DNA of 46,089 nucleotides from NCBI GenBank assembly GCA_015232455.1, contig JADFZQ010000024.1, positions 1-46,089 of the forward strand, read 5' to 3'. Below the pieces are notes generated by a model. It was not told where the DNA came from and ran no database searches. It saw nothing but the letters and a program-made list of their open reading frames with translations. Position 1 is the first letter of the stretch. Each line of letters opens with the position of its first letter. Position numbers and translations under genes: made by a program. This document shows, piece by piece, positions 1 to 46,089 of the stretch. The stretch comes from Desulfamplus sp. GTDB taxonomy: Bacteria; Desulfobacterota; Desulfobacteria; Desulfobacterales; Desulfobacteraceae.

Positions 1-2
1 TT

Positions 3-101
3 CTGGAATACAAAGTGCGTCCTCAACCATGGGTTTTCAAGGGAAGAGGACGAAGAAGTAAAAAAACACTTGAACGCATCAAAAAATGGGCAACTTTTTA
101 A
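3..101 (+). CDS. C-terminal fragment, possibly transposase-like
   Basis: Partial gene running in from the left edge; 32 residues remain before a TAA stop at 99-101. The tail is strongly basic and ends with RRSKKTLERIKKWATF, which resembles the C-termini of some transposases, but this is an impression only. The other forward frame (1-135) also stays open for 44 codons, so the reading frame is not certain. What matters is that neither frame encodes the DppB permease expected before dppC. Confidence 0.25.
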   Translation: MEYKVRPQPWVFKGRGRRSKKTLERIKKWATF

Positions 102-179
102 ACCACGGTTGAGTGAGGTGCTACCCATAAGTTGAGGTTTTGATCTATTACCAAATACCATAAACGATCTGCTGTAATT

Positions 180-213
180 GTAGTAGGGTTTAACCATGGT
201 TAAACCCTACTAC
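180..213. repeat. GTAG-bounded perfect palindrome (34 bp)
   Basis: Perfect inverted repeat with arms GTAGTAGGGTTTAACCA and its complement, centred on CCATGG. It shares its outer GTAGGGTTTAA core with the palindrome at 16588-16615 and GTAG/CTAC ends with those at 17505-17532 and inside the 127-bp elements. It is likely an REP-type mobile palindrome rather than a terminator, because no U-tract follows. Confidence 0.75.
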
Positions 214-316
214 TTCAATAAAAAAGCTCAATTTATTCCCTCTTTGAGTATATTATATAATGTTAGAAATGATTTTATGATTTTCACTAATCTATAGTAA
301 CAAAGGAAAAGAAATT

Positions 317-1222
317 ATGGGTAATTCAACAAACGCTATTCTAATGGAAAATGAGGTATCCCCGCCCCACCCTTTAAAAGAGTTTTGGAAATATTTTAGT
401 GAAAACAAAGGGGCAGTGATAGGACTCTATTTTATTGTATGTGCAGTTCTTTGTGCAGTTTTTGCAAATTTTATTGCACCCCATAGCCCTTTTGACCAAT
501 ATCGCGATGCAATTTTACAACCTCCTTTTTGGTTAGATGGGGGAGACAGCAAATTTATACTTGGCACTGACGATGTTGGAAGAGATATTTTGTCAAGACT
601 AATATTTGGAGCAAGATTGAGCCTTCTTGTGGGTGTCATTGTAGTAACCTTATCTCTTGCTGCTGGGATTTTTCTTGGTGTTACTGCTGGATATTTCGGC
701 GGATTCTATGAGACTGTTATAATGAGGCTTATGGATATTATGCTTGCTCTGCCAAGTCTTCTGCTTGCTATGGCAATTGTGGCAATTCTTGGTCCAAGCC
801 TTCAAAATGCAATACTTGCAATTGCAGTTGTTGTGCTTCCGCACTATGTAAGACTTACCCGTGCATCAGTTATTTCAGAAAAAAATAAAGATTATGTTAC
901 AGCATCAAGGGTAAGCGGAGCTGGTCCAGTTAGAATGATGTTTGATGTTATTTTGCCAAACTGCATGGCTCCCTTAATTGTTCAGGCAACTTTGGGATTT
1001 TCTGCTGCAATTTTAGATGCTGCTGCTTTAGGATTTCTTGGAATGGGTGCCCAGCCTCCAACACCTGAATGGGGTGCAATGCTTGCAAACTCTTTGCAAT
1101 TTATCCAAAGAGCGTGGTGGGTTGTAACTTTTCCGGGTGTTGCGATTTTGTTGACCGTGCTTGCATTTAACCTTGCTGGTGATGGGTTAAGAGATGCCCT
1201 TGATCCAAAAATGAAACGCTAA
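317..1222 (+). CDS. dppC: ABC peptide/nickel transporter permease DppC/OppC
   Basis: Inner-membrane permease of a dipeptide/oligopeptide/nickel ABC importer, 301 residues, the usual length for DppC/OppC. The N-terminal cytoplasmic segment and first membrane helix (about residues 32-54) match the OppC_N region. The FILGTDDVGRDILSR motif (about residues 80-94) is characteristic, followed by the five-helix BPD_transp_1 core. The cytoplasmic EAA-type loop contains VTASRVSGAGP (about residues 194-204). AAGGAAAAG precedes the ATG at a suitable distance. dppD follows after 112 bp. The partner permease DppB is not next to it. The substrate (peptide, nickel or other) cannot be read from the permease. 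Confidence 0.92.
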   Translation: MGNSTNAILMENEVSPPHPLKEFWKYFSENKGAVIGLYFIVCAVLCAVFANFIAPHSPFDQYRDAILQPPFWLDGGDSKFILGTDDVGRDILSRLIFGARLSLLVGVIVVTLSLAAGIFLGVTAGYFGGFYETVIMRLMDIMLALPSLLLAMAIVAILGPSLQNAILAIAVVVLPHYVRLTRASVISEKNKDYVTASRVSGAGPVRMMFDVILPNCMAPLIVQATLGFSAAILDAAALGFLGMGAQPPTPEWGAMLANSLQFIQRAWWVVTFPGVAILLTVLAFNLAGDGLRDALDPKMKR

Positions 1223-1334
1223 ATTTTTTAGTCTATAGTGTTGATAAATTTCAAGTAAGTAAGGGCTGTGCCTTGGTTGTCCTACTTATAATATTAAATC
1301 TGACGTTAAAATCTTATGAAATGGCAAAGATATA

Positions 1335-2282
1335 ATGACAAAATTAGTAGAGATAAAAAAATTATCAGTTGACTTTGATGGCTTTAAAGCTGTTGATGAC
1401 GTTGATCTAACAGTTGAGGCTGGAAAAGTTGTTGGTATTGTTGGAGAATCTGGCTCTGGTAAAAGCGTAACGCAATTGGCTTTAATGGGTCTTATTCCAT
1501 ATCCGGGTATTATTGAAGCTGACACCCTTATGTTTAATGGAAACGATCTTCTTAAAATGCCAGACAAGAGACGAAGGCAGATTACAGGCAAAGAGGTCTC
1601 CATGATCTTTCAAGAGCCTATGACAAGCCTAAATCCTTGTTTTACGGTGGAATACCAGATAAGTGAGGCTCTAAAAGTTCATGAAGGTGGAACTTCAAAG
1701 CAGAGAAGAGAACGAGTTATTGAACTTTTAAAACAAGTTGGGATTCCTGTGCCTGAAGATAGGCTTAAAAGTTTTCCACACCAACTATCTGGCGGTATGT
1801 GCCAAAGAGTTATGATTGCTATGGCGATTGCCTGTAACCCAAGCCTTTTGATTGCTGATGAGCCAACTACCGCCCTTGATGTTACTATTCAGGCACAGAT
1901 TTTAGAGCTTCTTATTGATCTTCAGAAAAAAAATAACATGGCTCTGATTCTTATTACCCACGATATGGCTGTAATTGCTGAAACTGTCCAAGATGTTGTT
2001 GTAATGTATGCTGGGCAGGTTGTTGAGAAAAACAGCACTGAAAATATCTTTAAATCACCATCTCACCCTTACACCTACGCTCTTTTAAACGCCTTACCCG
2101 AAAGAAACCTTAATTCAAGAAGACTTCCAACAATTCCCGGCATTGTCCCCGGAAAGTATAATAGACCCAAAGGGTGTCTATTTCATCCACGATGCAGCTT
2201 TGTTCAAGATATTTGTAAAACCCAAACTCCTGCCTACTTCCAAAAAGATAAAGTGGCGGTGAGGTGTCATTTCCCGCTGTGA
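1335..2282 (+). CDS. dppD: ABC peptide transporter ATPase DppD/OppD
   Basis: Cytoplasmic ATPase of the same importer, 315 residues. It shows Walker A GESGSGKS (about residues 35-42), Q-loop in [15 protein letters not shown] signature LSGGM (variant of LSGGQ, typical of DppD), Walker [13 protein letters not shown] and the switch His in THDM. The C-terminus carries the oligo_HPY extension (HPYTYALL... then a Cys-rich GCLFHPRC...C...C segment) that binds an Fe-S cluster in many DppD/OppD/DppF proteins. In most operons dppF starts immediately afterwards; here it is 2.8 kb away because of inserted accessory genes. Confidence 0.93.
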
Positions 2283-2353
2283 TTAACGCAATAAATACAA
2301 TCTTTATCATCATAAATAAAAGACATTTATTAGCTATATAACGAAGGAGATGA

Positions 2354-2527
2354 ATGAACCGCTGGATTGAATTAAGCATAGAATACGCTAACCAAAGCTC
2401 TTATCTTGACGATTTATTTCAGGTTTATCCGACAATTCCAGAAGGAATAAGAGAGATTAATAAAGAAATCTGGAATAATGTTGAGCGTTTTTTCGATAGT
2501 AAAGATAATTATAATCTTATAAGATAA
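2354..2527 (+). pseudogene. N-terminal remnant, possibly of a restriction endonuclease
   Basis: 57 codons beginning MNRWIELSIEYANQ behind a good Shine-Dalgarno (GAAGGAGATGA). The frame meets TAA at 2525, can be read on for seven codons (FLKIDLK), then stops again at about 2549. The start resembles the N-terminus of a larger family I associate with type II restriction enzymes, recalled from memory and unverified. Given the HrgA-like gene and methyltransferase fragment downstream, it is best read as a truncated restriction-system gene. It could instead be a genuine small protein. Confidence 0.45.
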
Positions 2528-2547
2528 TTCCTAAAAATTGATCTTAA

Positions 2548-3414
2548 ATGAAACTTGTAGAAATTATTATTGATATTTTAGAACATTCAAAATTACCTTT
2601 GAAACAAGGTGAAATATTGCAGTTAGCTGAGCAACACCCTAATTACTCAGAATGTGTAGAACTTCACAGAGTTAATGTACCGCTTTCTGCTGTCGCAAGA
2701 TGTCTTACTAAATATTCAGGAGGGAGCAACCCAATATTTGGAGTTTTTTTTGAAGGAAAGCACAAACAAAGTCAAAAAAAATTCTTTCTTAGAACAAAAG
2801 ATATTCCAGAAGTAAAAATTATTCCAGAATCAAGCCTTCACCCATATTTAGTAAAATTCGCAAATAACCGTTTTAATGTCCATTGCAAAACCATAAATGC
2901 TCTCAAAGTCGCAAAAAAGAAAGATAAAATTGGAAAGTGGACAAATCCTGATATAGTAGGAATAAATCCTGTAATTTTAAATCTTAATGCTCTCTTTCAA
3001 AAAGAGGTTGAGAAACTTGGAATGTTTTCGACTAAAGTGATTCAGTTTTATAGTTTTGAATTGAAACTAAAAATAGATAAAAGCAATATAACTGAATGTT
3101 ATTTCCAGGCTGTTTCAAATTCAAGTTGGGCTAATTTAGGATATTTAGTAGTCGGAGATTTGGATACTGATTCGATTTTTCTATCAAATCTTGCAAGGCT
3201 AAATAATGGATATGGCATAGGAATTATAAAACTGAACCTTGAAAATCCTATAAAAAGTGAGATTATTGTTTCTGCAAGAGAAAAAGAAGTTGCAGATATT
3301 AATTTTATGAATTTTTTAGCGGATATTAATCAGGATTTTTATGATTTTATTGCAACAACGAGAGATATTATTAAAACAAAACAAATTGAAGAAATAAAAT
3401 TTGATACAATATGA
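2548..3414 (+). CDS. HARE-HTH + PD-(D/E)XK-like protein (HrgA/COG2958 type)
   Basis: 288 residues. Residues 1-75 look like the winged-helix HARE-HTH domain found in restriction-linked proteins. Residues about 130-250 contain NPDIVGINP followed by SFELKLKI, matching an acidic residue plus E-x-K nuclease pattern as in HrgA-like proteins that replace or accompany methyltransferases in Helicobacter R-M loci. Its stop overlaps the start of the next ORF by 4 bp (ATGA). The reading frame is intact, so it may still be made even though the neighbouring methyltransferase is broken. DNA target unknown. Confidence 0.6.
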   Translation: MKLVEIIIDILEHSKLPLKQGEILQLAEQHPNYSECVELHRVNVPLSAVARCLTKYSGGSNPIFGVFFEGKHKQSQKKFFLRTKDIPEVKIIPESSLHPYLVKFANNRFNVHCKTINALKVAKKKDKIGKWTNPDIVGINPVILNLNALFQKEVEKLGMFSTKVIQFYSFELKLKIDKSNITECYFQAVSNSSWANLGYLVVGDLDTDSIFLSNLARLNNGYGIGIIKLNLENPIKSEIIVSAREKEVADINFMNFLADINQDFYDFIATTRDIIKTKQIEEIKFDTI

Positions 3415-3689
3415 CTGATACACTATATGAACACATTGCTATCCTCGAACAAAAATTGTTAAAAGAATTTGATTACTTATTCTTAAATGAAATTAAGCAT
3501 CTTTTTCCATATAATAATGCTTATTTTATTGTCTGTTTAACAGAGGTCATCAATGACTCAATAAATAATGAAAAAAATATTCAATGTGATGCAAATACAA
3601 TAGATTTAATATCTCTTCTGAAAATCTACATTGAAAAAGCGAGTATTATTTATCATAATTCGAATATTTCGGAAATATTAAAAATTTAA
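3411..3689 (+). CDS. Small hypothetical protein in R-M remnant
   Basis: 92 residues, translationally coupled to the HrgA-like gene by an ATGA overlap. Rich in Leu, Ile and Asn, predicted mainly helical, with no recognisable motif. It lies directly before the broken methyltransferase fragment, so it may be an accessory of the same island. I do not recognise the family. Confidence 0.5.
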   Translation: MTDTLYEHIAILEQKLLKEFDYLFLNEIKHLFPYNNAYFIVCLTEVINDSINNEKNIQCDANTIDLISLLKIYIEKASIIYHNSNISEILKI

Positions 3690-3711
3690 AAATGTGCTGG
3701 TGTCCAAATGA

Positions 3712-4119
3712 ATACATTGGAGAAATGATATTAAAACTCTTGAACAGTGGGATAAAGAGGGGCTTATTGAATGGTCATCTACTGGTAATCCAAGAAAAAT
3801 AATTTTTGCAGATGAAAGAGAAGGTAAAAGAGTTCAAGATATTTGGGAATATAAAGACCCGCAATATCCTGTTTATCCTACAGAAAAAAATGCTGACTTA
3901 TTGGATTTAATTGTTCGCACATCATCTAATTCTAAAAGCATAGTTTTAGATTGTTTTTGCGGTTCTGGAACAACTCTTAAATCAGCACAAATTAATGGAC
4001 GAAATTGGATAGGTATTGATCAATCAGAACATGCCATAAAAGCGACCATTGAAAAACTTGAAGGAGTGCAAAATGACCTTTTTGTTGATAAGCCTGAATA
4101 TGAGTTTATAGAGATATAA
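3712..4119 (+). pseudogene. C-terminal fragment of a DNA N4/N6-methyltransferase
   Basis: An open frame with no valid start follows a TGA at 3709. It begins IHWRNDIKTLEQWDKEG and includes STGNPRK, DIWEYKDP, YPTEKNADLLDLIV and then the AdoMet-binding motif I LDCFCGSGTTLKSA. Motif I placed near the C-terminus after the YPTEK box is the beta-class amino-methyltransferase order, so the catalytic DPPY motif and everything N-terminal is missing. About 135 residues survive. This marks a decayed restriction-modification system lodged between dppD and dppF. Confidence 0.8.
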
Positions 4120-4120
4120 A

Positions 4121-4152
4121 AATTATTTAATGGAGTTTTTCAAAATGACCAA
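4121..4152 (+). repeat. Left direct repeat: copy of the dppF start region
   Basis: 32 bp identical at 31 positions to 5043-5074 (AATTATTTAATGGAGTTTT then T/G then CAAAATGACCAA). The right copy contains the ribosome-binding site and first codons of dppF. This left copy leads only to a short dead frame (MTNVFIKI, stop). The two copies bracket the VapBC-type cassette. Confidence 0.85.
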
Positions 4153-4228
4153 CGTTTTTATTAAAATTTAATTTATATGTAATTAGTTAGAACTTATTAG
4201 TAAATCTGCAATTAAAAAGGAAAAAAAT

Positions 4229-4555
4229 ATGCCAACTGGAATGATAGATAATGTTAGAGGAAAAATTCTACCTCCTGAATGGCTTGAACAGATTGGAGAA
4301 ACTCCTGATAAAATATTTCAGGTAATTATTAAAGTAAAACCTAATGTAGAGCAAAACAATACTTGCATAAATACTCAAAGAGACAGAACAAAAAACATTA
4401 TTCTTCCTCATATTTCAAAGGAGATAAGAAATAAGGTGCTGCAATCTCTTATGGAAGAGTCAGATAGTAACAGCGATGATCTAAGTATAGATGAGATTAA
4501 AAAATCAAGAAGCACAAAAGACCCCAATTTTTATAATTTCTTTGATTCGGAATGA
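4229..4555 (+). CDS. Probable antitoxin of the VapC partner
   Basis: 108 residues; RBS AAAAAGGAAAAAA before the ATG. It ends 9 bp before the PIN-domain gene. The first part (PTGMIDNVRGKILPPEWLEQ) looks like a short strand-rich region, and the charged C-terminal half (about residues 70-108, Ser/Asp/Lys-rich) is typical of the flexible toxin-neutralising tail of VapB-like antitoxins. I cannot assign a named DNA-binding fold, so the role is inferred from position and size. Confidence 0.55.
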   Translation: MPTGMIDNVRGKILPPEWLEQIGETPDKIFQVIIKVKPNVEQNNTCINTQRDRTKNIILPHISKEIRNKVLQSLMEESDSNSDDLSIDEIKKSRSTKDPNFYNFFDSE

Positions 4556-4564
4556 GTAATTTTT

Positions 4565-5011
4565 ATGAAAAACTGTTTACTTGATACCAATATTTGTGTG
4601 AACTATTTGAACGCGTTAAGAAAGAATATAGATAAAAGGTCAACTGAAGAGCAACGTATTTTAGAAAAAATTGAACAGATAAAAGATATAGTAAATTTAT
4701 ATCTAAGCCAAGCTGGTGTTGCAGAATTGCGGTTTGGAGCAGAAAAATCTCAAAATAGGATAGCAAATCTTAAAAGAGTCGATACACTAAAAAAGGCTTT
4801 TCCTGAGTTAAAAATAGATAACGAAGTTTGGAATGATTATGTAAGAATAAAGGTAGAATTAAGTAAAATAGGCAGGCTGATTCATGATATGGATTTACTA
4901 ATCGCAGCAACAGCAAAAAGATATGACCTTTTGCTTATTTCAAATGATAAAGACATGGACAATATAGATTTTCTGGTTGAAAACAAAATTGAAAGAGAAA
5001 ACTGGTTATAA
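4565..5011 (+). CDS. vapC: PIN-domain ribonuclease toxin (VapC-like)
   Basis: 148 residues forming a complete PIN domain. The metal-binding acidic residues are visible: D7 in LLDTNIC, a glutamate in VAELRFGAEKS, an Asp in HDMDLLIAATA, and the final acidic cluster ISNDKDMDNI. VapC toxins are Mg2+-dependent RNases, commonly cutting tRNA or rRNA, and are neutralised by the gene upstream. The pair is flanked by a 32-bp direct repeat of the dppF start, suggesting recent insertion. Confidence 0.85.
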   Translation: MKNCLLDTNICVNYLNALRKNIDKRSTEEQRILEKIEQIKDIVNLYLSQAGVAELRFGAEKSQNRIANLKRVDTLKKAFPELKIDNEVWNDYVRIKVELSKIGRLIHDMDLLIAATAKRYDLLLISNDKDMDNIDFLVENKIERENWL

Positions 5012-5042
5012 AAAAGTAAATATTTCGTAAGTTTTCATAGAG

Positions 5043-5074
5043 AATTATTTAATGGAGTTTTGCAAAATGACCAA
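5043..5074 (+). repeat. Right direct repeat containing the dppF RBS and start
   Basis: Partner of 4121-4152 (31/32 identical). It contains TGGAG followed nine bases later by the dppF ATG at 5067, so dppF retains its own translation signals after insertion of the TA cassette. Confidence 0.85.
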
Positions 5075-6047
5075 AGATAAACACCCCGTAATTACAGCGA
5101 ATGACCTTAAAAAATATTATCCTGTTAAACAAGATGGATTTTTTAAGAAAGATATAAATCTTAAAGCTCTTGATGGTGCTTCATTTTCTATAGATGCTGG
5201 TAAAACACTTGCTGTTGTGGGTGAGTCTGGCTGCGGAAAATCAACCCTTGCCCGTTTAGTAACCATGATCGAAGAACCGACTTTTGGTGAATTTACGATT
5301 TCAGGCACAAATGTTGTAAAGAGCAGCAAAAAAGAGAAAAAAACGCTTAGAAGTAAAGTTCAGATTGTATTTCAAGACCCTTATGGCTCGCTTAATCCAC
5401 GTAAAAAAGTAGGCGATATTCTTGAAGAACCACTTATTATAAACAGTGAGTTGGATAAAAATCAGAGGCGAGAGAAATCTTTGGCAATTATGGAAAAAGT
5501 AGGATTAACACAAGAGCAATACAATCGTTATCCTCACATGTTTTCAGGAGGGCAACGACAAAGAATTGCAGTTGCAAGGGCATTAATGTTAAACCCTTCT
5601 CTTGTAATTGCCGATGAACCTGTATCTGCTCTTGATGTCTCTGTTCAGGCACAGGCTTTAAATCTTCTTATGGATTTACAAGAAGAGATGAACCTTGCTT
5701 ATCTATTTATATCTCACGATTTGAGTGTTGTCCGCCTAATATCACATGAGATTATGGTTATGTATCTTGGAAGAGTTGTTGAGCAAGGAGAAAAAAATAC
5801 TATTTTTGATAACCCGCTTCACCCTTATACAATGGCACTTCTTGCCGCAACTCCAAGAGTTAATGCAGATTCAAGACAAAAAAAGATACGACTTTCAGGA
5901 GAGCTTCCATCTCCTTTAAATCCTCCGTCTGGCTGCACATTTCACCGCAGATGTGCCTATATGAGTGATATTTGTAAAAATTTAGCCCCTGAACCAAGAC
6001 AAATTGCAGGCAGAGTTGTATCTTGCCACAATGTAGATAAAATTTAA
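5067..6047 (+). CDS. dppF: ABC peptide transporter ATPase DppF/OppF
   Basis: Second ATPase of the importer, 326 residues from the ATG at 5067. This start is preferred over the ATG at 5052 because GGAG lies nine bases before it. Motifs: Walker A GESGCGKST, FQDPYGSLNPR (the DppF/OppF hallmark), signature FSGGQRQRIAVARAL, Walker B LVIADEPVSALD, H-loop SHDLSVV, then the oligo_HPY tail with Cys residues (SGCTFHRRC...DIC...SCH). It should pair with DppD; transcription may now depend on the inserted island. Confidence 0.93.
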   Translation: MTKDKHPVITANDLKKYYPVKQDGFFKKDINLKALDGASFSIDAGKTLAVVGESGCGKSTLARLVTMIEEPTFGEFTISGTNVVKSSKKEKKTLRSKVQIVFQDPYGSLNPRKKVGDILEEPLIINSELDKNQRREKSLAIMEKVGLTQEQYNRYPHMFSGGQRQRIAVARALMLNPSLVIADEPVSALDVSVQAQALNLLMDLQEEMNLAYLFISHDLSVVRLISHEIMVMYLGRVVEQGEKNTIFDNPLHPYTMALLAATPRVNADSRQKKIRLSGELPSPLNPPSGCTFHRRCAYMSDICKNLAPEPRQIAGRVVSCHNVDKI

Positions 6048-6104
6048 AAAGCTGCGTAACTGTTAATTTAACTATTTAGCAACTCGTTATGATGGGAAAT
6101 TAAA

Positions 6105-7820
6105 ATGGGAGGTAATGGTAAAACAGGTGCAGGAATTGAACTTGATTTAATTGAGCTTCCAAACCTGCCTGAACTTGATGATGAAGAACTTGTTGAAAGA
6201 GAGAGAGAAAACAACTCTAATCAGCAGAGAGGACAAGCTGTTATCAATCAAGTTCCGACCATAGTAGAGCAGGATAACTATGAACAGGTAAGACTCTCAA
6301 ACATTCTTGAAGATTTAGATAAAAAGATGAAATCAGGAAAATTTCTTCACACTTTTACAGCACAGATTGAAGAGATCAACCGAGTCATCAAAATGAAGTA
6401 CGCCTCTACAAGAGATATTGCAACAGTCATACTTAAAGATATTGCACTATCATCAAGAGTCCTCTCAATCGTAAATTCTTGTTATTATGGACAATTCAGC
6501 CAAAAAGGAATTTCAAGCATTCCAGAGGCAATGGTGATTCTTGGAACAGAGGAGGTTCAACAAACAGCAGCTACATTGCTACTTTTTGAGTTCATGCGAG
6601 ATATTTCTAAAAGTGAGATGTTAAAGGAGAAATCTCTTTCAAGTCTTATGCGTGGCATGATGGCAAAAGAGATAGCTCAAGGTGCAAAATACAAAACTCC
6701 TGACGAATTCCAGCTTGTTGCAATGCTCTATGATATAGGGGAGCAGATAATTCTTTTTTGCGATCCTGAAGCATATAAAAGGATTCGTAAAATTTCTGAG
6801 CAAAAACAACTTGATATGGAGATCGTATCTAAGAAGTTAATCGGGGCATCGTTTTCACAGATTGGCAATGGAATTGCTTCTGGATGGGGTTTTCCACAAA
6901 GTATTGTTGATTGCATCAAACCATTTAAAGAGTTTAATATTGATCCAATTGCATTAACTGGTCAGAGTCTAAAACGCCTTGTTGCCTCTTTTACAAATGA
7001 GTTAGCAAGTATTGACTGGCGTGTTAGTGAAAGCGTTCGGCAAAAAAAGGTTGAAGGGATCATAAAGCGTTATGGTCATTTTTTAAACTTAGGGTTATCT
7101 GCTGCAGATGGACTTTTGAAAAATGCTATTGAAAAAGTTGAAAAACATGCAAAAGTTCTCAAAATTTCTCTTAGAAATAGCAGGTTTGATAGAAGTGCGG
7201 TTGATCCATCAGTAGATTTACAAATTACATCTGCCGAAGAGCTTTGGAGAACATCACAAATTACTCCTAATGGTCAAGCTGATGGCGTTAGACAGATCTC
7301 TGACAATGCTATTCAATGGATAGAAAATAATATTAGAAAAATTGAAGATGCGTTAATTTCTGCATTTAAACTTAGCGAAATTCTACACCTTATCATTACC
7401 ACAATATATAAAGGGTTCTTTTTTTCAAAAATCTCAATATGTATTATGAATAAGGAGAAGGGAATTATGGCTGTAAGGTTTGTTTTGGGAGCAGATTCTG
7501 AAAGATTTAGCAAAGAGTTTAAATTTGTAGTTTCTGATAGTGATGATACATTCAATAAATCTCTTACCACAGGGCTTGATCTTGTTGTAGCTGATGTAAG
7601 TAACAGGGCGTTTAATAGCAGAATCCCAGATTGGTATATTAAAGGCGGATTTGCAAACTCATTTGCTATTTATCCAGTTGTTGTTGAACAAAAAAAAGTT
7701 GGGCTTATCTATGTTGATTGGGATAGCAACAGAACCCACCTATTTTCTGACGAGGTAAAGCAGTTGATGCAAAGACTTAAGAATCTTACGGTTACAGCTA
7801 TAAAGAAGAGTAGAACATAA
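6105..7820 (+). CDS. HDOD-domain protein with C-terminal GAF domain
   Basis: 571 residues, cytoplasmic. After an acidic N-terminal tail, residues about 80-290 form an HDOD domain: STRDIATVILKDIALSSRVLSIVNSCYYGQ, the AMVILGTEEV segment and a degenerate HD-like core (LYDIGEQIILF). HDOD proteins are regulators related to HD phosphohydrolases that usually lack the metal ligands. Residues about 395-565 look like a GAF domain ending YVDWDSN...LMQRLKNL. It converges with the MinD-fusion gene with only 2 bp between stop codons. Exact signal unknown. Confidence 0.8.
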   Translation: MGGNGKTGAGIELDLIELPNLPELDDEELVERERENNSNQQRGQAVINQVPTIVEQDNYEQVRLSNILEDLDKKMKSGKFLHTFTAQIEEINRVIKMKYASTRDIATVILKDIALSSRVLSIVNSCYYGQFSQKGISSIPEAMVILGTEEVQQTAATLLLFEFMRDISKSEMLKEKSLSSLMRGMMAKEIAQGAKYKTPDEFQLVAMLYDIGEQIILFCDPEAYKRIRKISEQKQLDMEIVSKKLIGASFSQIGNGIASGWGFPQSIVDCIKPFKEFNIDPIALTGQSLKRLVASFTNELASIDWRVSESVRQKKVEGIIKRYGHFLNLGLSAADGLLKNAIEKVEKHAKVLKISLRNSRFDRSAVDPSVDLQITSAEELWRTSQITPNGQADGVRQISDNAIQWIENNIRKIEDALISAFKLSEILHLIITTIYKGFFFSKISICIMNKEKGIMAVRFVLGADSERFSKEFKFVVSDSDDTFNKSLTTGLDLVVADVSNRAFNSRIPDWYIKGGFANSFAIYPVVVEQKKVGLIYVDWDSNRTHLFSDEVKQLMQRLKNLTVTAIKKSRT

Positions 7821-7822
7821 AG

Positions 7823-9886
7823 TTAATTCTGTTCATCAATAAAACTTATACCTTCCATTAGTAACTTCATAAAATGTCCAATAGCTTGTTTATGCCTATC
7901 CCTTGGGGGAAGAGCTGATGTATATGTAAATCTTCCTTCAGTTTCTCTTAAAATTTTATAGAATGCCTCTTTATCAATATCTTGTTTATACTGAGAGCCA
8001 ACAATTTCTCCATTATGAAACGATATAGTTGCATTTCCATCAGGAAATCTAAATGAGATCATGCCACTCTTTTGCCCCATATTAAGCATCTGTAAAAGCT
8101 CAGTGATATTTGTATCAGAAATAGAGCCAGTAAGACCTGATTGTAGATACTCAGACGTTGCCATATCAGCTTTTTTTAGACGATTTGAGAGTCGCTTAGT
8201 TAATAGCCTTGCAAAATACATCTGAAGAGCTGGATATATTCGCAACATAGAAAGAAACTCTTTACCATTAAGATATAACAGCTTAGAGGTTTCAACAACT
8301 TTTATTGTTGCATTTACAGGATCGCCGCTCATTAAGCTCATCTCTCCAAAAACATCTTCGCTCCCCATTGTATCCAATACAGTGCCTTGATCATCAATCA
8401 CCTCGACCTTACCAGAGACAATTATAAATAGATTTTTACCAGGCTCTCCTTTTTTAATTACAACTTCATCTGGTTGATATTCTTTAAGTTTAAGCCTCTC
8501 AACAATACTTTTTATCTCGTTATCCTCAAGAGATTGGAACATTGAGTAACCAGAAAGAAGCGAAGTCAATTGATTCATATCTTTTTGAGGAGTGTTTACT
8601 TTAGATTCTTTTTCAATATAAACTGGAGAGTTGTCCCAATCTTCTGAACGTGCTTGGCTCTTTGCAAAAAGCTCTCGCATCTCTTTAAGTTCATTGGCAA
8701 CTGATGCAATACTTTGAGCAACTTGTGTCAAAAGCTGATTTGTTTGAAATATAAGTTGAGTTGTATCAGGAGGTGGTGTTTGTGTAAAAGGAGTGTCTTT
8801 AATAGGCTCTTCTTTAGTAGTAGATTGAATGTTAGATTTATCAATAGAATTTCTATTGTTGGACTCTGGAACAGGTATCTCTGATAATTGAGGAGTGGCA
8901 ATATCAGGCAGCTTAGGTAAAGTGATTTCAGGCAATTGTGAAAGTTGAGTCTCTTCTGGCATCCCTGATAGATTTATCTTTTGTTGTGTAGCAGATTCTG
9001 ATGGTTTTGCTACAAGTGGGTCTGGCTCAATTTCAGATAAAAATGTTTGAGAATTACTCTGCTTTTTAGCTCCTGTTGTAAGCGTTCTTGCAAAAAAATT
9101 TAAGCACTTTTCCCAAAAACTCTCCATTGTAAAAGTTACTACACCTTCTCTCTCTTTTCTTATTAGGTTTTGAGCAATATTTTTTATACTCTTTGACGCT
9201 GATGTAGTGGGATGAAGCATTATAAATGGTTTTTGTTTTGAAACCGAGGCTACAACATTTTGGTCTCTTCCAATTACGCCAATAGGTATAAGTTTTAATC
9301 CTAAATATTTTGTTGTAGTTGCCACAAACTTGCCAAGTGCATTTTTAGCACTTTGAATAGTTGGTGCTTGATTTACAACCACCATTACAGAGTTTGTAAA
9401 TCCATTTAAAGTAAGTATTTTAAGAAGAGAGTAGGCATCAGTTAATGAGGTAGGATCAGGAGTTATGATAACCATAAGCTCTGATGATGCAAGGCAAAAG
9501 GAGATAACATCTTTAGAGATACCAGCAGCAGTATCAATTATAAAATAATCATAAGCATCAAGTTGTGAGAACTGCTTGATAAGTTTTACGATCTGATCAG
9601 GATTGAGGTTTGCCATCTCTTCAACACCTGAACTTCCAGGGATAATATCAATTCCTTCATAATTTTCGATAAGAATCTCTTTTATATCCTTTTGATATAA
9701 GATCACATCTTTAAGATTGTGTTCAGGATAAATTTTGAGGAGAATATTTATATTGGCAAGACCTAAATCAGCGTCAAATAGACAGGTGCTGTATCCAAGT
9801 TCAGCTAAATGAAGGGCGAGATTAGCACTAATATTGGTCTTCCCGACCCCTCCTTTACCGCTTGTTACTGTTATAATTCTCGCCAT
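7823..9886 (-). CDS. MinD/ParA ATPase fused to cNMP-binding and DUF4388 (PATAN) domains
   Basis: 687 residues in three parts. Residues 1-245: MinD/FlhG-type ATPase with deviant Walker A TSGKGGVGKT (8-17), DADLGLANINILL and DTAAGIS. Residues about 290-430: a low-complexity Pro/Gln/Ser linker with LPEITLPKLPDIATPQLSEI-like repeats. Residues about 447-570: a cyclic-nucleotide-binding beta-barrel (GEPGKNLFIIVSGKVEV; FGEMSLMSGDPVNATI replaces the canonical phosphate-binding RAA box, so cNMP binding is uncertain). Residues about 581-685: DUF4388. A strong GGGGG Shine-Dalgarno precedes the ATG. Likely a membrane- or pole-positioning regulator controlled by a ligand; the target is unknown. Confidence 0.85.
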   Translation of the reverse strand: MARIITVTSGKGGVGKTNISANLALHLAELGYSTCLFDADLGLANINILLKIYPEHNLKDVILYQKDIKEILIENYEGIDIIPGSSGVEEMANLNPDQIVKLIKQFSQLDAYDYFIIDTAAGISKDVISFCLASSELMVIITPDPTSLTDAYSLLKILTLNGFTNSVMVVVNQAPTIQSAKNALGKFVATTTKYLGLKLIPIGVIGRDQNVVASVSKQKPFIMLHPTTSASKSIKNIAQNLIRKEREGVVTFTMESFWEKCLNFFARTLTTGAKKQSNSQTFLSEIEPDPLVAKPSESATQQKINLSGMPEETQLSQLPEITLPKLPDIATPQLSEIPVPESNNRNSIDKSNIQSTTKEEPIKDTPFTQTPPPDTTQLIFQTNQLLTQVAQSIASVANELKEMRELFAKSQARSEDWDNSPVYIEKESKVNTPQKDMNQLTSLLSGYSMFQSLEDNEIKSIVERLKLKEYQPDEVVIKKGEPGKNLFIIVSGKVEVIDDQGTVLDTMGSEDVFGEMSLMSGDPVNATIKVVETSKLLYLNGKEFLSMLRIYPALQMYFARLLTKRLSNRLKKADMATSEYLQSGLTGSISDTNITELLQMLNMGQKSGMISFRFPDGNATISFHNGEIVGSQYKQDIDKEAFYKILRETEGRFTYTSALPPRDRHKQAIGHFMKLLMEGISFIDEQN

Positions 9887-10070
9887 ATTATCCCCCTTTT
9901 TTCAATATCTTAAATAATTACAACTAAATTCAGATTAGTGCATTTCATTTGAGTTGAAACTGGTGTTTCAAGGCATATTGCTTATCTTTGAGTGTTCTTC
10001 CAACTGAGATGAAACACACCCAATTCAGATTATACTGTTAAAGCTCATAAATTGGTCATACCAGTTAAGT

Positions 10071-11087
10071 TTAATTCCGAGAAGCCATAAATCTCTCTCT
10101 ATACTCTTTAGGAGAAAGTGATGTATGTTTTTTAAAAAGCCTCCTAAATGTGCTTATATCTTCATAACCTGTCTGCCATGTAATTTCATTAATATTCTCA
10201 TTTGTAGTCTCAAGTCTTTTTCTTGCCACATCAATGCGTATCTGCTGAAGATATGCAAGAGGTGTCTCTCCTGTTGCTTTTTTAAATCTTCGCTTAAAAT
10301 GGCGAGGACTTAAACCGACCTCTTTGGCTAAATCATCTATGGTAAAATTTTCTCTATATTTTTTTTCCATAAGCTGTTGAGCATTAATAATAGCTTTATC
10401 TCCATGTTTTTTTTGAAAATCAACCGCCATATATGGCAACTGACTCTCCCTGCCTGAATCTATGAGAAATGACTTGGAGCATATTGAGGCAAGCTGTTGG
10501 GACCCATATTTTTCAATAATATAGAGTGCTAAATGGTAAATTGAAGTTACTGCACCAGAACAGATAAGGTTTGAGTCAACGGTTAGTATCTTTTCTGGTG
10601 TAAGGTTGACCTTAGGGTATTTTTTTCTAAATCTTCTCACAAACTGCCAATTTGTTGTAGCATTTTTCCCATCTAAAAGTCCTGTCATTGCAAGTATAAA
10701 ACTTCCTGTGCAAAGAGAGCCTAAAGGTATTCCTTTGTTATAATTCTTTATAAGCCATTCAAGAATCTCTGCAAAAGGCTCTTTTTGAATATGCTCAGAA
10801 AAGATGAAAGCTGGTATTAAAATCAGATCTGTATTCTCAACAGAGCTTATTGCTTTATCAGGCTTAATAACAATACCATTATTATCATTAACTGGCTCTC
10901 CATCAACAGATACCATTTCAGTTACAAACAAAGTCTTTCTTAATTGCGTATCAGAATCATAACCAAAGGCTCTATTATCAGCATCTATTTTTAAGTTCCA
11001 TAAATTTGCAATTGTAAAGGCATCTATAAGAGATAAAATTCCTGAAAGAGAACATTTTTCATAAATAATAAAAGTTATCTTTATCAT
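10071..11087 (-). CDS. GlxA-family transcriptional regulator (DJ-1/PfpI + AraC HTH)
   Basis: 338 residues. The N-terminal half is a DJ-1/PfpI-like sensor with the nucleophile-elbow-like SLCTGSFILAMTGLL and TTNWQFVRRF, the pattern of GlxA-type AraC regulators. The C-terminal ~100 residues carry two AraC helix-turn-helices (FTIDDLAKEVGLSPRHFKRRFKKATGETPLAYLQQIR and ITWQTGYEDISTFRRLFKKHTSLSPKEYR). AGGT lies upstream of the ATG. The leader (9887-10070 lies beyond its 3' end) gives no evident operator. Ligand and target are unknown. Confidence 0.88.
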   Translation of the reverse strand: MIKITFIIYEKCSLSGILSLIDAFTIANLWNLKIDADNRAFGYDSDTQLRKTLFVTEMVSVDGEPVNDNNGIVIKPDKAISSVENTDLILIPAFIFSEHIQKEPFAEILEWLIKNYNKGIPLGSLCTGSFILAMTGLLDGKNATTNWQFVRRFRKKYPKVNLTPEKILTVDSNLICSGAVTSIYHLALYIIEKYGSQQLASICSKSFLIDSGRESQLPYMAVDFQKKHGDKAIINAQQLMEKKYRENFTIDDLAKEVGLSPRHFKRRFKKATGETPLAYLQQIRIDVARKRLETTNENINEITWQTGYEDISTFRRLFKKHTSLSPKEYRERFMASRN

Positions 11088-11127
11088 ATTTAACCTATTC
11101 TTTTCTATAAATTAGAACCAGAAAGTT

Positions 11128-12363
11128 TTATAAAGAATCCTTGATTATTTGGATAATTTTGTTAACAGCATCTTCATTATTAACGAAATATGTAATTAAT
11201 GCGAATATTATAGCCCCTATTATGCTGGCTAAAGCTCCCCAAAACAATACGCTAAAACGGCTTTCTTTTTTGTTCTTCTTGATGTGTTGTGTATGCGTTA
11301 TCTTGCTATTATTACCAGTGGTTATACTTGCTTCTTTTACATCACCGTTAAAAACAGTATTTCTTTGCTCAATAAGTTTTGACGTCATGTCTTTTAAATG
11401 CATATTTATTATATCTCTCTCTGCTTCTATAATTTTGATTTGAGTTTCATATTTGTTTGTTATCTCTCGTAAAGCTTCGTCTTTATCTTCTTTGTGAGTA
11501 ACGGTAAAAACAGCATGAGGAGTGCCTCTCGAATGGAAGCTATCTAATTTTAAATCAAATTCAGGGTGTTTTTCGTTGATGCCTTGAACAACTCTATTCA
11601 TGACAAGCATGTCGATGGGTGTAAGTTGCTCTTTAAAATAGTAATCTATCGTATGTAGGTGTTTGTAGAGTTCTTCAAATTCCCCCTTTTTAAAATTTAC
11701 TTCTTTGGGAACACGCTCTTCGCAATTATCGTCAAAAAAAATATAATCACATTGTATATCATCGATAATCCAATCATCCCTAATAGTACCGTAAAGTATT
11801 GCTCCTGTTATATTAGCTTGAGATAAATTTGTATAATTGAGATTTGCTAATCTAAGATCTGCTCCTTTAAGGATTGCCCTGCTGAGGTTTGCCTTACTGA
11901 GATTTTGCCCGCTGAGGTCTGTTCCACTGAGTTCTGTCCCACTGAGATTGGTCCAACTCAAGTTTGTTATCCTAATGCTAAGGTCTGTCCCACTAAGATT
12001 TGCCCCTCTTAGTTTTGCCCCACTGAGATTTGCCTCGAAGAGGTCTGCCCCTCTTAGGTCTGCCCCACTGAAATTTGCCTTGAAGAGGTTTGCCTCACTG
12101 AGGTCTGCATTGATGAGGTTTGCCCCACTGAGATTTGCCTCGAAGAGATTTGCTCCTCTTAGGTCTGCCCCGCTGAAGTCTGCCCCACTGAAGTCTGCCC
12201 CACTGAGGTCTGCCTCACTGAGGTTTGCCCCACTGAGGTCTGCTGTATTCAGTTTTGCCCGTTTACCTTGTTGTCTTTTAGAATCTAACCATAATTCATG
12301 TTCCGCAAGAAGTTTTTGGAGTTCTTCATTGGTTATTTTGCGTAATGTTTCCAAAGAATACAT
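11128..12363 (-). CDS. Pentapeptide-repeat protein with C-terminal membrane anchor
   Basis: 411 residues. Residues about 40-200 consist of some thirty A(D/N)LSGA-type pentapeptides, which fold as a right-handed quadrilateral beta-helix. The middle region (about 215-330) is mixed alpha/beta with no motif I can name. The last ~50 residues hold one hydrophobic helix (FWGALASIIGAIIFALITYFV) followed by a charged tail, indicating a single-pass membrane anchor. The N-terminus LRKITNEELQKLLAEHELW is a common cap for these proteins. The repeat makes the opposite strand look coding too. Function unknown. Confidence 0.85.
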   Translation of the reverse strand: MYSLETLRKITNEELQKLLAEHELWLDSKRQQGKRAKLNTADLSGANLSEADLSGADFSGADFSGADLRGANLFEANLSGANLINADLSEANLFKANFSGADLRGADLFEANLSGAKLRGANLSGTDLSIRITNLSWTNLSGTELSGTDLSGQNLSKANLSRAILKGADLRLANLNYTNLSQANITGAILYGTIRDDWIIDDIQCDYIFFDDNCEERVPKEVNFKKGEFEELYKHLHTIDYYFKEQLTPIDMLVMNRVVQGINEKHPEFDLKLDSFHSRGTPHAVFTVTHKEDKDEALREITNKYETQIKIIEAERDIINMHLKDMTSKLIEQRNTVFNGDVKEASITTGNNSKITHTQHIKKNKKESRFSVLFWGALASIIGAIIFALITYFVNNEDAVNKIIQIIKDSL

Positions 12364-12575
12364 CTCCTTTTTTTGTAAATAAACTATGGTTATAACGGAT
12401 TTGACTGACTCACTTTTTCTGTTAGTAATATTATCTCAAGATTGCATTGAAATTATTTTTTTGTCAAAAATTCTTTGAAAAATGTTATGATATTCACTAT
12501 GCCTGCAAATGAATTGAAGAAGTGAAAATTAACTCTGAATTTTCCTGATTAATTAAACAAAGGAGTGAAAATACC

Positions 12576-12791
12576 ATGCAAACCGTATCATCAGCAGAAG
12601 CAACAGCAGAAGTTTTTTTTACAGCCTTTCATGCACTCTCAAAAAAGGCTCAACAGGCGTTTATGGCTAAACTTTTGCAAAACAAAGAATTTTATGAGGA
12701 CATTGTTGACGCATCAATTATAGAGCAGAGGCGGAGTGAGCCTTCACGCTCTTTGGAATCCTATCTTGCAGAAAGAGCAAAGTCTAAATGA
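12576..12791 (+). CDS. Antitoxin of RelE partner
   Basis: 71 residues; RBS AAAGGAG before the ATG. Helical N-terminal part (ALSKKAQQAFMAKLLQN) and a basic tail (SLESYLAERAKSK), a size and style seen in small RelE/ParE-associated antitoxins. Its stop overlaps the relE start (ATGA), the typical antitoxin-first coupling. Named by context. Confidence 0.7.
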   Translation: MQTVSSAEATAEVFFTAFHALSKKAQQAFMAKLLQNKEFYEDIVDASIIEQRRSEPSRSLESYLAERAKSK

Positions 12792-13042
12792 GCTATACAA
12801 TTTTTTTAAAACATTCTGCTGAAAAAGAGCTTGAGGGTTTAAGTTTAAAAACGCACAATAAAATTGTGCGAAAGTTGATAGCATTAAAAGAAGAGCCTTT
12901 ACCAAAAGGTGTAAAAAAACTACAAGGACGTTCAGGATACAGAATTCGCGTTGGTGGTTATAGGATTCTGTATGAAATTTCTGAAACAGATAAACAGATA
13001 GAGATATTTTCAGTTGCTCATCGGAAAGACGTTTACCGATAA
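12788..13042 (+). CDS. relE: RelE/ParE-superfamily toxin
   Basis: 84 residues, the standard RelE length. The pattern KHSAEKELEGL...KIVRKLIAL...GVKKLQGRSGYRIRVGGYRILYEI...IEIFSVAHRKDVYR matches RelE, including the conserved arginines and the C-terminal HRKDVYR used for ribosome-dependent mRNA cleavage. Four-base overlap with the antitoxin. No direct repeats were seen around this pair, unlike the other two TA modules in the window. Confidence 0.9.
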   Translation: MSYTIFLKHSAEKELEGLSLKTHNKIVRKLIALKEEPLPKGVKKLQGRSGYRIRVGGYRILYEISETDKQIEIFSVAHRKDVYR

Positions 13043-13104
13043 TTTTGCAAACACTCCAACCTTCTATTTATACCCCACTCAAGTTTTAATATTTTAGCAA
13101 ATTC

Positions 13105-13440
13105 TCATAATTCAGATTTTTTAGGGTAGTCCGATTTTTGAACCGCGGTTCTTGCCCTTTGACGTTTTTTTATCTTTTTCTCTGCTTCATACCGTTCAAA
13201 CAGTGATTCTTTCGGGCTTATTAATCTATCTAACTCATCAAGCCTGCCAAGTATCGAAAGAGCTTTTGCCCAAACTCCTATTGATATTGATGGATCGCCC
13301 TGTTCCATCTTGTATAAAGTGGGAATAGATACGCCTATTCGGAAGGCAAACTCTTTTTGAGGGTCGTTACGCTCAAGCCTTGCTTGTTTGAGGCGTTCCC
13401 CTAATTTTTTCAATATATTTTGTTCAATAATATTAAGCAT
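13105..13440 (-). CDS. XRE-family helix-turn-helix protein
   Basis: 111 residues from the ATG at 13440; the longer frame to 13476 would need a TTG start. Residues about 10-70 form a Cro/C1 HTH (LGERLKQARLERNDPQKEFAFRIGVSIPTLYKMEQGDPSIS). The C-terminal tail is Lys/Arg-rich (KKIKKRQRAR). It resembles HipB-like antitoxins, but no hipA toxin is adjacent, so it may be an orphan regulator. It converges with relE. Confidence 0.75.
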   Translation of the reverse strand: MLNIIEQNILKKLGERLKQARLERNDPQKEFAFRIGVSIPTLYKMEQGDPSISIGVWAKALSILGRLDELDRLISPKESLFERYEAEKKIKKRQRARTAVQKSDYPKKSEL

Positions 13441-13503
13441 AATTTGTTTTATCTCATTTTTATCATTATAAAACAAATAATTTTTATTATTACTGCTAAT
13501 GCT

Positions 13504-13529
13504 GTTGCCTTTTCTCCCCTGAAGGCAAC
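13504..13529. repeat. Short hairpin upstream of thioesterase genes
   Basis: 8-bp perfect stem GTTGCCTT/AAGGCAAC with a 10-nt loop in the gap between the XRE gene and the thioesterase pair. No U-tract follows on either strand, so its role is uncertain. Confidence 0.4.
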
Positions 13530-13669
13530 GGACAAATGCTACGATGTCTTTTTTCGCCCTTAATTTGGCATCTATGCCACTTTTTATTTATGCGGTCAAA
13601 TGCTATCTTAGGACAAAGTTTAAAGGGTAGGATTTTTGAATACAACATTTTAAAAAAGGAGAATTTCTG

Positions 13670-14122
13670 ATGGATTTTACAAAATTATCTGGTTTAGAGA
13701 TGATGCAGCTGCTTATAGATGGAGTAATTCCAGCACCAACTATGGCATTAACTATTCCTATGAAGCTTGGTAAGGTGGAAAAAGGAGCTTGCGAATTTCA
13801 TGTTACTGCAAACAAAATGTTGCTTAATCCATTAGGCGGGGTTCATGGCGGATTTGCTGCAACTGCACTTGACTCTGCAACTGGTTGTGCTGTTCACACT
13901 GTTCTTGCACCAGGAGAAGGTTATGGGACAATTGACTTGAATGTTAAAATGTTAAGACCAGTTCCAGTTGACAAAGAGCTTAAAGCTATCGGAAAAGTGA
14001 TTTATAGATCAAAGAAACTTGGTATTTCTGAGGCATCATTAATTGACGAAGATGGGAAGTTATACGCACACGCTACAGCTACATGTATGATAATGGAGAA
14101 TGGAAATGGCAAAAAATCTTGA
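13670..14122 (+). CDS. PaaI-type hotdog thioesterase (first of pair)
   Basis: 150 residues, a single hotdog fold of the PaaI/YdiI type, expected to hydrolyse an aryl- or acyl-CoA thioester. The signature GGVHGGFAATALDSATGCAVHT carries the catalytic helix with its HGG box; IDLNVKMLRPVP and GKVIYRSKKLGISEA follow. AAAAAGGAGAATTTCTG gives a clear RBS. The next gene overlaps it and is a divergent paralogue, suggesting an obligate pair or heteromer. Confidence 0.88.
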   Translation: MDFTKLSGLEMMQLLIDGVIPAPTMALTIPMKLGKVEKGACEFHVTANKMLLNPLGGVHGGFAATALDSATGCAVHTVLAPGEGYGTIDLNVKMLRPVPVDKELKAIGKVIYRSKKLGISEASLIDEDGKLYAHATATCMIMENGNGKKS

Positions 14123-14573
14123 ATTACTTATAAATCCAAAATGTGTTGATGAATTGATTGAAAAACTCTGTAAAAGCCCTTTTCCATCACACATGGGCAT
14201 GAAACTTGTCTCTATAGATATTGATTCTGCTATTGTAAAACTTGAAATTGGGAATTGCCACCTTCAGCCATTTGGAATTGTCCATGGAGGAGTAATTGCA
14301 ACACTTATTGATACAGCAACATTCTGGTCTGCATTTATGAGAATTCCGCAAGATGCAGGACTTGTAAATATTGATCTTAAACTTAACTATCTTAAATCTA
14401 TAAATAGCGGGGTTTTAACTGCTGAAGGGCGGACAATAAGAGCGGGAAAAACTATAAGCTATTCAGAAGCAAGTGTGTTTGATGAAAACAGGGAGCTTAT
14501 TGCTCATGGGACATCTTCTCTTATGACACTTAAGGGTAAAGGATTATCAATGAAACATTCAAAATTTTTGTAG
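14106..14573 (+). CDS. PaaI-type hotdog thioesterase (second of pair)
   Basis: 155 residues from the ATG at 14106, chosen because GGAG at 14094-14097 is eight bases upstream; the ATG at 14100 is too close to it. Same fold, with FGIVHGGVIATLIDTATFWSAF at the catalytic helix and GRTIRAGKTISYSEASVFDE. It overlaps the preceding thioesterase by 17 bp, so the two are co-translated. Divergence between them suggests different substrates or a heteromeric enzyme. Confidence 0.88.
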   Translation: MAKNLELLINPKCVDELIEKLCKSPFPSHMGMKLVSIDIDSAIVKLEIGNCHLQPFGIVHGGVIATLIDTATFWSAFMRIPQDAGLVNIDLKLNYLKSINSGVLTAEGRTIRAGKTISYSEASVFDENRELIAHGTSSLMTLKGKGLSMKHSKFL

Positions 14574-14636
14574 CCCATATTTTTTCTAACTTTTTTAAAT
14601 TTTAATGAAACTTTCTACTGTAAAGGAGATAATCTT

Positions 14637-14975
14637 TTGAATGCTTTTAGAACGCTTTTAATTGTTATTTTTACAGTTATTCTTGGTTACACAGCTATTG
14701 TAGGCTTTAATCACGGTTGGAATCTGCTTCCTATCTTCTTTGGCGATATTTTTGCTATGACATGGGCAGGACAATTTAATCTTGATTTTACCTGTTTTCT
14801 TATTCTATCTGCATTATGGCTGTCGTGGCGGCATAATTTCTCAACTGTTGGTATAATCTTTGGGTTATTAGGGCTGTTTGGTGGCAGCCTTTTTCTCAGC
14901 TTATATCTCTTTTTTGCAAGTTTAAAGGCAAAAGGAGATATTAAAGAGTTGTTTTTGGGTAAGGAGAGGTTGTGA
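14637..14975 (+). CDS. Small four-helix membrane protein
   Basis: 112 residues from a TTG start eight bases after AAAGGAG; no ATG in frame fits better. Three or four hydrophobic helices are visible. Between the first two is NLLPIFFGDIFAMTWAGQFNLDF, a pattern I recall from small uncharacterised DUF-type membrane proteins in cyanobacteria and proteobacteria (possibly DUF1475/DUF2834-like, unverified). It follows the thioesterases by 63 bp on the same strand. Function unknown. Confidence 0.65.
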   Translation: MNAFRTLLIVIFTVILGYTAIVGFNHGWNLLPIFFGDIFAMTWAGQFNLDFTCFLILSALWLSWRHNFSTVGIIFGLLGLFGGSLFLSLYLFFASLKAKGDIKELFLGKERL

Positions 14976-15101
14976 TAGAAATTAGATAGTTGACACTCTG
15001 CAAAACTCTTTTTTTATCCAATTAAGCTCCTCGACTCAAGGGCAGGTATGAATCCGAGCTTCGTAATCAAGGGATAGTCCAAAGTTATTGCAGAAAATAT
15101 A

Positions 15102-15797
15102 TCAAGCTGTATCATCACGTCTAAGGTGGGCATACCAGCGATATTCCAATTTTTTGAATAAGAAAACTATCATAAATGTAAGGGTAAGATAGAACAATGC
15201 GGCTGTTAGAAATGCTTCATAAGGGGTGTAGTATCGTGAGTTGATAATACGGGCAGCTCCTGTAATGTCAATAATTGTGATTACGCTTGCTAATGAACTT
15301 CCGTGCAGCATGAATATAACTTCGTTGCTGTACGCTGGAAGGGCTCGTCTAAAAGCACTTGGCAAAATGATACGCTGCATCATTTTTAATCTTGACATAC
15401 CAACTGATTTTGCAGCCTCAATTTCGCCATAGTTAGTCCCTTCTATCGCACCTCGCAATATTTCAGTTGTGTAGGCAGCGGTGTTAAGGGTAAACGCAAG
15501 CAATGCACAAAAATATGCTTCTTTAAGGTAAGCCCATAAAAATGTAGATTTTAGAAGTTCAAACTGACCAAGACCATAGTAGATCATAAACATCTGCACA
15601 AGAAGTGGTGTGCCTCTAAAAAAATAGATATAAGCTCTAACAGGTGCAGCAAAAAACAAGTTTTTAGATGTTCGGATAACAGCAAGAGGAACAGCCATCA
15701 CAAAACCAATAACCAAAGCCAAAGATACAAGCTGGATAGTGTTATTAAGCCCTTCAAAATAAATTCCAATATTTTCTGCAATAATTGAAAAATTCAT
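15102..15797 (-). CDS. hisM: Polar amino-acid ABC transporter permease (HisM/ArtM type)
   Basis: 231 residues, inner-membrane permease of the HEQRo family. Five helices; the cytoplasmic EAA loop reads EIEAAKSVGMSRLKMMQRIILPSAFRRALP. The FRGTPLLVQMFMIYYG motif is diagnostic. GGAGTTTTT precedes the ATG. It is the last gene of a four-gene unit (ATPase, binding protein, two permeases), 22 bp after hisQ, and forms the membrane channel as a heterodimer with HisQ. Confidence 0.9.
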   Translation of the reverse strand: MNFSIIAENIGIYFEGLNNTIQLVSLALVIGFVMAVPLAVIRTSKNLFFAAPVRAYIYFFRGTPLLVQMFMIYYGLGQFELLKSTFLWAYLKEAYFCALLAFTLNTAAYTTEILRGAIEGTNYGEIEAAKSVGMSRLKMMQRIILPSAFRRALPAYSNEVIFMLHGSSLASVITIIDITGAARIINSRYYTPYEAFLTAALFYLTLTFMIVFLFKKLEYRWYAHLRRDDTA

Positions 15798-15819
15798 AAA
15801 AACTCCAAAAAAGATGCTA

Positions 15820-16512
15820 TTATCCTTTTAAAACTCCTACACTATACTTTCTGTCAAGCCAGCTTAACACAACGCCTGAACATGATGTTATAATAAGATA
15901 TATTATTGCAACAGCAAAATAAAATGTAAATGGCAGACGTGTTGAACCAGATGCAATTGAGGCTTTCCTTACCATATCATCAAGCCCGATTATTGATACA
16001 AGTGCGGTTGATTTTATTAAAACAAGAAAGTTGTTTCCAAATCCCGGCAGGGCATGACGCATCATTTGGGGAAACAAAATTCTAAAAAATACCTTTATCT
16101 TTCCCATTCCAAAAGCATAGCCAGCTTCAAGTTGACCCGGAGATACTGCCAATATAGCACCTCTAAAGGTTTCGGTCATATATGCACCAAATATAAAGCC
16201 AATTGTTAAGACTCCAGCAATAAATGGATTGACATCTATATATGAGTCATAACCAAATTTAGGTGCAATCTGATTTAGCATTACCTGACCACCAAAAAAG
16301 ATAAGTAGCATCAAAACTAAGTCAGGAATTCCTCTTATTATAGTTGTGTAGCTTTGTGATATAAAATTCAAAATACGTGATTTTGATAATTTAAACATAG
16401 CACCTGTAAATCCAAGCACCATTGCAATGATTAAAGAGATAACTGATACTTTAAGAGTTAAGAGTGTTCCCTCTAAAATACTTGGACCATATCCATGAAG
16501 ATTTAGTAGCAT
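15820..16512 (-). CDS. hisQ: Polar amino-acid ABC transporter permease (HisQ/ArtQ type)
   Basis: 230 residues from the ATG at 16512, preceded by GGTGA at good spacing. A GTG at 16557 would add 15 residues not seen in the family. It contains TIIRGIPDLVLMLLIFFGGQ and the EAA loop QLEAGYAFGMGKIKVFFRILFPQMMRHALPG. It partners HisM. A GTAG-bounded palindrome lies in the gap to hisJ. Confidence 0.9.
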   Translation of the reverse strand: MLLNLHGYGPSILEGTLLTLKVSVISLIIAMVLGFTGAMFKLSKSRILNFISQSYTTIIRGIPDLVLMLLIFFGGQVMLNQIAPKFGYDSYIDVNPFIAGVLTIGFIFGAYMTETFRGAILAVSPGQLEAGYAFGMGKIKVFFRILFPQMMRHALPGFGNNFLVLIKSTALVSIIGLDDMVRKASIASGSTRLPFTFYFAVAIIYLIITSCSGVVLSWLDRKYSVGVLKG

Positions 16513-16587
16513 GATAAATTCACCAAAGTTATAATCTAATTGTGGTTGAGAATACACTCAAGGCGGTAATTCTGATAAGATGAAGTA

Positions 16588-16615
16588 GTAGGGTTTAAGC
16601 ATGCTTAAACCCTAC
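16588..16615. repeat. GTAG-bounded perfect palindrome in the hisJ-hisQ gap
   Basis: 28-bp perfect inverted repeat, arm GTAGGGTTTAAGCA, sharing its outer GTAGGGTTTAA with 180-213. It lies between the binding-protein and permease genes, where classical enterobacterial REP sequences also occur. It may protect the upstream hisJ mRNA and set the binding-protein to permease ratio. Confidence 0.8.
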
Positions 16616-16654
16616 AAAAATACAAATCTTAACCCGTACAACTAATTTAAGGAA

Positions 16655-17464
16655 TTACTCTTTCCCAAAAACATCAAATTTAAAATATTTATCTTGTATC
16701 TGTTTATATGTCCCATCTGCACGAATGGCTTTAATGGCTTTATTAAACATATCTACTAAATCTTTGTCCTCTTTTCTTATTGCAATTCCAGCACCATCTC
16801 CAAACCATTTTTTGTCTGTTAAATCTGGACCTACAAATTCATAATCTTTGCCCTCTGGTTTTTTCAAGAAACCATCATCAAGAGCAACGCTGTCAGCAAG
16901 TAGCATATCAACACGACCAGCAGTTAAATCAAGATAAGCCTCATCTTGAGAGCCATATCGCTTAATCTCAACATCTTTTCCATAGTTGTCTGTTAAATAG
17001 CTGTCATGGATAGTGGCTCTCTGAACACCTACGATTTTTCCCTTTATAGCCTCTTTAGAAAACTCTTTTATAGCTCCTTTTTTGGTTATAAATTTGGCAG
17101 GTGTTTGGTAATATTTTCCAGCAAATGCAACGCTTTTCTTTCTCTCGTCAGTTATTGACATTGATGCAATAACAGCATCATATTTTTTTGCTAAAAGAGC
17201 TGGAATAATGCCGTCCCAATCTTGTTTAACAAGAACGCATTTTACGTTCATAGCTTTACAAAGTGCTTTTGCTATATCAACATCAAAACCTGCAAGCTCT
17301 CCTTCTGGAGTTGTAAAGTTAAACGGAGGATAAGCTCCTTCTGTTCCAATACGCACCTCTTTCCACTCTTTTGCACTTACATTATCAATAGACAATGTAA
17401 AAGCTAAAACCAATCCAAAAACACACAACATAGAAATAGCAACCTTTGATAAAACTCTTTTCAC
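16655..17464 (-). CDS. hisJ: Periplasmic amino-acid-binding protein (HisJ/ArtJ/LAO type)
   Basis: 269 residues from a GTG start behind AAAGGAGAA. Residues 1-31 are a Sec signal peptide (basic KR start, hydrophobic core, then VSAKE). The mature protein is an SBP_bac_3 domain: RIGTEGAYPPFNF, GFDVDIAKALC, DWDGIIPALLAKKYDAVIASMSIT followed by an Arg that usually contacts the ligand alpha-carboxylate. Similarity points to basic or polar amino acids (Arg/Lys/His/ornithine), but ligand choice cannot be fixed from sequence alone. Confidence 0.88.
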   Translation of the reverse strand: MKRVLSKVAISMLCVFGLVLAFTLSIDNVSAKEWKEVRIGTEGAYPPFNFTTPEGELAGFDVDIAKALCKAMNVKCVLVKQDWDGIIPALLAKKYDAVIASMSITDERKKSVAFAGKYYQTPAKFITKKGAIKEFSKEAIKGKIVGVQRATIHDSYLTDNYGKDVEIKRYGSQDEAYLDLTAGRVDMLLADSVALDDGFLKKPEGKDYEFVGPDLTDKKWFGDGAGIAIRKEDKDLVDMFNKAIKAIRADGTYKQIQDKYFKFDVFGKE

Positions 17465-17504
17465 AATATTTCTCCTTTAAAATAAGTTGTAATAAATAAA
17501 ATAA

Positions 17505-17532
17505 GTAGAGACGCACGGCGATGCGTCTCTAC
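17505..17532. repeat. GTAGAGACGC palindrome in the hisP-hisJ gap
   Basis: Perfect 11-bp arms GTAGAGACGCA/TGCGTCTCTAC around the loop CGGCGA. GTAG/CTAC ends match the other palindromes in the window though the stem differs. Similar GTAGAGACGC...GCGTCTCTAC repeats are known as dispersed palindromes in other bacteria. Confidence 0.8.
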
Positions 17533-17580
17533 AATTTGAGATTGAATTGAAATTCTTGAGCAATACCCACCCCTAATTAC

Positions 17581-18357
17581 TTACATACCAGCGATAAACT
17601 GCTTAAATCTTTCGCTCTTTGGATTGCCAAAAACCTGTTCTGGATCACCATCTTCTTCAATAACTCCGTGATTTAAAAATATTACACGGCTTGAGACATC
17701 TTTTGCAAATGCCATCTCGTGAGTTACAACAAGCATAGTTCGCCCCTCTTCAGCAAGAGAACGGATAACATTTAGAACCTCTCCAACAAGTTCAGGATCA
17801 AGTGCTGATGTTGGTTCATCAAATAGCATAGCCTCTGGCTCCATTGCCAAAGCTCTTGCAATTGCTGCCCTCTGCTGCTGCCCTCCTGAAAGGTGAGCTG
17901 GGTATGAGCTTGCTTTATTATAAATCCCAACCTTTTCAAGACAAATTTTTGCCCTTTCAAGAGCCTCTTTTTTAGGAACTTTAAGAACATGAACAGGTGC
18001 TTCAATAACATTTTCAAGCACAGTCATGTGAGACCACAAGTTAAATTGTTGAAAGACCATAGATAACCTTGACCTTATCTGTTCAACTTGCTTCATATTT
18101 TGAGGAGTGTTCTCGCCATGCCTATTTTTTTTCATCAATATCTCTTCTCCAGCAACAATAATTCTGCCGCTATCTGGTATTTCAAGCATGTTGATACATC
18201 GTAAAAAAGTGCTTTTACCTGATCCACTTGATCCAAGAATAGAGATAACATCACCTTTAAATGCAGAAACAGATATTCCTGACAATACCTTTAGAGAACC
18301 AAAACTTTTATGTAAATCGTAAACAGACAATGCGGGTTGTGTTGTCATAGAAGTCAT
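17581..18357 (-). CDS. hisP: Polar amino-acid ABC transporter ATPase (HisP/ArtP/GlnQ type)
   Basis: 258 residues. Walker [11 protein letters not shown]-loop [17 protein letters not shown] (family hallmark), signature [15 protein letters not shown], Walker [16 protein letters not shown]-loop VTHEM. First gene of the amino-acid uptake unit on the minus strand. An in-frame ATG three codons downstream is an alternative start. Confidence 0.93.
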
Positions 18358-18516
18358 AATGTTATAGATAACCTGTTTGTTTGGAAGAGCGTATTATGGA
18401 AGAAAATAATCAATAAGTAATGTGGCATCATTAAAAAAGAAGTTTCATTATGTCAAGGTATTTATTTTGTTGCTTATGAATTTCAACCTAATAAGCCGTG
18501 TAGAGTATATAACTTT

Positions 18517-20013
18517 TTACCCTCTTTGTTGCCCTCTGAGCAAAATCATTAACTCATTGACAAGACCCAGCATCACTTCAGATTGAGCGTGCATCTGTTC
18601 CGACGCACTTGCAGACTCTTCAGCATTTGCAGCATTTTGCTGTATTACTTTATCCATCTCAGCAACAGCAACATTTACCTGTTCAATTCCAGTTGCCTGC
18701 TCTTGAGATGCTTCTGAAATCTCACCAATTAATGCCCCAATTTTTGTGGTGCTTTGAGTTACTTCATTAAATGCAATATTTGTTCTATTTACCAACTCTG
18801 AACCACCCATTACCTTGTGAACAGTGCCTTCAATCATAACTGCTGTGCTTTTTGCAGCTTCAGCAGAACGCATTGCAAGATTTCTTACCTCTTCTGCAAC
18901 TACAGCAAAACCTGCTCCAGCCTCACCAGCCCTTGCAGCCTCAACAGCAGCGTTAAGAGCTAAAAGATTGGTTTGAAATGCAATTTCATCAATAGTTTTG
19001 ATAATTTTTGAAATTGCATCACTTGCCTTTGAAATCTCTTCCATAGAATGGATAAGTTGATTCATTGACTCATTTGCCTTATTTACAACGCTATTGGCAT
19101 CTTTCATCAACTTATCAGCATGACTTGCATTATCAGAGTTGCGTTTTGTCATAGATGATATCTGCTCTAAAGATGATGCTGTCTCCTCAATAGATGCTGC
19201 TTGCTCAGATGCCCCTTCTGCTAATGATTGGCTGGCACTTGAAACTTGTTCAGAAGCTGCTGAAACCTGCTCTGCCCCATCATTTAACCCATCAATAACC
19301 CTATTAAGTGGTATTGTAATTGCTCTTGTTATTAAAAAAGAGAGTAATCCTCCAAGCAGAACAGCGAAAATGCCCGTTATCAGCATTAAACTATTGGCGT
19401 GAGATATTTCAGACTCCATTTTTGCTTTTTGGTTTGCAGCAGCATCTTCACAAACTTTAATTGCATCTCTGGCAGCTTTGACCATAATTGTGTCAAAATA
19501 TTCTTGTTTTTTGATGATACTATCAAGTTGTGAAGTGATGTTAAGTTGCAACTTGGTATCAAGCTGTAAATTGGCATTGGTATCAAGTTGTAGATTCTGT
19601 GCATTACCAACTTGAGTTTTTGCTAAAACCGCATTTTTTTGATTTGTAAACTCTACATAATCATTGAATGCACGATGGTAGATATTAACCTTTTCAGTAA
19701 CCTCATCCACTTGAGCTTTATTAAAAGGGTCTTTAAACTGCTCTTTTACATGAGAAGCATGTTTTATAATATTTTTAACAATTTCATCTACCTTCTGCAG
19801 ATAACTTGTGTCATTACGAATAATATAATTTTTTTCATGTCGTCTTGCTTCAAGGATCATCTTAACCATTAAATTTACATCATCTGATTTGTCAGCCCTA
19901 TCAGCTACACCAATTAAGCTCATGTATCCTATATATGCGACAATAGCCACAAACAAGATAATAATTGAAAAACCACCAGCTATTTTTACTCCAAGTCTTA
20001 CGTTACTAAACAT
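18517..20013 (-). CDS. Methyl-accepting chemotaxis protein
   Basis: 498 residues. TM1 about 10-32 and TM2 about 208-230 enclose a small periplasmic four-helix sensor. Near residues 140-165 it carries an odd short repeat ([16 protein letters not shown]) matched in DNA by TATCAAG(T/C)TGT at 19521, 19557 and 19581. The cytoplasmic part has the signalling hairpin [22 protein letters not shown] and flanking Glu/Gln-rich methylation helices. It lacks an obvious C-terminal CheR-binding pentapeptide. No che genes are nearby, so it is an orphan receptor. Confidence 0.92.
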
Positions 20014-20083
20014 TTTTTATATTCTCCCAAAAGTTATTATATACTTAGCACGGTTATAAATTGAGTTTTTATTCAATCTTTCC

Positions 20084-20202
20084 AGCCGATGGTTAAAACC
20101 ATCGGCTAAGTTTAAAAAAGTCCTCTTAAGAGGACTTGGAGAATTCAGCCCTGAGCTTTAGCTCTGGGCTAAAAAATAAATTAAAAGCTCAAATTAAGAG
20201 CT
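20084..20202. repeat. Cluster of four small palindromes
   Basis: Between the chemoreceptor and hybrid kinase genes: AGCCGATGGTT/AACCATCGGCT (20084-20107, perfect), a 20-bp perfect palindrome AAGTCCTCTTAAGAGGACTT (20118-20137), AGCCCTGAGCT/AGCTCTGGGCT (20147-20170, one mismatch) and AAGCTC/GAGCTT (20185-20202). The stems are unrelated to each other. They could act as a transcription barrier or be nested repeat insertions. Confidence 0.7.
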
Positions 20203-20230
20203 TGTTGAGTATATCTCATTGTAATTTTCA

Positions 20231-22312
20231 TCAATCCAAAAGTTCTCTAACTGTCTTAAGTAAATTTTGACTGATTATAGGTTTCATAACCACTCTATCA
20301 ATACCAGAGCCGCTCTTTTCCAAATCAGCACCTTTTGCACTAAAACCTGTGCAAAGGATAACTGGAATACTTGGATTAACAACTTTCAAAGCCGTAGAAA
20401 GTTTCTCTCCTGTAAGTCCCGGCATTGTTAAATCAGTTATAATTAGATCATACATATCAGGCTTTTCTTTAAAAACTTGTAAAGCCTCAAGGCTGTCTGT
20501 TTGAATAGAAACTTTATAACCTGAACGCTCAAGAATTGTGCCTAACATCTTTGCAACAACAGGTTCATCATCAACAACCATAATTGTCTCATTACCTGTA
20601 TGCTTTTTAAGCGGTAACGATTCAGTTAGATTAAACTTTTGCGGCTCAATTCCCGGCAGATATATTTTAAAAGATGTACCTTGTCCAGCTTCACTTGTTA
20701 CTACAATATCACCCTTGCAGCTTTTAACAATTCCATGCACCACAGCAAGACCAAGACCCGTCCCTTTTCCTTGCTCTTTTGTTGTGAAATATGGCTCGAA
20801 AATTCTATTGCGTATAGATTCTTCAATTCCGACACCTGTATCGCTTACCTCTATGCAGAGATATTTTCCATTTGCCTGTTTAGATAAAGGTGTAGATTGG
20901 GTAAAAACTGTAGTGGTGTAGCTATTATTAGTATCAGCAACCACTTTCTGAGTCTCATAAATCTTTACAGTTAGAGTTCCTCCTGTATCTTCCATTGCAT
21001 GAAAAGCATTAGTAATAAGGTTCATCAACACTTGGTGCATCTGTGTAGGATCAGCCATAACCATGCAGCAAGTTCTTGCAATATCTTGGTTTATTTTAAT
21101 TGTTGAAGGGATCATAGCTCTTGAGAGTTTGATTATCTCTTTTGCAATTGGCTGAATTGACAACGGCATAACCTCATGTTGTTCTTGACGGCTAAATGTG
21201 AGAATCTGCCTCACAAGCTCCTTTGCCCTATGACCAGCTTTTAAAATCTCGTTTAAAAATTCTCTTTGAGAACTTTCTTTTGGGCTATCTTCAATAAGCA
21301 TCTCTGCACAGCCAAGTATTGGAAACAAAATATTATTGAAATCATGTGCAATACCGCCAGCCATAGTTCCAATTGCTTCCATCTTCTGTGCCTGATTAAG
21401 CTGGGCTTCAAGTTTTTTCATATCATCTTCAGATTGCTTTTTTAGAGTCTCATCTCTAAAAATAGCCACAATTTCACCAGAAGAGAGTTGATAAACATAA
21501 TTATCATAATATTTATTTATTCTATCATCTTTATATAGTTTTATTGGGTGATGTTGTGGTTTTCCAGTTTTAATAACTTTCTTAAATGTATCTATAAGTC
21601 CAAACTCGCTAATTCCTGGTCTTGCATCAAATATACTTCTACCAATAAGCTCTTCTCTCGTTTGTCCATCAATTCTTTCAGCAGCTTTATTAACATCAAG
21701 AAATATAAAATCCTCACCATTTTTTACAACTTTGTATATAGCAACACCAGATACCATATTATCCACTAACGCCTTATATCTTTCATCACTTTTTCTAAGC
21801 TCACTTAATGCTTTACTCCTTTCTGCCTCAATTTTGGCAGTATATAGTGCAACATCAATAGTTACTTTAAGCTCTCTTGTTGATATTGGGGTTAAAATAT
21901 AGCCAAATGGAAAATCAAGTTCCACGTTATAGATAAACTCTTCATCTGTATGTCCAACTATAAATATAATTGGAATTTGCCACGACATACGGATAGATTT
22001 TGCGGTCTCTGTTGCATTCAAAAGCGGAGTTCCAAGACTAAGAGCAATATCCATAAGTATTATATCTGGTAACTCTCCATTTATGTTTGATATTGGAGTG
22101 AAGTCTGTTGGTATTACTGCTTCTGACTCGGATAAATCATATCCTTTTATATCTTCATTAGATGCTTTTTTTAGAGTTTTAAGGGCTTGCTCTCCTGAAT
22201 TCATCACAGAAATAACATCAACGTAAAGATAACCAAGGTGCATCTTCAGCTCTTTGACAATTTCAGGGTTATCTTCAATAAGCATTATTTTTGTCATTTT
22301 AACCATATCCAT
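20231..22312 (-). CDS. Hybrid histidine kinase (REC-PAS-HisKA-HATPase-REC)
   Basis: 693 residues, no membrane helix. N-terminal receiver with acidic pair E13/D14 and phospho-acceptor D88 in ILMDIAL; about 30 extra residues (48-80) interrupt its early part. PAS about 175-290. HisKA with H323 in GGIAHDFNNIL, HATPase_c with N-box LMNLITNAFHAM and G boxes DTGVGI and GKGTGLGL. C-terminal receiver with D627 in TDLTMPG and K677. The double-receiver layout suggests a phosphorelay input and output. The partner output protein is not adjacent. Start choice among three early ATGs is uncertain. Confidence 0.92.
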   Translation of the reverse strand: MDMVKMTKIMLIEDNPEIVKELKMHLGYLYVDVISVMNSGEQALKTLKKASNEDIKGYDLSESEAVIPTDFTPISNINGELPDIILMDIALSLGTPLLNATETAKSIRMSWQIPIIFIVGHTDEEFIYNVELDFPFGYILTPISTRELKVTIDVALYTAKIEAERSKALSELRKSDERYKALVDNMVSGVAIYKVVKNGEDFIFLDVNKAAERIDGQTREELIGRSIFDARPGISEFGLIDTFKKVIKTGKPQHHPIKLYKDDRINKYYDNYVYQLSSGEIVAIFRDETLKKQSEDDMKKLEAQLNQAQKMEAIGTMAGGIAHDFNNILFPILGCAEMLIEDSPKESSQREFLNEILKAGHRAKELVRQILTFSRQEQHEVMPLSIQPIAKEIIKLSRAMIPSTIKINQDIARTCCMVMADPTQMHQVLMNLITNAFHAMEDTGGTLTVKIYETQKVVADTNNSYTTTVFTQSTPLSKQANGKYLCIEVSDTGVGIEESIRNRIFEPYFTTKEQGKGTGLGLAVVHGIVKSCKGDIVVTSEAGQGTSFKIYLPGIEPQKFNLTESLPLKKHTGNETIMVVDDEPVVAKMLGTILERSGYKVSIQTDSLEALQVFKEKPDMYDLIITDLTMPGLTGEKLSTALKVVNPSIPVILCTGFSAKGADLEKSGSGIDRVVMKPIISQNLLKTVRELLD

Positions 22313-22372
22313 TTCCCATATTCATTGCAATTATTGTGAAGCTAATAGCTCTTAGCTTGTGCTATGGCAGGT

Positions 22373-23254
22373 CTATTTAAAAAAATTTGTTATCTTAGAT
22401 AACAAACTATCTTTTATATTTACCGTGAGAAAAAGATCACCCTTTTCTCCTGTTTCGGAGTTTTTTACTCCAGCACCTTTTAATCGTATCTTATGACCTT
22501 CTTTAATATTTTCAGGAATTTTGACAATCAATTTTTTATCATTCTTTTGTTGATAATAGGCGTATGGACCGCCTTTTTTTGCATGAGAAGCTGAAAGAGT
22601 TATAGTGTCGTATATATCCATTTTTTCAGAGTAGCCCATTAAATCTGTTTTAGAGACATTGAGTCTTTTCATACCCTCATTGATTAATTTATCAACCATT
22701 TTTTTCACAATTTTACCACCAACTTCACGGATTACTTTTTGATGTGGTTTTAATTTAACCGATTCATTGTTAGATATATTGTTATATCCTCCATCTGGCT
22801 GTTGTCCAAATGTTCCAAAAAAGAAAAAACCGCCTCCATTAATGGCTCTATTACTAAAATCTGTGCTGCTAAAACTCCCGCTTTTTATATTGAAATTCAC
22901 ATTACTAAAAAGTTCATTCAATCCTCTTATGCCAAATCCCTCTGCAATCTCTTGAAAAATTTTCTCAAGATCAGAATTTTTAAGAATATCGTCATAGCTG
23001 TTGCTTTGACGGAATCTACCAGCAGCATCTTCCCCAAATCGTTCTCTTAGGATGTCGTATTCTCTTTTTTTCTCTGGATTTGAAAGTACAGCATAAGCCT
23101 CATTCAAAGCTGCCATCTTTTCAGAAGCATTTATATCATCAGGATTTCTGTCAGGGTGGTATTTTATGGCAAGAGTTTTATAGGCTTTTTTAATCTCAGG
23201 TTGGGTTGCATTTTTATCAAGCTCAAGTATTTTATAATAATCTTGGGTCTGCAT
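22373..23254 (-). CDS. DnaJ-like co-chaperone without zinc finger
   Basis: 293 residues. Residues 4-70 are a complete J domain with the HPD triad in KYHPDRNPDD, able to stimulate an Hsp70. A Gly/Phe/Asn-rich linker follows, including GGGFFFFGTFG. There is no CxxCxGxG zinc-finger region, and the C-terminal part (GGPYAYYQQKNDKKLIVKIPENIKEGHKIRLKGAG) represents only one of the two DnaJ substrate-binding subdomains. It therefore resembles CbpA/specialised J proteins rather than housekeeping DnaJ. Adjacent to, but not operonic with, an Hsp70 gene. Confidence 0.85.
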   Translation of the reverse strand: MQTQDYYKILELDKNATQPEIKKAYKTLAIKYHPDRNPDDINASEKMAALNEAYAVLSNPEKKREYDILRERFGEDAAGRFRQSNSYDDILKNSDLEKIFQEIAEGFGIRGLNELFSNVNFNIKSGSFSSTDFSNRAINGGGFFFFGTFGQQPDGGYNNISNNESVKLKPHQKVIREVGGKIVKKMVDKLINEGMKRLNVSKTDLMGYSEKMDIYDTITLSASHAKKGGPYAYYQQKNDKKLIVKIPENIKEGHKIRLKGAGVKNSETGEKGDLFLTVNIKDSLLSKITNFFK

Positions 23255-23508
23255 TTTTTTCTAATCCTATTTTCAATTAAATTAAAATAGATTTAAGATA
23301 GTTATGATTTATTATTCTGTAAATCTAAAAAACTAACAATGCTTGTATATCAGTATTTTTATATTTTTGACAAACAGATATAAACAGGGTAATTAAAATA
23401 AAGATGTTAATTATACTCTATTAACTCTTGAAAGACCCTTCTTAGACCCATCTTGTAACGTGAACAAGATAGCTTAATTTATCAACAATAGAAAAGGAGG
23501 CAGGCGTT

Positions 23509-23919
23509 ATGAACAGTCAAATAAAAGTTGAGGTAAGTTGTCCATCTTGCTTGAAATCATTGATGAATCCAACAGTGAAGATTGACGATCTTCCAGCAAT
23601 TCAGATTTTAGCAAAGATAAGCGGTAAAACTGGGACGGTTTTTTTAAGCCAAATTTACGGGAGTTATGAAAAAAAATTTGTCGATGTTGAAAATATTAAT
23701 GATGCAGTTGTAGATTGTTCCTGCCCTAAATGTCAGAAACCATTTCCTATTCAGAAGGTCTGTTCATGCAATGCACCTGTTGCAACTCTAAATTTAGATA
23801 TAGGTGGAAGAATTAATTTCTGCACAAGAAATGGTTGTCAGCATCACTCAGTTGAATTTGAGAATTTAGACGATGCCTTTATTTTATTCCAAAAGCAAAA
23901 CCCCTCATATTATGCGTAA
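23509..23919 (+). CDS. Cysteine-rich, zinc-ribbon-like protein
   Basis: 136 residues with nine cysteines in CPSC (11,14), CSCPKC (70,72,75), CSC (85,87) and C105/C110 followed by QHH. This suggests one or two zinc ribbons or a small metal site. A very strong RBS (AAAAGGAGG) implies high translation. No signal peptide. A cNMP-binding-domain gene follows 139 bp downstream on the same strand. I do not recognise the family. Confidence 0.65.
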   Translation: MNSQIKVEVSCPSCLKSLMNPTVKIDDLPAIQILAKISGKTGTVFLSQIYGSYEKKFVDVENINDAVVDCSCPKCQKPFPIQKVCSCNAPVATLNLDIGGRINFCTRNGCQHHSVEFENLDDAFILFQKQNPSYYA

Positions 23920-24058
23920 GATTGTTGAACTCTGTAAATAATCGTTTACTCTTTAAATAACTGTTGAATTCTTTGAGTAAATAGATTACGAATTTTTAAG
24001 TCGTAATCTTTGCCTTTCTTACACTACACAACAAATACCAGACAAGGAGGAACATCCT

Positions 24059-24541
24059 ATGATTAGTCTTGATTTTCTTGAACAATCTGAAATTTTCAAA
24101 GGGTTGGATAATGATCAGCTTGAAGAGATTAAAAACTATTGTGATATAAAAGAGTTTCGTAAAGGCGATAAAATATTTTCTGAAGGAGATGATGCGACAC
24201 ATCTTTGTATTGTATTAGAGGGGCAGGTGGATTTACGTTTTGATCTGCCACATTCGCCAACCTCTGAAAAAAATACTATATCATCAGTTCAACAAGGTAA
24301 GGCATTTCAGTGGTCAACTTTTGTAGCCCCTCACAAAACGCGACTCTCATCTTACTGTGCTTCAAGAGCCTGCAAGATTGTTAGAGTTGATGGAAAAAGC
24401 CTTAAGAGTTTATGCGAAAAAAACTCAAAAGCAGGCTATGTGATGATGTCAAACCTTGCTGGGGTTGTTGGGAATCGTTTTTACAAGTTGCAAGATGAGA
24501 TTGTAAATCGGCGTGGATATGAAACGATGTTTAATTGGTAA
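24059..24541 (+). CDS. Stand-alone cyclic-nucleotide-binding-domain protein
   Basis: 160 residues, essentially one CRP-type cNMP-binding barrel (FLEQSEIFKGLDNDQLEEIKNYC, FRKGDKIFSEGDDATHLCIVLEGQVDL) with no DNA-binding helix-turn-helix. The phosphate-binding cassette is degenerate: GKAFQWSTFVAPHKTRLSS replaces the usual FGE...RAA region, so it may bind another ligand or none. Strong RBS ACAAGGAGGA. It converges with the decarboxylase gene at 24599. Confidence 0.8.
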   Translation: MISLDFLEQSEIFKGLDNDQLEEIKNYCDIKEFRKGDKIFSEGDDATHLCIVLEGQVDLRFDLPHSPTSEKNTISSVQQGKAFQWSTFVAPHKTRLSSYCASRACKIVRVDGKSLKSLCEKNSKAGYVMMSNLAGVVGNRFYKLQDEIVNRRGYETMFNW

Positions 24542-24598
24542 TATATCTATTTTTACCATACTTTAGCAAAACCATTAAATGTCGTGATTACAGCAATA

Positions 24599-26044
24599 TT
24601 ATGGAAATGATATAATTTCCGGGACAGCCTTGATAAAATGTTGACGTAAACTGTATGTATATGCCCCCTGTCCCGGAATCATTAACAGATCGCCATCTTG
24701 AATATCTCTGCCCCAATAACTATATCCCCAAACATCATGAGGGGTGCAAAGAGAACCTGTGATAAGACACTCTTTTTCAGTTAAAGCAGGACGTGAAATG
24801 TTCAAAATAGGGCAGTAATCCGTCTCAAATCGCTCCCAACCTATGGCGTTTGTTCCTCCATCAGTTATAACAAGATCGTCATATTTTTTATCCATAACTT
24901 TGATAATAATGTGCATACTATCATTGCATATCCATCTCCCTGGTTCAAAGCAGATTTTGCAAGATATTTGATTATGAATGTTATCACAAATAGCACTGCT
25001 AAGTTCTTGAGCAAATGTCTCAATTGAAGTAGAAGGATTAAGATAATGGGGATATAGTTCAGCAGTAGAACCGTAACTTCCAGAAGTCTGGGGCAGAGAA
25101 TTAGAATTATGTTGAACAGGTGAAGTTAATGGATTTAATGAAGATGGGTTTAATGAAGCTCCCAATGCGTTACGCATAATGCCTTGTGGAGTTCCTGCTG
25201 GTTGAAGCCACTCTCCTTGTTCAGGCCAGTACCCACCACCGATATCAATAAATTTTATCATAAGCCGTTCTTCGTTAGTTAAAGCAGCAATAGTGTCTCC
25301 AATCTCTTTTATAAAGGCAATTTGACGATCAGGAGTCATATTCCAGCTTGAATGGAATTGAATTCCCTGAAAATTGATATACTTATATTTTTTGGACTCA
25401 TCAATAAATTTTGCTAAATCTTCTTTAGGTATTCCAAATTTTCTCCATAAACCATTAGGTTCTGTTGTAAGCCTAACTCCAGCTCTCACCTTTTTACCTT
25501 GGCGAGCAGCACGCTTTTCAAGACGTTTCATCTCTGTAAAACTGTCCATCAATACAACTACTTTTTTATTGTTAGCAATTCCAATATCAAGCTCTTGAGC
25601 TGTTTTACCAGGACCGCTAAAGACAATATCATCAGCACCAAGCTTTAATGCAGTTTCAAGTTCAGCACCACTTGAGACATCTAACCCAAATCCACAACTT
25701 AGAACAGTTTTGGAGACATCAGGAAAGTTGTTGCTCTTCATTGCAAAATAAAATCCTGTCTCTGGAAGACGTTGCTGAAAAACTCTCTTAAATATTTTAG
25801 CTCTATTTATAATAACTCCCGGCTCAAAAATATAACAAGGTGTAAGATGTCCACCTATTGTATGGAGAATCTGCCTTCCTTTCATAAAATTTGTTTCAAC
25901 GAAATTAAGCAGAAGTGTATTAGGTAACAGTGGTGTTGTTTTATTTAATATAGCCTGAACCTGCTGAAAAGTTGCTTGATTTTGTTGGGTTGATATCTGA
26001 AATTGCTGAAACGTCTGATTTTTATATTCTGATGAATCAACCAT
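24599..26044 (-). CDS. PLP-dependent decarboxylase, LysA/Orn-DC fold (type III)
   Basis: 481 residues from the ATG at 26044, preceded by GCGAGG at good spacing and overlapping the ATP-grasp stop by 8 bp. Alanine-racemase-fold barrel with PLP-lysine K103 (FAMKSNN), HSSW at 231, phosphate-binding GGGY at 269-272, EPGR at 367-370, and the active-site C433xxxD437 (CTPHD) with GAY near 460. It resembles DAP/ornithine decarboxylases and BtrK-type enzymes of natural-product loci. A Gln-rich N-terminal extension (1-45) and an Asn/Ser/Pro-rich insertion (about 292-338) are unusual. Substrate unknown; probably an amino acid or ligated aminoacyl intermediate. Confidence 0.85.
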   Translation of the reverse strand: MVDSSEYKNQTFQQFQISTQQNQATFQQVQAILNKTTPLLPNTLLLNFVETNFMKGRQILHTIGGHLTPCYIFEPGVIINRAKIFKRVFQQRLPETGFYFAMKSNNFPDVSKTVLSCGFGLDVSSGAELETALKLGADDIVFSGPGKTAQELDIGIANNKKVVVLMDSFTEMKRLEKRAARQGKKVRAGVRLTTEPNGLWRKFGIPKEDLAKFIDESKKYKYINFQGIQFHSSWNMTPDRQIAFIKEIGDTIAALTNEERLMIKFIDIGGGYWPEQGEWLQPAGTPQGIMRNALGASLNPSSLNPLTSPVQHNSNSLPQTSGSYGSTAELYPHYLNPSTSIETFAQELSSAICDNIHNQISCKICFEPGRWICNDSMHIIIKVMDKKYDDLVITDGGTNAIGWERFETDYCPILNISRPALTEKECLITGSLCTPHDVWGYSYWGRDIQDGDLLMIPGQGAYTYSLRQHFIKAVPEIISFP

Positions 26045-27500
26045 TATAATCCTCGCTTTTAGTTTCAACCACATCTATTTTTAGCATTGATAAAAGTTCC
26101 GTACACTGATCTTTATAGGGTATATCTTCAAAAGGTTTGAAAATAATATGTCCTAAATTCCATGAATCATAATTTTCAGGTGGTAGAGTAATTTGATGGC
26201 AAGTTTTATATTTTATGAAAATCTCTTTAACTCTTGAATCAGATTCAACTTTCTTAGTGTCAATTGATTTGAGAAATCCTGACTGAGTTGCATGAATTCT
26301 AAGACCAATAAGTTTATCATCAAAATCTGGTAAATATTTATCATAACAATCTGACAAATGTTTATCATAACAAGTTGGTAAATATTTTAACTTAAACTCT
26401 TCTTTTTTCAAACTCTGGTTAGAGCAGCATGCAAAATCAAGGTTAAGTTTCAATATATCAATATTCATAGCTTTTTGAATAAGCCAAGGAAGACAATCTC
26501 CACCCGGTCTTGGTGTCATTTCAAGCAGCGACACTTTATTGTGAACATCTACAATAAAATCAACCATACAAATAGCCCTTGTTATACCAAGTGCTTTTGC
26601 ACCTTTTGCTAAAATTGATATTAGATATGATCTATCAATATTAAGAGATGAGATATCAACAATTTCATAAGCCATAGTAGTTCCGAAAACAGGAATAGGA
26701 GAAGGTATTTTACGTGTAAATCTTATAGGAATAACATTATGCTCATAAACATCTTCCCTATTACCCAATATATCTCTTAGCTCTTCTTTTGCACCAATTA
26801 TAAAATCACAACTATACTCTGTCCCCTCTACATAAGTTTCAATAATAATATCAGGTGAACTTTGAGGTTTACAGATAAGATTGTATGCAGTTTCGCACTC
26901 TTTTGCAGTGCTACACTTAAAAACTCGTTCGCTGCCACTGCTGTCAACAGGTTTTAGAACACATGGTGTTATTTTGAATATTTTATTTTTATCTAATAAA
27001 TTTTCATTGTTGAGCTGTTCATTGTTACGCTGATTTAGAGAGAAATTAATAGTTTCAAAAATTTGAACAGAGTTAAAAAACTCAACAGCTTGAGCCGCAG
27101 AATTTACTCTTTTATATTTGGGAGCTGGAACTCCTTTTGCGTGCCAAAGTTCTCTGGTTTTTGATTTATCTCTACACGCCATAACAGCCTTAATTGATGG
27201 GTATGGCAGATTAAATGAAGCAGCAATATGAGCAGTAAGAGCCATTGATTCACAGTCAAAGCAGGCAACACCCTTTAATGTGATACCATAAAGTTGGATA
27301 TGTTTATTAATAAGATTGATGACTTCTTGAGGTGAGGTAGAAAATAACAACTCTTCGTCTGGTTCTGGTCTCTCTTCAATTGCCTTTTCTCTAATTGTTG
27401 AATCTGTGATAAAAACAAGCTCTTTTGTAGGATACTTCTTGCGAAGAAGATCAATGTAATCAGATGTTGTTCCAACAATCAGGATTCTTTGGCTTTGCAT
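26037..27500 (-). CDS. ATP-grasp carboxylate-amine ligase
   Basis: 487 residues. The N-terminal pre-grasp domain (ILIVGTTSDYIDLL) is followed by ATP-grasp elements CRDKSKTRELWHAKGVPAPKY, CVLKPVDSSGSERVF, IIETYVEGTEYSCDFI, and the Mg-binding LLEMTPRPGGD near 325-335. Such enzymes activate a carboxylate as acyl-phosphate and join it to an amine. Two low-complexity insertions interrupt the family pattern: about 148-176 (Asn-rich) and about 358-397, the latter made of 8-residue repeats KYLPTCYD/KHLSDCYD/KYLPDFDD. Its stop overlaps the decarboxylase start, so the two are co-translated. Substrates unknown. Confidence 0.85.
   Translation of the reverse strand: MQSQRILIVGTTSDYIDLLRKKYPTKELVFITDSTIREKAIEERPEPDEELLFSTSPQEVINLINKHIQLYGITLKGVACFDCESMALTAHIAASFNLPYPSIKAVMACRDKSKTRELWHAKGVPAPKYKRVNSAAQAVEFFNSVQIFETINFSLNQRNNEQLNNENLLDKNKIFKITPCVLKPVDSSGSERVFKCSTAKECETAYNLICKPQSSPDIIIETYVEGTEYSCDFIIGAKEELRDILGNREDVYEHNVIPIRFTRKIPSPIPVFGTTMAYEIVDISSLNIDRSYLISILAKGAKALGITRAICMVDFIVDVHNKVSLLEMTPRPGGDCLPWLIQKAMNIDILKLNLDFACCSNQSLKKEEFKLKYLPTCYDKHLSDCYDKYLPDFDDKLIGLRIHATQSGFLKSIDTKKVESDSRVKEIFIKYKTCHQITLPPENYDSWNLGHIIFKPFEDIPYKDQCTELLSMLKIDVVETKSEDYNG
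26324..26388. repeat. 24-bp tandem repeat inside the ATP-grasp gene
   Basis: Units at 26324-26347 and 26348-26371 differ at only three positions (AATCTGGTAAATATTTATC.. versus AATCTGACAAATGTTTATC..), with a partial unit following to 26388. 24 bp keeps the reading frame and encodes the octapeptide repeats in the inserted segment. Confidence 0.8.
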
Positions 27501-27609
27501 TGATAATAAGTCCGATAGCTTTTAATTACTTATGTAGTTAGTACTTTAGTTAACAGATAACTAAAGATTATTCTAACACTATTATCTTGAATTAACAAAT
27601 AGATAAGGG

Positions 27610-28548
27610 TTATTTCAAAACTATTTGATAAAGTGTTCTTGGAGCCAAATGGAATCTCTCTTTCCACCCAAAATCACCGCAAAGAAAGTCAATATACTCT
27701 ATCTTTTCAGAACATGCCCATTTTAGATGGTGAAGGTTAATAAGTTTTGCAATTCCCAAAAATTTTTTATTAGTTCCACCAGCAAGCATAATACAGGTAT
27801 TATTCCATATAGCACCCATATCAACAGCAGCAATTTCACTATTTATAAGCACTGTAACTACTCTTAGCATTCCATTTTTATGTAAATTGGAAGCAAGATC
27901 AATAAAAGATTGTAAAAACTTTGGATCGTGGAAATATCCATGCTCTCCAAAATTGCTGATATTGAGTCTAAACATAATATCTAAGTCATCAGGGTCATTA
28001 TACCTAAAAGAGATGCCCTGTTTTTCAATTGATGCTACTTCAGATAAAATTTTTTTTCTTGATTTACCAGCAAAAGCTCCAAGATACTTCTCATAACTAT
28101 ATTCATGATTTTTAGGATAAAATAGATAACCTGTCTCATCAGCTGTGCCGTTTAAGCTAAACTCAGATGGAATATTATCCAATGAAGTTTTACACAAATA
28201 TCTTATGTCTGCACTGTTTTGGAATGAACAAAGCGTTAATAGCATCTCCCGCATTACATCGCTATTTTCAGCAATAATTTTGTTCTGTTCCATCCATGTT
28301 CTACTGTTCCATATCTCACCCGGAAAAAAAGCAAAGCCATTGGTAGGCTCTACAACCCTACAAAGTGGAAGCAGACCATTTAGTCTGCCATTTTCTTCGT
28401 GAACAATAAAGAGATTATCTCTCATGTAATTTTTTGCAAAAGTCTCTCTGACCCACCAAATGTCAAAGAGAGACTCAACAGGGTAGTATTTCTTCCATAA
28501 AAAGGCACACTCATCAATATCCTTTACAACACGGATTTTTGGTGGCAT
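27610..28548 (-). CDS. FemAB/GNAT-like acyl or aminoacyl transferase (BioF2/CelD type)
   Basis: 312 residues from the ATG at 28548 (AAGGA nine bases upstream); an upstream TTG is less likely. Tandem GNAT-like architecture typical of the Acetyltransf_6/FemAB group: FAGKSRKKILSEVASIEKQGISFRY then LRVVTVLINSEIAAVDMGAIWNNTCIMLAGGTN and KLINLHHLKWACSEKIEYIDFLCGD. Family members transfer acyl groups from CoA or aminoacyl groups from tRNA to amines. It sits between the SpeD-like and ATP-grasp genes with gaps of about 105 and 109 bp, so one transcript is likely. Confidence 0.78.
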   Translation of the reverse strand: MPPKIRVVKDIDECAFLWKKYYPVESLFDIWWVRETFAKNYMRDNLFIVHEENGRLNGLLPLCRVVEPTNGFAFFPGEIWNSRTWMEQNKIIAENSDVMREMLLTLCSFQNSADIRYLCKTSLDNIPSEFSLNGTADETGYLFYPKNHEYSYEKYLGAFAGKSRKKILSEVASIEKQGISFRYNDPDDLDIMFRLNISNFGEHGYFHDPKFLQSFIDLASNLHKNGMLRVVTVLINSEIAAVDMGAIWNNTCIMLAGGTNKKFLGIAKLINLHHLKWACSEKIEYIDFLCGDFGWKERFHLAPRTLYQIVLK

Positions 28549-28596
28549 GGCAATATATCCTTTTTGATATTGATATTTATATTTCAAACAGAATAA

Positions 28597-28633
28597 ACTT
28601 AACTTTTATATATGCAAAACTAAACTTATGACT
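28597..28633 (+). repeat. Intergenic repeat, copy 1 (downstream of the speD-like gene)
   Basis: TTTTATATATGCAAAACTAAACTTATGAC resembles 29132-29165 (TTAGCTTTTATATACAGAACTCAACTTATGACC) in the same orientation. The ACTAAACTTATGACC part recurs at 42790-42806. The two nearby copies bracket the SpeD-like gene. Confidence 0.5.
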
Positions 28634-28653
28634 GGGCGTATAGTAAAATTGCA

Positions 28654-29043
28654 TCATTTTCTATAAGTTACATTAAGCATGGTCTCTTTGCCTTCAAAAT
28701 AGCCTTGTGCAAAATTTCTCACAACTTCTGGATCATAAGGTTTGCAACTAAAGACATCAAGATATGTGGTGTTGGTAAGATTTGCAAAATGAGCAGAGAT
28801 AAGAGATGTCTCAATCAACTGCACCATTGAAAATCCAGCAACTTTTTCATCTTCACCAAAATGGACAACCTGAGTCTCCCCAAATCTTTTCATCTCAATT
28901 AAATCGCACAGGTCTTTTACAAACTGTTTTATATATTCTGCATCTCTGATTTTTTCAGGATTACAGCTATATATATCAATTGAAGATGCGATACCCCAAA
29001 CATCTTCAGCGGGATCAATTTTTCTAATTGGCACTATTTTCAT
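28654..29043 (-). CDS. SpeD-like pyruvoyl decarboxylase proenzyme
   Basis: 129 residues, the class 1B AdoMet decarboxylase size. RBS CAAGGAG ten bases before ATG. Ser80, His85 and Cys100 have the same spacing (5 and 15) as the pyruvoyl-forming Ser, proton-donor His and Cys of the Thermotoga enzyme (Ser63/His68/Cys83, from memory), within IETSLISAH...TTYLDVFSCKPYD. The residue before Ser is Thr rather than Glu. The HTWPE segment that stacks AdoMet is replaced by HFANL. Cleavage at 79/80 should yield a pyruvoyl enzyme that probably acts on another amino acid; SpeD homologues that decarboxylate ornithine or arginine are known. First gene of the cluster. Confidence 0.75.
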   Translation of the reverse strand: MKIVPIRKIDPAEDVWGIASSIDIYSCNPEKIRDAEYIKQFVKDLCDLIEMKRFGETQVVHFGEDEKVAGFSMVQLIETSLISAHFANLTNTTYLDVFSCKPYDPEVVRNFAQGYFEGKETMLNVTYRK

Positions 29044-29131
29044 ATTACTTATTCTCCTTGTTTATATTTAAATTATTTTATTCTATTGTATGTTAACTTA
29101 AATGCTAATTATACTTCAGACTGAAATAGAG

Positions 29132-29165
29132 TTAGCTTTTATATACAGAACTCAACTTATGACCA
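29132..29165 (+). repeat. Intergenic repeat, copy 2 (upstream of the speD-like gene)
   Basis: Partner of 28597-28633, about 80% alike over some 34 bases, same orientation, so the SpeD-like gene and its RBS lie between direct repeats. Confidence 0.5.
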
Positions 29166-29478
29166 AGAGGCACAAATCATAAACTCTGGCGAGATGATGG
29201 CATGGCACTAAGCATCTTTAATGCCACATACTAATAAAATAATATATCACCCTTATTTAATTAGTAATTTATTTTTATGCCAATTTTATTGTAAATAATA
29301 TCTCATAATATGTGTTGTAAATAAGCATAAAAATACCTCTTTTGGGCTATTTTATTTGACGATAATCTATTTAAGTAAAAAAATACTTTTTTATGGGTAG
29401 AAACTATTTTGAAATAAGGTTGCTAAATAAATTAAGATAATAAATGCCATTTTTCAGGTAAATATTTTCTGATATTAA

Positions 29479-29515
29479 CATGCTATTTATTATAATAAAC
29501 ATGTTTAATAGCATG
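29479..29515. promoter_or_regulatory. Inverted repeat CATGCTATT...AATAGCATG
   Basis: 9-bp perfect arms separated by 19 bp, in the regulatory gap 250-290 bp upstream of the sigma-54 activator. Spacing and symmetry suit an operator or an RNA hairpin; no U-tract follows. Confidence 0.4.
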
Positions 29516-29768
29516 ATATTATTAAATATTAAAAGAAAAGAGTATAATAATACCAGTTTTATATAATTGATGGAGAATAAATATTAAAAACTACAATTAT
29601 TGCTTGCTCGAAAGTCTTGAATAGTAAAATCAATATACTTTTTTTATTCACAAATGATTTTTATTGATATAAAGTAGCATAAAAATACCGTTCCTCAATT
29701 ATAGATGTTCATTAAACAATCTCAAATGTCTCTATTAAGTTATTTTCAAGATCAAGGAGAGATAATTC

Positions 29769-31193
29769 ATGCTGCTTAGGCTTGCATTAGCAATAAAGGA
29801 CAAGAAATTAGAATCAAGAATTGTAGATAAATTAGATGCTATTTCAGATATTCAGCTAAAAAAATTTGGACGCAATAATGGAGTATGGCAATCTCTTGTC
29901 AGAAGCTGTGCAGATATTTTTCTTATAAGTGAAGCATCAATTCCAAAGCCCATAGAATCAGGGCTTTCGGTCTTGAACAATCTTCCTGAAAAACCAGTAA
30001 CCATTGTCCTTCACCCTAATGACTCTTCTGAAGATCATGCACAACTGCTTGCCGCTGGTGCTGATACTGTGCTTTATTCTGGTATCTCAATTACAAGTCT
30101 TATTGAAGCAATAGAGACTATTTTAGAGTCAAGGCGGCAGTTTAACCTGATGGACAGATATGATCGCAAAGGTCGCCTAAAACCTAAGATAAGTGACTTT
30201 GTTTCAGATAGCCAGCAGATGCAGATATTTATGGAAGAGGTTCAACAGGTTGTAAACAGCAGTGCAACCCTTTTGATCTTAGGAGAGACAGGTGTGGGAA
30301 AGGAGCATCTTGCAAAGGCTATCCATGCTGAAGGGTCACGCTCTAATGGTCCATTTATTGCGGTAAATACAGCAGCTCTTCCCGAGCAGCTTCTTGAAAC
30401 AGAACTTTTTGGACATGAACAAGGGGCATTCACAGGTGCGATACGTGCAAGAAGAGGTGCATTTGAGCTTGCCCACAATGGCACGATATTTCTTGACGAG
30501 ATTGGTGATATTCCTCTCCATCTACAGACAAAACTTCTAAGAGTTCTTCAAGATTATGAATTTGTCCCAATTGGTGGAGAAGAGCCGATTTGGGTTGATG
30601 TTCGTGTAATTGCTGCTACCAACAAAGACCTTGAAAAAGAGATAGAACTTGGCAGGTTTAGAAGAGATCTCTTTTATCGTATTAGTGTTGTATCTCTTAC
30701 AATTCCGCCTTTGTGCAGAAGAAGAGAGGATATTCCAGGACTTATTCGCAACTTTATCTCCTATTTTAGGAAAAAAATTGGCAGAGAGGTGATTGGCATA
30801 TCAGAAGAGGCGGTTCAGTTGATGAGCAGATACGATTGGCCTGGAAATGTAAGAGAGCTTATGAATGTAATTGAGCGGGCTATGCTTCTTTGTAGAACAG
30901 ACACCATAAAACCAGACGATCTTCCTGAAAGCATCTTCAATCCAGAAGGAAATCAGCACAACCAACTTTCTATTGAAAATCAAATATTTAACATAGCATC
31001 TTGGGAAAATAAAACTTTACCTCAGGTTACAGCAGAGGTAATAAGTAATGTTGAACGCATTTACATTGAGATGATACTTAAAAAGGTTAATGGTCGAGTA
31101 GGTCAAGCTGCAAAAGTTGCGAATATTCACCCAAGGGGACTTTATAATAAAATGAGACAGCTTGGCATTAAAAAAGAGGATTTTAAAAATTAG
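29769..31193 (+). CDS. Sigma-54-dependent transcriptional activator with degenerate receiver
   Basis: 474 residues. Residues 1-115 look like a receiver fold lacking the acidic pocket and phospho-Asp (VRSCADIFLISEAS in the usual D position region), so it is probably not controlled by phosphorylation. AAA+ domain about 145-375: Walker A GETGVGKE, GAFTGA sigma-54 contact loop, Walker B FLDEIGD, and [10 protein letters not shown]-terminal Fis-type HTH (NGRVGQAAKVANIHPRGLYNKM). RBS CAAGGAGAG. An HD-GYP response regulator follows 62 bp later, probably co-transcribed. Confidence 0.92.
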   Translation: MLLRLALAIKDKKLESRIVDKLDAISDIQLKKFGRNNGVWQSLVRSCADIFLISEASIPKPIESGLSVLNNLPEKPVTIVLHPNDSSEDHAQLLAAGADTVLYSGISITSLIEAIETILESRRQFNLMDRYDRKGRLKPKISDFVSDSQQMQIFMEEVQQVVNSSATLLILGETGVGKEHLAKAIHAEGSRSNGPFIAVNTAALPEQLLETELFGHEQGAFTGAIRARRGAFELAHNGTIFLDEIGDIPLHLQTKLLRVLQDYEFVPIGGEEPIWVDVRVIAATNKDLEKEIELGRFRRDLFYRISVVSLTIPPLCRRREDIPGLIRNFISYFRKKIGREVIGISEEAVQLMSRYDWPGNVRELMNVIERAMLLCRTDTIKPDDLPESIFNPEGNQHNQLSIENQIFNIASWENKTLPQVTAEVISNVERIYIEMILKKVNGRVGQAAKVANIHPRGLYNKMRQLGIKKEDFKN

Positions 31194-31255
31194 AGTTACT
31201 GCAAAAATTGAATTGAACCCTTGAGATCACCTTACTCTATATGGAGCAACACACT

Positions 31256-32335
31256 ATGAAAGATCACCAATGGCGAATCCTTATTGTTGACGATGAACCT
31301 AATAACCTTCAACTCATGCGTCATATACTTGCAGGAGAATATCAACTCTCATTTGCAATTAACGGAGTAAATGCCCTTGATGTTGCAAAGAAAGTTATGC
31401 CAGATATTATTCTGCTTGATATTATGATGCCCCAAATGGATGGTTATGAAACATGTAAAAGACTCAAATCAGACAAATCAACTGCAAATATACCAGTTAT
31501 ATTTATTACTGCTATGTCTGATGTCTCAGATGAGAGCAAAGGATTTGCAGTTGGTGGAGTAGATTATATTACAAAACCAGTTTCAAAGGCAATTGTAAGG
31601 GCAAGGGTTGCTACTCATCTTGCTTTGCATGACCAGCAGGTTGCATGTGAAAAATTAGTGCAATCAAGAACAGCAGAGCTTGAGGCAAGCCAACGTTCTG
31701 CTGTATTTATGCTCGGAGAGGCAGGTGATTACAATGATACAGATACAGGAGTTCATATTTGGAGAATGGCTGCATATTCTGCTGCAATATCGCGAGCTTT
31801 TGGCTGGAGTGTTGAAAAAGCTGAAATGCTTGAACTTGCAGCACCAATGCACGATATTGGAAAAGTTGGAATACCTGATGCAATACTTAAGAAACCCGGT
31901 CCTTTAAATGATGAAGAGTGGAATATTATGAAAACTCACCCTAAAATTGGGCATACTATTCTCTCTAAATCACGCACTCCTTTGTTTATAATGGCTTCTG
32001 ATGTTGCCATATCTCACCATGAAAAGTGGAATGGAACAGGCTATCCAAGACAGTTGAAAGGTAAAGATATTCCTGAATCTGGAAGAATTGTTGCTTTAGC
32101 AGATGTCTTTGATGCTTTAACCATGAAACGACCATATAAAGAACCATGGAGTTTAGAACGGGCAATTGAGGAGATCAAAAATGGGGCTGGAAGCCATTTT
32201 GACCCTGAAATCGTCCACTGTTTTTTTAAAATTGAAAAAGAGATAAGAGATATAAAACAGATGTGGGAAGAGATGGAAGCAGAAGGGCTTAAAGTATCTG
32301 ATCGTCTAAGAAAAAAATTTCCTGACTATTTTTAA
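31256..32335 (+). CDS. Response regulator with HD-GYP domain (c-di-GMP phosphodiesterase)
   Basis: 359 residues from the ATG at 31256 (GGAG nine bases upstream; ATG at 31241 has no RBS). Receiver domain with ILIVDDEP and phospho-Asp in IILLDIMMPQMDG, K in ITKPVS. HD-GYP domain with HDIGKVGIPD, HPKIGH, ISHHEKWNGTGYP, ALADVFDALT, all catalytic motifs intact, so c-di-GMP hydrolysis is expected. A short coiled segment joins the two domains. Confidence 0.93.
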   Translation: MKDHQWRILIVDDEPNNLQLMRHILAGEYQLSFAINGVNALDVAKKVMPDIILLDIMMPQMDGYETCKRLKSDKSTANIPVIFITAMSDVSDESKGFAVGGVDYITKPVSKAIVRARVATHLALHDQQVACEKLVQSRTAELEASQRSAVFMLGEAGDYNDTDTGVHIWRMAAYSAAISRAFGWSVEKAEMLELAAPMHDIGKVGIPDAILKKPGPLNDEEWNIMKTHPKIGHTILSKSRTPLFIMASDVAISHHEKWNGTGYPRQLKGKDIPESGRIVALADVFDALTMKRPYKEPWSLERAIEEIKNGAGSHFDPEIVHCFFKIEKEIRDIKQMWEEMEAEGLKVSDRLRKKFPDYF

Positions 32336-32340
32336 GATAG

Positions 32341-32404
32341 CCCCCTCCCCGTCCTTCCCCAAGGGAATGAGTAATTATTCCCTTGGGGAAGGACGGGGAG
32401 GGGG
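32341..32404. terminator. 28-bp perfect C/G-rich hairpin between convergent genes
   Basis: Arms CCCCCTCCCCGTCCTTCCCC plus AAGGGAAT and the exact complement enclose an 8-nt loop. It lies six bases after the HD-GYP stop and before the convergent UPF0597 gene end, so it could end transcription from both sides, though no clear U-tract follows. A damaged relative occurs at 45911-45955, pointing to a dispersed repeat. Confidence 0.65.
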
Positions 32405-32449
32405 CAGAGGTGGGGCAACAGGAACTGCCAATTTACTTATCTGGAATAA

Positions 32450-33793
32450 CTATTTGATAATTTTATCAACCATTATTTTTAGAATCACACGGTCAGTCTC
32501 GACCATTCCTTGAGAGCTTATAATGCCTATATTTCTTATGGTCTTTTCTGGTCTCTCACCAACAATACCGTCAGTCATCTTTACATTCAGCCCGTTAAGT
32601 GCAAACAGGGCAGCCTGAACCGCTGCCCCTGCTGCTGTATCAAGTTTTAACGCACAGCTATTCTTTGCCCCATCACATATAACACCAGCAAGGTCTTCAA
32701 TTATATTTTCAACAGCATAACCTATCTGCTCAGAAGTCCCACCAAGAAGGCGTGTAATACCAGCAGCAGCACCAGCCCCAGCAGCTACAGAACAGGCACA
32801 TATTGCAGCAAGCCTGCCTGTGTGGGCTTTAATGCAAGCTGTCATTATGTGGCTTAATCCAACAGCACGACACAGATCATCTCGTTTTGCTCCAATATAG
32901 TCAGCCACAGCTTTTACAGGAATGATAGCTGTTAAACCATGGTTGCCGCTTCCAGCGGAACTCATAGCAGGAAGCCTTGCCCCAGACATTCTTGCATCTC
33001 CAGCAGCAGCAGTTAAAACCCTTGCATTATGGATCATATCTTTGGAGACTAAACCTTTATCTGCAAGTTTTTTTAAAGTTGCCCCAACCTGAAGACCGCA
33101 ATCATTCTCAAGTCCATAATTTGAAAGAGCCATGTTCATCTTAATACCATGCTCAATAAAATCAAGGTCTTCGCTATCAAGTTCATCAACAAGAGCTATG
33201 ATTTCACTCATGGTTATCTGCTTTAAACTCTTTTCAAGTTCTGCGGCATTGCCTCTGTTTTTTCTATTTCCATTATGATCTTTTTTGCTATTTGTATTAT
33301 TCAATAGAGGATGGTTTGTAATTTGTTCTCCGTTGAGTTCAAGAGTTGTTATGTTGTCATGTAGAACCTCAATAGTTGAGGTAGCACAATCTTGACCCGA
33401 CTTTATTGCTGTTTTTACATAGAGACCACGATGGTCAGAGAGAAGATTTACCTTAACTTTGCCATCTTCAACAAATTTAGATGCAAACTTTACGTCATCA
33501 TCGGTTATCGGAACAAGCACCTCCATACGAAGCATTGGGTCTCCTGCTACCGCCCCAATTGCAGATGCAAGATCAAGACCTGAAAGTCCGCCTGTCCCGG
33601 GTATGGCAACAGCAAGACCATTTTTAAAAATATTTGGATCAAGCCAGAGTTCAATAGAATCTATCTTGTTTTTGGGTATTGAAGGCAAAAGAGATGTCGC
33701 AGCAGCAGCACCAAGTGCAATTGCTGTAGGCTCTGTGCAACCAAGTGCTGGGGCTACTTCAAGTTTTAAAATATCTTTGACTGTATATTCCAT
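32450..33793 (-). CDS. UPF0597 / L-cysteine desulfidase (CyuA-YhaM) family enzyme
   Basis: 447 residues. Start EVAPALGCTEPTAIALGAA carries the cluster-binding Cys (C19) of this Fe-S lyase family; further motifs GTGGLSGLDLASAIGA, AAAGDARMSGARLPAMSSAGSGNHGL and CDGAKNSCALKL provide the other cysteines. Expected to convert cysteine to pyruvate, ammonia and sulfide, or to act on serine. Residues about 160-185 (Asn/Lys-rich) form an insertion not expected in the family. ATG 33793, preceded by GAGGAAAAT. Confidence 0.88.
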   Translation of the reverse strand: MEYTVKDILKLEVAPALGCTEPTAIALGAAAATSLLPSIPKNKIDSIELWLDPNIFKNGLAVAIPGTGGLSGLDLASAIGAVAGDPMLRMEVLVPITDDDVKFASKFVEDGKVKVNLLSDHRGLYVKTAIKSGQDCATSTIEVLHDNITTLELNGEQITNHPLLNNTNSKKDHNGNRKNRGNAAELEKSLKQITMSEIIALVDELDSEDLDFIEHGIKMNMALSNYGLENDCGLQVGATLKKLADKGLVSKDMIHNARVLTAAAGDARMSGARLPAMSSAGSGNHGLTAIIPVKAVADYIGAKRDDLCRAVGLSHIMTACIKAHTGRLAAICACSVAAGAGAAAGITRLLGGTSEQIGYAVENIIEDLAGVICDGAKNSCALKLDTAAGAAVQAALFALNGLNVKMTDGIVGERPEKTIRNIGIISSQGMVETDRVILKIMVDKIIK

Positions 33794-33860
33794 TATTTTC
33801 CTCTATGCCTGATAATGTATTATTGATTTAAGAGCAGTTTTAATTTTGAACATTGCCAGC

Positions 33861-33897
33861 ATAGATTTGACAATTTTTTAAAAGTTGTCAAATCTAT
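33861..33897. repeat. Hairpin downstream of the ancestral fadH-like end
   Basis: 13-bp perfect arms ATAGATTTGACAA/TTGTCAAATCTAT, 11-nt A/T loop. It starts about 17 bp beyond the fossil stop codon at 33914-33916 on the minus strand, so it was probably that gene's 3' hairpin. A similar 37-bp sequence lies at 36782-36818. Confidence 0.6.
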
Positions 33898-33913
33898 CAA
33901 CTCAAAATTGCTG

Positions 33914-33961
33914 TTATATCCTTGCAATTTCCTCAGCTTCGCTTATGCAATACATAAGATG
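33914..33961 (-). pseudogene. Fossil 3' end of the fadH-like gene
   Basis: The minus strand reads HLMYCISEAEEIARI then TAA, identical to the last codons of the gene at 34589 except that the live gene ends ARG-stop. This is the original terminus displaced by insertion of the TA cassette. Confidence 0.8.
33920..33961 (-). repeat. 42-bp direct repeat, distal copy
   Basis: Identical over all 42 bases to 34595-34636 and in the same orientation. Together they bracket the MazF-type TA cassette at the 3' end of the fadH-like gene. Confidence 0.9.
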
Positions 33962-33969
33962 TTTTATTA

Positions 33970-34326
33970 TCATTCCAATTCTCTTGGCTCAATCAGCAGT
34001 TGAATACCCGCCAGTATCTGGTTAATTCGTCGCTTTGATACTTTTCCAATGTATTCACCCAATTGAGATTTATCCACTGTAAATATTTGAGAAACCACTA
34101 CAACACTTTTTTTGGGCAAGTTAGCTTCGCCAGCTTCGAGCATTACATTACCAGGTGCATCTGCTCTCTTAATGTTTGATGTCAATGCACATACTACAAC
34201 GGTGTTAATGCGGCTTCGGTTGAAAATATTATTCTGAATAACTATATGCGGATGATTGTATCCGGGACTCGAACCAATAGGCTCATCTAATTCCACCCAG
34301 TATATTTCACCTTGATTGATTACCAA
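33970..34326 (-). CDS. mazF: MazF/PemK-family endoribonuclease toxin
   Basis: 118 residues. It starts GEIYWVELDEPIGSSPGYNHPHIVIQNN, with the R/N loop normally reading KxRPxxVl here changed to YNHPHIV; then VVVCALTSN, GNVMLEAGEANLPKKSVVVVSQIFTVDK, LGEYIGKVSKRRI. Expected to cleave mRNA at short motifs. Overlaps the antitoxin by 7 bp. The pair is flanked by the 42-bp direct repeat of the fadH-like gene end. Confidence 0.88.
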   Translation of the reverse strand: MVINQGEIYWVELDEPIGSSPGYNHPHIVIQNNIFNRSRINTVVVCALTSNIKRADAPGNVMLEAGEANLPKKSVVVVSQIFTVDKSQLGEYIGKVSKRRINQILAGIQLLIEPRELE

Positions 34327-34583
34327 TCACCCTCCACTAATTTTTTTTGGTTCTTAATCATTTTTGACAGACGAATTGTCTCGTTTTCATCATGCTGATC
34401 GTCGTCATCATAAGCCTTATTGATTTGATCCAGCAGGTTTTGGTTTTGATAATTATGGATAAATTTTTCGAGAGCTATTCCGACAAGATGGCTCTTAGAA
34501 ATATTGAGCCGTTGTGCCAATATTTCAGCTTGCTCAAAAAGAGGCTTCTGAATTGATATTGCTGTTCTAATTGTATTTGACAT
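34320..34583 (-). CDS. MazE/RHH-type antitoxin of the MazF partner
   Basis: 87 residues. N-terminal half TIRTAISIQKPLFEQAEILAQRLNISKSHLVGIALEKFI fits a ribbon-helix-helix DNA-binding domain; the acidic Asn/Asp-rich C-terminal tail (YDDDDQHDENE) would wrap the toxin. It begins only 5 bp after the stop of the fadH-like gene, so it may be read through from that promoter. Confidence 0.82.
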   Translation of the reverse strand: MSNTIRTAISIQKPLFEQAEILAQRLNISKSHLVGIALEKFIHNYQNQNLLDQINKAYDDDDQHDENETIRLSKMIKNQKKLVEGDW

Positions 34584-34588
34584 ACTGA

Positions 34589-36745
34589 TTACCCCCTTGC
34601 AATTTCCTCAGCTTCGCTTATGCAATACATAAGATGACGTGGTGATTTTGCATCTCCGATAAAATGAAATTCTGCCTTGGTTAGAGTTTCAAATTTTTTC
34701 ATATCCCTGATTGATATATGCTTCTCTGAAATCACAACCATATCACATCCACCTATAGAAACAGTTTCTGTATCTTTAATGGAATCTCCTTTTTTTATAT
34801 GAAACTCCACGCCACAAGGTGTAAATTTTTCAATAGAAACATTCTTGTAGAGTATGACACCTTTCTTTTTAAGGCTTTCTCTCAGATAATATCGATCGTT
34901 TGCTGACATCTCTTCTGCATAACTCTTTTTTCGGTTTAGCACATAAACCTCATTGCCCTTTGAAGCAATGTAGTCAGCAGTAATCAGACCTGTCATACCA
35001 CCACCCAACACTATAACTTTTTTTCCTGAAATTTCAGCATCAAAGTCATTATTCTCAAAATCTTTTATATCCCTATTTTTTATATCTTGCTCTCCGTTTT
35101 TATCTAAAATATCCACGCTGGTTACAACGTCCATTTTACTTTGAAAAAGCCCTTTAATCATAGGCATGTCTGGCATTGAGCCTGTTGCAACAACAACCTT
35201 ATCAGGGTTGAACGAGTTTATAATCTCATCATCAAGAGATTTGCCATAAAGTATCTCAACATTTAGCCTTACAAGTTCATTTTTGAAAAACTCAAGAATA
35301 TCGCTAAGCTCACCGCGTCCCGGAGCTTTTGAGGCAAGAGATAACAACCCTCCTGAATTGGTCTTTTTTTCAACAATCAAAACTTTATGACCTCTGATTG
35401 CAAAAAGACGGGCAGCAGCCATTCCAGCGGGTCCTGCTCCAACAACCAAAATCTTGAGTAGTTGGGCAGATACTTGGTCAGGCTTGTTCTGTTTCTCCCC
35501 TAAGTTAAATGTGAAGTTACTAACTCTACTCTCTTTCTGATACTCCTCTTTTAATTTATACTCTCTTCCAACATCAGGATTTGCAACGCATGAACCCGGC
35601 TCTTTAGCAAGAACAGCATGGATACAGCCCAAACAACACCCAATACATGGGCGTATTTCAGATAATTTTCCCTGTTGAGCTTTAATTGGCAAATATGGAT
35701 CAGCAAGCAGTGCTCTACCCATTGAGACAACATCAGCTTTTCCATCTCTTAAGATTTCATCTGCAAGTATGGGCGATTTTATCCTTCCAACTGTAATAAC
35801 AGGAATTGAGACATGCTTTTTTACCTCCTCAGCCATATAGACAAAACAGCCATGAGCTGAATACATTGATGGGATAGTAAGTTCAGTTGAGCCATAAACA
35901 CCGCCTGAAATGTGAAGATAGGCAACTCCAGCTTTTTCTAAAAGCGGGGCAAGTCTAACTGCATCTTCAAGCTCCCAGCCGTTTTTAATGTAATCTCTAC
36001 CATTCATACGAATACCAATAGGGAAATCTTCGCCTGCTTTTTTCTTTATATCTTCAATAATTTCAAATAAAAATCGAGTTCTATTCTCAAATGATCCGCC
36101 ATACTGATCTTGCCTTATATTTGAGTTAGGCGACATAAATTGATTTATCAGATAGCCGTGTGCAGCATGAATCTCTACAAAATCAAATCCCGCATCTTTG
36201 CAACGCCTTGTAGAACTTCCAAAACACTGTGCAAGCTCTCTTATCTCATCAATCTCTAATGCTCTAACTTCACCTTTGACAACTGCTGGGGCTGGAATTG
36301 CTGATGGTGCAACTTTTTCAGGCAGATAAGATTGACGACCACCGTGCATTAATTGAACACCAAACTTAACTTTATAATCTTCTGATTTTTTAAATATTGA
36401 GTTGTCAGACGATTTAGATTCAAAGGCAGACTGTAAATTAGATTGAAATTGATCAGATTCTTTCACAGCTTTAACCATCTTCTGCAAAGATGGAATACAA
36501 CTATCTTCATACAGAACAGGCAGATCAGGAAGCTCCTGCCCTCCTGGGTGAACACTGCCTCCACCGACAAGCATCATGCCAACGCCCCCTTTTGCCCTTT
36601 CAACAAAATATTGGGTCAACTGATCTGTAACATGGCATTTGTCATCTACTCCAAAATTTATGCTCATAGCAGACATCATAAGCCTGTTTTTAACATACAT
36701 AGAACCGATTTTAATTGGTGTGAAAATGTTAGGAAAAGTTGTCAT
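34589..36745 (-). CDS. NADH:flavin oxidoreductase, 2,4-dienoyl-CoA reductase (FadH/BaiC) type
   Basis: 718 residues, longer than the usual ~640-670. Old-Yellow-Enzyme TIM barrel about 1-370 (FMN; HAAHGYLINQFMSPNSN active-site loop), 4Fe-4S Cys motif CIGCCLGCIHA...CVANP about 370-395, then FAD/NAD(P)-binding domains VVGAGPAGMAAA and VIVLGGGMTGLITA. It reduces enoyl or dienoyl thioesters or related unsaturated compounds. Extra low-complexity stretches sit at about 97-127, 400-425 and 560-585. The 3' end was rebuilt by a TA insertion. Confidence 0.88.
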   Translation of the reverse strand: MTTFPNIFTPIKIGSMYVKNRLMMSAMSINFGVDDKCHVTDQLTQYFVERAKGGVGMMLVGGGSVHPGGQELPDLPVLYEDSCIPSLQKMVKAVKESDQFQSNLQSAFESKSSDNSIFKKSEDYKVKFGVQLMHGGRQSYLPEKVAPSAIPAPAVVKGEVRALEIDEIRELAQCFGSSTRRCKDAGFDFVEIHAAHGYLINQFMSPNSNIRQDQYGGSFENRTRFLFEIIEDIKKKAGEDFPIGIRMNGRDYIKNGWELEDAVRLAPLLEKAGVAYLHISGGVYGSTELTIPSMYSAHGCFVYMAEEVKKHVSIPVITVGRIKSPILADEILRDGKADVVSMGRALLADPYLPIKAQQGKLSEIRPCIGCCLGCIHAVLAKEPGSCVANPDVGREYKLKEEYQKESRVSNFTFNLGEKQNKPDQVSAQLLKILVVGAGPAGMAAARLFAIRGHKVLIVEKKTNSGGLLSLASKAPGRGELSDILEFFKNELVRLNVEILYGKSLDDEIINSFNPDKVVVATGSMPDMPMIKGLFQSKMDVVTSVDILDKNGEQDIKNRDIKDFENNDFDAEISGKKVIVLGGGMTGLITADYIASKGNEVYVLNRKKSYAEEMSANDRYYLRESLKKKGVILYKNVSIEKFTPCGVEFHIKKGDSIKDTETVSIGGCDMVVISEKHISIRDMKKFETLTKAEFHFIGDAKSPRHLMYCISEAEEIARG
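34595..34636 (-). repeat. 42-bp direct repeat, proximal copy (3' end of fadH-like gene)
   Basis: Encodes HLMYCISEAEEIAR of the live gene. Exact match to 33920-33961. Sequence beyond the repeat differs completely (ACCCCCTTGC versus TATATCCTTGC), which defines the insertion junction. Confidence 0.9.
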
Positions 36746-36781
36746 TGGTTATCCTTGTCCTTAATTTTAAGAATTATAGTA

Positions 36782-36818
36782 ATAGATTTGATAACTTTTT
36801 AAGAGCTGCCAAATCTTT
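36782..36818. repeat. Relative of the 33861 hairpin upstream of the fadH-like gene
   Basis: ATAGATTTGATAACTTTTTA... matches the 37-bp hairpin at 33861-33897 at about four of five positions, but with a weaker stem. It lies between the DUF554 and fadH-like genes. Confidence 0.45.
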
Positions 36819-36835
36819 CAGTTGCAGAATATAGG

Positions 36836-37531
36836 TTACCATGGATATATCAGCAGAATAATATACCACACCATAGGAAGGAAGATAGCGGGTATCATAC
36901 TTCCAACTCTTATTTTTGCAGCACCAAGAAGATTTATGCCAATTGCCATAATAAGGACTCCTCCAACTGATGACATCTGGCTTACAACTTCAGGTTGTAG
37001 AAAAGGTTTTACAAATACAGCAGCCATAGTTATAGCTCCTTGATATAAGAATATTGGCAAGCCTGAAAATATAACTCCAAGACCAAAAGATGAGCCAAGT
37101 ATTATAGATGTAATACCGTCTAATGCAGATTTTGCAAAAAGAGTTTGATGGTTACCTGTAAGTCCGCTTTCAAGAGAACCAACAATTGCCATTGATCCCA
37201 CACAGAATATAAGAGTTGCTGTTATAAACCCTTGATAAAAACGACCGTCATCTCCATCTTTTGAAAACCTTTTTTCTAAAATACGCCCTACCCTTTCAAG
37301 CCCATCTTCAATGTGCATCAACTCACCTAAAAGGCTTCCAAATGCTAAACTAAATATCACAACAAGAAGATCATCACTTTTAATAGCACCTTTAATACCA
37401 ATAATAAGCACAGCAAGGCTTACGGCGTGCATTATAGTCTTATTATATTTTTCAGGAATTCCTCCACTAAAAAGCATTCCAATAAGACCTCCAGCAATAA
37501 TGGCAACTGCATTAACTATTGTTCCTAACAT
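36836..37531 (-). CDS. DUF554 (YdfK-type) membrane protein
   Basis: 231 residues, six or more hydrophobic helices. The start GTIVNAVAIIAGGLIGMLF and the segments FCVGSMAIVGSLESGLTGNHQTLFAKSALDGITSIILGSSFGLGV and PTSSVGGVLIMAIGINLLG-like region are hallmark DUF554 sequence. It is a putative transporter of unknown substrate, in the same direction as the fadH-like gene but 90 bp upstream. Confidence 0.9.
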   Translation of the reverse strand: MLGTIVNAVAIIAGGLIGMLFSGGIPEKYNKTIMHAVSLAVLIIGIKGAIKSDDLLVVIFSLAFGSLLGELMHIEDGLERVGRILEKRFSKDGDDGRFYQGFITATLIFCVGSMAIVGSLESGLTGNHQTLFAKSALDGITSIILGSSFGLGVIFSGLPIFLYQGAITMAAVFVKPFLQPEVVSQMSSVGGVLIMAIGINLLGAAKIRVGSMIPAIFLPMVWYIILLIYPW

Positions 37532-37609
37532 ACTTAATTTATTCCTATTATTAACTTAATTTAATATTATACCGATATTTATTCCAGTTCTATCTACAGC
37601 AAAGTCAGG

Positions 37610-39133
37610 TTATCTATAATCTTTATAATCTACACCATATTTAGAGGCTTTGTAGGCAAATATTCTTACTGTAGTGGCAACAAGCTCTGCTGCTTTTTTG
37701 ATATTTCCCCGCGTGTTTTTTAGAGAGTCAATTATCATTTCGCGTTCAAGATTTGCAACCGCTTGATCCATAGTTATTGGTGCAAGAGTGTGTGAAGTTT
37801 TACCAGTTTGAAGGCTTGGCGGCAGATGATAACTATGAATTGCACCCTCATTACATAGAAGAACAGCCCTCTCAATGCAATTTTCAAGCTCTCGAACATT
37901 ACCGGGCCAATGGTATTCCATGAGCATATCAATGGCAGGGGTTGAAAACCTTTTTATATCCTTAAAATGCTCTTTTGAATACTTTTCAAGAAAATGGTCA
38001 GCAAGAAGGATAACATCAGTTTTTCTCATTCTCAAACTTGGAACATAAATTGGAAAGACATTTAGCCTAAAATAGAGATCATCTCTAAAAGTCCCCTTTT
38101 CAACCATAGCCTCAAGATTGCTGTTTGTGGCTGCAATGATTCTTACATCAACCTTAATAGTTTCATGCCCCCCTACCCTTTCAAACTCCTTTTCCTGAAG
38201 CACTCTTAGAAGTTTTACCTGAACAGAGAGGTCCATAGTGCCAATTTCATCTAAAAAGATTGTTCCTTGATGAGCCATCTCGAATTTGCCTTTTTTTCGT
38301 TGTAATGCTCCTGTAAAAGAGCCTTTCTCGTGTCCAAAAAGCTCGCTCTCTATCAAATTGGTAGGAAGTGCGGCACAGTTAATCTTAACAAAAGGGTGGC
38401 TATTTCTGTGGCTGTTATAGTGGATTGAATTGGCAATCAACTCTTTACCTGTTCCACTCTCTCCTCGTATCAAGACAGTGGCATTGCTTCTTGAAACTTG
38501 AGAGATCATCTGAAAAACCTCTCTCATTTTATTGCTATTACCAATAATGTTGGAAAAGCTATATCTGTTTTCAAGCTCACCTTTTAGCCGAATATTCTCC
38601 TGTTTTAGCTTGTCCTTTTCAGTATGAAGCCGCTCAAGATTAATAACATGGCGAGCAATCATTGTTGCTACAACAGATAAAACCTTCTCACCTTGCTGTA
38701 ATGCACTTTTCCCCTGATATGGTCTATCAGCACTTAATGCCCCTACAACACGGTTCCCTTTTTTAACAGGCACGCAGATAAATGAGTAATCCATGCCAAT
38801 TTCTCCCTTATGGGAGGCGGTTTTATTAAGAAAAAGCGGTTCTTCATTTATAATTGGCACAACTGCTGGCTCTCCTGTTTGGATAACCTTTCCAGTGATT
38901 CCTTCACCAAGTTTATATTTTGCCCGCTTCATAGCTTTTTCAGGGATGCCATGTGCAACCTCTATCCTTATCTCTTTTGTTATAGGATCAAGAAGTGTAA
39001 CTGTTCCTCGCACAAGGTTTAAAGATTCAGATAGTATCTCTAAAACCTTGTAGAGAGCTTTTTTCATATCTGTATTGTCATTTAATGCTTCGTTTATCTC
39101 ATAAAGAAGGGAAATCTCTTCTATAGACTTCAT
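37610..39133 (-). CDS. GAF-domain sigma-54 activator (NifA-like)
   Basis: 507 residues from ATG at 39133 (AAGGA nine bases upstream; the longer frame uses a TTG lying on the RBS itself). N-terminal GAF domain about 20-175, AAA+ about 195-430 with [14 protein letters not shown] loop, [15 protein letters not shown]-terminal HTH ([24 protein letters not shown]). The NifA-like order GAF-AAA-Fis suggests a small-molecule-controlled activator; target genes cannot be assigned from the window. Confidence 0.92.
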
Positions 39134-39142
39134 TTGATACAA

Positions 39143-39508
39143 TCCTTCAACTTTGATTTATATAAAAAACTACACTAAAAATAATGGCTAAGTAGCTACT
39201 AAAAAATTAATCTTACCGCTCTTCAAGTTCACATCTACATTATCATAAATCTTGATTTATGACACCTTTAATGAGATAGTTCTCAAAAATATAGTGTAAA
39301 CCAAAAGTTCTCCTTTGCTTTGTATAGAGGCTCTAATTTTGGCTTAGGAATGGAAATTTAATAACACCAGCAATTGAATAAACTGGGTAGGGAACAACGA
39401 TCGTTGTTCCCTACTTACGACATATCCTTGCTCAGTCTAACTTAGGACATTATTAAATTTTGATTCCTTAATTATTTAACAAATATAGACTACATAGTAA
39501 GATTAGAT
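39143..39508. other. Intergenic region holding a MITE-like repeat
   Basis: Divergent gap between the sigma-54 activator and the GAF-PAS kinase. The 127-bp palindromic element occupies 39344-39470; the rest is AT-rich with no ORF. No convincing promoter could be called. Confidence 0.6.
39344..39470 (+). mobile_element. 127-bp MITE-like palindromic element, copy 1
   Basis: Outer inverted repeats TTAGGAATGGAAATTTAATAA and its near-complement at the 3' end; inner perfect 28-bp palindrome with arm GTAGGGAACAACGA. TTA is present at both ends, compatible with a 3-bp target duplication. The inverted copy at 42622-42748 has the same length and about 92% identity by eye. Non-coding. Confidence 0.82.
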
Positions 39509-40753
39509 ATGTTTTTTATAAGTTATGCCACGTATGGCATGGATGTTACAATGAAACAAAAAAATCAGACCAAAAACGAATGCCCTGATATAAGAAATAC
39601 CCATAAAACCATAGATGTGATGCTTGAAATTGCAGACGCAGTCAATAGGACAAAAACTCTTGATGAATTTTATAAAGCTATACACAAATCTCTTTCTAAG
39701 ATCATAAATGTAGATAACTTTTTTATTGCCATATACCATAAGAGCGAAGATAGTATATCTTTTCCTTATTACTTTGATCAAAAAGATAGCAGTGTAAAGG
39801 AGATAAAAAATATAAGTAAAACTGCCTCTCTTACCGCAAGAGTTATACATAGTGGGAAACCTCTTATGCTCTATAAAAATGATATAGAGAACTATGCCTC
39901 TTTGATGGGCGTTCCAATTGTTGGTACTTTAAGCAAAGTGTGGCTTGGTGTCCCTTTAAAGACTAAAAATAGAGTTATTGGAGCGATTGCTGTTCAAAGC
40001 TATGCTTATCAAAATATGTATCAAAAAAGTGATCTAAATATTCTTAACATTGTTTCTCAATATATTGCACTTGCTATTGAACGAAAAGAGGCTGATGAGG
40101 CATACAAAAAGCAGCGTAAGATTCTTGAAAAGATTTTACAGACTTCCCCTATGGGTATTGCTCTTCTTGAAAATAGAATATTTAAGTGGGTAAATCCTGA
40201 GATGCTAATACTCTTTGGTTATGAACAAACGGAAGATTTTGAGGGGAAAAGTGCTGAGATGATCTATGATTCCCATGAGAGCTTTGTAAAAAACGGCGAT
40301 ACTATATATTCAAACTTATCTCATGGCAGAAGAACTGAGATTGAAGTTACACTTATGAAAAAAGATGGCACAACATTTCCAGCAAGTATCCATATAAGCA
40401 GTGCTGACCCTGATAATCCAATGTCATGGATTATTGCAACATTTACAGATATTTCAGAACGAAAACTTGCTGACGCAGAAAAGATAAAAAATGAAAAACT
40501 TCAAGGCGTTCTTGAGATGGCAGGAGCTGTCTGCCATGAGTTGAATCAACCTCTTCAGGCTTTGATTGGCTACTCTGATCTTATTATGATGGATCAAGAA
40601 TCTGGAAGTCAATTAAGCAAAGATATTATGGCTATCAAGAAAAATGTTGATAGAATTGCAAAAATAACCCAGCGTCTCTCAAGCATCACAAGCTATAAAA
40701 CTGTTGATTATCCTGGAAATAAGAAGATTGTTGATATATGGGGAGGAGAGTAA
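39509..40753 (+). CDS. GAF-PAS-HisKA signalling protein lacking an ATPase domain
   Basis: 414 residues. GAF about 35-190, PAS about 205-330 (TDISERKLADAE), then HisKA with H343 in AVCHELNQPLQALIGY. The protein stops about 70 residues after the His with no N, G1 or G2 boxes, so it cannot bind ATP as a kinase. It may be a phosphotransfer/dimerisation partner for another kinase. ATGs at 39539 and 39551 are alternative starts since no RBS marks 39509. First gene of a block flanked by inverted 127-bp repeats. Confidence 0.85.
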   Translation: MFFISYATYGMDVTMKQKNQTKNECPDIRNTHKTIDVMLEIADAVNRTKTLDEFYKAIHKSLSKIINVDNFFIAIYHKSEDSISFPYYFDQKDSSVKEIKNISKTASLTARVIHSGKPLMLYKNDIENYASLMGVPIVGTLSKVWLGVPLKTKNRVIGAIAVQSYAYQNMYQKSDLNILNIVSQYIALAIERKEADEAYKKQRKILEKILQTSPMGIALLENRIFKWVNPEMLILFGYEQTEDFEGKSAEMIYDSHESFVKNGDTIYSNLSHGRRTEIEVTLMKKDGTTFPASIHISSADPDNPMSWIIATFTDISERKLADAEKIKNEKLQGVLEMAGAVCHELNQPLQALIGYSDLIMMDQESGSQLSKDIMAIKKNVDRIAKITQRLSSITSYKTVDYPGNKKIVDIWGGE

Positions 40754-40789
40754 TGTTAAAACAGGAAATAATAAAAAAAGATAGAGTCC

Positions 40790-41398
40790 ATGAGAATTTT
40801 ATCTATTTCTGACGTAGTTGTTCCATCACTTTACAATGAATTTGACAAAAAAAAATTTGACTCTATTGATCTTGTGCTTTCATGCGGCGATCTTCCCCCT
40901 GAATATCTCTCGTTTATCCTCCATTCCTTAAATGCTCCCTTATACTATGTGCGTGGAAATCATGACATCAGATATGATCTAAAACCTCCTATGGGTTGCA
41001 CAGATATTCACGGAAAAATTGTGAAATTCAACCAAATTAAGATAATTGGGCTTGGTGGTTCAAGGTGGTATAATGGCGGAATGAACCAATATACAGAAGC
41101 ACAGATGAAAAAGTTTATAAGAAAAATGCAATTCTCTATATGGTGGAATAGAGGTGTAGATATTGTGATAACTCACTCACCTCCACGCCATATTCATGAT
41201 GCTGAGGATAGGTGTCATAGAGGATTTCGTTCATTTTGCAACTTTATTGATAAATATAAGCCTGATTACTTTATTCATGGGCATATTCATCGGCATTTTA
41301 CATGCCAAGAAGAGCGGATAACCACTGTAAATAAAACAAAGGTAATCAATACCTATGGCTACAACATCATCGAAATCAATGATGGCAAAACTTCGTGA
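40790..41398 (+). CDS. Calcineurin-like metallophosphoesterase
   Basis: 202 residues. Metal-binding motifs in order: ISDVV (usually D-x-H; the second ligand is changed), CGDLPP, VRGNHDIRYD, THSPP and HGHIHRH. Expected to hydrolyse a phosphodiester or phosphomonoester with two metals. The changed first motif (SDVV not SDxH) may alter activity. Its 3' end overlaps the next gene by tens of bases, implying coupled translation. Confidence 0.85.
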   Translation: MRILSISDVVVPSLYNEFDKKKFDSIDLVLSCGDLPPEYLSFILHSLNAPLYYVRGNHDIRYDLKPPMGCTDIHGKIVKFNQIKIIGLGGSRWYNGGMNQYTEAQMKKFIRKMQFSIWWNRGVDIVITHSPPRHIHDAEDRCHRGFRSFCNFIDKYKPDYFIHGHIHRHFTCQEERITTVNKTKVINTYGYNIIEINDGKTS

Positions 41399-42560
41399 TT
41401 TTTTTGCCATAAGCAATAGAGATAACAGCGAAGTAAGACGGGAGATGGGGTTAGAATCAGATATAAAAGATATTGCCTCATTTGAGAATACCCAAAAAAA
41501 AGAGGGTGCTTTTGACAGTAGGGAGCGTGGAGTTCAGACCGTTAAATTGAGCCAAATTGCAGGAAGTGTAGGCAGGTATCAAGATTTTGACGACAAGTTC
41601 CGTTTTAAAAGCCAAGTCCCTTCAGAAAGGTTTACAGCTATCCTTGAGGCTATGCGCTGTGGAACTTCTCTTCCTCCAGTTAAACTCTATCAAATAAAAG
41701 ATGAATACTATGTTCTTGATGGTAACCATAGAGTTGCTGCGGCAAAGAAACTGAACCACGATGAGATACTTGCCACAATAATTGAGTTTATTCCATCAAG
41801 CGAAACTCTTGATAATGTTCTCTATAAAGAGATGATGGATTTTTGCGATAGAACAGGGCTTCCTCGAAGTATTAAACTTACAGAGGTTGGACAGTATCAA
41901 AATCTTCTTGAGCAGATACACGAGCATCACGAATATTTAAGAAATAGTGCTGGCATAACTAAAAGCGATTTAGATTCTATCCCTTTAAATAGTGCCTTTA
42001 ATGCTTCTTCTGCTGCTTTTACAACACCCATAACTTTTGCTTCTGCTGCAAGAGATTGGTATAAGACTATCTATCAACCATTTTGCTCAATTATAAAAAG
42101 AGGCAATATTGTAGAGACATTTCCAAATAGAACCCTTTCTGATCTTTATGTCTATATCTCTTTTGGACACTGGAAAAGAAAACGACCTGCTCAATATGGG
42201 ATTGGTCTTGGTAAGCTGATACCTGAAACAATGGAAGAGTTCAGAATAGAGATGAAAGAGCTTAATGAAGTTGAATACCCAGAGATGAAACAGAGCATTA
42301 CAGCCTTTGTTCTTATGATTGTGCGTGCTAAATATGAGTATAAAATCATTGAAAAACTATTTGAGCTTGATGAAATAGTTGAAATTCACGCTGTTCATGG
42401 AGATGCTGATCTTTTAGTAAAGGTGCGGCTATCAAGAGACCTTTTAAGTTCTGATGCAGAGGTTATCTCAAATTTTGTTCATGAAAAGATGAGGCAGCTA
42501 AATGGTGTTGTGAGCAGTAAAACTCTTATTCCGGGGCTTTCTCGTATTAAGCCCGTATAG
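41355..42560 (+). CDS. ParB-like N-terminal domain protein with C-terminal RAM-like domain
   Basis: 401 residues; ATGs at 41379 and 41382 are alternative starts, all inside the preceding gene. Residues about 60-150 carry the ParB/sulfiredoxin fold (VKLSQIAGSV, LPPVKLYQIKDEYYVLDGNHRVAAAKKL), including the GNHR nucleotide-binding box. The middle third (DUF4032-like helical region) has a Ser/Ala-rich insertion near 205-225. The last ~75 residues (IIEKLFELDEIVEIHAVHGDADLLVKVR...GVVSSKTLIPG) match the Lrp/AsnC RAM ligand domain. Perhaps a CTP- or ATP-dependent regulator with amino-acid sensing. Confidence 0.7.
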   Translation: MATTSSKSMMAKLRDFFAISNRDNSEVRREMGLESDIKDIASFENTQKKEGAFDSRERGVQTVKLSQIAGSVGRYQDFDDKFRFKSQVPSERFTAILEAMRCGTSLPPVKLYQIKDEYYVLDGNHRVAAAKKLNHDEILATIIEFIPSSETLDNVLYKEMMDFCDRTGLPRSIKLTEVGQYQNLLEQIHEHHEYLRNSAGITKSDLDSIPLNSAFNASSAAFTTPITFASAARDWYKTIYQPFCSIIKRGNIVETFPNRTLSDLYVYISFGHWKRKRPAQYGIGLGKLIPETMEEFRIEMKELNEVEYPEMKQSITAFVLMIVRAKYEYKIIEKLFELDEIVEIHAVHGDADLLVKVRLSRDLLSSDAEVISNFVHEKMRQLNGVVSSKTLIPGLSRIKPV

Positions 42561-42621
42561 GATAAAGATAAGTATAAGCCTGTAAGGTGTAGGTTCATAC
42601 TGTCAAGGGTCATAAATTGCG

Positions 42622-42748
42622 TTAGGAATAAAAATTTAATAATGTCCGAAATTACACTGAGCAAGGATATGTCATAGGTAGGGAACAACGATCGTTGTTC
42701 CCTACCCAGTTTATTCAATTTCTGGTGTTATTAAATTCCCATTCCTTA
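42622..42748 (-). mobile_element. 127-bp MITE-like palindromic element, copy 2 (inverted)
   Basis: Reverse complement of 39344-39470 with about ten differences over 127 bp, same perfect core palindrome, TTA at both ends. Between the ParB-like gene and pyrG, so the two copies bracket 3.15 kb. Confidence 0.82.
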
Positions 42749-42822
42749 TTATTAAATCTTTCAGCCGTAGGCGATAAATAAAATTAGATAACTAAACTTA
42801 TGACCGAGAGCAGTATATTTAA

Positions 42823-46089
<3,267 letters not shown>

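Follow-up and report, generated by a model that had tools for sequence, protein, structure and literature searches.

The spread of chromosomal toxin–antitoxin (TA) pairs without an attached mobile element is an old question, and the locus described here raises it again: how did a presumed TA pair come to lie where an oxidoreductase gene ends, between two copies of that gene's last codons? To answer this, we analysed the whole 46,089-nt stretch of Desulfamplus sp. DNA (the window; source genome G000) and compared it with related genomes of the genus.

A MazF/PemK-type pair between two copies of a gene end

The host gene (34589–36745, minus strand) encodes a 718-aa FMN/NAD(P) oxidoreductase of the FadH/old-yellow-enzyme (OYE) type (PF00724, 9.2e-76; PF07992), which matched the NCBIfam model of the mycofactocin FadH/OYE family at 8e-126, below the model cut-off. 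Its 3' end is the position of the TA insertion. Read on the minus strand, this live gene closes with ...HLMYCISEAEEIARG-TAA (stop at 34591–34589). The 42 bp that hold its codons just before the final GGG-TAA (34595–34636, minus strand, conserved in orthologues) recur without a mismatch (42/42) at 33920–33961, 675 bp away from start to start, where sequence comparison identifies them as a gene-end fragment. This far copy, on the same strand, reads ...EEIAR-I-TAA (stop at 33916–33914) and is followed by a palindrome (33861–33897, minus strand) of a dispersed family with many copies in the genus. An earlier note on this DNA had described the exact repeat, its position and the two endings, ARG-TAA in the live gene and ARI-TAA ahead of the palindrome, and all of this was borne out. 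Beyond the 42 perfect bp the copies part: the near copy continues into GGGTAATCAG (34585–34594, minus strand), that is, the last host codon, the stop and four more bases, and the far copy into ATATAA (33914–33919, minus strand). Over 10 bp the two tails differ at 3 substituted positions and by 1 gap, which would not be expected from a simple 52-bp duplication.

Could the repeat be a product of chance or of the assembly? The G000 assembly is a draft in 82 contigs, but by a simple composition estimate exact 42-mer pairs are expected only ∼1e-15 times in 46 kb, and the same pattern is seen again in several genomes that were assembled separately, which makes such an origin hardly credible. Apart from this repeat, the window contains just one other non-array direct repeat (score at least 26, spacing 300–2500), which surrounds a VapBC-type pair, and among the loci compared the 42-bp repeat was confined to the host gene and its orthologues. 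A general segmental duplication, which the earlier note had named as a refutation of its reading, was looked for in the window and none was seen.

Between the copies lie 633 bp, in which just two ORFs reach a length of 60 aa. One (33970–34326, minus strand, 118 aa) belongs by its sequence family to the MazF/PemK fold (PF02452, E = 3.8e-28) and shares 81% amino acid identity with a Desulfamplus sp. homologue located at a different site. The other (34320–34583, minus strand, 87 aa) overlaps it by 7 nt and is, judging by its position, the presumed antitoxin. A PemK/MazF toxin ORF overlapped by a small upstream ORF is also found in MazEF/PemIK type II systems; the locus differs from these in that the antitoxin candidate had no family match in Pfam or NCBIfam and that no leader of its own was seen. 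The minus-strand sequence upstream of the antitoxin contained no consensus promoter match (weak evidence), and a plausible Shine–Dalgarno sequence, read by eye, is AAGGGGG at 34598–34592, 8 nt ahead of the antitoxin ATG. No integrase or recombinase gene, such as an integrase-bearing element would carry, was found in the 633-bp insert. Nor did it have the terminal inverted repeats of a transposon, IS element or MITE: the longest exact match was 6 bp, and when the terminal 80 bases of 11 inserts were searched, no exact match exceeded 8 bp.

Two relatives carry the empty site

The relatives G005 (locus L009) and G006 (L010) each have a single copy of the 42-mer and no toxin pair. The TA pair at the 3' end of the host gene is therefore a real insertion, as the earlier note had proposed. 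When the flanks in the window are joined as if the two copies had recombined, the product is an intact gene end and flank that match the empty site of G005 with 91% identity across 473 bp. No integrative element was seen at the site in G005 or G006.

Which of the two copies has the original ending? In both relatives the host gene ends in IARG-TAA, and in G005 the hairpin comes directly after this single gene end. The ten additional bases of the near copy, GGGTAATCAG, are identical in G005, so that the far copy's ATATAA, present in neither relative, is the odd one. On the evidence of the G005 and G006 gene ends, the reading of ARI-TAA as the ancestral, 'fossil' stop was rejected; it occurs only in the far copy. 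The orthologues had been expected to show a single 42-mer followed by ARI-stop and the hairpin; the single 42-mer was found in both and the hairpin in G005, but the stop follows ARG.

Ancestry around the insertion

Was the second gene end imported together with the pair, or was it made in place? In the terminal ∼600 bp of the host gene, 61 sites unite G000 with G006 and 22 unite it with G005, and FastTree groups G000 with G006 with a support of 0.98. Over the 1500 bp upstream of this, 98 sites are shared with G005 and 39 with G006, and beyond the far copy the flank gives 113 and 37. An assessment by sliding identity, according to which the host gene contains no recombinant tract, was dropped in the light of these site-pattern counts and trees. 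The grouping of the gene end with G006 and of the far flank mostly with G005 fits import of the gene end. The signal is mixed, however: in some upstream windows the commonest site pattern is G005=G006 (e.g. 20 versus 12 at 1201–1350), G005 is not favoured in 3 of the 11 windows downstream, and the count of 29 versus 2 for G005 in the first 150 bp downstream is inflated because the G006 intergenic sequence there is different. A replacement in G005 instead of G000 could also be the source of part of the ancestry signal.

One base is common to both 42-bp copies and occurs in none of the eight orthologues aligned. This private base fits duplication in place, since an imported gene end would need conversion or coincidence for both copies to share it. 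If a staggered break was filled in to give a long target duplication, or if template switching copied the gene end, no imported host-gene sequence would be involved. The junction also allows a reading in which 3 bp (CAG) are duplicated on either side of an insert made up of the TA pair, the 42-mer copy and ATATAA, with no extra mutations. An origin in place would, however, make the ancestry shift at the insertion a coincidence, and we regard it as a serious possibility that falls well short of an even chance. The earlier proposal that the second gene end arrived with the TA pair is consistent with the ancestry shift, but it is at odds with the private base.

Other TA pairs at gene boundaries

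The VapBC-type pair (4229–5011, plus strand) consists of a 108-aa ORF, with no match in Pfam or NCBIfam, and a 148-aa PIN toxin (PF01850, 7.9e-16; VapC model NF047863, 3.5e-19, below cut-off). It is enclosed by a repeat identical at 31 of 32 positions: the left copy (4121–4152, plus strand) comprises the leader and start of the downstream gene, and the right copy (5043–5074, plus strand) runs into that gene, which is intact. This pair is missing from G005 and G006. A second, unrelated TA module of similar architecture, as claimed before, is thus indeed present in the window. Elsewhere in the genus, a ParE-type pair at the 3' end of an NRPS-like gene has a repeat of 113/118 bp that is single-copy in G009 and G005, giving a second empty-site insertion.

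How common are such repeats around TA pairs? Flanking direct repeats were found in Desulfamplus genomes at 20 of 90 TA loci, which were spread over genomes (30 of 45 MazF, 30 of 36 ParE and 30 of 113 PIN matches) and are partly non-independent (L062 and L085 lie on one contig; L090 and L102 have a common repeat), compared to 0 of 240 control windows, taken from 4 of 10 genomes at 1.5-kb steps and therefore overlapping, and 0 of 30 acetyltransferase loci from all 10. At a laxer score of 18 the counts were 23/90 and 1/240. A gapped test, for which two of the 90 loci had too little flank, identified 24/88 TA loci, 5/240 windows and 0/30 acetyltransferase loci; at E ≤ 1e-8 it gave 20/88 versus 0/270 controls. 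DUF29 loci, used as a further control, yielded 1/17 (L325, a DUF29 copy adjoining an MNT/HEPN pair). In 966 kb of G000, four of the five non-array repeats enclose TA genes, and two of these are the window's own.

The kind of repeat differed among loci. Twenty-two repeat-flanked loci among the 90 (with an ungapped score of roughly 18 upwards, and without L101, whose match of 26/30 is weak) were sorted by reading, not blind, and among TA loci only, the controls having no matches at that strength. Ten have dispersed, palindromic, integron-like or multi-copy repeats (L017, L025, L057, L063, L065, L091, L097, L098, L105 and L106), nine have gene-derived repeats, i.e. unique host-gene ends or starts, and three are unclassified (L036, L090 and L102); the gapped test also picked up L062, L093 and L099, outside this classification. 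The idea that every repeat-flanked TA locus is a target duplication was therefore rejected, as the repeats around the ten point to a process different from gene-end duplication. Two loci outside the 90 that came from the genome scan, L168 and L146, are of the dispersed or tandem kind. L146 (MNT/HEPN) was discarded as a target duplication, its repeat adjoining a larger DUF29 gene-region duplication, and L030 as an empty-site case, since at the related G000 site the left copy is present together with a portion of the TA pair.

Is the pair in the host gene end then an integron cassette, its repeats being attC or other recombination sites? The repeats of chromosomal-integron TA cassettes are attC sites. 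Integron integrases scored over the cut-off in 7 of 10 genus genomes (in G000 only as a partial match below it), and some TA loci do lie between dispersed palindromic repeats, e.g. L098, with repeats ∼4 kb from an integrase on contig C77 of G005. The 42-bp repeat, however, is neither dispersed, among the loci compared, nor attC-like in structure: it is host-gene coding sequence and folds weakly (−0.10 kcal/mol per nt versus −0.27 at L091 and −0.26 at L098). A cassette origin is thus very improbable.

The gene-derived repeats (9/90 TA loci, two of them in the window) remain more frequent than in controls when the two window cases, known beforehand, are subtracted (7/88 versus 0/270, Fisher 4.5e-5). 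Repeat length in the nine cases is 29–138 bp, and in eight of them the TA operon is co-directional with the host gene. The target sequences differ and include gene starts as well as ends. Most of these inserts contain little besides the TA pair; L018 and L076 contain further ORFs. Integrative elements often use gene 3' ends, and the 42-bp identity resembles an att core, so the insert might be the remnant of a larger element that has lost its integrase and left attL and attR around the TA pair. A single site-specific integrase would not, however, give nine differing targets at both starts and ends, and the small inserts and the G005 and G006 sites, where no element was seen, also argue against a remnant. 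We therefore consider this origin unlikely.

Among named MazF relatives (best 80 of 206), the ungapped test found repeats at 6/80 loci versus 1/84 smaller-window pseudo-controls, and the gapped test, with too little flank at two loci, at 9/78, or 8/78 at E ≤ 1e-8. Of the nine gapped matches in this best 80 of 206, eight were inspected for gene context (L272 was left out), and a clear gene-start duplication was seen in L209 only.

A proposed route of entry and persistence

We think it probable that a recombinase-free operon of the MazEF/PemIK type was acquired horizontally and the gene end doubled, and that it represents a recurrent class of addiction-module insertions with long target duplication. 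The putative TA operon would have been joined at the last host codons, which leaves the host gene intact and its end in two copies. Homologous recombination with the gene end may have made the join on one side, and illegitimate joining that on the other; almost as likely, fill-in of a staggered break or a template switch would have copied the gene end in place. The pair would be transcribed and translated from the host operon, with its Shine–Dalgarno sequence inside the host gene end. Repeat-flanked inserts would be inherently reversible, and addictive ones may persist because a cell in which the repeats recombine and excise the insert precisely would die.

More tentatively, and with somewhat less than even confidence, we suggest that presumed TA pairs could be recombinase-free mobile cassettes that duplicate a gene boundary and use host translation signals, a process that would be reversible for any cargo and in which addictive cargo survives. 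This predicts that inactivation of the toxin should allow the cassette to be lost precisely: the repeats would recombine, and the host gene would remain complete. A gene-boundary scar at 9 of 90 toxin loci, with no control window at equal strength, provides a handle on the spread of TA pairs, and the gene-end scar may reveal transposon-free movement of 'addictive' TA genes.

Comparison with known systems

TA cassettes of chromosomal integrons, which resemble the present case in placing TA pairs between repeats, are discussed as contributing to array stability in PMC11023631. The repeat in the window differs in being host coding sequence.

Insertion of restriction–modification (R-M) systems with long target duplication was reportedly described by Nobusato in 2000 and Furuta in 2010. 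In a literature search that covered these R-M originals via citation and could miss TA cases, we found no description of long target duplication around TA modules. R-M insertion, as reviewed in PMC3874152, is alike in several respects: an addiction module is inserted relative to a sibling genome, the duplication is long and variable, and the movement is unlinked to a known mobile element. The Desulfamplus locus likewise has empty sibling sites and a long repeat of variable length. It differs in its cargo, which is a putative type II TA pair (PemK/MazF and a small ORF) and not an R-M system, and in the duplicated piece, which is a gene boundary (42 bp here, 29–138 bp over the nine cases). For an R-M operon insertion, the authors of PMC4615327 suggest that it may enforce maintenance of the operon via post-segregational killing; the present case differs in that a TA pair is involved and that the gene end is duplicated as well. 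If the link to R-M insertion holds, both kinds of addiction module would share an entry route or a survival rule, and TA pairs, if they are indeed mobile cassettes, would come under a single rule with R-M systems for long target duplications.

The MazF-type pair and its empty sites

The host gene, an FMN/NAD(P) oxidoreductase gene of the FadH/old-yellow-enzyme type (34589-36745, minus strand), encodes 718 aa and ends in ...EEIARG-TAA. The 42 bases preceding its final glycine codon (34595-34636) have an exact second copy at 33920-33961, where an earlier note had placed it. Between the copies lie two overlapping minus-strand ORFs, one of 87 aa and a PemK/MazF ORF of 118 aa. The far copy continues ATA-TAA and then meets a palindrome. 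Palindromes of this AGATTTGACAAC...GTTGTCAAATCT type flank the host gene on both sides (33861-33897 and 36782-36816), and many dispersed copies of the type occur across Desulfamplus genomes, as well as in G034, which belongs to a different family.

The claim that the pair is an insertion was borne out by two relatives with empty sites. In G005 (locus L009) the host gene runs through a single copy of the 42-mer into the palindrome and a serine-dehydratase-like gene downstream, and parts 1-616 and 1240-1500 of the query from G000 (the genome of the window, a draft of 4.35 Mb in 82 contigs) abut at that copy. In G006 (L010) the 42-mer also occurs once, the intergenic sequence is different and the palindrome is absent. 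The 42-mer was likewise single-copy in the stretches compared of the orthologues of G001, G003, G004, G007, G008 and G009. The insertion and the 42-bp repeat are thus real, with next to no doubt. The earlier note had further read ARI-TAA, past the far copy, as a 'fossil stop' marking the original gene end, and had expected relatives to show a single 42-mer, an ARI-stop and a hairpin. The single 42-mer was found in both relatives and the hairpin after the gene end in G005, not in G006; the ARI-stop was found in neither, as both end in IARG-TAA. Moreover, the sequence beyond the 42-mer, GGGTAATCAG, is common to the live near copy and G005, while the far copy has ATATAACAG. As far as these relatives show, we therefore rejected ATA-TAA as the ancestral gene end.

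Origin of the junction

The far tail differs from the near tail by three substitutions and one gap within 10 bp, and the adjoining 42 bp are perfect. The last A of GAGGAA is present in both copies and in none of the eight aligned orthologues (0/8), and therefore the copies resemble duplicates of one another. This shared private base speaks for duplication of the gene end in place, which we hold to be possible, if somewhat doubtful. Inspected by eye, the junction also allows another reading, in which a 3-bp CAG duplication brackets an insert whose last part is the 42-bp gene-end copy plus ATATAA.

If the gene end and the toxin–antitoxin (TA) pair were imported together, a tract of different ancestry is expected beside the insertion. 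We compared G000, G005 and G006 by trees and by site-pattern counts in windows, summed by hand. Over the final ∼600 bp of the host gene, 61 sites were shared by G000 and G006, 22 by G000 and G005 and 19 by G005 and G006; the tree joined G000 with G006 (support 0.98), and this pair had 11 shared derived sites compared to 3 for either of the other pairs. Over the 1500 bp upstream, the same pairs shared 39, 98 and 66 sites, respectively, the tree joined G000 with G005 (support 0.90), and shared derived sites, counted in the stretch with outgroups, numbered 9 for G000 and G005, 4 for G000 and G006 and 9 for G005 and G006. Beyond the far copy, G000 and G005 had 113 flank sites in common, G000 and G006 had 37, and G005 and G006 had 38. 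The signal is uneven: on both sides some windows contradict it, the different intergenic sequence of G006 inflates the count of the first 150 bp downstream, and replacement in G005 could be the source of part of it. Nevertheless, the tract beside the insertion fits joint import and argues against duplication in place, and we lean slightly towards import of the gene end with the TA pair, with duplication in place close behind. Such an import would combine homologous recombination on the gene side with illegitimate joining on the other. Overall, insertion of an addiction module with gene-end duplication is the best explanation of the MazF pair, and a reasonably probable one.

The antitoxin ATG (34583) is 5 bases beyond the host stop, a Shine-Dalgarno-like AAGGGGG is situated within the host gene end, and no consensus promoter was found upstream of the antitoxin on the same strand; the predicted TA pair is probably expressed from the host operon. 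The homologue in G009 occupies a different site and has its own leader. The closest MazF homologue among the matches listed (L004, 81% aa) is at the end of contig G009:C134, which terminates a few bases past the toxin stop, as if a repeat there broke the assembly.

Direct repeats around other toxin loci

We searched 90 Desulfamplus toxin loci (30 of 45 MazF, 30 of 36 ParE and 30 of 113 PIN matches) for direct repeats that bracket the toxin, one copy to each side (score at least 26, spacing at most 2 kb). Such repeats flanked 20/90 toxin loci compared to 0/240 control windows (Fisher 1e-12) and 0/30 acetyltransferase control loci. A gapped search gave 24/88 versus 5/240 and 0/30, and at E ≤ 1e-8 it gave 20/88 versus 0/270 controls. 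When 966,089 bases of G000 were scanned independently of gene family for two-copy repeats of the same strength, five were found outside three CRISPR-like arrays. Four of these surround TA genes, namely the MazF and VapBC pairs of the window, an MNT/HEPN pair and a PIN toxin, and the fifth is located within a giant ORF; among the four TA loci, the repeats lie at gene boundaries for the two window pairs alone. The three long CRISPR-type arrays of G000 (L153, L158 and L163, on C11 and C22) have ∼28-37-bp repeats with ∼60-80-bp spacing. The MazF pair likely belongs to a class of insertions in which an addiction module is accompanied by long target duplication.

At 9 of the 90 loci the repeats are made of host-gene ends or starts. 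Gene 3' ends are repeated at the window MazF pair (L027), in an NRPS-like gene (L058, 113/118), an Rpn-like gene (L076, 38/40), a convergent gene (L103, 127/138) and at L085 (38/38), the weakest case, with a truncated toxin and a repeat mostly beyond the stop. Gene starts are repeated at the window VapBC pair (L100), a histidine kinase gene (L030, 33/34) and a partly masked gene (L018, 29/29), and at L104 the repeated piece is where an upstream gene meets an RND permease gene (44/47). The TA operon is codirectional with the host gene in eight of the nine. L058 is a second insertion with empty sites, the repeat being single in G009 and in G005. Its far tail, adjoining a VapC-like ORF, is of the G009 type and its near tail of the G005 type, and therefore the two copies there also bear different tails. 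The NRPS-like 3' end may be an insertion hot spot (L058 1188-2191; L181; L182); G000 has a ParE-type pair there together with a short VapC-like ORF, G009 has a VapBC-type pair, and G005 has a different ORF. The left repeat copy and part of the antitoxin of L030 are common to G005 and G000 (G000:C2:101219-103520), where ∼1.3 kb of other sequence precedes the kinase gene and homology begins exactly at the repeat boundary. In L209 (Chloroflexota), a MazF relative adjoins the start of a gene, presumably for a homocysteine S-methyltransferase, with a decayed copy on the opposite side (93 bp, 77%).

Other TA loci (L168, L065, L106 and others) are flanked by structured repeats that are dispersed and recur in arrays. 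Integron integrases occur in the genus (over the cut-off in 7/10 genomes), and the L098 repeats are ∼4 kb from one. These loci most likely represent putative integron cassettes. Arrays of ∼90-bp dispersed repeats with TA genes, probably integron cassettes, were seen at G005:C120 (37.7-41.4 kb), G004:C48 (25-29 kb) and G000:C33 (177-200 kb); in the first two, the spacing is mostly 0.7-1.2 kb.

The window VapBC repeat (32 bp, 31/32 identical) consists of the leader and start of the downstream gene, which by eye looks like an ABC-transporter ATPase gene. The stretch 2286-5050 of the window, missing from G005 and G006, carries the TA pair and, beside it, a truncated N6/N4 DNA methylase (3901-4119; last part of PF01555 only), and looks like a decayed restriction-modification (R-M) system adjoining a TA pair. 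Elsewhere in the window are an inverted repeat with perfect 29-bp arms separated by 8 bases (32340-32405, GCCCCCTCCCCGTCC...; related copy at 45911-45951) and near-identical palindromes GTAGTAGGGTTTAANCATGNTTAAACCCTAC (180-210 and 16585-16615).

Comparison with R-M insertions

The MazF insert has the same architecture as the R-M insertion with long target duplication described in the portion of PMC3874152 that we cite; the difference is its cargo, a TA pair. The portions of published accounts of TA mobility considered here do not mention such duplications, and a literature search that extended to sources other than the main R-M papers gave no report of them around TA. We therefore regard the insert as a variant of a known architecture; judged by these partial sources, the TA cargo is what is new. 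Any insert between direct repeats could be removed precisely by recombination between them. Most repeat-flanked cargo would then disappear, and addictive cargo would stay because, as we propose, losing the antitoxin (or methylase) kills. Such addiction-based retention of repeat-flanked TA pairs is plausible and would make a special recombinase unnecessary. If true, this survivorship rule would explain why TA and R-M systems alike show long target duplications.
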